The position numbers and the translations under genes were made by a program. Below are positions 1-41,647 of a stretch of 41,647 nucleotides of DNA, piece by piece. Source of the stretch: a virus; IMG/VR virus record IMGVR_UViG_3300010430_000155, positions 1-41,647 of that record; one strand, written 5' to 3'. Positions within the stretch are counted from its first letter, which is position 1; each line of letters opens with the position of its first letter. Under the pieces are notes generated by a model, which made no database searches, was not told the DNA's origin, and saw nothing but the letters and a program-made list of their open reading frames with translations.

Positions 1-20
1 TAAGTTCTGCTATATCTGCA

Positions 21-70
21 CACGTCCGAAAAACATTATTTTCGGTTAATCAGCAACGCACAAGGACGTG
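21..70 (+). promoter_or_regulatory. leader hairpin upstream of first gene
   Basis: The 90 bases before the first gene contain a perfect 7-bp inverted repeat, CCGAAAA (26-32) with TTTTCGG (39-45). It sits inside a wider repeat, CACGTCC (21-27) with GGACGTG (64-70), and the two share bases so cannot both form fully. It lies just ahead of the GGGAG ribosome binding site of the first gene. It may be an attenuator or an RNA processing site; the function is inference. Confidence 0.35.
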
Positions 71-90
71 CATACTGGGAGTATAGAACA

Positions 91-486
91 ATGCCTTATT
101 ACACTGAACTTAACTACGCTAACGACCGCCGCAATTGCGAACGCGACAAGGTGCCTACTGTATGGATTGATGATTGCACTGAAGTAGAACTGCCCACAAA
201 ATGGGAAGTTTGCCCTGTTTGCAATGGCGAAGGTAAGCATGTTAACCCGTCAATTGATTGTAACGGGCTGACGGCTTCTGACTTCGCTGAAGATCCTGAT
301 TTTTACGACTCTTACATGAGCGGCACTTATGACGTGCCATGTAACAAGTGTGGTGGTCGTACTACTGCCCGCGTTGTTGACTGGGATATGCTTACCCCAG
401 AATTACGCGAAGCTTACGAGCGCCAGCTTGACGAAGAGGCAGCTATGTATGCTGAACACATGGGCGAGCTTCGCATGGGAGCATAA
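91..486 (+). CDS. hypothetical zinc-finger-like early protein
   Basis: This 131-residue acidic protein carries two cysteine pairs, CPVC (about residues 41-44) and CNKC (about 84-87). Both are followed by a DnaJ-like glycine motif (NGEG and GGR), so one zinc ion could be bound by the four cysteines. The start is well set: ATG at 91 follows TGGGAGTATAGAACA, and the same 18-base leader including ATG recurs at 538-555 in front of the next gene. Similar small CXXC proteins are common in phage early regions, but I do not recognise the family. Function is unknown. Confidence 0.7.
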   Translation: MPYYTELNYANDRRNCERDKVPTVWIDDCTEVELPTKWEVCPVCNGEGKHVNPSIDCNGLTASDFAEDPDFYDSYMSGTYDVPCNKCGGRTTARVVDWDMLTPELREAYERQLDEEAAMYAEHMGELRMGA

Positions 487-490
487 CTAT

Positions 491-523
491 TCAACTGATA
501 GTCTGTTTCGGGCTATCACTTGA
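491..523 (+). promoter_or_regulatory. conserved intergenic hairpin, copy 1
   Basis: The arms TCAA (491-494) and TTGA (520-523), a C.C mismatch (495/519), and the stem TGATAGTC/GGCTATCA (496-503/511-518) enclose the 7-base loop TGTTTCG. The 3' end is 30 bases from the next ATG (553). The same architecture with an unrelated stem occurs at 1114-1146. It is a likely cis-acting RNA element; its partner is unknown. Confidence 0.6.
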
Positions 524-552
524 GTAACAACACAACATGGGAGTATAGAACA

Positions 553-750
553 ATGAAACATAGAGTATTAAGAATTAGCGATGTATCAACTGGTATACCC
601 TTTGCCGCTATATCAGCAAGAACAAAAGAATCTGTCTTTGTTTATGGCAATCAAAAGCCTATAGATGGAAAGCTGTCTTATGGTCAAGTTAAGCGTGATA
701 CTTGTATCTGCGAAATCTACAATCCTGATTTTGAAGTATCAGCAATATAG
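553..750 (+). CDS. hypothetical early protein, 65 aa
   Basis: This small basic protein starts MKHRVLRISDV. The frame is open further upstream to 520, but the start at 553 is preferred because it is preceded by GGGAGTATAGAACA, identical to the leader of the gene at 91. Its stop lies 10 bases before the next ATG. I see no membrane segment or recognisable domain. A conserved hairpin sits immediately upstream. Confidence 0.6.
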   Translation: MKHRVLRISDVSTGIPFAAISARTKESVFVYGNQKPIDGKLSYGQVKRDTCICEIYNPDFEVSAI

Positions 751-760
751 GGGCTATATC

Positions 761-883
761 ATGACCACATTTCACATTGACAGTCACCACTACCGCAACA
801 TGCGAGGAAACATGAACAAGTATCTTATAGCGGCTCATATTGCACTACTTATTGTTATAGCGCTTATGATGCTGTTTTATTAA
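761..883 (+). CDS. small single-pass membrane protein, 40 aa
   Basis: The hydrophilic, histidine-containing N-terminus (MTTFHIDSHHYRNM) is followed by a hydrophobic C-terminal half, LIAAHIALLIVIALMMLFY, long enough for one membrane span. The ATG at 761 has AGGGG seven bases upstream. An internal ATG at 812 preceded by CGAGGAAAC could give a 23-residue version that is almost all membrane segment. The longer open frame beginning at 665 overlaps the previous gene and lacks support. Function unknown; small holin-like or inhibitor peptides are possible. Confidence 0.5.
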   Translation: MTTFHIDSHHYRNMRGNMNKYLIAAHIALLIVIALMMLFY

Positions 884-902
884 CTTATCGGGAGAATAGA
901 AA

Positions 903-1109
903 ATGCAAACAGAAAACACAATTCCAAATCAAGCTGTACAGGGCGACATTGTGCATATACTTGATCTAGCAAAGTTTAAAAAACAATACCGCGGCGCTAC
1001 TGCTGAGATCATGAGATGGCACCATGACAATGTATACACTGCTCTAGCCAATGGTGAAACTATAACTATTACAGGTTATGAATTTGTCACTACATACCGC
1101 AATTATTAA
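903..1109 (+). CDS. hypothetical early protein, 68 aa
   Basis: This protein begins MQTENTIPNQAVQGDIVHIL and is preceded by CGGGAGAATAGAAA, the block's typical strong ribosome binding site. The composition is that of a small soluble protein with no cysteines. No domain is recognised. It is followed by the second copy of the conserved hairpin. Confidence 0.6.
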   Translation: MQTENTIPNQAVQGDIVHILDLAKFKKQYRGATAEIMRWHHDNVYTALANGETITITGYEFVTTYRNY

Positions 1110-1113
1110 TCAT

Positions 1114-1146
1114 TCAACCTTGTCTCTGTATCAGGGGCAAGCTTGA
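1114..1146 (+). promoter_or_regulatory. conserved intergenic hairpin, copy 2
   Basis: The arms TCAA (1114-1117) and TTGA (1143-1146), a C.C mismatch (1118/1142), and the 8-bp stem CTTGTCTC/GGGGCAAG (with G-T pairs) enclose the 7-base loop TGTATCA. It ends 30 bases before the ATG at 1176, the same spacing as copy 1. The stem bases differ almost throughout from copy 1 while pairing is kept. Confidence 0.6.
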
Positions 1147-1175
1147 GCAATTAAGCTTAAACGGGAGTAGAAATA

Positions 1176-1415
1176 ATGAAAATATATGAAAATGTTATGA
1201 GTATAGAAAAAGCCGGTAAATACTTAGTTCTTGAATTCTATAGAAATAGCAATCCGCTTGATAATTACTTTATTGAGCCACCGGATAATGTGTTTTTAGT
1301 TAAAAGAAAGTCTAATATTGATGATAGTTATTTTTATGATGTTTATAAAGATAACAAACTACATTGCTCGGCAATGGGTAAAGAAATGATTAAAGACTTT
1401 TTTACTAATCTATAA
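1176..1415 (+). CDS. hypothetical early protein, 79 aa
   Basis: The start follows CGGGAGTAGAAATA. The product is small and soluble, rich in Asn, Tyr and Lys, with a central segment DNVFLVKRKSN. It appears more AT-rich than its neighbours. I do not recognise it and see no motif that indicates a role. Confidence 0.55.
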   Translation: MKIYENVMSIEKAGKYLVLEFYRNSNPLDNYFIEPPDNVFLVKRKSNIDDSYFYDVYKDNKLHCSAMGKEMIKDFFTNL

Positions 1416-1422
1416 CAGCAAT

Positions 1423-1449
1423 ATCAGCTCATTCTTATAGTGGGCTGAT
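1423..1449 (+). promoter_or_regulatory. intergenic hairpin
   Basis: A 9-bp stem, ATCAGCTCA (1423-1431) with TGGGCTGAT (1441-1449, one G-T pair), has a 9-base loop. It lies between two early genes, 42 bases before the next ATG, and has no T-run, so it is not an obvious terminator. It lacks the TCAAC/CTTGA flanks of the two conserved hairpins. Confidence 0.45.
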
Positions 1450-1490
1450 GAGGCTGAATAAACAGTCTTATATCCTAGGGGGATAGATAC

Positions 1491-2024
1491 ATGAAACAAG
1501 TTAAGCAACAAATCAATGAATATGATCAGCAAGCTATAGACTTTTTAGAGTCTACGCAAACCGATCTAACAATCACCTATCTTTATACTGGCAAGTATTT
1601 TGTCGATGATAAAGAAGAACGCGATATTTATCAGTTCACGCTGTCAAATGCTCGTGGCGCGTATTCTGCTCAATTCGGGGATTCTATCCACAATACAGAA
1701 CGACGTATATATGCCAGTAAACCACTAAATAACAGGAATCACTCAAAAGGCAAAAGACTAGGCTTTAAGAATGGCGACAGACTATCAATAGCTGAAATAA
1801 AAGCCACTAAGGCGGGACCGTCTAGCTATGACATACTGTCATGCCTTGATTCTTATACGCCGGATACTTTCGAGGAATTCTGCGATGAATTCGGCTATAA
1901 CGAATTGCCCCTATCTGATCATGACAAAGTTATGTCTATATTCCTGAAATGCAAAGAACAGGCTACAGGATTAAAGCGTATCTTTTCTAATGACCAATCA
2001 GAACAACTGGGAGAAATCAGCTAA
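1491..2024 (+). CDS. conserved phage protein of unknown function, 177 aa
   Basis: The start is preceded by GGGGGATAGATAC. The C-terminal half has the pattern YDILSCLDSYTPDTFEEFC, then DELPLSDHDKV-like text and a CKEQ.GLKRIF stretch. I recall this from proteins of phages and plasmids of many gammaproteobacteria whose role is not known. The N-terminal region (residues 20-70) looks beta-rich. The stop overlaps the next gene's ATG by one base, which suggests coupled translation. The match to this uncharacterised family is from memory; function is not assigned. Confidence 0.65.
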   Translation: MKQVKQQINEYDQQAIDFLESTQTDLTITYLYTGKYFVDDKEERDIYQFTLSNARGAYSAQFGDSIHNTERRIYASKPLNNRNHSKGKRLGFKNGDRLSIAEIKATKAGPSSYDILSCLDSYTPDTFEEFCDEFGYNELPLSDHDKVMSIFLKCKEQATGLKRIFSNDQSEQLGEIS

Positions 2025-2260
2025 TGAAAACATATCTCTACAAAGCTATCGACCGTGGTGCGCGTGGCTACAATCGATCAATTGCAGTGTATCGCGTCAA
2101 GAATAACCGGCCTGAATACCTTGGCATTAATGACCATATAAATACAGCGTCCACATATGGCGACGTTGGCGAAGCTGTCCAGCTAATTGGCAAGCTTTGC
2201 GGCCACAAGAATGACCATTATAAGTTTGAATCCAAGAATATCAAGCTTATAGCTATCTAA
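2024..2260 (+). CDS. conserved hypothetical protein, 78 aa
   Basis: This small basic protein begins MKTYLYKAIDRGARGYNRS. It directly follows the 177-aa gene with a TAATG junction and has GGGAG about ten bases upstream, inside the previous gene. The pairing suggests the two products are made together. No domain is recognised. Confidence 0.6.
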   Translation: MKTYLYKAIDRGARGYNRSIAVYRVKNNRPEYLGINDHINTASTYGDVGEAVQLIGKLCGHKNDHYKFESKNIKLIAI

Positions 2261-2263
2261 CTA

Positions 2264-2282
2264 TCAACTGCCACGGATGGCA
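2264..2282 (+). promoter_or_regulatory. short intergenic hairpin
   Basis: TCAAC (2264-2268) is followed by TGCCA, a 4-base loop CGGA... and TGGCA. It shares the 5' flank TCAAC with the two conserved hairpins, but the 3' CTTGA flank and the spacing are missing. It could be a degenerate relative; this is a weak claim. Confidence 0.3.
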
Positions 2283-2300
2283 TTACAGAGGGTTTAACCA

Positions 2301-2486
2301 ATGACAAATAGGGAGCAGCTAAAAGCATTAATGCTGCAGCACAATCTTAACCAGGCAGATATAGCCGAACTACTCAGTGTGTCTCACTGGACAGTTAAAA
2401 GCTGGACTCTGCCTCTAACCTCTAAAGCATATAGGCCAATGCCGGATAATATGCTGGAACTTTTAAATCTTAAAATTGGGAGATAA
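2301..2486 (+). CDS. small helix-turn-helix DNA-binding protein
   Basis: This 61-residue protein has a clear helix-turn-helix of the XRE/Cro type. MLQHNLNQADIAELLSVSH gives the first helix and turn, and TVKSW is in recognition-helix position (about residues 12-36). It would bind DNA as a dimer and could control this early block or lysis/lysogeny genes. GAGGG lies 8 bases before the ATG. The next gene follows after 2 bases. A transposase-type HTH fragment is less likely because the gene is complete and neatly spaced. Confidence 0.65.
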   Translation: MTNREQLKALMLQHNLNQADIAELLSVSHWTVKSWTLPLTSKAYRPMPDNMLELLNLKIGR

Positions 2487-2488
2487 TT

Positions 2489-2953
2489 ATGGGACTCGAC
2501 ATGTATTTACAAGCTGATATCTACGTTGGCGGCAAATGGGAACATAGACACGTCAAGGGTAACTGCTCTTTTACTACTGGTAAAGATGAGCATTTACAAA
2601 AATACGATATTGCATTAAACGATATTTCTTCAATATCCATTGCTATCGGTGACTGGAGAAAAGCTAACGCCATTCATAAATGGTTCGTTGACAATGTGCA
2701 GGATGGCATTGATGAGTGCCAGCGTACTTATGTAAACAAGGGTCAGCTTGAAACCTTAAAAGACCTTTGTCTTGCCGTTATTAATGATCCAACTAAAGCC
2801 GAAGAATTACTGCCAACAGAGTCAGGATTCTTTTTCGGCGGTACTGACTACGATGATTGGTATATGCAAGATATAAAAGAAACTGTTGATATTATCGACA
2901 AAGCACTAAATCTACCTGAAGATTATGAGATTTACTATCAAGCTTCGTGGTAA
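2489..2953 (+). CDS. conserved phage protein of unknown function, 154 aa
   Basis: The product begins MGLDMYL and contains WRKANAIHKWFV (about residues 51-62) and the motif LLPTESGFFFGGTDYDDWY (about 112-130). I recall this as a widespread family in phages and bacterial genomes with no defined activity. The start is preceded by GGGAGATAATT. The gene is the last of the plus-strand block and is followed within 3 bases by a strong terminator hairpin. Confidence 0.7.
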   Translation: MGLDMYLQADIYVGGKWEHRHVKGNCSFTTGKDEHLQKYDIALNDISSISIAIGDWRKANAIHKWFVDNVQDGIDECQRTYVNKGQLETLKDLCLAVINDPTKAEELLPTESGFFFGGTDYDDWYMQDIKETVDIIDKALNLPEDYEIYYQASW

Positions 2954-2955
2954 AT

Positions 2956-3001
2956 AACCCTATCGCGCCGCCCTTCCGGGCTAGGTTGGGCGGCTAGGGT
3001 T
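2956..3001. terminator. strong hairpin terminator, probably two-way
   Basis: AACCCTA (2956-2962) pairs with TAGGGTT (2995-3001), and GCCGCCC (2967-2973) pairs with GGGCGGC (2988-2994). This makes a 14-bp stem with a 4-base bulge, followed on the plus strand by TTTT. On the minus strand the flank is TTATTT. It ends the left plus-strand genes and lies about 50-95 bases downstream of the minus-strand promoter after Q, where lambda has tR'. Confidence 0.8.
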
Positions 3002-3055
3002 TTCTATGGGAGATAGAAACTATATGTTCGGGGGCAGAATAAACAGTCTAGGGAT

Positions 3056-3084
3056 ATAGTATAAAAAAACGGAACCTTAGTCAA
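3056..3084 (-). promoter_or_regulatory. sigma70-like promoter just after the Q-like gene
   Basis: On the minus strand TTGACT (3084-3079) lies 17 bases from TACTAT (3061-3056). A better -10, TATACT, lies at 15 bases. The -35 overlaps the Q stop codon, so transcription would leave Q on the same strand toward the hairpin at 2956-3001. This matches the lambda Q-pR'-tR' order. The transcript would run antisense to the left plus-strand genes. Confidence 0.5.
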
Positions 3085-3629
3085 TCATCTGACTGACCAT
3101 ATAAGTTATTAATTATCTTACGTTTAGCCTGATAAGCGCGTCTGTCTAACAATGCTTTTATGTCTTTTTCCCTTTCCCTCCACGTCTTTCGCCAAGCTCT
3201 GTCAGATATATCAAGATACTGAGCTTTTAGATAGTCAAAGTTATTAAATAAGCCTGTTCCCTTGCATGAATCACACTCCCTTGCTGGATTGATAATAGAG
3301 CGTTTTGTACCATGACATGACGGGCATCTACGGCTTAACAGGGATTCTGATAGAACAAGGTCTAATAATTTACGGGTACGGGCTTGTGTGGGCTGGTCTG
3401 AGCGCCAATTGAGTCTAGTTGATACCTTGATAACCTCCGGCAAGAAAAGCTCGTATACCGCCTTATATTCGCTCACCCCGCATATTTGCCCGATGAGAAG
3501 GTCTAATCCAGCCTTGTTAGCCCCTGCCAGTGCTGCAGCTATATCTGATACCGTTAGTTCTGGTATACCGCCTGATACCCTTCCTTCTATCGGTATGCTT
3601 CCAGGTACTAATCTGACTAGAATCTCTAT
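3081..3629 (-). CDS. Q: Q-like late antitermination protein with apparent ATA start
   Basis: Q proteins load on RNA polymerase at the late promoter and let it read through terminators. The C-terminal 131 residues show the lambda-Q layout: a zinc finger with CPSC (about 102-105) and CDSC (about 119-122), each followed by a Gly/Thr motif, then W.KTW and a basic helix ending KIINNLYG. The frame stays open and protein-like upstream of the GTG at 3476, reading EILVRLVPGSIPIEG. It contains no ATG, GTG or TTG there. An ATA at 3629 has GAGGT seven bases upstream, giving 182 aa (lambda Q has 207). The GTG start would cut off a well-formed N-terminal domain. It is the last gene of the operon. Confidence 0.75.
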   Translation of the reverse strand: MEILVRLVPGSIPIEGRVSGGIPELTVSDIAAALAGANKAGLDLLIGQICGVSEYKAVYELFLPEVIKVSTRLNWRSDQPTQARTRKLLDLVLSESLLSRRCPSCHGTKRSIINPARECDSCKGTGLFNNFDYLKAQYLDISDRAWRKTWREREKDIKALLDRRAYQAKRKIINNLYGQSDD

Positions 3630-3678
3630 GACTTATACCTCACAATTTGGAATATTTGAGCTGTTTTTGTCTTAAAAG

Positions 3679-3870
3679 TCATTTGAATACGCTCTCAGCT
3701 TGCAATATAAGTAAATCCTTATCCTGTTTATAGTTTTCACCACACCGCTTCGGGCTGAAACTATACCGGCATACTTTATAGCCTTCCCACTGATCTATCC
3801 CGTTTACACAACCCTGACATTTGACTAATCCAGAAGCTTTTACGCAATTGTGAAAGGGATCATCTCTCAT
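3679..3870 (-). CDS. small cysteine-rich hypothetical protein, 63 aa
   Basis: Five cysteines (CVKASGLVKCQGCVNG, then VCRY and RCGE) suggest a metal-binding or disulfide-bonded mini-domain. The stop overlaps a short reading frame (ATG at 3682, 18 codons) that leads into the Q-like gene. The start overlaps the preceding gene by 4 bases. Its position between NinG and Q resembles the lambda nin region, which is full of small proteins, but I cannot match it to a named nin gene. Confidence 0.6.
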   Translation of the reverse strand: MRDDPFHNCVKASGLVKCQGCVNGIDQWEGYKVCRYSFSPKRCGENYKQDKDLLILQAESVFK

Positions 3871-4058
3871 CTGGGATTGTGAAAATACATAAGAACTTCT
3901 TTAAGCATTTCTTCTATCAGGTCTAATTGCTCCTTATCCTGCTTACACAATAGAGCCATTGAATATGCTGCACTTCCCGTCCTTTCTTCTGCGGGTATTT
4001 CTTTGTCGTGGTCTATACCAGTTAATTCCGCAAATCTGTTTTTAAAATCATCGCTCAT
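3867..4058 (-). CDS. hypothetical protein, 63 aa
   Basis: This acidic small protein has a helical C-terminal half (LCKQDKEQLDLIEEMLKEV). It is joined to both neighbours by 4-base ATGA overlaps, so it is almost surely translated in series with them. No family is recognised. Confidence 0.6.
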   Translation of the reverse strand: MSDDFKNRFAELTGIDHDKEIPAEERTGSAAYSMALLCKQDKEQLDLIEEMLKEVLMYFHNPR

Positions 4059-4420
4059 GCTGGACTCCTCTTCATGCTGCTCTCAAACATCATCCTTTCC
4101 TCACTCGGAAACTCTACGTGTACGCCTACACTGCTTGATACATGCCGGTCTAATACAGAGTAAACCCTATCAACCTCCATAATATCAAGCTGTTTTGTAC
4201 TTTTCTTACCTTCTGGAAACTCCTCGCTTATTGTTACCGGCTTTTGTACATTTTTCCATAATATTTCTTTAACAGATTCTTGCGTCCATGGTATATCAGC
4301 TTTATCTGATGCTGCTTCAAAAAATGCTTTCATCTCGTATCCAGCATCGTTTAAAGCCTCTGCCAGCTCTCGACAAAACACCTCGATAGCTTTCCTTTGC
4401 TGATCTGTTCGCTGTGTCAT
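4055..4420 (-). CDS. conserved nin-region hypothetical protein, 121 aa
   Basis: The N-terminus reads MTQRTDQQRKAIEVFCREL, with A.ALNDAGYEMK and IPWTQESVKEILWKNVQK following (about residues 20-60). I recall such a protein next to NinG in several phages, without a known function. The C-terminal third carries EVDRVYSVLDRHV and SEERMMFE. It overlaps ninG by 4 bases. The RTDQQRKA start is somewhat like the 'SLDQNRKLW' signature of NinB-type proteins, but the rest does not fit NinB, so no symbol is given. Confidence 0.65.
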   Translation of the reverse strand: MTQRTDQQRKAIEVFCRELAEALNDAGYEMKAFFEAASDKADIPWTQESVKEILWKNVQKPVTISEEFPEGKKSTKQLDIMEVDRVYSVLDRHVSSSVGVHVEFPSEERMMFESSMKRSPA

Positions 4421-5007
4421 ATCTCCCCCTTTAAATATTTAAGTTGCTCACGATAATACTGCTTAATCTCAATTAAATCATCAATCACCCAATTCTGTGC
4501 TCCATGTGGACCATCCAACCAGTCAACCATATCCTGACCTATTTTCTTTATCAGATTCTCCTTATATTGTTGTGAAACTGTATGGTTCTTTTTTGCATAT
4601 TTACCTGATCCGCCATTACATGATTTGCATTGCTTGTGGATATTCATAGGATGAAATCTTAATTCTGGAAACGCCCCCTTCGACTTATAATGTCCAGCAT
4701 CCCACTTGCCCCCTGTATACCTTTCCTTTATCTCCCAGTCATATCTACCACAGCTAATACATGGATCATCCCTGTCTCTGGTTCGTATATAGGTATGGCA
4801 TGGCGTCTTGGCCTCCTCTATCCTGTCAGAGCGTGTTTTCAGTGCTTCCTTGCGTCTACGGGTATCTTTCCTCCTTTCCTTAGCCCTGCACCCCTCTGCC
4901 TTGGCCTGATCGGCCTTTACAAGCTCTATGGCACAGCCTGGGGAGCATACTTTCTGTAAACTGTTGAAGGGTGCGTATTCTGTTTTACAGATACGGCATT
5001 TCTTCAC
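4417..5007 (-). CDS. ninG: NinG/Rap recombination protein
   Basis: This is a 196-residue member of the phage lambda NinG (Rap) family, a structure-specific endonuclease that acts on recombination intermediates in RecA/phage recombination. Seen in sequence: an N-terminal zinc finger (CRIC at 4-7; C21 and C25), a long basic coiled stretch rich in Lys/Arg (about 35-65), then C83/C86, GHY with H106, and C127/C130 in KQCKSCNGGSGK, matching the family's HNH-like core. Length is normal. It overlaps genes on both sides by 4 bases. With the Rad52-like protein at 13152 it suggests a full phage recombination set. Assignment is secure. Confidence 0.93.
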   Translation of the reverse strand: MKKCRICKTEYAPFNSLQKVCSPGCAIELVKADQAKAEGCRAKERRKDTRRRKEALKTRSDRIEEAKTPCHTYIRTRDRDDPCISCGRYDWEIKERYTGGKWDAGHYKSKGAFPELRFHPMNIHKQCKSCNGGSGKYAKKNHTVSQQYKENLIKKIGQDMVDWLDGPHGAQNWVIDDLIEIKQYYREQLKYLKGEI

Positions 5008-5381
5008 AATCTAACCACCTCTTTTATCCATTGAGGGAATATAGTCCCGCTGTATAAATACCAGTTTTCAGGATCACCATGAGAATTAAGTATTTCAGAG
5101 TATCCATTCTTTTTACACTGATATGAATCTAGCCACTTAATTACATTCTTCTGTCTTAATTTAGGTATTTTTATCGTTAGCCGGTACTCAGTTCTATCAT
5201 AGGGTAAGGTTGAATACTCTGACCATGACTGATTTTTTTCAGGGTTTTCTGTAAGCCACTGGTAATGCTCTTTGAACCTAAAGCCGCTACTATCTTGATG
5301 AGGTATCCTTCCCTTGGTTATGCCATTTTCCATAATGCTTTCAAGGAACCGGCCTGCCGTGAAATGGTAGAACTTGTTCAT
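5004..5381 (-). CDS. YHFT-type protein, possible ADP-ribosyltransferase fold
   Basis: The 125-residue product starts MNKFYHFTAGRFLESIMENG, then has YQWLTENPE (about 40-48), a YSTLPYDRTEYRLTIKIP strand (about 56-73) and GDPENWYLYSG near the C-terminus. YHxT followed by a helix ending in 'I..GI', and later a Tyr/Glu-bearing strand, is the pattern of small ADP-ribosyltransferase-like folds (DarT, Arr, KptA type). I recall similar uncharacterised phage and bacterial proteins. The fold is inference; no activity is proven. It ends in VVRL like its upstream neighbour, and both ends carry the same ribosome-binding sequence for the next gene. Confidence 0.55.
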   Translation of the reverse strand: MNKFYHFTAGRFLESIMENGITKGRIPHQDSSGFRFKEHYQWLTENPEKNQSWSEYSTLPYDRTEYRLTIKIPKLRQKNVIKWLDSYQCKKNGYSEILNSHGDPENWYLYSGTIFPQWIKEVVRL

Positions 5382-5593
5382 AATCTAACCACCTTCTTTT
5401 TACTCAGCTCATCTATCAGGGCTAACTTCCCCTCTAAATGATATGTTTTGCTCTTTTCCTGTCGCCACCGTTTTACTAACTCATAAATCAGAACTTTAGA
5501 ATCTACTGATATATGATCATCTGCGTAGTTAATCAGTTCACTGTCTGACTTTTCAGCCATGAGCAGTAATTGTTCTTGTTCGTTAGTGTTCAT
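5378..5593 (-). CDS. hypothetical protein, 71 aa
   Basis: This is a largely helical, charged protein (MNTNEQEQLLLMAEKSD at the start). It ends KKKVVRL; the bases AGGTGGTTAGATT at its end contain both its stop codon and the ribosome binding site for the next gene. The same sequence recurs at the end of the next gene. No domain is recognised. Confidence 0.6.
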   Translation of the reverse strand: MNTNEQEQLLLMAEKSDSELINYADDHISVDSKVLIYELVKRWRQEKSKTYHLEGKLALIDELSKKKVVRL

Positions 5594-5777
5594 CCCATAT
5601 CTCGCTCACATAGTCCTGTAGCGCCTTCTCATCGCTCAAGTCTTCCAGTCTTCTTCGTGCTTTACCCCTTTCCTTTTGTTCTTCAGAGGCTTCTGCGTAT
5701 CGTTTCCTTGGATCACTCAGTACCATACGGTTTTTAGTAACTTTCCATGCGAATTCACTGTGATTTACTTTTTCCAT
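5583..5777 (-). CDS. hypothetical charged protein, 64 aa
   Basis: The middle is highly charged (RKRYAEASEEQKERGKARRR), likely one long helix, with an acidic tail. It overlaps the next gene by 11 bases and the previous gene by 13. Function unknown. Confidence 0.55.
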   Translation of the reverse strand: MEKVNHSEFAWKVTKNRMVLSDPRKRYAEASEEQKERGKARRRLEDLSDEKALQDYVSEIWDEH

Positions 5778-5965
5778 AGCTTTTTACTCTCAAAAGATTC
5801 AAACATTCCAAACTCTACTTTGCCTGTCCGTAAGGCAGTCGCCAGCATTTCTAAGGTTTCAAATTCAATTACTATTGCTTTTTCAACCTCGCAAATATCA
5901 TCCTCATCTATACCGGCATAAATCTTATCGCCCATCATTACTGCTTTTGCATTCATTTCTTCCAT
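5765..5965 (-). CDS. hypothetical acidic protein, 66 aa
   Basis: The start at 5965 follows GGGGAGATGAAGCT. The product is acidic, with CEVEKAIVIEFETLEMLATAL forming a probable strand-helix unit. A second ATG three codons later is an alternative start. No family recognised. Confidence 0.55.
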   Translation of the reverse strand: MEEMNAKAVMMGDKIYAGIDEDDICEVEKAIVIEFETLEMLATALRTGKVEFGMFESFESKKLWKK

Positions 5966-5999
5966 AGCTTCATCTCCCCGTCTTTATTGTGTTGTATTG

Positions 6000-6671
6000 C
6001 TAAACTCTTGGCTTTTCTGGATTATCCAGATCAGTCCACCCGTTTTGTTTGAACCACTCTCTGGAGCCTGTTGGATAAGGGCTTTTTTGTGACCCAGTAT
6101 CTTCCGTTTCTAATGTCTTCTGCGGCGATGATTTCAACGCCTGCTTCATTGAAAGCGTTTGCAAGCAATCTGCTATCAGGTGCGAGGGCGAAAACGTCCC
6201 GTTTATCGACCCTCTCTCCTTGCATTTCTGTGATAGCTCCGATATTGACATGCCGGGACTGTACAGACCGATATCGCTCAAATTCTCTTTGTGCCTTTGT
6301 CTGTTTTCTGTTCTTTTGCTGTAACAATTTATACACTCCATCTGGATATCAACGGGTTGACCACATTTACAAAACTTGTCGGGTTTCTTTTCCTTCTTGT
6401 TCATGACAGATTCTAAGACGCGTGTCCAATACTGCCCGTTAAGAAACCGGCTTGCTGCAGGCCACCTATCTGGATCTTTGTCTAGTCGGTCATATCGTTT
6501 CAATGCGTCCATATCTAGTAGTATTTGCTTATATTGTGTTACTTTAATCTTTTTGGCTGCGCTTTCAAGGTTTGGTTTCGTTCCAGGGCGGTGATGACAT
6601 AAATCCCGAGGGTATTCTGTCCATAGTCTGTTGACAAATTCAGGTAAGTCCATTGTTTCTTCTTTAGTCAT
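6000..6671 (-). CDS. DNA replication-type protein with zinc finger
   Basis: The first 90 residues have the layout of the DnaT/primosomal or lambda-O-type C-terminal module seen in many phage replication proteins: FVNRLWTEYP, a Lys-rich helix, Y..IL.DMDALK, and WPAASRFLNGQYW. A zinc-ribbon motif follows (CKC and CINC, about residues 99-116). The C-terminal half is polar and low in structure. It would act in loading the helicase or primase, but no initiator DNA-binding domain or helicase gene is visible nearby, so the role is inferred. The ATG at 6671 overlaps the preceding remnant by 4 bases. Confidence 0.55.
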   Translation of the reverse strand: MTKEETMDLPEFVNRLWTEYPRDLCHHRPGTKPNLESAAKKIKVTQYKQILLDMDALKRYDRLDKDPDRWPAASRFLNGQYWTRVLESVMNKKEKKPDKFCKCGQPVDIQMECINCYSKRTENRQRHKENLSDIGLYSPGMSISELSQKCKERGSINGTFSPSHLIADCLQTLSMKQALKSSPQKTLETEDTGSQKSPYPTGSREWFKQNGWTDLDNPEKPRV

Positions 6672-6778
6672 GCTAAATACCCCTGCTCTGAAATCTCCCA
6701 GGTAAATACCCCAGTTTCTGGATCGTAGTTAAGCAATTCCTTTAATCTTTCTTGTGTTAGCTCTATCTTATCCATCAT
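6668..6778 (-). pseudogene. remnant of an HNH homing endonuclease, N-terminal 36 codons
   Basis: A 36-codon frame contains ERLKELLNYDPETGVFTW, the typical N-terminal signature of phage HNH/AP2 homing endonucleases. It stops after EISEQGYLA, without the HNH core or AP2 domain. It is joined to both neighbours by ATGA overlaps, so it is still translated. It is probably a decayed endonuclease whose N-terminus survives in the operon. Alternatively the small peptide has been kept for its own use. Confidence 0.6.
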
Positions 6779-6993
6779 TCCCCCATCATTCTCTGAACTT
6801 GGTAAAAGTACTTATCTGGTTCGATTTCACCTCTTTTCATTTCCCAGTATCTTTCTAGTAATCGTTTTGCTCTAGCTTCACCAATATCCGATTGAATTAA
6901 ATACATTAGTTCTTCTGCAGCCTCGTAAGCATCACCCATATTTTCTATGAGTGACCAACCGTCTAGTATGTGTTGATAACTACCTGCCATCAT
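6775..6993 (-). CDS. hypothetical protein, 72 aa
   Basis: The product is helix-rich, with ARAKRLLERYWEMKRGEIEPD in the C-terminal half. It overlaps both neighbours (4 and 14 bases). I see no family signature. Confidence 0.55.
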   Translation of the reverse strand: MMAGSYQHILDGWSLIENMGDAYEAAEELMYLIQSDIGEARAKRLLERYWEMKRGEIEPDKYFYQVQRMMGE

Positions 6994-7276
6994 TCCCTCC
7001 GTTAGAGTTTAAAAGCGGTTCTTCAAGGTAAGTCATCCCTTCTGTTTCGGCCTTTTGCGTTGAATTCAACAGTCTCGATACTATCGAATCCACTTTATTA
7101 TGGAAAATATAATCATTCTGATAGCGTTTTATCCAACCTTTCTGTAAATCCATGATTTCTACAGCACTGCAAGTATTCATATCAAGTTCTACTTCTTTCT
7201 CAAAATAATGCAGTGAAGCACCTATAATTTCAGTGAAGTCGTCTGAAATCTTGCGATAATCTAATATTTCACACAT
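6980..7276 (-). CDS. hypothetical protein, 98 aa
   Basis: The ATG at 7276 follows AGAGAGGTTCTCCAAT. An 8-codon leader frame (7321-7298) precedes it and is joined to the upstream gene by ATGA. The protein is soluble, with no clear motif. A very similar leader arrangement occurs before the gene at 8228, which suggests a duplicated translation-start region. Confidence 0.55.
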   Translation of the reverse strand: MCEILDYRKISDDFTEIIGASLHYFEKEVELDMNTCSAVEIMDLQKGWIKRYQNDYIFHNKVDSIVSRLLNSTQKAETEGMTYLEEPLLNSNGGNDGR

Positions 7277-7317
7277 ATTGGAGAACCTCTCTTTAATTTA
7301 GACAAAACGATACCCTG

Positions 7318-7866
7318 TCATAAGTCATATTCCCATCTGATTTTGTCTCCGTCTGCAGGACAGTCTGCGCGTTTTCTTTGATCACTCGTCCACGCCTGCT
7401 TCCCACCCTTTCGATGACCACCAACAACCCACCCAGAAGCTTTGTAGATAGTTCCGTGATGCACATTAGTATCTTGATATGATATTAACTTAATGATTTC
7501 TGGCATTGTTTTCTTAATATCTAGTCGCATTAATTTAATTAACCTTGATGCAGTATTCTTGGGGGCATCATCTGCAATCGCCATACGCCTAAGTTCATAG
7601 TAACCGCGACCATTAAACCCTCTTGCTATTGGATTTCCCCAAATAGAACAGGAATAGTATTTGTTTGCAAAAAATGCCCCGTAAGCAATACAACCCGCTG
7701 GGTTGGTTAGTCTAGGCAATCTTGAATGCCACAGCTCATTAAGCAATAAAGCATCATTTATATTCATCCTTGATAATTCTAACTGGAGCGGGGAGATTGG
7801 GATTGCACCATCACCTTCCTCTTGGAATAGAGGGTGTACTACTCTTATACTATCCCCGCTAATCAT
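7318..7866 (-). CDS. GNAT-fold acyltransferase, Mom-like DNA modification candidate
   Basis: Seen in this 182-residue product: CIAYGAFFANKYYSCSIWG (strands of a GNAT core), GYYELRRMAI followed by DDAPKNTASRLI (the acyl-CoA-binding region), then IKLISYQDTNVHHGTIYKAS and GW. This order is that of phage Mu Mom-related acyltransferases, which add a carbamoylmethyl-type group to adenine to block restriction. Many phages carry such genes. I place it by motif order; DNA as the substrate is inference, and another small-molecule acyltransferase is possible. The ATG at 7866 overlaps the upstream stop (ATGATTAG); an in-frame GTG at 7881 is an alternative. Confidence 0.65.
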   Translation of the reverse strand: MISGDSIRVVHPLFQEEGDGAIPISPLQLELSRMNINDALLLNELWHSRLPRLTNPAGCIAYGAFFANKYYSCSIWGNPIARGFNGRGYYELRRMAIADDAPKNTASRLIKLMRLDIKKTMPEIIKLISYQDTNVHHGTIYKASGWVVGGHRKGGKQAWTSDQRKRADCPADGDKIRWEYDL

Positions 7867-8050
7867 TTTTAATATCAACACCTATATCCAGAGTATTTAT
7901 CCATCTTTCATGACATTTTGGGCATTCTAAGATTCTTCCATACCTTATAGAGCCTGCGTTTTCTTCAAAATCATTGGGGCAATTAGGGCATAAAATAATA
8001 ATAGCCTCTCGTACCTCTGTCTCTATTTCTTCTAATTGGTTAGTCATCAT
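7859..8050 (-). CDS. zinc-ribbon protein, 63-64 aa
   Basis: MMTNQLEEIETEVREAI is followed by CPNC (about residues 26-29) and CPKC (about 48-51), a two-knuckle zinc ribbon. The frame is open further upstream, but those codons overlap the end of the preceding gene. Two adjacent ATGs at 8050 and 8047 make better starts. It sits directly before the Mom-like gene and overlaps it by 8 bases. A DNA or nucleic-acid partner role is plausible but unproven. Confidence 0.6.
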   Translation of the reverse strand: MMTNQLEEIETEVREAIIILCPNCPNDFEENAGSIRYGRILECPKCHERWINTLDIGVDIKND

Positions 8051-8228
8051 TTCGTAATCCCTCAAGCATATAACGCGCAAATGTCATTATTACCCGCCTT
8101 TCGTCATATGTATCTTTAGGATAATGAGGCAATTCCTTGATGTAATCATTATAAATCCCAAACAACTTAAGCGTATCCTTCTCTCTGTAAGATATGATAA
8201 TGTCTTGAATTAACTCATTTTGTTTCAT
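8040..8228 (-). CDS. hypothetical protein, 62 aa
   Basis: The start at 8228 follows GAAAGAGGTTCTAC. The protein is helical and charged (MKQNELIQDIIISYREKDT). It overlaps the next gene by 11 bases. No family recognised. Confidence 0.55.
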   Translation of the reverse strand: MKQNELIQDIIISYREKDTLKLFGIYNDYIKELPHYPKDTYDERRVIMTFARYMLEGLRNDD

Positions 8229-8271
8229 GTAGAACCTCTTTCATAACAATACCTCTGCCACCCTGTCTCAT
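8215..8271 (-). CDS. 18-codon leader peptide
   Basis: ATG at 8271 follows AAGGGGTGATAT, an excellent ribosome binding site. The frame reads MRQGGRGIVMKEVLHETK and stops just inside the 62-aa gene, overlapping its start. It is joined to the upstream 136-codon frame by ATGA. It could couple translation of the next gene. Short length keeps confidence low. Confidence 0.35.
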   Translation of the reverse strand: MRQGGRGIVMKEVLHETK

Positions 8272-8678
8272 ATATCACCCCTTATTCTGGACATTACTAC
8301 CCACTTTCCCCCATGAAGACCCCCTCCACGGTCTGCACGTATGCAGATAAAGGTACTAGCTGTTCCCCCTCCCTTACGGGACACCCTCCTATGGGTGCAA
8401 TCGACTCGCTTTCGCGCTTCATGGGACTTGGTTGCAGTGGTCGCATTGCCAAGATTCTTATTATTATTTTTGCTTTCTTCCAGGCAGCGACAAAAATGCG
8501 CTCTCAGACTCACAGTGTGGCGGACTGCGGTAGTGCTTGACGGGGATATTAGGAAATGATTAAATTGATTCATTCTCGGTACGCCCGCTAAAGCATTTAC
8601 CGACGCTGGAACCCTGCTCATCGCGAGTGGGGTTTCTGCGTTAAGGGGTAGAATATTACAGTTCTTCATCAGGGTCAA
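8268..8678 (-). CDS. orphan ORF filling a 427-base gap, unlike its neighbours
   Basis: The stretch 8229-8655 lacks any recognisable gene, but one frame on the operon strand stays open through it, 136 codons if begun at 8678. It ends with an ATGA overlap onto the 18-codon frame, as real genes here do. The product is basic (KSHEARKRVDCTHRRVSRKG, then FICIRADRGGG), and the DNA looks more GC-rich than its surroundings. No ribosome binding site is clear; an internal ATG at 8621 is another possible start. It could be an acquired gene or a non-coding RNA region. Confidence 0.35.
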   Translation of the reverse strand: MTLMKNCNILPLNAETPLAMSRVPASVNALAGVPRMNQFNHFLISPSSTTAVRHTVSLRAHFCRCLEESKNNNKNLGNATTATKSHEARKRVDCTHRRVSRKGGGTASTFICIRADRGGGLHGGKWVVMSRIRGDI

Positions 8679-9027
8679 TCACATAATCATAGTAAAATGA
8701 TGTGGATATTCTTCTGAACTTCTGGATAGAGCAGATATGTAAGTTATTCTTGCCGAACTCCTTTCCATCAGGGTCAATAAACTTTCTCGTATAAAATATG
8801 CGCTCTGGATACTTTCCAGGTTTAAAGGTATCGACTACAGATAATTTCATTTTACCCTCAGCATGAGCAAACTCCTCTGAATCATCTGGATATATCATTC
8901 TAGGCAAAGTGCCCGGTCTCCATGAAACAAGCTCATTGAAACCATCTTCACCGTCAAATAGCGATATCTTAACTTTGACGAAAGGATATTTTACAAAGTA
9001 AATATCATTGCTATATATTTTATTCAT
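8656..9027 (-). CDS. hypothetical protein, 123 aa
   Basis: The protein has several beta-strand-like segments (YFVKYPFVKVKISLFDG, ISTSFYYDYVID) and an acidic C-terminus. No cysteine motif or membrane segment is apparent. It overlaps the preceding gene by 8 bases. Unknown function. Confidence 0.55.
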   Translation of the reverse strand: MNKIYSNDIYFVKYPFVKVKISLFDGEDGFNELVSWRPGTLPRMIYPDDSEEFAHAEGKMKLSVVDTFKPGKYPERIFYTRKFIDPDGKEFGKNNLHICSIQKFRRISTSFYYDYVIDPDEEL

Positions 9028-9340
9028 TATCTGAACCCTCCCAAATAGCCTTTATGCAGGCCAGCTCGTTGTCACGCACTATATGAGTTAATGCCGCAGT
9101 TGAGTCATACCTTACTTTCCCATCAAGGCAAAAGGTTACTGTTCCAGTGTGTTCTTTTATCCACCAAGCTCTAAATATCTCCCTGCAGCGGGGGTCTTGG
9201 ATTGTCCATTCATAATCATAATCACAAACATTATCAAACCAGTAATATCCATGCTCATTTGACTGCTTTGTTGTGTATAGCGTTATACCGCACTGATCTG
9301 CTGCCCATTTATCTATATCAGACACCGGAAATATGCTCAT
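9020..9340 (-). CDS. hypothetical protein, 106 aa
   Basis: The start chosen is ATG at 9340 (MSIFPVSDIDKWAADQCG), which has GGAGGGG upstream and overlaps the previous stop as ATGA. A longer frame to 9376 lies inside the neighbour. The product is aromatic-rich (EHGYYWFDNVCDYDYEWTI). No domain recognised. Confidence 0.6.
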   Translation of the reverse strand: MSIFPVSDIDKWAADQCGITLYTTKQSNEHGYYWFDNVCDYDYEWTIQDPRCREIFRAWWIKEHTGTVTFCLDGKVRYDSTAALTHIVRDNELACIKAIWEGSDNE

Positions 9341-9525
9341 TTCCCCTCCCGTAGCTTGTTGATGGCACTGATACAATCTCCTCTCGGAGCCTTTAATACA
9401 GACTCAACAGCTTTATCCAGTATGGTGTTGATAACCTTGTTCATGCGCCTATTTAAATTATTATCACGAGGTTTATTTTCATCTTCATCAAACCATTTAC
9501 TTATACAGTCTTCACGTAAGCTCAT
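9337..9525 (-). CDS. hypothetical protein, 62 aa
   Basis: ATG at 9525 follows GGGGGATAAA and overlaps the stop of the small membrane protein as ATGA, so it is preferred over the in-frame ATG at 9537. The protein is a charged helical type with two cysteines. Function unknown. Confidence 0.55.
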   Translation of the reverse strand: MSLREDCISKWFDEDENKPRDNNLNRRMNKVINTILDKAVESVLKAPRGDCISAINKLREGK

Positions 9526-9626
9526 TTTATCCCCCATAATACAAATCCTATTAGTAATCCAAGAAGAAACCAGAATATCTCTGCCAGTAGTATTGGCAGG
9601 TCTGTTTCAGGGTTATATGGCTTCAT
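9522..9626 (-). CDS. small membrane protein, 34 aa
   Basis: A 34-codon frame, MKPYNPETDLPILLAEIFWF followed by LLGLLIGFVLWGIK, is one hydrophobic helix of about 22 residues with a lysine end. The ATG follows GAGTGGTGAGAAA at the end of the preceding gene. It is linked to the next gene by ATGA. It could be a membrane anchor or a toxin-like peptide; no family is assigned. Confidence 0.55.
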   Translation of the reverse strand: MKPYNPETDLPILLAEIFWFLLGLLIGFVLWGIK

Positions 9627-9630
9627 TTTC

Positions 9631-9864
9631 TCACCACTCCGCTTCTACGATAATCGGGCCTTTCCCGTCTATCGCACTTATTAATTCTTCGGCACCATCA
9701 AAACCTGAATAATAGATGCCACGCAATGTGTCTATGTCTGTATCCTTTAATGTAAATGGAAAGCCGCCAAAAGCATTTTCCAGAACTCCATGAAAGGTTG
9801 ATCCGCCTTCAATGTAGCTTAGTTTCTTTGGATTATCAGGCCGCCAGCCTATTGAAACACTCAT
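9631..9864 (-). CDS. conserved hypothetical protein, 77 aa
   Basis: The sequence MSVSIGWRPDNPKKLSYIEG and a C-terminus reading GKGPIIVEAEW form a compact small protein that I recall vaguely from other phages. It is the second gene of the operon, overlapping the ribbon-helix-helix gene by 4 bases. Role unknown. Confidence 0.6.
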   Translation of the reverse strand: MSVSIGWRPDNPKKLSYIEGGSTFHGVLENAFGGFPFTLKDTDIDTLRGIYYSGFDGAEELISAIDGKGPIIVEAEW

Positions 9865-10010
9865 TTCCGAACCCGATAGTTATCTATCATCAATCCAATA
9901 ACTTTACTCAGGTTTAACTTCTTAACTGCAGATACATGCTCTACCTTGTCTCTCTGCCCTTCTGTGAGCCGTACTCCAACGCGCTTAGTCTTATTTATTG
10001 TTGTTTTCAT
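9861..10010 (-). CDS. ribbon-helix-helix (Arc/CopG-type) regulator, 49 aa
   Basis: The first gene of the minus-strand early operon encodes 49 residues. A basic N-terminus leads into a strand, RVGVRLTEGQRDKVE, then a helix and NLSKVIGLMIDNY, the standard ribbon-helix-helix plan in which the N-terminal strand contacts the DNA major groove as a dimer. It lies directly beside the divergent control region (10011-10089), where repeats of GTTCAA overlap the promoter, so it probably represses its own operon and perhaps the genes to the right. ATG at 10010 follows AAGGATTATT. Confidence 0.75.
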   Translation of the reverse strand: MKTTINKTKRVGVRLTEGQRDKVEHVSAVKKLNLSKVIGLMIDNYRVRK

Positions 10011-10034
10011 AATAATCCTTGCTTTCTTGATTGT

Positions 10035-10072
10035 GTTCAACTAGTATAGTGTTATCAGTTCAACAAGTCAAC
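10035..10072. promoter_or_regulatory. repeated GTTCAA operator-like sites
   Basis: GTTCAA occurs at 10035-10040 and 10058-10063, 23 bases apart (about two helical turns), with a near copy GTCAAC at 10067-10072. The sites cover the start point, spacer and -35 of the minus-strand promoter. They are the natural candidates for binding by the adjacent ribbon-helix-helix protein. Confidence 0.5.
10043..10071 (-). promoter_or_regulatory. near-consensus sigma70 promoter of the minus early operon
   Basis: TTGACT (10071-10066) and TATACT (10048-10043) are separated by exactly 17 bases. Transcription would begin near 10036, about 26 bases before the ATG of the ribbon-helix-helix gene. A good plus-strand promoter for the divergent genes is less clear: TATAGT at 10045-10050 lacks a well-spaced -35. 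Confidence 0.75.
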
Positions 10073-10089
10073 AACAGAGGATTAATTTA

Positions 10090-10437
10090 ATGGGTTATAG
10101 AGAAGAAGCAAGCACTGTCCACACTGAGGCAAGGTGGACATTCTGGAAGTTTTTGCCACTGTTCGTGGTTATTGTGGTGATACTTGCAGGATTTGGCTTT
10201 GGCCTTAAAAGCCTTGGCATATTTGGCTCTACAGTTGTTGAGCGCAAGGTCTTTGAGAATAGTTATCAAAGAAGTGAAGCCCTTATCTCTCAAATAGCTG
10301 TAGGTGAAGCACAGCTTGTTGAAATTGAGGGTCAATTAAGGAATCCAAATCTTGATGAAAATACAAGATTCAATCTACAGGCTCAAAAATCTGCAATCAA
10401 TGTAAGACTAACCACTGCTAGGAGTAAGCAACAATGA
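10090..10437 (+). CDS. membrane-anchored coiled-coil protein, 115 aa
   Basis: A 19-residue soluble start is followed by one strong membrane segment (FWKFLPLFVVIVVILAGFGF, about residues 18-40). The rest is a helical, probably coiled-coil region with Gln/Glu-rich repeats (YQRSEALISQIAVGEAQLVE). It is the first gene of the divergent plus-strand set, with AGAGGA upstream. Its stop overlaps the lipoprotein gene by 4 bases, so the two probably act together at the cell envelope. A role in superinfection exclusion is one possibility, not shown. Confidence 0.65.
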   Translation: MGYREEASTVHTEARWTFWKFLPLFVVIVVILAGFGFGLKSLGIFGSTVVERKVFENSYQRSEALISQIAVGEAQLVEIEGQLRNPNLDENTRFNLQAQKSAINVRLTTARSKQQ

Positions 10438-11045
10438 AAGAGTTTTTCAGTTTTAAGGTAAGACCTGCATACATATGGGTACTGACTACAGCAATTGTAT
10501 TGCTGGTAGTTTCAACCCTTACCGGCTGTAATGTTGAGGAAACAGTAGAAACTAGGGACGCGAAACGGGTACAGCAACAACAAGGGCAATATGAGAAAGG
10601 CCAGCCCTTACCTGCTTTTGATTGGTCACTTGAACGTGATTTAGTCATTCAGCTATACAGAGTAAGAAATCAGAAGGCGGCTACACATAGCGTGTGGCGC
10701 TCTGATCGTGGATGGATAGAGGGCGATTGCCCCTCTTATGGATACGGCATTCCATATGATACGAGCCTGACAAATCCACTAGCTCCGATTAATTATGTAT
10801 ATGAGGCTATTGGGGCGGGGCGAAACCAGACAAGTCATGTAGTTGAGCAGGCAGAGCCTAATGGTGTATTTGCCAGCAAGAATACGGCAGCAACGTGGGT
10901 TATGTGTTTAGGGCAAAGTGGGAGTGTAGAGCCAGTTTATGTGGAAACAAAAGTAACTGTATATCCCGGCCCTGTAATCGTTGATTACGAGACAAACCGA
11001 GTCAAGCGCAGTGGGGCTGCTACCGTTTTGATAAACACTCAGTAA
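10434..11045 (+). CDS. phage-encoded lipoprotein, 203 aa
   Basis: The N-terminus is a lipoprotein signal: a hydrophobic stretch (about residues 13-28) and the lipobox LTGC with C32, then a Gln-rich linker. The mature part contains PAFDWSLERDLVIQLYRVRN, THSVWRSDRG and EQAEPNGVFASKNTAATW, which I recall as a family of phage lipoproteins of unknown job. The product should sit in the inner or outer membrane facing the periplasm. It shares an operon with the membrane protein before it. A possible structured RNA region follows. Confidence 0.75.
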   Translation: MKEFFSFKVRPAYIWVLTTAIVLLVVSTLTGCNVEETVETRDAKRVQQQQGQYEKGQPLPAFDWSLERDLVIQLYRVRNQKAATHSVWRSDRGWIEGDCPSYGYGIPYDTSLTNPLAPINYVYEAIGAGRNQTSHVVEQAEPNGVFASKNTAATWVMCLGQSGSVEPVYVETKVTVYPGPVIVDYETNRVKRSGAATVLINTQ

Positions 11046-11098
11046 CCAAAGGAGGTGATAAGTGAGTTTAGTAGGACAATTGCACAGGGACGTGACTA

Positions 11099-11397
11099 AC
11101 AGATAGCAACATCTGTATGAGCATCGGCAACACGGTAAGACTAGCTAACTTGCCGCACTGTGACGCAAAAGACCTTGAACAGTACCCTACGATGTTGCCA
11201 GGGGTGGGACGAGGAAAACTGTAGGACTTGGAGGGGTTGCTCCCTCCGGTCCGGCTAGAATTATGGTGAGGCGGCGTGGAAAGCAGACACGCTTGCGAGG
11301 AAGTGGGTTAGTAGAGCTAGGGCTATGCCAGATTGTTCCTGTACCCGCTCAGGACATGGGCTACTTAGTGAGCAGGATTAGCGCCCTGCCCTCACCA
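11099..11397 (+). ncRNA. possible structured RNA in a 374-base gene-free stretch
   Basis: 11046-11419 has no convincing gene and looks more GC-rich than its flanks. Visible pairings: ACAGAT/ATCTGT (11099-11104/11111-11116), CGGCAA/TTGCCG (11125-11130/11150-11155), and GGAC and GGAGGG with CCCTCC and GTCC (11224-11252). Others are GCGTG/CACGC (11274-11292), TCCTG/CAGGA (11337-11354) and an 8-bp outer pair TGGTGAGG/CCTCACCA (11264-11271/11390-11397). GATGTTGCC (11191-11199) could instead pair with either of two upstream segments. A near-perfect ribosome binding site (AAAGGAGGTGATAA) with a 13-codon GTG frame precedes it at 11048-11103. Some of these pairs could arise by chance. Confidence 0.4.
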
Positions 11398-11419
11398 CCC
11401 AACAACTTGGAGATAGAGA

Positions 11420-11587
11420 ATGAATGACACAGATAAATTAGTACTACTGGCACGTGAAGTTGAAATCATGCGTAACCAGCAAGAGGTAAATGACGTATTC
11501 GAGCGCCGACTTGAGGACATCAGACGGCAGCTTGCTGAGTTTGAGCCTAAGCTGAAGGCTGTGGAGAAATCAGATGGAAACACCTGA
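11420..11587 (+). CDS. small coiled-coil protein, 55 aa
   Basis: The 55-codon frame starts after TTGGAGATAGAGA and reads MNDTDKLVLLAREVEIMRNQ, then a heptad-rich charged helix to the end. It overlaps the next gene by 14 bases. It resembles the short helical proteins that often precede phage hub or lysis genes, but no family can be named. Confidence 0.55.
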   Translation: MNDTDKLVLLAREVEIMRNQQEVNDVFERRLEDIRRQLAEFEPKLKAVEKSDGNT

Positions 11588-11828
11588 AGAAGCCAGAGAA
11601 ACCTATATTGGTGAACTCGCCAATCTAAAGAAGGAATATATCCTTTCAAACGGTGCAGAGCTAAATGAGTTCTTTATGAGGCATCTGGATATAGTTGAAG
11701 AACTTGCCAATTTAATCTCAATACACTGGAACAGACCAGATGAACTAATCCGCCATATCCAGAAACAATTAAATGACGATTTAGACCGTGAAACATTTCA
11801 AGACGAAGCTGACAGGTTAGGAATATGA
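11574..11828 (+). CDS. hypothetical helical protein, 84 aa
   Basis: This acidic, almost wholly helical protein (METPEEARETYIGELANLKK) is joined upstream by a 14-base overlap and downstream by ATGA. No domain recognised. Confidence 0.55.
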   Translation: METPEEARETYIGELANLKKEYILSNGAELNEFFMRHLDIVEELANLISIHWNRPDELIRHIQKQLNDDLDRETFQDEADRLGI

Positions 11829-11995
11829 TGCTATTTACCCCTTTAGAGTTATTCGGCGTCTGCTGGGCTGCTGGACTGGTAGGTTTTATCTTTGGTACAG
11901 CATGGAGATGGTTGTGGAGCGAGGTAACAGACGGAGAAATGAGGTTAAGCCTCCATGTAAGAGAAACTGACGGGAGAGATGAGCATGAGCCTTAG
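11825..11995 (+). CDS. small membrane protein, 56 aa
   Basis: A frame of 56 codons opens with MMLFTPLELFGVCWAAGLVG and continues FIFGTAWRWLW, one membrane span of about 22 residues. The soluble tail is charged. Start and stop both overlap neighbouring genes. It may be an inner-membrane accessory protein or a holin-like peptide; nothing decides this. Confidence 0.55.
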   Translation: MMLFTPLELFGVCWAAGLVGFIFGTAWRWLWSEVTDGEMRLSLHVRETDGRDEHEP

Positions 11996-12233
11996 AAAAG
12001 CAATTAATGAGAAATGCCGAGATTGTATTTATGACAAAGAAAACTTCGGTAATTTCGTCCAGCAAGTCAGTATGTGCTCACAAATGGACTGCCCACTGTG
12101 GAAAGTGCGCCCTGTGTCTCAGAAATGGCGCAAATCGCTTATGCTACATGACAAACACGTAATGACTGGGTGGCAGGGTCTGTCAGCAGAACAATTCTAC
12201 AGGAGCGCCCAGAGGGTGTCGGAGGAAGCATGA
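11979..12233 (+). CDS. small cysteine-motif phage protein, 84 aa
   Basis: RKAINEKCRDCIYD (C13, C16) and MCSQMDCPLWKVRP (about residues 32-45) form the KxIxxKCxxC...CxxxxCPLWxxRP pattern of a small putative zinc-binding family found in many phages. Its function is not known. It sits in the recombination-gene operon and overlaps the next gene by 4 bases. Confidence 0.65.
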   Translation: MSMSLRKAINEKCRDCIYDKENFGNFVQQVSMCSQMDCPLWKVRPVSQKWRKSLMLHDKHVMTGWQGLSAEQFYRSAQRVSEEA

Positions 12234-12589
12234 GCATTCAAGACTTTGACTTACAGAGTGAAAAGAGAGCAATGGAGTTTGCAAGGGCGCAATTACAGGG
12301 AATGAGGAATGTTTCATTTACGCAATCTGCTGGGTTAGCACCAGTCCTGACAGAAACAGAAAGGAAGCGACACAAGGCTAAACTTGACGAAACGCGCCAG
12401 CTTAAACGCCCCGGAGCTGATTACTTAACAGGATTAGAGCCAAGTGGTGAGGTTCTGGAGGATTGGGATATGAATATCATGCCTTTCAAGTGGCAAATAG
12501 CTGAAAGAGATAAACGGGTAAAAGAAAGTCAAGATAAGGGCGTTGATTTTGAGAGATTCAAGCAGGAATGTGCGGAGATAAACAGATGA
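12230..12589 (+). CDS. hypothetical protein, 119 aa
   Basis: The ATG at 12230 (MSIQDFDLQSEKRAMEFARA) overlaps the previous stop as ATGA. A 20-codon upstream extension exists but lies within the neighbour. The product is charged, with a helical N-terminal part and a segment RPGADYLTGLEPSGEVLEDW. Unknown function. Confidence 0.6.
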   Translation: MSIQDFDLQSEKRAMEFARAQLQGMRNVSFTQSAGLAPVLTETERKRHKAKLDETRQLKRPGADYLTGLEPSGEVLEDWDMNIMPFKWQIAERDKRVKESQDKGVDFERFKQECAEINR

Positions 12590-12927
12590 ATAAGCGTATT
12601 GCAGAGATATTGGTAGAGTGTGGATGGGCTACAGACTTACAGGCTATTACAGATGGGACTGACATTACTGATTACGAGGTATGGTACACACAAGAAGGTA
12701 ATTACTGTGGAAACTGGGAGCGTGTAGAACCATTCTATTCGGGCAATGATAGTAGTCGTGAATGTATAGCCCGCAGACAATTAGATGCACTGGAGGATTG
12801 GCTTGTTGTACAGCAAACAGATTTGTGGATTGAATCAGCAAATGAATATGACTGCAGATTTGATATTTCCAACCATCAATGGCGACTAGACAGAATTAAA
12901 TGGTGTTTACAGGAGATAGAGAAATGA
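12586..12927 (+). CDS. hypothetical protein, 113 aa
   Basis: The start at 12586 (MNKRIAEILVECGWATDLQA) overlaps the preceding stop as ATGA; a longer frame starts 18 bases earlier. The protein is rich in Trp and acidic residues (EVWYTQEGNYCGNWERVEPF). No family recognised. Confidence 0.55.
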   Translation: MNKRIAEILVECGWATDLQAITDGTDITDYEVWYTQEGNYCGNWERVEPFYSGNDSSRECIARRQLDALEDWLVVQQTDLWIESANEYDCRFDISNHQWRLDRIKWCLQEIEK

Positions 12928-13115
12928 ATAAAGACAACTACTTAGACAAGAAGATACCCGAAGGTAGTGGGGAACCTGAAAACTTCGTATATCCGTGGTT
13001 TTATTGTCGATATAACTGCGGGCACCTTGAGTGGTGGCGACCTGTGGATAACTGGTGGGTTGAGCAGGATAAGGATAAAGAGTGGATAGAGAAGACTGAG
13101 AAGGAGTTATTTTAG
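12924..13115 (+). CDS. hypothetical tryptophan-rich protein, 63 aa
   Basis: The start at 12924 follows GGAGATAGAGAA and overlaps the stop of the previous gene. The product has eight tryptophans (NCGHLEWWRPVDNWWVEQD) and a charged tail. Function unknown. Confidence 0.55.
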   Translation: MNKDNYLDKKIPEGSGEPENFVYPWFYCRYNCGHLEWWRPVDNWWVEQDKDKEWIEKTEKELF

Positions 13116-13151
13116 GGGAATAGCTGACCCCACAACAACAGGAGAGATAGA

Positions 13152-13853
13152 ATGAATATTGAAGAACTAGACAAACCTCTAGACAGGGCTGTAGTAAAGA
13201 CACGCTCTAAAGGTAACTTTGACCTTTCATATATACAGGGATGGTGGGCTATTTCAGAAGCAAACCGGATATTTGGCTTTGATGGATGGGAAAGAGAAAC
13301 CGTGTACTGTAAAGAAGTCTGCAGGTATGAAACCAGCAACAATAAGCACAAGGTTGGTTATGAAGCGATGGTTAAGATTCATGTATTTGATGACGAGCAA
13401 GGGTTGTCTGTTGCCAGAGAGGGCACAGGACACGGTTCTGGCATCGCTAACGACCTTTTTGATGCTATTGAAGGAGCAGCTAAGGAAGCTGAAACAGACG
13501 CCATGAAACGCGCTCTAATCACCTTTGGTAACCCCTTTGGACTCGCTCTCTATGATAAGGAGCAAAAGAACGTACAGATAGCCCCTGAGCCTGTAGACCC
13601 CAAGAAAGTAGCCACGGCTATCGAGTTCTTCAGGGAGCAGATAGATATTGATCAGATTGAAGAAACATTCGATATCGTACAGGCAGCATGGAATAGATTG
13701 ACCAATGACGAGCAAATCGCTGTAAACACAGGGTTAAAGCCCCTGACTTCAGGCAGGAAGAAATACTCCACTATCCTGAAAGAATACCTGAACTATGTTC
13801 ATACAAAAGACCCTGACTTTTTTGATGCAAACTTGCTGCATGGCGATAAGTAA
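13152..13853 (+). CDS. Rad52-type single-strand DNA annealing protein
   Basis: Rad52/Sak-like proteins anneal complementary single strands during phage recombination. Seen in the 233 residues: SYIQGWWAISEANRIFGFDG (about 27-46), a beta-sheet region with YEAMVKIHVFD, the GTGHG loop (about 92-96) and KEAETDAMKRALITFGNPFG (about 111-130) followed by LALYDK, all hallmarks of the Rad52/Rad22 core. The C-terminal 80 residues are a helical tail of the kind that often binds SSB. It starts after GGAGAGATAGA. It likely works with NinG; no partner exonuclease is seen in the window. Confidence 0.9.
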   Translation: MNIEELDKPLDRAVVKTRSKGNFDLSYIQGWWAISEANRIFGFDGWERETVYCKEVCRYETSNNKHKVGYEAMVKIHVFDDEQGLSVAREGTGHGSGIANDLFDAIEGAAKEAETDAMKRALITFGNPFGLALYDKEQKNVQIAPEPVDPKKVATAIEFFREQIDIDQIEETFDIVQAAWNRLTNDEQIAVNTGLKPLTSGRKKYSTILKEYLNYVHTKDPDFFDANLLHGDK

Positions 13854-14029
13854 TGGGCAAGATTGTCTACACCAAGGAACAGCGCAAGCAAGCCTATGAT
13901 ATGTACTGGGAAGGTGAGAGAGTCCCTAGATTCGGCGGGACTGTGGGTAAATACACCCTGAGGGAAATCAGTGAAAAGGTGGGTATGACTCGGCATTCTG
14001 TCTGCAGGATAGCAAGGGGGAAGGCATGA
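13853..14029 (+). CDS. small helix-turn-helix protein, 58 aa
   Basis: ATG at 13853 shares a base with the stop of the annealing protein (TAATG). After a basic N-terminus the sequence YTLREISEKVGMTRHSVCRI reads as a helix-turn-helix of the Hin/resolvase or sigma-region-4 kind, ending in a basic ARGKA tail. It could bind DNA or help recombination. No longer recombinase is present, so it is a stand-alone mini-protein. Confidence 0.65.
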   Translation: MGKIVYTKEQRKQAYDMYWEGERVPRFGGTVGKYTLREISEKVGMTRHSVCRIARGKA

Positions 14030-14211
14030 GCTTAGATAGAGTACCAAAAGCATATAACGCCTCAAAACGAGAGAAAAGCCTGGCGCCTGTAGACTATACA
14101 AATAGGGCTATAGCCAATAAACAGGACAAAAATACAGTAGTGATTGAAAGGAAAGAGCTATTGCTTAAACTTAAAGGCAGGAAGGGTCTGCAGGAGGGGT
14201 ATTGTAAATGA
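14026..14211 (+). CDS. hypothetical basic protein, 61 aa
   Basis: This Lys/Arg-rich protein (SLDRVPKAYNASKREKSLAP near the start; KLKGRKGLQEG near the end) is coupled to both neighbours by ATGA overlaps. No domain recognised. Confidence 0.5.
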   Translation: MSLDRVPKAYNASKREKSLAPVDYTNRAIANKQDKNTVVIERKELLLKLKGRKGLQEGYCK

Positions 14212-14528
14212 GTGAATTGATTGATCAATTAGATTATTTGGTGAGTGATATTATTACACTCTCAACAGACGGATCATTAACCAGATTTGATTATATTGAT
14301 AATCTTACAAAGATCATCGCCATCTGTCAGCCTAAGTGGATACCTGTGAGTGATCGACTGCCTGATGAAGAACCACATAGGAATGTTGAGATCGCCTATC
14401 TTGATGCAGCAGGACATAAATATTCTGGTCAAGTGTCATCAAGGTTTGTAAGTAATGGGCAAATGAATTGTTACGCATGGCGTGAAATAGAGCCACTACC
14501 GGAGCCACCTAATGAGGGTATGGAATGA
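14208..14528 (+). CDS. DUF551-domain protein, 106 aa
   Basis: The C-terminal 65 residues have the DUF551 signature: KWIPVSDRLPDEE, a strand VEIAYLDAAGHKY and a tail WREIEPLPEPPNEG. This domain is very common in short phage early proteins and its function is unknown. The N-terminal 40 residues are helical. It is overlapped by the next gene as ATGA. Confidence 0.8.
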   Translation: MSELIDQLDYLVSDIITLSTDGSLTRFDYIDNLTKIIAICQPKWIPVSDRLPDEEPHRNVEIAYLDAAGHKYSGQVSSRFVSNGQMNCYAWREIEPLPEPPNEGME

Positions 14529-14710
14529 TGGATAGAATAGAAATCGGTAATTATGTAGACGTGAGTATTCAAAATCGATTAATAGGCGAGTATCTTGAGG
14601 TTATACATAAGCCACAAGCAACGGGCGATAGTTGGATATTTAAAAACGGAATAGACGGAGATTTATATTATATTTCAGAAGGGTGTACGATAACTAAACA
14701 TAGAGCGTGA
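14525..14710 (+). CDS. hypothetical phage protein, 61 aa
   Basis: MMDRIEIGNYVDVSIQNRLI and ATGDSWIFKNGIDGDLYYI suggest a small beta-barrel-like fold that I recall from other phage early genes, without a known role. It is the last gene of the plus-strand block. The space to the opposing late operon is only 10 bases, and no strong terminator is visible. Confidence 0.6.
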   Translation: MMDRIEIGNYVDVSIQNRLIGEYLEVIHKPQATGDSWIFKNGIDGDLYYISEGCTITKHRA

Positions 14711-14720
14711 GAATTGTAGG

Positions 14721-14891
14721 CTATATTCTTACTGTTATGGCAACCTTATAGAGTCTATCGTCAACCTTATATACCGCATAAACCGCTTTTGCAGGGTAAC
14801 AAGTACACCTATCAGCTTCTTTGTGGGCCATTCCAGTACGAGGTATAAGCACAAGAGAACAAGTGAGAATAAGAGTAGATAGTGCATTCAC
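14721..14891 (-). CDS. small exported protein, 56 aa, with an overlapping second frame
   Basis: GTG at 14891 overlaps the previous stop and has GAGG eight bases upstream. The product starts with a signal-peptide-like NALSTLILTCSLVLIPRTG, then MA and a short mature part (HKEADRCTCYPAKAVYAVYK). In another frame ATG at 14887 opens a 50-codon membrane protein, MHYLLLFSLVLLCLYLVLEW..., ending at 14735. One of the two, or both, may be real. Position after a one-span coiled-coil protein recalls Rz/Rz1 spanin pairs, but no lipobox is seen. Confidence 0.4.
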   Translation of the reverse strand: MNALSTLILTCSLVLIPRTGMAHKEADRCTCYPAKAVYAVYKVDDRLYKVAITVRI

Positions 14892-15298
14892 TGTGTCCGC
14901 CTCATACAGTCGGCTATTAATTGACTCTGGTGAGCATCTACCTGCTTTGTTGTAGCCTGATATGTCACCACCTTGTCATGCAGCCACTTTAATTCTTTTT
15001 TTACTGATTCTTGCCGTTTTTCACACTCTTTATCGTTAACAATTATTTGCTTCTGATTTAGCTCCATAATTGTTACTCGATCAGTCAGGGCCTCAACTGA
15101 TTCTGATACGTCCTCGACTGCTTGCTGTAGCTTTCGCCCTTGATATCCGTAGTATCTGTCGGCAGTATCAGGTTGACTACTAAGAACAGCAGCAAGAACA
15201 ACGCCACAAGAAGTAATAAACGCACCGACCACAGCGTAAGTCTGCTTATTTGAAACTGAATATATAGGTACTTCTGGTTCTTTTGGTGCGCTAACCAC
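14888..15298 (-). CDS. single-span membrane coiled-coil protein, spanin-like candidate
   Basis: The 136-residue product has a 20-residue N-terminal segment, a membrane span (YAVVGAFITSCGVVLAAVLS, about 21-40) and a long helical region with heptad character (LQQAVEDVSESVEALTDRVT). It ends at a C-terminal cysteine-bearing tail. This matches inner-membrane spanins or phage membrane tethers in outline. GTG at 15298 follows GAGGAAATCAT. An ATG at 15300 in another frame gives a 71-codon hydrophobic protein over the same DNA. It lies near the end of the late operon, where lysis genes are common. No lysozyme is visible. Confidence 0.5.
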   Translation of the reverse strand: MVSAPKEPEVPIYSVSNKQTYAVVGAFITSCGVVLAAVLSSQPDTADRYYGYQGRKLQQAVEDVSESVEALTDRVTIMELNQKQIIVNDKECEKRQESVKKELKWLHDKVVTYQATTKQVDAHQSQLIADCMRRTQ

Positions 15299-15355
15299 AT
15301 GATTTCCTCGTTTCCCTATCCTTTCAGATTAGATCGAGTTTAGTGTAAAGATATG

Positions 15356-15832
15356 TCACTGCTGAACGCCAAGATAGCAGATTGTTGTGAATTCAACCTT
15401 GTACGGTAGTCGTGGGTAATCCCCTACACCGTCGCCATCGGTATCTTTCTGCTCTCTTTTCTTTGCTGTGTATTCACCAGCCCAGCGGTATGAGTTGTAC
15501 TGGGTGACATCATATCCCTGGTTATTCCCAGCATTATTAGAAGAGTCGAATAGCTCACACGGCGTACCGGGTATAGTTACTCTGATTTTCATCTTATCCG
15601 CAAACTCTGGAATATGGCCCCAAGGAAGATAAGGGAAGTCTACTTTACACTTAACAAAACCACGGGCTGTACCATTACCGTAAGGATGCACGCCACCCTT
15701 ACACTGTCCCATATATGTTTTATATTCATCATTTGCATTATTTGGATTCAATACAAAGTGCACTGGGCCAAAACTGGGTATTTCTGGATTAGCAAACACA
15801 GTTAATGGTAAAAGTAATAATAGATATTTCAT
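15356..15832 (-). CDS. secreted protein of unknown function, 158 aa
   Basis: ATG at 15832 (after AGAGGATAT, overlapping the previous stop) gives a classic signal peptide, MKYLLLLLPLTVFA, probably cut before NPE. The mature protein has four or five cysteines (QCKGG, KCKVDF, PCELFD, TICYLG) and an acidic DTDGDGVGDY loop that could bind calcium. It should be periplasmic or surface-exposed. A longer frame to 15907 lies inside the neighbour. No family recognised. Confidence 0.6.
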   Translation of the reverse strand: MKYLLLLLPLTVFANPEIPSFGPVHFVLNPNNANDEYKTYMGQCKGGVHPYGNGTARGFVKCKVDFPYLPWGHIPEFADKMKIRVTIPGTPCELFDSSNNAGNNQGYDVTQYNSYRWAGEYTAKKREQKDTDGDGVGDYPRLPYKVEFTTICYLGVQQ

Positions 15833-16515
15833 ATATCCTCTGTTGGTATGTATTGAGTTAATCCGCTTGGTCCTGTTGTACCACCTGTACTTATGATTTG
15901 CATACATCCGGTAAGATATATTCCAACGTCCGGGGCTGTTGCCACTGAATCACCAATAGCTGCGGAAGCGCCCGGCCTGATTGAAACTGTTGAGCCGAAT
16001 GTTGCATCACCTCCGCAATCAATTAATGTCCAAACAAGTAAACCATTTCCAACAACCTCTATACCATGACTGACCTCTGATCCAGCATTTATTGCAACAA
16101 ATGAATCATATACTTCGTTTTCAATATCGAACCAGCTTGTACCACCGACCGCGCTTCCGATACCGTTTGTCGCTGATACACCCAAACCAAGAAAAGTATT
16201 GCCACTCGCTATAACTGGTTTTACTAAAGCAGCAACAAGGATATTTGTATCTATAGAATCACCCGGAGCCGCAGTATGCCTCAAAAATCCATTAACACTA
16301 TCTATCGACACACCCATTGCTGGTACGCCGTTGATTATTTCAATATCATTAGGCAAGGCATCATAACCGGAATCCACCCACTGACCATTTGTACCATTGG
16401 CAGCGCCTTCCTGGTTTAAGTGTCTTATATTCTCGCTTGAGGGTACATAATTAACCCATGTGGTGCCTGTAACGGCAGTACGATTAACTAAAGCTGCTGA
16501 TCTATCTCGTTTCAT
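15829..16515 (-). CDS. beta-rich virion/tail protein, paralogue of next upstream gene
   Basis: This 228-residue, Gly/Ser/Val-rich product is likely a beta-sandwich. The segment VGGTSWFDIENEVYDSFVAI, followed by HGIEVVGNGLLVWTLIDCGG, parallels VGGTQWFNLTTGALGTFTAL and its following strand in the gene at 16512-17120. Phage tail proteins with a 'WFDL.TG...' then 'I..VGNGWYR' pattern are typically sugar-binding-like sandwiches. It overlaps both neighbours by 4 bases. Receptor binding is inference. Confidence 0.55.
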   Translation of the reverse strand: MKRDRSAALVNRTAVTGTTWVNYVPSSENIRHLNQEGAANGTNGQWVDSGYDALPNDIEIINGVPAMGVSIDSVNGFLRHTAAPGDSIDTNILVAALVKPVIASGNTFLGLGVSATNGIGSAVGGTSWFDIENEVYDSFVAINAGSEVSHGIEVVGNGLLVWTLIDCGGDATFGSTVSIRPGASAAIGDSVATAPDVGIYLTGCMQIISTGGTTGPSGLTQYIPTEDI

Positions 16516-17120
16516 GAGGGTATATAGCCAATATCACCAGTGGGGTCATCCAGCCAGCTCCAGCCTCCGGCATAACCGTTGATAGTCGAAGCATCGCCAG
16601 TGCTATCTAAATTAGCATCTGCATCAGCAAAACCAATGACAGAACCACTTCCCTGATCATCATTACCACCCGTATTAACGACTACCCATATTCTATAACC
16701 ACCTGTAACCGATTCAATACCTGCATCTGCAAGCGTTCCAGCTCCCAAAGCAGTGAAGGTTCCTAGTGCGCCCGTGGTTAAATTAAACCATTGCGTACCG
16801 CCCACCGTAGCAAAACCAGCATTTAACGCCCGTGCCTGTAGATAACAATGTGCATTATCACCCGCCGCAACAAATAGATTGACAAACATTTGATTACCAT
16901 TCAAAGAACCATTCGTTGCTGATTCTGTAATAGATTTTGTTCCTGTACTATTGGCCCCTACAATGCCCTGACAATCAATACCATTGATATTTGTTGTTGT
17001 TGCGCTTATTGTTAAATTCGCTTTTGTATATCCAGCGTTATCTAGATCAGTAGAATCAACACATAGATTGTTTCCAGCCCAAACAGTGCCGGTTTTCGGT
17101 GTGATAATTACATTACTCAT
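16512..17120 (-). CDS. beta-sandwich virion/tail protein, 202 aa
   Basis: This product contains AHCYLQARALNAGFATVGGT, then QWFNLTTGALGT, GIESVTGGYRIWVVVNTGG and a C-terminal GWSWLDDPTGDIGYIPS. The layout is the concanavalin-like or carbohydrate-binding sandwich often found in phage tail appendages. It is a tandem paralogue of the gene downstream, and the end 'GYIPS' resembles 'QYIPTEDI' there. Overlaps of 4 bases link it to both neighbours. Confidence 0.55.
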   Translation of the reverse strand: MSNVIITPKTGTVWAGNNLCVDSTDLDNAGYTKANLTISATTTNINGIDCQGIVGANSTGTKSITESATNGSLNGNQMFVNLFVAAGDNAHCYLQARALNAGFATVGGTQWFNLTTGALGTFTALGAGTLADAGIESVTGGYRIWVVVNTGGNDDQGSGSVIGFADADANLDSTGDASTINGYAGGWSWLDDPTGDIGYIPS

Positions 17121-17608
17121 CGGATAGTCTCCACCAGTACACCGGGGGTGTAATTTGCACCCGTTGATCTAACGGCAATGGTTTTTATGGTATTTAAACC
17201 GTCCCACGTAATCCAGCCTAAATCAGTCCACACATCTTGGGACTCGGTTGTTTCATCGTAATTACCCGGAAACATTGCACCAACATCATCATTGGCCTGT
17301 CCCGCCCCACCGGGGGTGGTTATGTCCACGTCTAAAGCCGCCATGCGTACATTAACCGCTGTCAAGTCACCCGCTGATATTGACCATCCGCCAATTATAG
17401 CCACAGTGCTTGCAATCGCGCCCGGCAAAGGCGTAAACCTTATCGCTTTAAATCCTGTCGGATCTTGTATCCTTTCTTCATCTGCATTTGCAGCATTAGC
17501 ATCGTCAGGGTCAAGAATATAGGAGCTGTATGTTCCAGATATATCTTGATCTCTATCCCATTTTTCAGTGTTTTGATTCCATTTATGTATAAATGTATTC
17601 ATTCCCAT
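17117..17608 (-). CDS. virion-associated protein, 163 aa
   Basis: The product begins MGMNTFIHKWNQNTEKWDRD and is rich in Asp, Ala and Thr with short strands (TVAIIGGWSISAGDLTAVNV). It lacks cysteines and membrane segments, as structural proteins here do. The ATG follows CGAGGAAATAATT after a 67-base spacer from the large ejection protein. Exact role unknown. Confidence 0.5.
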   Translation of the reverse strand: MGMNTFIHKWNQNTEKWDRDQDISGTYSSYILDPDDANAANADEERIQDPTGFKAIRFTPLPGAIASTVAIIGGWSISAGDLTAVNVRMAALDVDITTPGGAGQANDDVGAMFPGNYDETTESQDVWTDLGWITWDGLNTIKTIAVRSTGANYTPGVLVETIR

Positions 17609-17675
17609 AATTATTTCCTCGTTGACTAACCTAGTAACCTTTCGGCGGTACTCCTGTACGACACATCAGTTAGAT

Positions 17676-20252
17676 TTATTCTTCAGATTGTTCTTCAAGT
17701 GAAGAGATTGTGTGTGCAATCATCCATGACTGAATTGCATTGAATTCATATTTTAAGTCCTTCATTACAGACATGTTTTCTGCTAATTCGATATATAAGT
17801 CTTCATCTTGAATAGCGTCTTTCAATAGCTTTTTCGCCATGCCCGTATCAATGTTTTCTACTATTGTTCTTGCTGTATTCGCGGCCTGAGATGCTGTTTT
17901 GAGTGAAGCACCCGATGTTCCTCGGCCAAACATAGCACCCATTCTGGCTGCAGCAACCTCTACAACATAGCCTAATAATGTTTTACTTGGTACTAGTGCT
18001 GCTTTTGCAACATCCTCTGGAATGTTCTTGGGATCATCGCCAAGTCTTAGATCGTTTAGTATTCTTTCAAGCCGCTCTATCTCTTTAGGCTTTAGAGCTT
18101 TTGATAATGTACTTTTGTTTTCATTCCAGTAACCCAAAGCCTTTTTACCAGAAAGCATAAAGGTTTCATCTGTACCTAATTCTGATACTTTTGCCTTGTT
18201 TAGAATCGTATCAATTACATCATTCTTAATTCCCGCCTTTCCTTCGGCATTGACCTGTCTTACAACTCGCGCCATTGTTGCTTCAGGATTCTTGGAGGCA
18301 AGGATTTTCGTTATGAAGCGACCTGGATTAGTTTTGTCTGCCAACGAATAACCCAATGCGCTTTCTGCCTTCTTGATCCTTGTCGCACTTGAACCATCAA
18401 AATACTTATGAGCCTCTGCCAAAGATATAGCGTTTTCCATATCATCCTTTAATATGGGGAACATATCCATTGTCTGCTCGTTCCTTGTCATATAGTCCTT
18501 GGCTTTCTGGATATTCATTACGCCATTATTAACCACCTTCCTCTGGACTATATCCATCTTCAGCACGTCTTCTATATTTGCCTTGGATTCAGGAGAAGCA
18601 TTGAGTATACGCTTAATATAAAAAGCACCTTTAGGGCCGGTTCCTAATGAATCTAATGTTAATTCTGGAGCCAATGAACCCCCTGTCCTTGAGTTCCTGA
18701 ATATCATTGACATTATGTCGCCACGAAACTTCTTATTTAGCTCTCTGGAGAATTGCAGCGCCTCATCCAGTCCTTTTGCTGCTGAACTATTTCCCATGTC
18801 TGAGAGTATGGCCTCTTCAACATTCTCAAGAACCCTTACCTTGTTCCAGTTTGGTGTCTCTCCAGCCTTCTCATTACGGATAGTCTGCAAAAGGCGGCTT
18901 CTTAACTGCTGTAAACCTCCTACATGGCGGGTGTCTGTATACTTACCACCCTTCAAGGCTCCGGCTTTCTTATCAAGCCGCCCAAGAAAAGTGTATAGAT
19001 ATCCCGGTATGTCTGCAGGGTCGTCTTCCAGCTCCCTTGATAGCAGCTCTTTCAAGAAGGCGTCCTTTGTGGTTTCAGTTGGTGCAACAGCGGTCTTATC
19101 AACACCTTCCCACAGTTTATTCTCATCAACCCTAGCTGCTTTGAGTGAGTCATCAAGCTGCTTTCTGACCTCGATATTGACCGCTTTCCTCTGGTTTAAA
19201 GGAACTACCTTACTCGCTGCTGTCTTTGCTTTAGCCAGAGCTGAATCTACTTTCAAATCAAGCCGTGTTTTGAGCTTTGTATACCTATTACCCAAAGACT
19301 TGATAGCATCCTCAACAGCACCACCACCACTCAGCTCCTTTAATGCTGTTTTGGCAAGAGCATTGTTCTTAGCATCTATCAGTCTCAATGAATGGCTTAA
19401 TTGCGCGTCATCGTGGATTAGGGCTTTCTCAAGGGCGATTAAATATGGTTCTTTAGAAAGCCTTGCAGGGGTATGCTTTGTCCTGCCTAATGACTCAGCA
19501 GACTGTCTTTTTATCTCTTCAGTGAATGTAGGAGACTCACTCAATTTACGGATTATTGCTCCAGCCTTTGCCTTGCCACCTGTTTCTGTAAACGGGAATA
19601 TTGATTTAACAATGTAATTAGCCGACCTGTTGATAGTCCCAGCCGCAATAGAGGGCGCTATCCCAGCAAGGCCGCCAATCTGTTCACCAGCCTCACCCCA
19701 CTCCTTTCCACCGTAATGAGCGCCATAACCCGAAGTTACACCGCTTGTCAGCTCAACGGCTGCCGCTGTTTTAGGGGAAACTGTGAAGGGTTTAGCCATT
19801 TGCTGAACTACGCCCGTAGTAACGGATGGATTAGCTGCCATGCTCACAGCCCGCCCAAACTTCAGTATAGGCGCAAGAAACTCCAGCCCCAAAGCTGTGT
19901 ATTCACCTGCACGATAGGAGCCAGTATCAGGTTCTTCACCTTCTGCATAACCCATCCTTAACTTTGCGCCCAAGTCTCTCGTGCTTGGTATGCGGTATTC
20001 AGAGCCTAGCTTCTCTGCTGCCCAGTTATAGACATCATTGGGAATGTCGAGTAAATTAAGAAACTGATCAGTTGCTCCGGCACCAATATCAAGACCAGGC
20101 TTGTACCACGCATCAGGAATGCCTTCTTCTTCTGGAGCTACTTCCTGAGTCTCCAGAAAAGAACCTATCTCATCATCACCGGCCTTTTCATCAACTACAA
20201 CAGACGGTTCTGCGTCAAGCCAACTCGATATCTCTTTATCAGTTACACTCAT
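17676..20252 (-). CDS. large ejection (internal virion) protein, gp16-like
   Basis: This is an 858-residue, mostly helical protein at the place where P22 has gene 16, the last of three genes for proteins injected with the DNA. The acidic N-terminal 40 residues are followed by a glycine/alanine-rich region with AGAT, LGLEFLAPILKFGRAVSMA and a segment that could insert into membrane. A long helical body rich in Lys, Glu and Leu runs to the end. It shares one base with the upstream gene. P22 gp16 is about 609 residues, so this is longer. Direct sequence likeness is weak; the call rests on order, size and composition. Confidence 0.7.
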   Translation of the reverse strand: MSVTDKEISSWLDAEPSVVVDEKAGDDEIGSFLETQEVAPEEEGIPDAWYKPGLDIGAGATDQFLNLLDIPNDVYNWAAEKLGSEYRIPSTRDLGAKLRMGYAEGEEPDTGSYRAGEYTALGLEFLAPILKFGRAVSMAANPSVTTGVVQQMAKPFTVSPKTAAAVELTSGVTSGYGAHYGGKEWGEAGEQIGGLAGIAPSIAAGTINRSANYIVKSIFPFTETGGKAKAGAIIRKLSESPTFTEEIKRQSAESLGRTKHTPARLSKEPYLIALEKALIHDDAQLSHSLRLIDAKNNALAKTALKELSGGGAVEDAIKSLGNRYTKLKTRLDLKVDSALAKAKTAASKVVPLNQRKAVNIEVRKQLDDSLKAARVDENKLWEGVDKTAVAPTETTKDAFLKELLSRELEDDPADIPGYLYTFLGRLDKKAGALKGGKYTDTRHVGGLQQLRSRLLQTIRNEKAGETPNWNKVRVLENVEEAILSDMGNSSAAKGLDEALQFSRELNKKFRGDIMSMIFRNSRTGGSLAPELTLDSLGTGPKGAFYIKRILNASPESKANIEDVLKMDIVQRKVVNNGVMNIQKAKDYMTRNEQTMDMFPILKDDMENAISLAEAHKYFDGSSATRIKKAESALGYSLADKTNPGRFITKILASKNPEATMARVVRQVNAEGKAGIKNDVIDTILNKAKVSELGTDETFMLSGKKALGYWNENKSTLSKALKPKEIERLERILNDLRLGDDPKNIPEDVAKAALVPSKTLLGYVVEVAAARMGAMFGRGTSGASLKTASQAANTARTIVENIDTGMAKKLLKDAIQDEDLYIELAENMSVMKDLKYEFNAIQSWMIAHTISSLEEQSEE

Positions 20253-21445
20253 TATGGTTTCCAGCTTGGGAAGTATTTCCTGATCATTTCAATCTTTTGC
20301 TCTTTTGAAAGTAGCTTGGTATCCCTTATATCTTCTGGGTTCTTTGGAGGAACGACATCAAATGGGTCTTTTTCCTGATTTATTGCTATTTGTCGGTATC
20401 GGTTTCTCAGTTTCTTCTGTCCAGGCTGGACATAATCAACATTGAATTTCTTGAGTGTTGTCATGATGTCCTTTTTCTCACGCTCTGTTCTTGTCCCAGT
20501 AAAGAACTTTGATATCATCCCAGATATTCTTTGGGCTAGATTACCGAATTCCTTATCGAACTCGCCGTACATCTGGAAAGCCCGCACATCTGTATCATTT
20601 ACTTGAGATAAAACTTGATTAAGCATTATGTCTGAAAGGCGTGTATCGCTTGAATCAATAGCGGCTATTGCACCACTAATATTCTCGCCCATACTTCTGA
20701 AGTGTTCGGAGCCTTTTGAGTATTCCTTTCTCAAGTCCTTTGTCTCTCTGTTATATCTATCGACCTGCTTTTCTGTATGCTTTTCTCTCTGGGCATTAGT
20801 CATCTCACCAGCAAAGCCTTCAGCTCTCTGATTCCGACGCTTGTTGTATTCAGACCGTGTAATCAGGTTGTTTTTTCTTAGATATTCAAGATGCCTTTCA
20901 AACTCAGACCCAACGCCGCTGTCGGCATCCATATTCTTGATATTTACATATTTACCCGTCTTCCTTGATTTCTGCCCATACAACTCCGTACCTGGAATCT
21001 TCTCAAAATCACCAAATGAGTCTGCAGTCGAGGTCGTGTCCTGCATGGCACTCATCAATAATCCAGACTTCCTGTTCAGTTCTGCAATCTGTGGTGGGAG
21101 CATTCCCTTGAAGTTATTTACAACACCTTCGGGCATTCCCTCAGTTAGAGTATTCATGTACTGTTCGTATAACTGTGGATCAGTCGCTAGATCAGGGTTG
21201 TTTTGAACATCTTCCAGATAAGCGCTGGTTGCTCCATATACTGCTTTTGTCTCATCCTTGAATAAGTCCATCTCAGCTTGATCCAAATTCGCATCAGCAA
21301 GCATTCTCTTAATCTCAAGCGACTCTCTATCTATTTGAGTGCGCTCAGTAACATTCTTTGCTCTTACATACGCCTGCCCGATATCGGTCATCCTGCCGCC
21401 AGTAGGGTTTGCTATTGCTGCGAGAACTCTTGGATCAACTGGCAT
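20252..21445 (-). CDS. ejection protein, gp20-like
   Basis: The 397-residue helical, charged product begins MPVDPRVLAAIANPTGGRMT and keeps long Gln/Glu/Lys-rich helices (YNRETKDLRKEYSKGSEHFR, RNRYRQIAINQEKDPFDVVP). Position between the gp7-like and gp16-like genes, with one-base overlaps on both sides, matches P22 gene 20. These proteins leave the capsid with the genome and help it cross the cell envelope. Assignment is by order and composition. Confidence 0.7.
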   Translation of the reverse strand: MPVDPRVLAAIANPTGGRMTDIGQAYVRAKNVTERTQIDRESLEIKRMLADANLDQAEMDLFKDETKAVYGATSAYLEDVQNNPDLATDPQLYEQYMNTLTEGMPEGVVNNFKGMLPPQIAELNRKSGLLMSAMQDTTSTADSFGDFEKIPGTELYGQKSRKTGKYVNIKNMDADSGVGSEFERHLEYLRKNNLITRSEYNKRRNQRAEGFAGEMTNAQREKHTEKQVDRYNRETKDLRKEYSKGSEHFRSMGENISGAIAAIDSSDTRLSDIMLNQVLSQVNDTDVRAFQMYGEFDKEFGNLAQRISGMISKFFTGTRTEREKKDIMTTLKKFNVDYVQPGQKKLRNRYRQIAINQEKDPFDVVPPKNPEDIRDTKLLSKEQKIEMIRKYFPSWKP

Positions 21446-22170
21446 TAAAATACTCCCCCTGCCTTACCCATCATGTACATACCTCCAACATCCATCAAGG
21501 TATTATAAGGAGCCATTGCTTGTGAAGCGTTTATGTTTCCTATGTCTGAGTACATTTGGGACTGAGCGCGGCCACCTGCTGCGATTGAACCACCGACTTG
21601 AGTACCCATTTGCTGCCCTGCAGCAGCTTGTCCAGAGGCAGCACCCTGTCCAGAGGCAATCATTCTGTAGAGATTATCTAATTGAGTCTGTCTACGGTTA
21701 AAGGCTTCGTTATACTTAGTTGAGGCATAGTCCGTACCATAGCGTTGCATGGCCTTCTGTTGCGGGCCTGATAATTGCATACCTCTTGAAGAGGCGGCGT
21801 TCTCTCTTGCCTTCGTTCCCTCATTTAAACCATACTGATAACCGGGGTCTGCATAGAAATCATCGAGGGTGAATCCCTGCTGCATTTCCCGTTCATAGGC
21901 TCCAACTGCGCGTACTCCAGCATCAGCATAAGGCTGCTCCAGTGCTTTCTGCTCACCCCATAGCCATTTCTGGAATTCAATGTTCTTTTCAGTCGAAGCT
22001 AATGAGGATGCTGCCGCATCTCTTGCGCCTGTTTCTGCGGAGCTAGCAGCTTTTTTACTGCCAAGATAACCAAGCCCTCCTAAAACGGCTGCACCACCAA
22101 GCAGAGCAAGGGGTCCAAATGAATAAACCTTTGGCAGCAAAAATCTTAAAGCAGTTTCAAACGTGATCAT
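21445..22170 (-). CDS. ejection protein, gp7-like
   Basis: The 241-residue product has a hydrophobic N-terminal part (LALLGGAAVLGGLGYLG, about 22-38), an Ala/Ser-rich helix, then LEQPYADAGVRAVGAYEREM, FTLDDFYADPGYQYGLNEG and a QQKAMQRYGTDYASTKYNEA repeat-like segment. I recall the 'PGYQ...EG...A...G...SG...K...RYG..YAS..Y..A..R' pattern from P22 gp7-type injection proteins. The C-terminal half is Gly/Ala/Gln-rich. It is the first of three ejection genes in a row. Confidence 0.78.
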   Translation of the reverse strand: MITFETALRFLLPKVYSFGPLALLGGAAVLGGLGYLGSKKAASSAETGARDAAASSLASTEKNIEFQKWLWGEQKALEQPYADAGVRAVGAYEREMQQGFTLDDFYADPGYQYGLNEGTKARENAASSRGMQLSGPQQKAMQRYGTDYASTKYNEAFNRRQTQLDNLYRMIASGQGAASGQAAAGQQMGTQVGGSIAAGGRAQSQMYSDIGNINASQAMAPYNTLMDVGGMYMMGKAGGVF

Positions 22171-22333
22171 TTTTGTCTTTCCTCTTTATCATATCTTGAT
22201 AATTCGCTATTTTTTTCTCGCATTTATCATCCTGCTTAACTAGCCTTTTATCAGTAAAATCTTTTAGATCAGCCAAGGTTATGCTATTTGCAATATATGT
22301 ACTACCAACCATCAAGTAATGAAGACTATTCAT
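22157..22333 (-). CDS. small hypothetical protein, 58 aa
   Basis: A 58-codon frame is joined to the upstream gene by ATGA and overlaps the gp7-like gene by 14 bases. It reads MNSLHYLMVGSTYIANSITL then a highly charged tail (RLVKQDDKCEKKIANYQDMI). It lies where P22 has gene 14 between 10/26 and 7. No family recognised. Confidence 0.5.
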   Translation of the reverse strand: MNSLHYLMVGSTYIANSITLADLKDFTDKRLVKQDDKCEKKIANYQDMIKRKDKNDHV

Positions 22334-22692
22334 ACTTTCGTGTTCTTGATATAAATCACTGTATATGTCTCAAGACCGGGATCACTACCAGATCCCTTGC
22401 CGTTGGTAATCTCTATTGAAATCGTATCATCGGCATCAACCCGGCCCTGACCAACATGAAAGCCTGCTGTGAAGGTGGGCTTTATAATCGCCAGAATAAT
22501 ATCGCCTACCTTTAATCCGGTTGCTGTGACTGTGACTTCAACATGATCATTAGCTGATAAGGCGGGAGGGTCCCACGGTATATCTAATCTACGGATATCA
22601 AGTACATAGCCCCTGACTAGATCAAACCACCTGTGACCGGCAATACTGGCCTCGACATCGGTTTCATGAAGTTGATGGAGGGGCTTTCTCAT
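22330..22692 (-). CDS. small virion-type protein, 120 aa
   Basis: The product begins MRKPLHQLHETDVEASIAGH and continues as a beta-rich domain (HVEVTVTATGLKVGDIILAI, TYTVIYIKNTKV). It follows the gp10-like gene with a 4-base overlap. It may be a tail-hub accessory protein; there is no sign of a gp26-like needle coiled coil. Confidence 0.5.
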   Translation of the reverse strand: MRKPLHQLHETDVEASIAGHRWFDLVRGYVLDIRRLDIPWDPPALSANDHVEVTVTATGLKVGDIILAIIKPTFTAGFHVGQGRVDADDTISIEITNGKGSGSDPGLETYTVIYIKNTKV

Positions 22693-24320
22693 GACATTGC
22701 CTTGTCGGAAGTCTTGATATTGGCATATCCATCCAGCAGAACAGCGGGAACAGGATCAGATACGACAATCTCATAAACCCTTGATGAATCAGAATGTCCT
22801 ACCTGTCTCCAACGGAGTTTCTTATTCCTTTCTCCAATCATTCCCATTGACCGTGAATGGTAGTTAGACCATGCTCCGTTCTCGTCCCGCCACCTCAAGT
22901 GAAGCTGCGGGTCAGGCGTTGTAGCGTCGCCTACGCCCTCTTTTATGTCTATCCCTACGCCCTGCCAGTCCATGCCCTTTTCCTCGGCGTGGAAGACAAC
23001 AGAGCGCCTTATGCGGGTGATTAAATCTCCATTATCGGTGTATTCATCATAATCCAGGCAATAGATTCTGCCATTGGTGGGATCACCGACTAAATGCTTA
23101 TTGTAGATAAAGGTATGACCCGTACTCCTGTGGTAGCCAAGGGTCTTACTTGACCATGTGTGCCACATCTTCTCGGTTGTATCAAAAACCAGTGTCTTCT
23201 GTGCTGAGGGGAAGGTAAAGGCCACAAACGTATGCTGATAGGCTTGGTAGGTAAATGAATAACAATCCGACAGATCGTCCATAGCCTCCAGTTCAGCAGC
23301 AATCTCTGGGGTTGAGATAATCTTTACCTGAAGACCCTGCACCATGACTATCATGCCGTTGCCTTCTTCGTTCTGAGACACCCAGAAGCCCAGTCCTGCC
23401 GTTTCTACGAGGGAATATGGGGCCACTGTACCCCACTCACTGAAACCAGCGGGTATAGGCTCATACGGGAAGTCAGCGGCACCTGAATTATGCCAGCCCT
23501 CTGCTGTTGTCGTGCCTACCAGCCAGAGAATTCTATCTACCTTCAAATGTCCCTGTAATTCATCGGGAGAGCGTTCTGCTGTGGCAAAATCAAGTGCGTC
23601 TATGTCCGTACCATCGTAGGCTTTTGACTTGGTAAATTGACCCGAACTCGCGGGGTTATTCCAGATAAAGAATCCATCCATGAATTCAACATGGGTAGCA
23701 CCGTCTGGAAAAGCGTCTGAGCCTATTTCGTATGTATCACCAGATGTCCAGATTGAATCAGCCGTTGTTAGCGTGTCTGAATCGGTAACTGCAGTAATCG
23801 TTGATTTTGTACTGTCTGTAGTGTTGTAGACAATCATGCCTACCATGTTATCCGTGAAAGGGGTTAATACAGTATCTTCTAATGTTGTTGTTGCTGTCGC
23901 TCCATCTGAAGTACCCGCAGCAAGCTGTGTATTTTGGTGAAATGTCTGGTATTCAGAGTTGTAAATATACCCGTTAGTACCGTCTACAATACATATCTGC
24001 TTACCGTTATTAGCGCCGTTATGGTCTAGTTTACAGATGCCTATCGAAGTATTGAGTGTTCCGCGTGAAATACCGTTTCCAGCAGCATCAACCTCGTAGA
24101 ATTCATTTCCAGAAACAATGAAATAAAGTCCGTTATAGTTAATTTCGCCCCTTATTGGCCCTGTTCCTATGTCGGTAAATAAAGTCTCACCAGGGGTGGG
24201 ATATAAAGCTAACTTAGATTTTCCGCCCTGTGCTATGTGGGGGAACCAATTTTGCGTAAGCTGACTGCTGTTGTCGTCGTAACGATCGGCTCCTGATGGG
24301 CCTAGTAGTTGCAATTTCAT
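22689..24320 (-). CDS. tail accessory factor, P22 gp10-like
   Basis: gp10 of P22 joins the gp4 ring to the tail needle and closes the DNA-filled head. This 543-residue product begins MKLQLLGPSGADRYDDNSSQ and has LTQNWFPHIAQGGKSKLALY, PTPGETLFTDIGTGPIRGEI and a run of WD/beta-propeller-like strands (GLYFIVSGNEFYEVDAAGNG), the usual gp10 start. Residues about 135-200 form an extra beta-rich module not expected in gp10, similar to one in the gp4-like protein. P22 gp10 has 472 residues, so the module accounts for the excess. It starts with an ATGA overlap. Confidence 0.85.
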   Translation of the reverse strand: MKLQLLGPSGADRYDDNSSQLTQNWFPHIAQGGKSKLALYPTPGETLFTDIGTGPIRGEINYNGLYFIVSGNEFYEVDAAGNGISRGTLNTSIGICKLDHNGANNGKQICIVDGTNGYIYNSEYQTFHQNTQLAAGTSDGATATTTLEDTVLTPFTDNMVGMIVYNTTDSTKSTITAVTDSDTLTTADSIWTSGDTYEIGSDAFPDGATHVEFMDGFFIWNNPASSGQFTKSKAYDGTDIDALDFATAERSPDELQGHLKVDRILWLVGTTTAEGWHNSGAADFPYEPIPAGFSEWGTVAPYSLVETAGLGFWVSQNEEGNGMIVMVQGLQVKIISTPEIAAELEAMDDLSDCYSFTYQAYQHTFVAFTFPSAQKTLVFDTTEKMWHTWSSKTLGYHRSTGHTFIYNKHLVGDPTNGRIYCLDYDEYTDNGDLITRIRRSVVFHAEEKGMDWQGVGIDIKEGVGDATTPDPQLHLRWRDENGAWSNYHSRSMGMIGERNKKLRWRQVGHSDSSRVYEIVVSDPVPAVLLDGYANIKTSDKAMS

Positions 24321-24787
24321 CTAAAAGGCACTCCTAAGCGCATCATTAATAGGGCGGGATTTCCCCCGGTTTTAGGGGCATACATCATATTTAGTCTTGC
24401 AAAGTTCTTCTTGCCAAGTGTTGCGAGAATAGCCGCCATTGGTGTTATCTTTTCATATGGGTCTTTAAGCTCGTAATCCCTGCCTTTATAGTTTATTTTT
24501 GCCTTGTCGTATCCTGTTCTTAATCCTGCCATTCCACCAAGATCCGCATAGTATTCATTACCAAATCTTCTAGCTAGTCCAGCTCCGGCATAAAGTGATG
24601 GGTCGCCATAACTATTCTTATAACCACCTGCGGTGAGTATTTTAACCACTTTATCCAACTCTGTTTCACGGGTTATACCAAATCCTATGTTTTCCTCATT
24701 ATAACGATAATCACTTGGCACGCCCGCTGGTGTACCAAAATGCTTGGAAAGTCCGTTTATATCAAGATAATAAGTCGGATCTGCCAT
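24317..24787 (-). CDS. outer-membrane-barrel-like protein, 156 aa
   Basis: The product has alternating strands and the motif YNEENIGFGITRE, then GGYKNSYGDPSLYAGAGLAR, YADLGGMAGLRTGYD and FARLNMMYAPKTGG, ending MMRLGVPFR. I recall this order ('YNE..GLG', 'G.Y.NS.G..S.YAG', 'G...G..TGY', 'LN...P') from small phage and bacterial proteins resembling outer-membrane barrels. No signal peptide is present, so it may act from within the virion or cytoplasm. It lies in the virion block just before gp10. Function is unknown; receptor masking is one idea. Confidence 0.6.
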   Translation of the reverse strand: MADPTYYLDINGLSKHFGTPAGVPSDYRYNEENIGFGITRETELDKVVKILTAGGYKNSYGDPSLYAGAGLARRFGNEYYADLGGMAGLRTGYDKAKINYKGRDYELKDPYEKITPMAAILATLGKKNFARLNMMYAPKTGGNPALLMMRLGVPFR

Positions 24788-24815
24788 TACATTAAAGGAT
24801 ATTAATAGTAATCAT

Positions 24816-26111
24816 TTATACATAATAGCCAACTAGATAAATAACAAAATTTGTTTTTACGTCAGGAGATATACCGCTATTGTCAAAATCGTACTCAAAA
24901 TCACCACTAGCATCCAATGTCACTTCATAAAATGTAGAGTCTATTACATCCAAATTAGCCACATTAGTATCTGCACTTAATATAGATATCGTGTTAGATG
25001 AACCAACTGGACGTATATTCGCAAATACCGCTGCCGGAGGAGTAGAATCTGCCGCCTCAATTCTACAGTATAATTTAGCCACCTTTGCACCGTCTAAAAC
25101 CGCCTGATTGTAAGCAGCAGACATATCTAAAGTTTGATATCCAACGACCTCGGCAGACAAGTTAAGTATTAATTCCGGGTCTGTCAGCGTAACCATTCCA
25201 TAGACTTGAAATGTCTCTACCGTTAAATCTCCAGAATCGCTTTCAATAACAGGTGTATTGATTGTTGGGCTGGTTAATGTCTTATTAGTAAGCGTCTGGG
25301 TAGTGTTTAGTGTGGCAAGATCTGAGTTTATAACCTTAATACCGTCAAAATACGCTTTTGACTCCTTATTTGAGCCTCCAGAGGCAATGCCTGCTAGTAC
25401 AACCTCGCCTTGAGTAGCGCTTGCGTGAGCCGTAATATCTTCTGAATAACTTGTCCATGAGGTCGGCACTGAGCCTGATGCTGGCATAGTAACCGTAGAT
25501 ATACTAAGCAGCACATCTAAATGGTCGTACCAATAAATGCTAAAAGTATTTAAAGTTGTTGCATTAGTGGCATAAAAAGAAAAGAACACAGAGCATATCG
25601 TACCCTCAGTAACGGGGAACTTCGCACTTGTCGCTATACCGCCACCACTCCCTGCGCCCGATGTATTAAATTCCAAAGCCGCTACGCCGTCTGTAACGAT
25701 ATCATTGGTTATGGCTATCGCACTTCCAGTATAAGGTGTGATCGTCCAGTTATCGGGCTGTCCATCACTGGTGGAGTCCACCTCAAATGAACCATTCTGA
25801 GCCAGATTAAAACCCTGCACCGAAGCCTGAGAGGCATTTGGATCGAGATTTAATGTATCCCTTATCAGCGCGCCTTCAAAAGTTACTTCCCTGATATCAA
25901 CCTTTACATCGTACCAAATCTCCTTAGTACCATCTTGATTTAAGGTAACGGGGTTGGTTAGTTCAGAGGTTTTTACTTGATCTGAATAAACAGTCGCTAG
26001 GGTAGTAAAAAGACCGTCTGCAACATAAACCCCGACAGTTCCATTGGCGTTTATACGGCCAGCTAAGTCTACAGAGATGAAGGCTGGATTTTCTAGGTTA
26101 AGTATGGGCAT
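24816..26111 (-). CDS. tail fibre or spike with carbohydrate-binding module
   Basis: Residues 1-90 resemble the head-binding start of P22-type tailspikes: VDLAGRINANGTVGVYVADG, TLATVYSDQVKTSELTNPVT and LNQDGTKEIWYDV. Residues about 105-265 read as a carbohydrate-binding module (NGSFEVDSTSDGQPDNWTIT, ..., SKAYFDGIKVIN). Next comes TLTNKTLTSPTINTP, a linker found in many phage fibres, and a C-terminal beta domain of about 130 residues. The 431-residue protein probably trimerises and contacts host glycans. No lyase active site is seen. Confidence 0.75.
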   Translation of the reverse strand: MPILNLENPAFISVDLAGRINANGTVGVYVADGLFTTLATVYSDQVKTSELTNPVTLNQDGTKEIWYDVKVDIREVTFEGALIRDTLNLDPNASQASVQGFNLAQNGSFEVDSTSDGQPDNWTITPYTGSAIAITNDIVTDGVAALEFNTSGAGSGGGIATSAKFPVTEGTICSVFFSFYATNATTLNTFSIYWYDHLDVLLSISTVTMPASGSVPTSWTSYSEDITAHASATQGEVVLAGIASGGSNKESKAYFDGIKVINSDLATLNTTQTLTNKTLTSPTINTPVIESDSGDLTVETFQVYGMVTLTDPELILNLSAEVVGYQTLDMSAAYNQAVLDGAKVAKLYCRIEAADSTPPAAVFANIRPVGSSNTISILSADTNVANLDVIDSTFYEVTLDASGDFEYDFDNSGISPDVKTNFVIYLVGYYV

Positions 26112-26113
26112 TA

Positions 26114-27034
26114 TTAATATTCTCTGATTTCTGGATAGACGCGAACTGTTCCTGATTCCTGATCGTACCCTTCTGCAAGATCAAGAGCTTCTTTGGCATC
26201 CTGTCTCAAGATGGTTCTTTCAGATGCACTCATAGCACCCATTCTGGAGGATAAGCGATAGGCAAGATTCATGACCAGTGCCTCCATGTTCTCTGGCGGC
26301 ATGTCGATAGTTTCTGTTAAGTGATCAACATCTTCTATAGTCGCACGATACACCAGCTCTAGCGTATATTCTGAAACCGTAGAAGCATCTGGAGCTTGCC
26401 AGATATACAGGGTTCCATTATCTATAGTAGGGTCATAATGATAGTCAATCGGGGGGCCGGGACTGGTCTTGTTTGACAGGGCTTCGTATTCATTCCGTGT
26501 TAATTCATTTACATGAACCTCACTACCATCTGAGCGCTTGCGGTTACATTCAAGAATTTCCAGAGGTCTTGGGGCTGATACGTCTGCAGACGTAATATCG
26601 TATGTGTTTTCTACAGAAATAGTGAATATTCCTGCATCTAATACTAGGCTCGTTGTTGAGAGAATACTGCTAACTGCCGTTGTATTCCCTGTTGCATTAG
26701 TTACAGTATCACCAACCTGTATATTATCTACGGTGAAGTCTGCCGCTGGATCAGATAACAAGTTAGGCGCTACAGGCGTTGTAGTTCCAGCACTCTTCTG
26801 GCCTATCGTGTAAATATATTGATTAGCTACAAGAGTAATTGAAAGGGTCTTTCTCTTCCAGATATTCAGCTTTTTCTGAAGGGCCTTTAACATGAAATTC
26901 AATACCCTGAGTGCTGGTACTGAGTCTTCAGGCTCAAGCGGTTCTCCTGCCTGCGCTATACCAACAATCTCAAATGCAGAGGTTATCAGCTCAGTTGCAT
27001 TGACTGAGTAATTAGTTGAGTTACTTGTGGTCAT
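26114..27034 (-). CDS. tail accessory factor / adaptor, P22 gp4-like
   Basis: The N-terminal 70 residues (NATELITSAFEIVGIAQAGE, then ALRVLNFMLKALQKK) are the helical start of P22 gp4-type adaptors that ring the portal. The C-terminal half has APRPLEILECNRKR, LTRNEYEALSNKTSPGPPID, YHYDPTIDNGTLYIWQAPDA and a final helix (MEALVMNLAYRLSSRMG), again typical. P22 gp4 has 166 residues; relatives of 200-220 are common. Here a beta-rich module of about 64 residues (87-150) is inserted after YIYTIGQ. It lies directly before the fibre gene. Confidence 0.8.
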   Translation of the reverse strand: MTTSNSTNYSVNATELITSAFEIVGIAQAGEPLEPEDSVPALRVLNFMLKALQKKLNIWKRKTLSITLVANQYIYTIGQKSAGTTTPVAPNLLSDPAADFTVDNIQVGDTVTNATGNTTAVSSILSTTSLVLDAGIFTISVENTYDITSADVSAPRPLEILECNRKRSDGSEVHVNELTRNEYEALSNKTSPGPPIDYHYDPTIDNGTLYIWQAPDASTVSEYTLELVYRATIEDVDHLTETIDMPPENMEALVMNLAYRLSSRMGAMSASERTILRQDAKEALDLAEGYDQESGTVRVYPEIREY

Positions 27035-28306
27035 TTATATTCCAAATGGGATTTGTGATTCTATCTTCCATTCGCTTCCGTCGAATTCAAGAACAGTTCT
27101 TGTTGGCGTAGTTATCTCTCCAATATACTTTCTTATCTCGTATGGCTGCGGTGGCGTACCAAAAATACCATCCAATAAGAGTGAATCTACGTCAACTCTT
27201 GATAAAACAGTATAACCAATATCAGTTGATGAATTATATGCTGTGTCTACGCCATATATAATGCTCTTACCATCGAATGTTGTATCATTTGAAATGATAA
27301 ACGCTTCCGGTAAAGAACTGAATGAAAAATCAACATCGGTGAAAGTTGTGGTAACTGCAAATGAATCAACCTCGAATGGGGTATATAAGGCTGCATCAAT
27401 AAAATCAATAGTGATTGCAAAAGCATCTGCAACCATTACCGTTTCAAGCTGATTTTGTGTAAAAGTTACATCTGTAAACGCAACATCTATCGTAAATGTA
27501 TCTGCATTTATCGAATAGGCTGTTGTAGGCTCCCACCAATCAGCACCGAAGAATGGATCAGGCCACCAGTTGCCATTAAACCATTTATTAGCAGCTTCAG
27601 ATGATTTATTAAAAAGAAAATTTACATCTGTAAAGACTGTTTCAACTGTAAATGCTTCAGCGATTACCGTGTCAGAAACGGCTACCAGCTCAAATCCTAT
27701 TGTTAATATATAATCTGATGTATCAATATCAGTATAGGTGGCGGTCATCACATTATCTAAAATTAGATTATATGAGCCAAATATACTTACTCTATTAACT
27801 GTATCTAAAAGTGCAGTATCGCCAACATCTGCCGACCATATACCACTGCTTTCTGAGCCATAAAACGCTATAGCCATATTGCCAGCACTAATGGCGGGGA
27901 GCGTTACTGAGCCTGTTTTTGTGGTTATAGTCGTGTTTGTCGTTACGCTTTGAATACTATCAACACTACTAATTCCAACAATTCCTACATTACAATTTCG
28001 TTGGGTATCAGGGAAATCAATTACTGTTGTTTCACTTCCGGTAGCTGTAGCAACTCCGTGATAAACACGCATCCCACCCTGCGTATAAATTAATTCAGCA
28101 CTCGGTATCAGCGTCCATGTAACACCCGTTGTTGTAGGGACACCTAAAGCAAGCGAGCCGTCAGCGCCTATATGCTCACCATTAATAGCAATTAAATACT
28201 CAGCGTCTTCTACATAACTAACAGCAACGGTAGTTGTATATTGATCTAAATTGCTAGTCTCTTTATAGGTATCAAGAGTTTCTATGTTGCTGTCTAACAA
28301 TGCCAT
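27035..28306 (-). CDS. virion protein with four short internal repeats
   Basis: Residues 1-210 look like a beta-sandwich (VSYVEDAEYLIAINGEHIG, NMAIAFYGSESSGIWSAD). Residues 214-330 hold four related strands: IAEAFTVETVFTDVNF, INADTFTIDVAFTDVTF, VADAFAITIDFIDAALY and FEVDSFAVTTTFTDVDF. A Trp-rich spacer (FNGNWWPDPFFGADWW) lies between repeats 1 and 2. This is the pattern of an elongated beta stalk. It shares a one-base junction with the upstream gene and ends one base before the gp4-like gene. Exact role unknown. Confidence 0.6.
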   Translation of the reverse strand: MALLDSNIETLDTYKETSNLDQYTTTVAVSYVEDAEYLIAINGEHIGADGSLALGVPTTTGVTWTLIPSAELIYTQGGMRVYHGVATATGSETTVIDFPDTQRNCNVGIVGISSVDSIQSVTTNTTITTKTGSVTLPAISAGNMAIAFYGSESSGIWSADVGDTALLDTVNRVSIFGSYNLILDNVMTATYTDIDTSDYILTIGFELVAVSDTVIAEAFTVETVFTDVNFLFNKSSEAANKWFNGNWWPDPFFGADWWEPTTAYSINADTFTIDVAFTDVTFTQNQLETVMVADAFAITIDFIDAALYTPFEVDSFAVTTTFTDVDFSFSSLPEAFIISNDTTFDGKSIIYGVDTAYNSSTDIGYTVLSRVDVDSLLLDGIFGTPPQPYEIRKYIGEITTPTRTVLEFDGSEWKIESQIPFGI

Positions 28307-29472
28307 TATGGGTACGGCCCGACACCTATGTATGGATTACCATTAGCGTCTGTGTTACTGGGTGTTTCGCTTGTTAGGATAATATCGTCTACATACAACG
28401 TCTGTGTTCTAGGTGCGCCGTTGTTCCAATAATTAAGAAGGTACACAAAATCAGAATAATCAGTTGATGCACTTAAAGTGCGAGACTGTAAATCTTCTAA
28501 TATTAAAATACCATCCTGCCAACATCTATATTCCCCAAATCCTGCAAGGCCAAATTTAACTTGAAACTCAACAGTCATCCATGTGTCACGCGGTATAACC
28601 TCACCATTGGTAAATTTGTCATAATTACCACTTGTATAATTATTAGCGGTAAACTCACCTGCTGCGGCTACTTCTGAAGCACAAACAATATACCCGCCCG
28701 TTGATCCACCCATGACAAGATTGCCAAGATAACCAACATTACTTGCATTTTCACGGCTTACGTGTATTCGCATGTGCTTCGTACCTTCCGTACAACCGCA
28801 ACTAAAATCGAAGCCTGCCGGATAGTAGTAATTCATTCTCCACCATACGCTGTCACCTTCGCGTAACACTTGAGGATAATTAAATGAACCACCCCAACCA
28901 CCGCCAGTAGACCCTTCATCAATGGTACAACTGGCAGATTGACTACCATTTAAAACGGGGGAGTTTGCTATCAGACTCCTGCTTGCTGTGGTATGGAATG
29001 CGTCCGGTATTCTTTGAGCAACATCACCGACATTACCTGTCTCAAAATTAGCCCTGATAGTCCATCCTTCACCTTGTACTGGAATATTATAATCAATCGT
29101 TTGGTCTGCAAGAGATATAGTACCAATAATACTTTCAATAGCACCAAGAGATTCAGTATAGGTTAACTCGACCAATTCTCCCTCTGCGAAATTATAAGTC
29201 ATCCTTAATAATAATATTCCATTACCGTTATTAGTGGTGCCGTCGCTTAATATGCCTATAGGAGTGCCATCAACAGTAACAGACATACCATCAGTAAAAT
29301 CAAGCCCGCTGCCTTCTGTTATTTGTACGCCGGTATTGAGATTTACTGTTAGCTCATTTGTTAAGTCATGCGTAAATATACTCGTAATTACAGGAACAAT
29401 ACCAATACCAGGATCACCAGAACTTCCAGTATTACTACCTGTCCAGCATCCAACGTTTTCACCGATACCCAT
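28306..29472 (-). CDS. polysaccharide-lyase-like jelly-roll protein
   Basis: Residues about 130-388 form a concanavalin/jelly-roll type domain: GWTIRANFETGNVGD, REGDSVWWRMNYYYPAGFDF, HMRIHVSRENASNVGYLGNL, WMTVEFQVKFGLAGFGEYRC and a C-terminal LNYWNNGAPRTQTLYVDDII. This order resembles alginate/glucuronan-lyase-type polysaccharide lyases and related sugar-binding folds. The first 130 residues are a beta-rich, fibre-like part. It would bind or trim surface polysaccharide from the virion. Which sugar is unknown, and catalytic residues cannot be fixed by eye. Confidence 0.6.
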   Translation of the reverse strand: MGIGENVGCWTGSNTGSSGDPGIGIVPVITSIFTHDLTNELTVNLNTGVQITEGSGLDFTDGMSVTVDGTPIGILSDGTTNNGNGILLLRMTYNFAEGELVELTYTESLGAIESIIGTISLADQTIDYNIPVQGEGWTIRANFETGNVGDVAQRIPDAFHTTASRSLIANSPVLNGSQSASCTIDEGSTGGGWGGSFNYPQVLREGDSVWWRMNYYYPAGFDFSCGCTEGTKHMRIHVSRENASNVGYLGNLVMGGSTGGYIVCASEVAAAGEFTANNYTSGNYDKFTNGEVIPRDTWMTVEFQVKFGLAGFGEYRCWQDGILILEDLQSRTLSASTDYSDFVYLLNYWNNGAPRTQTLYVDDIILTSETPSNTDANGNPYIGVGPYP

Positions 29473-29789
29473 TAGCCAGAATGTCTCGCCAAGGCGTTGC
29501 CACCTGTCGCAATAATCAAGCAGTTCTCATCAAAGTTAGTGCCTGTCAATTCCTTGATATTAAGAATAAGTACCTTCCCTGTTGTCGCTGTACCAGTTGG
29601 AGTCCATTCGTAAACGCCTAAACCCACCTCAGCAATCTCAATGAGTGGAACATCGGTAAACGCCGCACCATCTATTGATAACTGTATGTCACCTGTAGAG
29701 AAAGGCGCGGCTACCAAGCCTACACCGTTCTTAGTGACCTTGAAATAAATAGGGTCAAGAACTCCATATACCTGAAAATGAATACTCAT
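29472..29789 (-). CDS. small beta-rich virion protein, 105 aa
   Basis: MSIHFQVYGVLDPIYFKVTK, DIQLSIDGAAFTDVPLIEIA and GVYEWTPTGTATTGKVLILN fit a small immunoglobulin-like or baseplate-type sandwich that I recall from phage structural regions. It overlaps the next gene by one base. Role not known. Confidence 0.55.
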   Translation of the reverse strand: MSIHFQVYGVLDPIYFKVTKNGVGLVAAPFSTGDIQLSIDGAAFTDVPLIEIAEVGLGVYEWTPTGTATTGKVLILNIKELTGTNFDENCLIIATGGNALARHSG

Positions 29790-30218
29790 TTATTCCACCG
29801 TACACAAACTAGCGCCAAAGTCGATTGTAAAACTCTCCCCGCTTGATAAAGTAATACTTGAACCTATTGAGTAATATCCAATCAATCCATCATCAGTTGA
29901 GTTATAGATAACCGCATAAGCAAATGTCGGCATAGTACCCGTTGCAGTAACAGTCTTATCTACTGCAACAACTGTTATAATACCGGCTGTTTGTGAGGAC
30001 GTATTTTCAATATCTTCGCCACCTGCTGACCAGTCTGCATTGGCATAACTTATCTCACCTATATCAGCAAACACTGTGTCAGATCCAGGGGTAGGCGCAC
30101 TAGCTGTAAGCGTTACTTTCAACGCATCACCATCTCCAGCAGCACCATCTAGCCAGCCATCGTGGTTGCCTTGTCGTAACTGTGTTACAAAATCATCATA
30201 TTTAACTAAAGTTGCCAT
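29790..30218 (-). CDS. virion structural protein, 142 aa
   Basis: The product is rich in Thr, Ser, Gly and Asp. It begins MATLVKYDDFVTQLRQGNHD and ends with strands GYYSIGSSITLSSGESFTID. Proteins of this kind ('TDDGLIGYY' and 'SGESFTIDFG') are common in phage heads and tails. It ends directly at the next gene's start. Confidence 0.6.
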   Translation of the reverse strand: MATLVKYDDFVTQLRQGNHDGWLDGAAGDGDALKVTLTASAPTPGSDTVFADIGEISYANADWSAGGEDIENTSSQTAGIITVVAVDKTVTATGTMPTFAYAVIYNSTDDGLIGYYSIGSSITLSSGESFTIDFGASLCTVE

Positions 30219-30227
30219 ATTTATTCT

Positions 30228-30650
30228 CTATACAGTTGTACCGCTGTCTTTTAATGTTGAAGTAATTATTAGCTTATTATCGCTTTCTGCTGTTTTATAA
30301 ATAGTAATTCTATCGCCGCGTTGAGGCGTTCCTTCCAGTCTAATAACCCTGTCCTCGGTTAATTCAGTATTCCATTCCTGCAATGTGCTGTTTACTCCAT
30401 AGACAATACGCTTGCCTGCATCACCAACAATCTCGATCACTTCATCGTCAGTGTCAGGGCGCGTCCACTGGACATTCTCATCCTCATCACGGCCTCTCAG
30501 AAACTCCTGCGGGTGACGAGGCTCCCAGCAGGAATCGCAGACCATCCATCCCGTCCACTCCTTCCTTAATTGGTTGGCCTTATACTTAAAGCCACACCTG
30601 TCGCATATCGCGTTATAGCTTGATGGGTCATAATAATCAGCCCTGCCCAT
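30228..30650 (-). CDS. double zinc-finger phage protein, interrupted at its 5' end by HNH gene
   Basis: The start at 30650 (MGRADYYDPSSYNAICDRCG) has AGGTGGTGGA upstream, within the 3' end of the HNH gene. Two CXXC knuckles (CDRC at about 16-19, CDSC at about 38-41) bracket KANQLRKEWTGWMV and are followed by RHPQEFLRG, a pattern I recall from small proteins in the head-tail regions of many phages. The rest is beta-rich. A truncated copy of its first 15 codons lies on the far side of the HNH gene, showing the insertion. The longer open frame to 30752 lies within the HNH gene. Confidence 0.75.
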   Translation of the reverse strand: MGRADYYDPSSYNAICDRCGFKYKANQLRKEWTGWMVCDSCWEPRHPQEFLRGRDEDENVQWTRPDTDDEVIEIVGDAGKRIVYGVNSTLQEWNTELTEDRVIRLEGTPQRGDRITIYKTAESDNKLIITSTLKDSGTTV

Positions 30651-31263
30651 TCCACCACCTGTTACCCTTGCTTGAATTTTCAGTTCCAAACAATAATTGC
30701 ATATTATCCTCGCAGTGTAGTCCGCATACTGTTTTTCCGCGCAATGGGACAATATGATCTACATGTACATCTTTTCCTGTGCGCTTTTCTTCAATTTTTG
30801 CCAGCATGTACCATAGGCTTATATATTCATCATTAGCCCAAGACGGCTTAGCGCTTATCTTCCTTACCCTATAATCTTGCGTTCTTTTTGCATCCTTTTC
30901 TAAATTATTTCTTCTCCATTTTTGGCAGCTTATTCGAGATTTTTCAGGATTCTCATCCCTCCTTTTTTTTGCCTGCCCATTAACGCGCTCTTTATTGCTC
31001 TGCCGCCATTTCTTTCCGTTAGCCCTAAACGCCACCTTGTTATCTAAATAATATTTTTGTAGCTTTTCTTTATTTCTTTCTCTCCAAAAAGATCCCTCTA
31101 CATACGAGCATTCCTTGCATTTGTAATCAACACCTAAAGGCTTAGACTTTCTCTTATAGAACTCGGTCAAGAGCTTCTGCATACCGCATCTACAGCATAT
31201 TTGCTGCCCCTTTTCTCCTAACGCCCTTCTCTCTTCTCTTGATATTTTCATCTATATCGCGTT
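30605..31263 (-). repeat. 10-base direct repeat flanking the HNH insertion
   Basis: AACGCGATAT is found at 30614-30605 and again at 31263-31254 on the minus strand. In both places it encodes NAI of the zinc-finger protein. The 649-base interval fits one inserted unit, HNH gene plus a replacement start for the target gene. Confidence 0.7.
30637..31251 (-). CDS. HNH homing endonuclease
   Basis: This 204-residue protein has an N-terminal zinc knuckle pair (C19/C22 region and C45/C48) with LLTEFYKRKSKPLGVDYKCK, a long basic helical linker, and an HNH core, VHVDHIVPLRGKTVCGLHC (about 162-180), then EDNMQLLFGTENSSKGN. It cuts a target allele that lacks it and so spreads by homing. Its ATG follows directly on the TAG of a truncated target-gene start, without its own clear ribosome binding site, so it probably depends on re-initiation. 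Its last codons overlap the new start of the target gene. It is intact and probably active. Confidence 0.88.
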   Translation of the reverse strand: MKISREERRALGEKGQQICCRCGMQKLLTEFYKRKSKPLGVDYKCKECSYVEGSFWRERNKEKLQKYYLDNKVAFRANGKKWRQSNKERVNGQAKKRRDENPEKSRISCQKWRRNNLEKDAKRTQDYRVRKISAKPSWANDEYISLWYMLAKIEEKRTGKDVHVDHIVPLRGKTVCGLHCEDNMQLLFGTENSSKGNRWWNGQG

Positions 31264-31299
31264 GTGAGTGCCTAGTTCAAGATGGTCTGCTCTACCCAT
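31252..31299 (-). pseudogene. orphan 5' end of the zinc-finger gene (15 codons)
   Basis: ATG at 31299 opens MGRADHLELGTHNAI and then a TAG that abuts the HNH start. It matches the beginning of the zinc-finger gene at 30650 (MGRADYYDPSSYNAICDRC) in its first five and last three residues. It is most simply the original first exon-like piece cut off by the insertion. It overlaps the sulfotransferase-like gene by 8 bases. Confidence 0.7.
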
Positions 31300-31792
31300 G
31301 TCTGTGTCTCGCTAACCTGGACGCATAGAAATCCATAATCCAGTTTGGTGTATTTAATATACGATTATCAGTTATTTCAAAATCATGCGTATTTCTTTCG
31401 GTCAAAACGGGTAAATCAGTTTCCAGCTTATGATTAACCATTTCACTCATTTCATCTATTTGCCTGTTTCTAATCGGCTCATCTATGAACAAATAAAAAG
31501 GGTCATATTTATCAACAATATTAATCATATTCTTAAACTGTTGGTCAATAAGACCCTCTCTATTCCGTCTTTTGTGTGATTCGATAATTCTTACTGGATG
31601 CCTTAGTGGAACATAACAAGGATGCTTAATTTTGCATATCGTTGCGTCTGTTACATGAAAGCAGACTTTATATAACTTCTCATCACCTATATCTTCATTC
31701 CATGATAAGTGATGAAAATCTTTAAATATCTCGTCCTTTATGAGATGGGTTCCAGAGTGCATTATCGAAGGGATACATACAATATCAGCCAA
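31292..31792 (-). CDS. sulfotransferase-like protein, 166 aa
   Basis: IPSIMHSGTHLIKDEIF (about residues 7-23) has the form of the 5'-phosphosulfate loop (SGTxLL). VPLRHPVRIIESHKRR (about 61-76) has the R-P...S....R form of the 3'-phosphate motif of PAPS-dependent sulfotransferases. The order and the 50-residue gap fit, although at 166 residues the protein is short for the family (usually 250 or more). It is placed among virion genes, next to a beta-helix protein. Substrate unknown. A non-catalytic P-loop relative is possible. Confidence 0.55.
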   Translation of the reverse strand: MADIVCIPSIMHSGTHLIKDEIFKDFHHLSWNEDIGDEKLYKVCFHVTDATICKIKHPCYVPLRHPVRIIESHKRRNREGLIDQQFKNMINIVDKYDPFYLFIDEPIRNRQIDEMSEMVNHKLETDLPVLTERNTHDFEITDNRILNTPNWIMDFYASRLARHRHG

Positions 31793-31794
31793 CT

Positions 31795-32739
31795 TTATGT
31801 TGACGCTGCGTGTACTAAACCAGCGGTTTCAGTCACCACATTAACTGCGTAGTTCTCAGACATGCCAAGGTTTGCATTAATGAAAAGACCCGTAATAGCC
31901 GAAGTCTCAAGTACAGTGGCATGGTTTCTATAACAAGTACCTGAACAACCGGCAGCTAATGACACAGCACCGGCAGCCGCAGCCGTTGAGCTATTGTAGA
32001 TATTGTTATCATTTATCTGTATGCCTAACGCAGCAGTTGTCACGTTATAAATAGCCGCTGTAGAGAATTCACCCATAATGGTATTATTGGTGATTACTGA
32101 GTTATCGGCCAATGTTTCAACACCAGCAGCCGCAACGTCTGTAACTGCTGTTCCAGCAAGTGATACTTCCTGATTAACAGTGTTATTGTTAAAATAGAAA
32201 CCAGTAGCAGCAGTAGTCGTAACAATGGAAGTTAATAGCGAAGCCGCAGCAACGGTACTACCAAAGTAACAGTTTTCTACCGTGTAATTGGCACCTGAAA
32301 CAATAACGCCATCAACAACATTAGCGATTGATGATACAAGCCTGATGTTTGACGTTGACATATTACCAGCAGTAACCGTAAGTGTTGACCCAGTAGCGGA
32401 GAAAGTAAATGTTGGTGCTAAAGAACCCGCCCCTAAGCCGATAATAGCAACACCAGCTACATTCCATACTTCACCTCCCGCCGTCGCAATGGTTTCAGTG
32501 TAACCGGGCATAACCATGATGATGTCACCACGACTTGCAATACATTTTGTTAGCGCACCAGTAATGGATGCAAATGGGCGACGATATGTACCATCATTAC
32601 CATCGGAACCGCTGATACCTCCTTTAGCAAGTACCGATGAACTGTTCACCCAGAATACTTCACCCGGATGTGCTTGCTGTAGTGGGATTCCACGAATAGT
32701 TACACCACTCATGAACCCGTTTGGATAATTAGAAGACAT
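31795..32739 (-). CDS. right-handed beta-helix virion protein
   Basis: Residues about 60-314 have a pectate-lyase-like beta-helix pattern: DIIMVMPGYTETI, repeated IxxNxIxG strands (YFNNNTVNQ, VITNNTIMGEFSTAAIYNVT, GIQINDNNIYNSS). The N-terminal 50 residues (VFWVNSSSVLAKGGISGSDG) are as in head- or tail-attached phage proteins. The ATG at 32739 has GGAGGG upstream; a TTG 12 bases earlier is a poorer start. As the first gene after the capsid terminator it may be a head fibre or decoration. No catalytic site is evident. Confidence 0.7.
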   Translation of the reverse strand: MSSNYPNGFMSGVTIRGIPLQQAHPGEVFWVNSSSVLAKGGISGSDGNDGTYRRPFASITGALTKCIASRGDIIMVMPGYTETIATAGGEVWNVAGVAIIGLGAGSLAPTFTFSATGSTLTVTAGNMSTSNIRLVSSIANVVDGVIVSGANYTVENCYFGSTVAAASLLTSIVTTTAATGFYFNNNTVNQEVSLAGTAVTDVAAAGVETLADNSVITNNTIMGEFSTAAIYNVTTAALGIQINDNNIYNSSTAAAAGAVSLAAGCSGTCYRNHATVLETSAITGLFINANLGMSENYAVNVVTETAGLVHAAST

Positions 32740-32761
32740 AATTCCCTCCAAAGGAATAAGT

Positions 32762-32782
32762 CGGTTAGATATGTACTAACCG
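32762..32782 (-). promoter_or_regulatory. 7-bp hairpin in the capsid/beta-helix spacer
   Basis: CGGTTAG/CTAACCG with a 7-base loop lies just after the capsid terminator and 23 bases before the next ATG. It could process or stabilise the downstream transcript, or be an operator. Confidence 0.45.
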
Positions 32783-32789
32783 AACAAGA

Positions 32790-32815
32790 TAAAAAGAAAG
32801 GGGCCGAAGCCCCTT
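32790..32815 (-). terminator. intrinsic terminator after the major capsid gene
   Basis: On the minus strand AAGGGGC, loop TTCG and GCCCCTT (32815-32798) are followed by a run of T (TTCTTTTT). The UUCG-type tetraloop makes it very stable. It lies 23 bases after the capsid stop and would lower transcription of the downstream tail genes relative to capsid, unless Q-type antitermination reads through. Confidence 0.9.
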
Positions 32816-32837
32816 CCAAGTGACAGTCTATGCTGTC

Positions 32838-33746
32838 TTATGCACCAGTTGAAAGGTAGATTCCACGAGGATCTGCCCAACCGAATGACTCACGACCTTC
32901 AACCTTGAACTTGGCGTTCGAGGTATCGAAATCGTTATCAGCCGAAATGGAGTCAGCTTCACGTTCAAAGTGAATCATGCCATTCTCGACATCCGTCAAC
33001 AGATACCATGCGTCGGCATTAGTCAGATAGTGATTGACTGAATAACCATCGGGGATGGTACGTGTGTTAGCAAGTGCGTTGGCATCGTTATCCGCAGTAG
33101 CAACACGAAGTGCGCTATTAAGGATACGTTCAGCCTCATACTTGTTAGCCGGTGGGACGATAAGCTTGCGTGGAGTGGCCGCGATCAGAAGACCACGATC
33201 ATCCATCCAAGCTGCCATGTCAATTTCAGCCTGCTCCAAAGCAGCCTCGGACAAGTCCAAGTGTGCTGTTGGAATGTTAGACCAAGTACCACCCGCTTTA
33301 TTTGGATGAGAGGCACTACCCAGAACAACACCATCGCCGCCGGTATATCCAGAGGTGGTGGCACGGTTAAGGACGTTAGCCGCTACAGTCTCACGGGTAA
33401 TTCGCTTTGAACGACCCAGTGCTTTAGCACGGTCTTCAGCGAGTTGCATGTACAGATTGTCAGCGATTGCATTCTTGGTAATGATAAAACCAAGCTTGTA
33501 GTTCAGGTTGGTAAACCTGGTAACAAAACCCTGTTGGGCATTATCGTATGGTACGGAGCCACCTTCCGGTACTGCTGCTGCCATACCGAACCATGAAGAA
33601 CCTACGATTTCTTCATAAGCCCGTTTGGACGTACGAGTTTCGTAAATTTCCTTACACTGCTCAGAACGACGGTTATAGCTTGCGCCATACCATGTTTGTA
33701 CGCCCGGTTCGAGCGATTTGGCAAAACTGCCAGTATTAATAGGCAT
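32838..33746 (-). CDS. major capsid protein
   Basis: This 302-residue protein is the coat subunit by sequence and position. It reads MPINTGSFAKSLEPGVQTWY, an N-terminal arm with YETRTSKRAYEEIVG, a central FVTRFTNLNYKLGFIITK strand pair, NVLNRATTSGYTGGDGVVLG and a C-terminal domain with LIAATPRKLIVPPANKYEAE. These features fit HK97-fold coat proteins of the Mu-F type. It follows the scaffold and the decoration-like gene, is preceded by only 10 bases, and is followed by a terminator. Confidence 0.9.
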   Translation of the reverse strand: MPINTGSFAKSLEPGVQTWYGASYNRRSEQCKEIYETRTSKRAYEEIVGSSWFGMAAAVPEGGSVPYDNAQQGFVTRFTNLNYKLGFIITKNAIADNLYMQLAEDRAKALGRSKRITRETVAANVLNRATTSGYTGGDGVVLGSASHPNKAGGTWSNIPTAHLDLSEAALEQAEIDMAAWMDDRGLLIAATPRKLIVPPANKYEAERILNSALRVATADNDANALANTRTIPDGYSVNHYLTNADAWYLLTDVENGMIHFEREADSISADNDFDTSNAKFKVEGRESFGWADPRGIYLSTGA

Positions 33747-33756
33747 AATATTACTC

Positions 33757-34326
33757 CTATGCTATTGGGGCAGCGTACTGCTTATCGACGAAAGTAACCC
33801 AAACACGCTTGTTGGCTACTCCGGTGGCTTGATCATAACTGGGGCCAATTGGAGCCTCAACAACCATTACGTCACCATCATTTGTAAGCGCGTCACCATC
33901 AATTTCCATCTGCGAACGTCCAGTAGTGGAATTGCCATCAGTCGCAAGCAAGTCGTAAGCCTCGCCAACTACGATGTCTTCACTGTCATCGAACTGCGCT
34001 TCAAAAAGTACATCTGCTGGGGGTACATAGAAAATTCGATAATCTGCTTCAACATCAGCAGAAGTATCAAAAAATCCTTTCTCAAGATTAGCTGGGTCGA
34101 ATGGAACTTCACCGCCTTCCATAGTTACAGTACCAACACCAACACATACACCAAGACACTCACCCGCTACTGCCATTTGAACAGCAGCACCGGACGAAAG
34201 TGAAATCGGGTCGCCAATGAAAATATCGTCAGCACCGGGCAGTATTGCCCTTACCATCGAAGATATTGGTGCGCCCGATAAAGTCTTAACGGCTCTGAAC
34301 CCGTTAGGACGATCTACGTTAGCCAT
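33757..34326 (-). CDS. capsid decoration-type protein, 189 aa
   Basis: MANVDRPNGFRAVKTLSGAP and the following GADDIFIGDPISLSSGAAVQ, a beta-rich middle and a C-terminal DATGVANKRVWVTFVDK-like stretch match a group of phage head proteins that lie directly before the coat gene and often act as cement proteins. GAGGAAAATAAA precedes the ATG. Virion location is inferred from position and composition. Confidence 0.68.
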   Translation of the reverse strand: MANVDRPNGFRAVKTLSGAPISSMVRAILPGADDIFIGDPISLSSGAAVQMAVAGECLGVCVGVGTVTMEGGEVPFDPANLEKGFFDTSADVEADYRIFYVPPADVLFEAQFDDSEDIVVGEAYDLLATDGNSTTGRSQMEIDGDALTNDGDVMVVEAPIGPSYDQATGVANKRVWVTFVDKQYAAPIA

Positions 34327-34346
34327 TTTATTTTCCTCAAAAAAAG

Positions 34347-34829
34347 TTAGTCTTCAACAGCCTTGGCAAGTGAATTTGTATTCTCAACTTCGCCATAGCG
34401 GCCATCATCAGTTTTAAGCTTGCGGAATATATCTCTCTCTGTCTTGTCGATTATTTCTGCTTTTAGCTTTTTGTCTTCTTCGTGGAACTCTCTTGGCTGG
34501 CGCATTAATACGCCCTTCTTGCCCGTTCTTTTATCCACTATCACGGAATGGGCTGAACCTGTTTTCACCGCGTTTCCTCCAAGAAACTCAACATCCTGGC
34601 TCTGGTCTATTTCATAACCATAGCTTTTCAGTTCTTCTATTCTGCCGCCTTCATCGTTGGCAACGCGATAAACATAATTTTCATGATCAAAATTACCTGA
34701 AAGCGCCATTGGTCCCGCAAGCCGACTATTGGCCGAACTCCTGCGTACTCGACCTGACCTGTTAGAAGGATCAGGTTTCTTTGCTGGTCTGCCGCGCTTC
34801 TTTGGGGCTACTTTTGTTTCTTCTGTCAT
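34347..34829 (-). CDS. basic head-region protein with AT-hook-like motif
   Basis: The N-terminal 35 residues carry KKRGRPAKKPDPSNRSGRVR, an AT-hook-like GRP core flanked by lysines, suggesting DNA or RNA binding. The rest is polar and mixed helical. It lies between scaffold and decoration genes, so it could be packaged or act in assembly. I recall similar proteins at this position in other podophages, but its role is unknown. Confidence 0.6.
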   Translation of the reverse strand: MTEETKVAPKKRGRPAKKPDPSNRSGRVRRSSANSRLAGPMALSGNFDHENYVYRVANDEGGRIEELKSYGYEIDQSQDVEFLGGNAVKTGSAHSVIVDKRTGKKGVLMRQPREFHEEDKKLKAEIIDKTERDIFRKLKTDDGRYGEVENTNSLAKAVED

Positions 34830-34840
34830 CGTCTAATCCT

Positions 34841-35785
34841 CTAAAATATGTATGCTTTCAGATAATCTTCTTCAGTCATATCTGGTATTGATTCAATTAC
34901 TTCTCTTGCAACAGCCCGTTGGTCTTCAGGTAAGTCCTGCAGGGTCTTGCTCTTTTTCTGCTTGCTGACCACAGTGCGGTTTTGAGTGCTTGCTACCCGT
35001 GTCTGTCGTCTGGGCTTTTCTTGTTCGGGGAATTCCTGCTTAATCCCGTTTAATACGTGATTAAAGGTTTCTTCTGGAGGGGGGAGATGTCCATATCTAG
35101 CCTGATACTCTGTAACGTAAGTCACGCCAATCTCATCAGCTCGTGTGGTCATTTCGTAGTCCTTTCGATACCACGTATTTTTCTTTACGAAGTCGGCCTT
35201 GGCTTCCGTGTAATCATCGGCTAATTGCTCGTCTTGGTCGTCTTCTTCAGTGACGTTTGATTCAATCTGACTGTCGATCTTTTTCAGTTCTGCTACGTCA
35301 TCTGAATCCAAGTATTCAGCATTCAATAACTTGTCTTTTGCTGCCTGTAATTCGTTATTAAGTCGTTTCTTGTCATCAAGTGACTTTTGGACAATCTGCT
35401 TGCTTTGTTCGGCAAGGGATTGAATCTTTTTGTTCTGTTCGTCGATATCTCCGCGCATCAGGCTTATCTTTTTGAACAGGGGTGCGCGTTCAAGGAACTC
35501 TATGGCTGAGATTTTATGTCCAAACTTATCCTCACCATCCTCCTTCCAACCGCGCTTTGCTGCCTCTTCCTTGGCCTGATCTTCAGTTAGTTTATTCGCT
35601 AAGGCTATGGGTTGATCGCTGTTTAGGGCTTCGTCAAGATCGAAGGTTTCTTCGACTTCTTCCTCTTGCCCATCTCCTTGAATTGTTTCTTCAACCACTT
35701 CTTCAGCTTCTTCGAGGTTACTATCATCCGGTTCTCCGAGTGATTGCTGAATGTTTTGTTCGAGTGCTTCTAAATCTATTGACAT
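34841..35785 (-). CDS. scaffolding protein
   Basis: The 314-residue product is very acidic at the N-terminus (EEAEEVVEETIQGDGQEEEV), with a long helical/coiled middle (ISLMRGDIDEQNKKIQSLAE, KKIDSQIESNVTEEDD). The C-terminus is basic and helical (TLQDLPEDQRAVAREVIESI), as in P22-type scaffolds that bind coat through a C-terminal helix-turn-helix. Position between the co-chaperonin and coat genes agrees. P22 gp8 is 303 residues. Confidence 0.82.
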   Translation of the reverse strand: MSIDLEALEQNIQQSLGEPDDSNLEEAEEVVEETIQGDGQEEEVEETFDLDEALNSDQPIALANKLTEDQAKEEAAKRGWKEDGEDKFGHKISAIEFLERAPLFKKISLMRGDIDEQNKKIQSLAEQSKQIVQKSLDDKKRLNNELQAAKDKLLNAEYLDSDDVAELKKIDSQIESNVTEEDDQDEQLADDYTEAKADFVKKNTWYRKDYEMTTRADEIGVTYVTEYQARYGHLPPPEETFNHVLNGIKQEFPEQEKPRRQTRVASTQNRTVVSKQKKSKTLQDLPEDQRAVAREVIESIPDMTEEDYLKAYIF

Positions 35786-35788
35786 CTG

Positions 35789-36148
35789 TTAATCCTCTAA
35801 TACACCTAAAATATTCTCATCTGCTAACAAAAAGTAAACCTGGGGCTTGTCATCTACATAATCGTTCTCATCTAGATAGCGGTCTGCTACGTGTCGTTTG
35901 AAGTAAACATGGTCGCCTACCTCTGCCCACTTATCGCCACCAAAAGCATCCCACGCGGTCTCACCAGCGGCTACCAGAGTGCCTTTGACCCTGGCTACCT
36001 CTTCACGACTTACCTCATCCTTATTGGAATGTACGATAATTCCGCCCTCTGAAACCTTTTCAACGGGGTCTGGTTTGACAAGGACATAATGCCCGCATGG
36101 TCTTAGTGGGAGTTTGTCAATCTTCAATAACTTGCTCGGTTGGTTCAT
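35789..36148 (-). CDS. phage GroES-like co-chaperonin
   Basis: This 119-residue protein follows the GroES plan: LPLRPCGHYVLVKPDPVEKV (about 13-32), a mobile-loop region SEGGIIVHSNKD, then VKGTLVAAGETAWDAFGGDK and WAEVGDHVYFKRH, ending in a strand VYFLLADENILGV. T4 gp31 is the model: it replaces host GroES on GroEL so that the large coat protein can be folded. Its place just before scaffold and coat supports a coat-folding role. It overlaps the gene upstream by 32 bases. Confidence 0.85.
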   Translation of the reverse strand: MNQPSKLLKIDKLPLRPCGHYVLVKPDPVEKVSEGGIIVHSNKDEVSREEVARVKGTLVAAGETAWDAFGGDKWAEVGDHVYFKRHVADRYLDENDYVDDKPQVYFLLADENILGVLED

Positions 36149-36407
36149 CTTCTGTCATTTCCTCTAGTGATAATATTACGTCAGCATAAGCCTGTGCTTT
36201 GCCGAGTGCTTCTGAATTCTTCTGAATGGTTTCTTCTACTGATTCGCCGGTAAAGTCTCCGTTTACCCAGTTGTCTTTGAGGTCTTCTAATCTCTCAATC
36301 AATTGGGCTTTGTGATACTTACCGGTTCGCTGGTTTAACCAGCCTCTTGCTTGTTCTGGGGTGGGTTCTCTGGGTTCTGTTTTTGGTCTTTGAATAACTA
36401 TCTTAAT
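36117..36407 (-). CDS. hypothetical virion-region protein with apparent ATT start
   Basis: The frame is coding-like from its very start: IKIVIQRPKTEPREPTPEQA, RGWLNQRTGKYHKAQLIERL, then acidic helices to EQVIED. No ATG, GTG or TTG occurs before residue 36 (TTG at 36302). ATT at 36407 lies six bases after AGGAG, and another ATT is at 36410. With the ATT start the product has 96 residues and overlaps the upstream gene by 5 bases. A +1 ribosomal frameshift from the upstream gene is the alternative. Function unknown. Confidence 0.55.
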   Translation of the reverse strand: MKIVIQRPKTEPREPTPEQARGWLNQRTGKYHKAQLIERLEDLKDNWVNGDFTGESVEETIQKNSEALGKAQAYADVILSLEEMTEDEPTEQVIED

Positions 36408-36666
36408 AATGATCTCCTAATATTACCCTTAGAAGTAGTAATATTTCTTCGTCGTCTTGTTTTCTTCTGTCTGTTTTCTGGATAATTCCTTCGTATGTTG
36501 TGGAGCTTCCGCCGCCTATTTCCTTATCGTACTGAAAGAATATGAAAAATCCTGGACCAACAATATTTCCTTTGCTATTTCCTTCATGCTGATGACAACG
36601 CGATAACCCATCAGCAGTAACACACGTTGTATCAGCGGTTATAAACCTCGCATCTGCCGTGGTCAT
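36403..36666 (-). CDS. hypothetical protein, 87 aa
   Basis: The beginning is repetitive (TTADARFITADTTCVTADGL), then GPGFFIFFQYDKEIGGGSST and a hydrophobic C-terminus ILLLLRVILGDHY. ATG overlaps the upstream stop by one base (TAATG). No family assigned; such small proteins are usual in podophage head regions. Confidence 0.55.
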   Translation of the reverse strand: MTTADARFITADTTCVTADGLSRCHQHEGNSKGNIVGPGFFIFFQYDKEIGGGSSTTYEGIIQKTDRRKQDDEEILLLLRVILGDHY

Positions 36667-36944
36667 TAATCAACTTCAGTTCCAAGGTCTGTTATGTCGG
36701 TATTCAATGCCTGTTCAGCATCTACTTTTAATTGTTCGATAGCGTCCTGTTCTGTCTTAATGTTGTCCATAATGTAATCGTTGATTGCAGCAACCTTTAA
36801 CACTCGAATAGCAAATTGCTGGGGTGTCTCTCCAGCCTGCTTCTTACGCTGATACCAGATTTCAAAGTACGGTCTTAAATTGACATTAATAGTGATTTCA
36901 GTTGTATATGGATTTGCAGAGGGTTCTAGTCTTGGTAATGCCAT
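36666..36944 (-). CDS. hypothetical protein, 92 aa
   Basis: The product begins MALPRLEPSANPYTTEITIN, then NLRPYFEIWYQRKKQAGETP and an acidic helical end. It is placed between two structural-type genes. No motif is diagnostic. Confidence 0.55.
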   Translation of the reverse strand: MALPRLEPSANPYTTEITINVNLRPYFEIWYQRKKQAGETPQQFAIRVLKVAAINDYIMDNIKTEQDAIEQLKVDAEQALNTDITDLGTEVD

Positions 36945-36947
36945 AAT

Positions 36948-37784
36948 TTATGCCGTTGTTGATAACATGATGTGATACACAGTACCGTTTATGTCAATGG
37001 GTATGGTGTTATTGACTGTAGCTGTTGATGCAACAGCGGTAATTCCAGACCCTTCAAGCGTCATATTCGTACCGTCATAGTGCATTCTTACATCCTGGCC
37101 TGCACCAAAAGCTATATCTGCTCCTAAATCATCACCATTAAGCAAAATGCCATAAGCATTTGTTGCATCCTGCTTATCTATCCGTATTCCAGTAGCATTT
37201 ACTGTATTTGAGATACTACCAACATCCTCAACAGTAATGCCTATGGATGTTGTAACGGTACTGCTTGTAGTGGCCTTCACAACAATACCTTGCATATTTG
37301 CTACTGTTGCCCCAAAGCCCTGTGCTTTTGGCTCAACAGTCAATCCTGAAAGACCAAGAAGATCAGATGCAGATGATGATGATGCCTGGATTATTGCACC
37401 TGATAGTATTCCAAAGTCCAACAAAGAAGGAGTGGCGGTATATAACGCATTAAGCCTGAATGCAGCTAAAGTACCGCCTATAGAGGTCGTACCGCTTAAC
37501 TCAGGCTCAAATAACTGGGCATTCTTCGCTGCTCCATCATCAGTTATAGTTTCCTTTAGGTGCAGGATCTCATTCGTCTTTATAGACGCACCCGATCCTA
37601 TTCCTACATGGCCGGTGAATAACTGGTTTGTACCGTCTACCGAACCATCTGCTTGTAAGGCGGTATCAGACGAAAAAGAATATAACTCGGTAAAGTTATC
37701 GTTACACTTATCAAAAGCTACGTCTAAAGGATCACCCTGCCCATCGTTCGGGCTTGAACCTATATCTATTACTTGTTTAGCCAT
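36948..37784 (-). CDS. head-fibre-like protein, 278 aa
   Basis: The start at 37784 (one-base overlap with the previous stop) gives MAKQVIDIGSSPNDGQGDPL, then VAFDKCNDNFTELYS. This 'GS.PNDGxGDPLR.AF.K.N.NF.ELY' motif is common at the N-terminus of phage fibre and head-appendage proteins. The middle and C-terminal parts are Gly/Ser/Thr/Val-rich and beta-structured (GILLNGDDLGADIAFGAGQD). The product probably forms a trimeric appendage. A 24-base upstream extension lies within the neighbouring gene. Confidence 0.68.
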   Translation of the reverse strand: MAKQVIDIGSSPNDGQGDPLDVAFDKCNDNFTELYSFSSDTALQADGSVDGTNQLFTGHVGIGSGASIKTNEILHLKETITDDGAAKNAQLFEPELSGTTSIGGTLAAFRLNALYTATPSLLDFGILSGAIIQASSSSASDLLGLSGLTVEPKAQGFGATVANMQGIVVKATTSSTVTTSIGITVEDVGSISNTVNATGIRIDKQDATNAYGILLNGDDLGADIAFGAGQDVRMHYDGTNMTLEGSGITAVASTATVNNTIPIDINGTVYHIMLSTTA

Positions 37785-38521
37785 CAGCCGTCGGTATGCT
37801 CGTACCACGAAGCAGATATATTTACTGCTGTGCTTGTTGCACCAGAGATATTCTCAAAAATGTAACCTGTGTTTGGCGCTAGAATCCATTCTGATACCCC
37901 TCTGTTTTCTCCGCCAATTGACCTGCCAGCCCCCATGCCCTCAGACCATATAATAGTTCCACCCGAATAGACTAAAACACCACCTGTTAGATTATCTCCG
38001 CCTACTCTTACTGCTTGTGCCGCCGTTACTTTTGCGGAATCACGCCTATGGTTAATGGGAACATATGCAGCACCACCTGATGTAAATGTAATTCCTTCTG
38101 TTATTACAATTGTATGCGCCCCACTACCTATGTGGTTCAAAACAAGATGGAGTCTCTTTTGGGGAGAAGTTACTGCAGGCGTGTTTATATATAACTGCAC
38201 CGTATCAGTATTGGCCGCCGCTCCATCTGAGGCAACCATCGAAAAAGCATCACCCTCATGGATTTCATGGTGGGCAATATCAATAACTAGCGGAGCCTTA
38301 AATAACGGATCAAACTCCTGCTCTCTGGTCGAATCGTTTGGGTCTTGCAGAGTAACTGCGCCGCCAATAGGAAGCGGATTTGTAGGACTTACCGGCGTCT
38401 GAGAGCCGTCTGATCCATAAGAAATCTTGTATATCGGGTAGTGAACGTCATTAATGTCATCTGTGGCTACATCTAATGCAGAATGATCAGGAGCTGGGTT
38501 TACCTTAATATTATCTGCCAT
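37784..38521 (-). CDS. virion structural protein, 245 aa
   Basis: The N-terminus reads ATDDINDVHYPIYKISYGSD, which I recall as a feature of phage structural proteins that lie beside the portal or tail fibre. The rest is beta-rich (VQLYINTPAVTSPQKRLHLV, GGVLVYSGGTIIWSEGMGAG). It adjoins the coiled-coil gene by one base. Exact place in the virion unknown. Confidence 0.62.
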   Translation of the reverse strand: MADNIKVNPAPDHSALDVATDDINDVHYPIYKISYGSDGSQTPVSPTNPLPIGGAVTLQDPNDSTREQEFDPLFKAPLVIDIAHHEIHEGDAFSMVASDGAAANTDTVQLYINTPAVTSPQKRLHLVLNHIGSGAHTIVITEGITFTSGGAAYVPINHRRDSAKVTAAQAVRVGGDNLTGGVLVYSGGTIIWSEGMGAGRSIGGENRGVSEWILAPNTGYIFENISGATSTAVNISASWYEHTDG

Positions 38522-39099
38522 TATTCATCGGGTGCTATTGGGTGGATTTCTTCTATTAAGCCTTCTTTATCGCGAGTAACACGGTAGGACAGCATAACAA
38601 GCGGTGGATGCTCGAATTCTATTTCCTTGACTGAATCAGTCAATTCCTTGATCGAGGTCTTCAGGCCATCAATATTGGCTGAAATCGTCTTGGTTATCTC
38701 TTGAGTATGAGGTTTTAAGTCAAGCGTCTGAGTTTCAAGCTTAATACCTGAAATACTGTTTATCAGCGTATTAAGTGAGGCTTCTATTCTTTGTGCATTC
38801 TCATTGAGAGATTTGGATATCTTGTCACCGTCCTCAGAAGGTGGTATCTCAAGCGCGATTTGGGCAATTTCGTCTTTTAACGAAAGTAATAATTTATCAG
38901 TCTCGCGTGAAGACTCGGTTATTGAACTGGCTATTCCTTCATTCGACTCTACGACTTCTTTCGTCAGTTTTTCCTGACTAGCAAGTGATTGCCTTTTATT
39001 CTCGGACTTTCGTTCTTTTCTTTCCCTTATTTGTTCTTTCTTCTCGTTCCTTGCTTTCGCATAGTCTGGATTGATGACGTTAGGCTTGATTTGGTACAT
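38521..39099 (-). CDS. coiled-coil protein between portal and head genes, 192 aa
   Basis: The N-terminal 45 residues are very basic (ARNEKKEQIRERKERKSENK), followed by a long heptad-rich helix (about 50-160) and a short C-terminal beta part (PPLVMLSYRVTRDKEGLI). It overlaps the end of the portal gene by 20 bases. It may be an assembly or packaging accessory protein. I do not know the family. Confidence 0.6.
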   Translation of the reverse strand: MYQIKPNVINPDYAKARNEKKEQIRERKERKSENKRQSLASQEKLTKEVVESNEGIASSITESSRETDKLLLSLKDEIAQIALEIPPSEDGDKISKSLNENAQRIEASLNTLINSISGIKLETQTLDLKPHTQEITKTISANIDGLKTSIKELTDSVKEIEFEHPPLVMLSYRVTRDKEGLIEEIHPIAPDE

Positions 39100-41041
39100 T
39101 CTGAGCCTGTGCGTTCTGTGCCTGAGTGGCTTTCATTCTGTCTATGTTGAATTTAGCCATTTCCCTCAAGTTATCCAGCTGTTGTGAGTATTCCTTGTAC
39201 TGGATACCGGCTTCTTCACCCTCGGCTTTTGCTAAGTTGAGCATCGCTTGAGAAGTGATTAACATCTCGTTATTAATCCAGTCTTGTTCTGCACTCATGA
39301 CTTTAAGAATCTGGTCTGCTCGCTTGAGGGTCATTTCCTGCTCAAACTTAACAACTTCAAATGGAGGCTGCTGTTCGGGCATTTCCATAATCTGCTCGAT
39401 TCCTGGCTGTTCCTCGGCCTCCAGAATGCGCTGCATGGCAACTTTCGGATTGACCAGCCCTGTGGGTATCTTCTGCATCAAAGCGTTCGCCTTGGCGAGC
39501 TTCTGTTGTTCTGAGGTGTAGTTTGAGTCTGCGGCGGGCTTGATATTGACAGATTGAATATCAAAGTCTACCCTGAACAAGATTTCGCCTATCTTTTCTT
39601 TCTCTTCTTCCTTCAGTCCATCAATAACATTCAAATACTGTTGTGGCTGTAAATGAACGGAATCAAGATAGTAAATGCGTTGGAATTCGTTATTTGCTGA
39701 CCTGTGATTTCGCTTGTAAATACCCGCGAATATCCTTTTCCCTTCTTCCTGAACTGCAATCGTCGTCGTTGCTTTCTGGTTCTGGCCTGGATTCTCACCT
39801 ACTTGTGAGTCCAAAGTACTCGATATCCGTTGGGCAGCGGTCATCATCATGCCCAAAAGACTAAATAAGACTTGAGAAGGCTGCATTTGGGGGAAATGAA
39901 CGACATTACGCGCCAAATCCTGTCCAGAAGTCGGTACAGAGGTGTATTCGCCCATCCTTCGCTTAATAACACCGCCCTTTATCTTAATCCCTCTACCTAA
40001 AAGACCACCTCCCGTAACTGAAAGGGTTCCGGCATCGTTTAACTGGTTAATGCCCGTATTTATCTGCTTGTTTAGAGGCCCAAGAAGCTGACCGAAGCCC
40101 AAATCCATGATTGAGCCATCGGGATTAGGGATAAATCCGTACTTTGTAAAGAACTGCTCTTGATTGACGTTAAGTATTTTCTCATCATCTGCCATAATGT
40201 CAGCTTCAGAGTAACCAACAACAATCTTGAGGACGTTTCTGGACTCTTTCTCAACCGTACAGATGTAGGGTTCCATCAAGCCATCGTTATCGAGGTCATA
40301 CCATGTATGTTGTTCGAGCATGGTATAAGGTGTTGAGTCGTCAATCTCAGATACGTGCTGACTTTCTGGCTTATCTGAATCAGTCTTGGTTGGCTTTCCA
40401 AGTTCTACATCAAGATAGAATCCCTGGAGCTGAAGTGATTTCAGCTCATTGGCGGTCATGTCGAAGAAGTGGGTCTTTCTAAATGACTTCTCGATAGACT
40501 TCGCATTATTACACATGACGAATTCATTAGGAGAGAGCATTTCGGAGGCATTTCTGTCTAAGCTCTCATCTCTGTAGGTCTTTTTGTACATCTGACCCAG
40601 CAAAGGCTGGACAATAAAGCCCCTGTCCATTTCCTCTTCCCATTCTGGGATTCCTTCGAGAAGTTCCCACGACATATACTTGGAAACCCGTATAGCAGAG
40701 TTCTGCTTCTCTCCAGTAGGATCGCTTCCGATAATCCTCGACTTCACTATATCTACAGGAGGGATTAAAGCGGGATACATTCTGGAGTTATACTGAATAA
40801 TCGCCTCAGTTATAACGGGCATCATCACATTAGAAGCATTGGGCCAAGGGAATGACTTCTGTTTGGCGTTCTGAAGGGCTAAGTCCATAGCATCCTTCAT
40901 CTTCTCTTCCCACGGCGCACGATCACTCCTGTCAGCGTCGTATCCGTCTACGACCTGCCCACCAATCTTCGCTAAAGTGTCCTTATCCAGCGATTCAGCA
41001 ATATTATCGCTGTCTATGAATTTTATTAAATCACTTAGCAT
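39080..41041 (-). CDS. portal protein
   Basis: This 653-residue protein makes the ring through which DNA enters and leaves the head. Residues 60-150 read SFPWPNASNVMMPVITEAII, QYNSRMYPALIPPVDIVKSR and YMSWELLEGIPEWEEEMDRG. Then GQMYKKTYRDESL and the stretch DLGFGQLLGPLNKQINTGIN (about 315-335) follow, as in P22/N4-like portals. The C-terminal part is helical and Gln-rich. It sits right after terminase, as usual. It begins MLSDLIKFIDSD with ATG overlapping the small basic gene by 11 bases. Confidence 0.92.
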   Translation of the reverse strand: MLSDLIKFIDSDNIAESLDKDTLAKIGGQVVDGYDADRSDRAPWEEKMKDAMDLALQNAKQKSFPWPNASNVMMPVITEAIIQYNSRMYPALIPPVDIVKSRIIGSDPTGEKQNSAIRVSKYMSWELLEGIPEWEEEMDRGFIVQPLLGQMYKKTYRDESLDRNASEMLSPNEFVMCNNAKSIEKSFRKTHFFDMTANELKSLQLQGFYLDVELGKPTKTDSDKPESQHVSEIDDSTPYTMLEQHTWYDLDNDGLMEPYICTVEKESRNVLKIVVGYSEADIMADDEKILNVNQEQFFTKYGFIPNPDGSIMDLGFGQLLGPLNKQINTGINQLNDAGTLSVTGGGLLGRGIKIKGGVIKRRMGEYTSVPTSGQDLARNVVHFPQMQPSQVLFSLLGMMMTAAQRISSTLDSQVGENPGQNQKATTTIAVQEEGKRIFAGIYKRNHRSANNEFQRIYYLDSVHLQPQQYLNVIDGLKEEEKEKIGEILFRVDFDIQSVNIKPAADSNYTSEQQKLAKANALMQKIPTGLVNPKVAMQRILEAEEQPGIEQIMEMPEQQPPFEVVKFEQEMTLKRADQILKVMSAEQDWINNEMLITSQAMLNLAKAEGEEAGIQYKEYSQQLDNLREMAKFNIDRMKATQAQNAQAQNVPNQA

Positions 41042-41159
41042 GTGGTTCCTTCGTGGGTTTTTTCTTCTTTTTGAAGTTAATAAGGTCGTAGTTACTGCGG
41101 TATTCTTTGGAATTAGGACGGGATTTGATCTTATCGCCGGTTATATCGTTTCTAGCCAT
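41031..41159 (-). CDS. small basic protein between terminase and portal, 42 aa
   Basis: A 42-codon frame overlaps the terminase stop (ATGGCTAG) and the portal start. It reads MARNDITGDKIKSRPNSKEY then RSNYDLINFKKKKKPTKEP. The run of lysines suggests nucleic-acid binding. Its conserved-looking coupling to both packaging genes speaks for real translation. Function unknown. Confidence 0.55.
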   Translation of the reverse strand: MARNDITGDKIKSRPNSKEYRSNYDLINFKKKKKPTKEPHAK

Positions 41160-41647
41160 ATCCCGTTACTGAGTCTTGTGGGCCGTAATCTAAGTCTTCT
41201 TCGTATTCGTAGTCTTCAATGTCGGACTCCTTTACAGCATGTCGTACCATTGCACAGATATACCTTATCACCGCTATAAGATCGTCGTCCCTATCAACTA
41301 TCTTGGCTTTTCCTTCTGCAGTCTTCGTTGTGTGGAAGTTCCTCAATTCCTCCCAGACTTCGGGAAGGGTATTGAAAATCCTTAACCTTCTATCTGCAAA
41401 GCGAGAATTCATGTCTACAAGTTGAGGTTCGATCTTAATACCACCCTTACCCTCTGGCTTCTCTGGGTCTGGGTTGGTTACGTGGGTATGGAACATATTC
41501 ACCCCGTACCTTCGATACTCTTGAGCTACCGTTCCACCACCGGGTACTGTCTTCTCGCCGTCGTGGGGATACATCATCGGTATCCACTGGGGTCTTGAGA
41601 TTACTCTCGCAGCTACGTCTGGAATCTTGTTAGCAAAGACCTTCAAA
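41152..41647 (-). CDS. large terminase subunit, C-terminal part (cut by window edge)
   Basis: The last 164 residues of the packaging motor are present; the gene continues beyond the right edge. Seen here: the end of the nuclease domain with RRYGVNMFHTHVTNPDPEKP, QLVDMNSRFADRRLRIF, then LRNFHTTKTAEGKAKIVDRD, DDLIAVIRYICAM and an acidic tail. DDD..DAIRY-like segments are typical at the end of the terminase nuclease. The ATPase domain lies outside the window. The start given by the open frame (TTG at 41646) is not a true start. Confidence 0.85.
   Translation of the reverse strand, partial: LKVFANKIPDVAARVISRPQWIPMMYPHDGEKTVPGGGTVAQEYRRYGVNMFHTHVTNPDPEKPEGKGGIKIEPQLVDMNSRFADRRLRIFNTLPEVWEELRNFHTTKTAEGKAKIVDRDDDLIAVIRYICAMVRHAVKESDIEDYEYEEDLDYGPQDSVTGYG

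Follow-up and report, generated by a model that had tools for sequence, protein, structure and literature searches.

Phage T7 carries RNase III sites between its early genes, and in the nut sites of lambdoid phages the boxB element presents a conserved loop on a stem of variable sequence. Another kind of repeated element, the promoter early stem-loops (PeSLs) of T4-like phages, was reportedly described by Arbiol in 2010 and by Comeau in 2014. PeSLs are stem-loop modules situated between shuffled early genes (PMC4503421). The window analysed in this work, a stretch of 41,647 nucleotides covering positions 1 to 41,647 of the virus record IMGVR_UViG_3300010430_000155, contains two copies of a hairpin, hereafter hairpin A, and what is new here is that this hairpin recurs nearly unchanged between unrelated genes in related uncultured phages. 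As with the PeSLs, the stem-loops are repeated in the intergenic spaces of small early genes and are retained while the genes shuffle. Unlike PeSLs, hairpin A has neither a promoter above chance nor a terminator U-tract, the hairpin is exchanged independently of the ribosome-binding part, and the phage that carries it is of the P22-like-portal type, with no relationship to T4 seen. Since a promoter and a terminator, from which that family takes its name, were both looked for and not found, we do not class hairpin A as a PeSL. Promoter-like matches number 10 in the window, compared with 9.9 in shuffled sequence; none falls within positions 487-552, and a weak match (9/12) at 1084-1113 overlaps only the end of the upstream gene.

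Both copies lie on the plus strand, copy 1 at positions 484-530 (core 491-523) and copy 2 at positions 1107-1153 (core 1114-1146), and their cores read TCAAC-TGATAGTC-TGTTTCG-GGCTATCA-CTTGA and TCAAC-CTTGTCTC-TGTATCA-GGGGCAAG-CTTGA, respectively. Flanks, apex, C.C mismatch and geometry are common to the two, and at six consecutive stem pairs both sides differ between the copies with pairing retained. The letters thus agree with the original prediction, made from this DNA alone, as to the coordinates, the flanks, the mismatch and the differing yet paired stems. The 8-bp stem and 7-base loop that it described have to be redrawn: folding adds two further pairs and, because the ends of the supposed 7-base loop pair too, the inner stem is 10 bp long and is capped by a triloop (UUU in copy 1, UAU in copy 2; CAU also occurs among the copies of hairpin A). 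On the other side of the C.C mismatch, the 5-bp outer stem of copy 1 is extended by two U-A pairs to 7 bp. In copy 2, as in its relatives in the phage records L029 and L135, the 5-bp stem is followed outwards by a CA/CA 2x2 internal loop and then by an outermost UAAU/AUUA helix (UGAU in L029), in which the stop codon of the preceding gene lies. Hairpin A begins at or just past a stop codon (in copy 1, 4 nt past the one at 484-486), and some 15 nt at least separate its end from the next Shine-Dalgarno sequence. Downstream of copy 1 lies the ribosome-binding module TGGGAGTATAGAACAATG (538-555, plus strand), which is found in identical form at 76-93 and in L135, and downstream of copy 2 a GGGAG Shine-Dalgarno sequence with its ATG (1163-1178, plus strand). 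The distance from hairpin to ATG, which had been given as exactly 30 bases, is 29 bases in both window copies; it is 30 in L029 and 34 in L135, so that the spacing is not fixed.

A scan of every plus-strand position of the window yielded three fully paired (10/10) sites with a 10-bp stem and triloop, compared with a mean of 2.58 in shuffled windows. At two of these sites the 5-base flanks are the same on either side, ten bases in all, and a flank-sharing, fully paired couple was present in 0 of 100 dinucleotide shuffles. When pairs were counted over the distinct hairpin A sequences, 100% were paired, six of the pairs differing on either side, compared with 31-51% for slid partners, and the extended structure was 96% paired against 25-50%. 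Unrelated database sequences that match ATTCAAC-N23-CTTGAGYAA (70 distinct) form at most 8 of the 10 pairs, as do the viral matches of a relaxed pattern, and the 19 bacterial genome matches form at most 7. It is therefore well supported that hairpin A is a selected RNA structure, as the original prediction had concluded from covariation: the six double changes remain paired, the controls score lower and the structure is kept in other phages. What has to be tempered is the weight of the covariation itself, which amounts to one independent comparison because all six double changes separate the lineage of copy 1 from copy 2 and its relatives. This single stem comparison, together with the small number of related contigs, would also accommodate two chance or inherited look-alikes devoid of function and spread passively by recombination, an explanation that we consider improbable given that pairing has outlasted six double changes and that neither shuffles nor database controls reproduce the pattern.

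Among the matches listed, an exact copy of the second hairpin occurs in L029 (IMGVR 3300005590_000092), and copies with a single loop change occur in L135 (3300005601_000020), L139 (3300005590_000025) and L230 (3300027790_000363), three records that are virtually the same sequence. Around the hairpin, 52-77 nt are 90-98% identical between the window and L029 and L135/L139/L230; the stretch common to copy 2 and L135, for instance, is 1106-1157, at 98% identity. Outside the modules, no similarity to the window was detected in the L029 record, and just scattered protein similarity in the L139 record. At its very start the window matches the end of an L029 gene without a difference over 50 bases, and the identity breaks off at the stop codon of that gene. 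In four settings, the two window copies and two others, hairpin A is placed between a stop codon and a Shine-Dalgarno sequence, and the flanking genes on both sides have no mutual protein similarity. In L135 it is joined to a ribosome-binding module that in the window sits 3' of a different hairpin (hairpin E, described below).

The search for relatives with a covariance model, proposed along with the original prediction, did yield further copies, although these belong to the same phage group and bring no new compensatory changes. Over the records examined, the model recovered the copies in L029 and L135/L139/L230 and no others, and all further copies from pattern and covariance model searches carry the stem of copy 2 with at most one loop change. 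In scans for a sequence pattern, run on viral contigs with the stem left free and on bacterial genomes, full pairing was, among the matches listed, confined to the same phage group. BLASTN searches with the region and with single modules against 50,697 phage records gave no match beyond chance, and no Rfam family matched hairpin A, either at the gathering score or at E values up to 5. The best outsider, in L267, forms 7 of 10 pairs (28.7 bits, E 0.008 in its genome), and we treat it as a chance match because its selection by sequence pattern already provides most of the score; a covariance model search found no copy in 369 genomes belonging to the same class as that of L267, which is weak evidence as the filters were stricter. 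Hairpin A is real, constrained in structure and portable; it belongs to a small set of uncultured phages, and its function we infer.

Near-identical copies at different loci, with one hairpin per gene in places, are also what a mobile or recombination palindrome acting at the DNA level (integron attC-like or MITE-like) would leave, the RNA pairing then being incidental. Integron attC sites have the ends RYYYAAC ... GTTRRRY and are cleaved at G^TT. The left end of hairpin A, ATTCAAC, matches this pattern, but its right end is CTTGAGY, every copy lacking the G of the GTT core at which cleavage takes place, and we accordingly rejected hairpin A as an integron attC site. It is also far smaller than attC, it always occurs in a single orientation between stop codon and ribosome-binding site, and no recombinase was recognised among the proteins scanned. 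A DNA-level element of this kind thus has little prospect of being the right explanation.

The reading that we favour, at an even chance of being correct, is that hairpin A is an exchangeable intercistronic RNA module, acting in processing, stability or insulation, and at the same time a junction for gene shuffling; its biochemical role we infer. Hairpin A would be a structural module of the mRNA from an early-type block of small phage genes, where it would mark the boundary between cistrons as a site of processing, stability or insulation. Its interrupted duplex of 17-21 bp, counted with mismatches, could be cut by RNase III-like enzymes or could present a barrier to exonucleases or to ribosome run-through, although it is shorter than classic RNase III sites. 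Sites that RNase III processes between cistrons are hairpins whose interrupted duplex spans about two turns. By analogy, hairpin A may function as do the RNase III sites that separate T7 genes, which are likewise mismatched hairpins in a polycistronic early mRNA, built on the same plan with differing stems. The comparison has its differences: the duplex of hairpin A is shorter, a C.C mismatch replaces the T7 internal loop, and copies of hairpin A are found in several phages, with unrelated genes on either side. Since modules of this kind turn up repeatedly in the gene block and in other phages, they would also provide short stretches of homology as junctions for the gain, loss or exchange of genes, plausibly with the aid of the phage's own Rad52-type annealing protein. 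Such a protein is encoded at 13152-13853 according to a protein scan, and recombination at homologies of about 50 nt through it is plausible, its presence being no proof. The sharing of modules could instead reflect passive hitch-hiking on recombination rather than function.

The conserved loop region and the stem whose sequence may vary recall boxB, and a hairpin whose apex is conserved, lying within an operon made up of small genes of early type, would be compatible with an antitermination (nut/put-like) element or an intrinsic terminator. Unlike boxB, however, hairpin A lacks a boxA-like partner, lies outside the leader, at inner junctions, and has a longer, interrupted stem. The best boxA candidates in the 100 nt upstream of each copy match at 5-6 of 9 positions, too few to count as boxA-like; no U-run follows the stem, and terminator prediction found no terminator-like site at either copy. 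Antitermination, one of the roles raised in the original prediction, gains no support from these observations, and we regard this whole class of explanation as highly improbable. Processing and protein binding, which had been raised alongside it, are possible roles for hairpin A.

Hairpin A might also be the binding site of a particular RNA-binding protein, of phage or host origin, through which translation of the next gene is controlled. In favour of this, the apex (UCUG-NNU-CRGG) and the base (UUCAA-C / C-UUGAG) are conserved in sequence, the stem being free to vary in its middle, and two neighbouring modules, B and C, fit CsrA sites. The strong conservation of individual bases may, on the other hand, just reflect recent transfer, the start codon does not lie at a constant distance (29, 29, 30 and 34 nt), the Shine-Dalgarno sequence falls outside the hairpin, and no candidate RNA-binding protein for hairpin A was identified among the early proteins scanned. 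We consider such a site unlikely. In particular, hairpin A is ruled out as a CsrA/RsmA site, because it has a triloop without GGA on a long stem.

CsrA/RsmA sites follow a consensus of an ANGGAN hexaloop on a short stem just upstream of the Shine-Dalgarno sequence (PMC7652899). Modules B and C match it, each with the hexaloop on a 4-bp stem just upstream of the Shine-Dalgarno sequence, as in glgC (PMC7652899). The hairpin of module B (GCAC-AAGGAC-GTGC, 58-71, plus strand) lies 5' of the gene at 91-486, the module reading CAACGCACAAGGACGTGC and then GGGAGTATAGAACAATG. Module C, TCAACTGCCACGGATGGCAT, has the hairpin TGCC-ACGGAT-GGCA (2269-2282, plus strand) and is also present in L135 (from 9587 on), between other genes. 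The hairpin at 2264-2282, previously taken for a loose relative of hairpin A, is this separate conserved module with its CsrA-type loop, and the one at 1423-1449 belongs to another strong hairpin, hairpin E (1416-1456, plus strand; z -4.0), with a 4-bp outer stem, a 2x2 internal loop and a 12-bp inner stem. The ribosome-binding module of hairpin E (1471-1496, 3' of it) is the one that follows hairpin A in L135. Modules B and C and the ribosome-binding modules are shared by the same phages and shuffled as hairpin A is, and module B precedes different genes in several phage lineages, beyond this phage group. Its hairpin is found just 5' of start codons in L029 (about 10930), L135 (about 6867) and L254-L260 (twice in L258), and a further hairpin, GCCAC-AAGGAT-GTGGC, is located at 2563 in L258. 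It is possible that module B hairpins capture host CsrA or are controlled by it; no RegB, CsrA or Hfq-type protein was found among the proteins scanned, which took in some but not all of the small frames.

The gene block is closed by a hairpin at 2956-3001 (plus strand), of which L139 keeps the base, with an inner stem that has been replaced and is nevertheless paired. This hairpin is followed by the ribosome-binding-like sequence GGGAGATAGAAA with no clear gene after it, both in the window (2956-3022) and in L139 (about 4500-4565, minus strand), and GGGAGATAGAAA is perhaps the scar of a gene loss. A 40-residue protein whose tail is hydrophobic is encoded once in the window (757-884) and twice in L135 (7132-7262 and 8072-8200), its gene standing before different genes. 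A perfect FNR-type box, TTGATCTAAATCAA, lies in the conserved region that precedes the early gene block in L029 (10651-10664) and L135 (6612-6625); the window begins downstream of the corresponding place. Farther along the window, 7318-7881 (minus strand) encodes a member of the Mom family (Pfam PF25680, E 8e-15), DNA-modification proteins known from phage Mu. A gap of about 217 nt that is rich in G+C and for which no plus-strand gene is listed (11046-11262) contains a third CsrA-like hairpin (11082-11096) together with inverted repeats, and could be a non-coding RNA.

The strong cleavage consensus of T4 RegB is GGAGRAYARAA (PMC3014915). Leaders that match or nearly match it are located at 78, 540 and 891 in the window, at 10730, 11144 and 11519 in L029, and at 6890-8712 in L135, with perfect matches at 891 in the window and 8712 in L135; all but one of the matches in the window fall inside this gene block. 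As a tentative and rather doubtful extension, the early genes may be separated by a small set of interchangeable RNA modules that form a modular post-transcriptional code, with a different factor, from host or phage, recognising each module. Hairpin A, the CsrA-type modules B and C, hairpin E and the RegB-like GGAG leaders, swapped as units, would be the members of this code, an assignment that is equally speculative.

In phage mosaics one can seldom see what allows genes to be swapped precisely at their boundaries. In the present case the constant part is a short RNA hairpin module and the variable part the genes, outside the T4-like group in which such cassettes were described, and hairpin A provides a defined sequence for studying how new genes are fitted into the mRNA of a phage operon. 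If the modular code were true, a newly acquired gene would at once come under the control of the phage.
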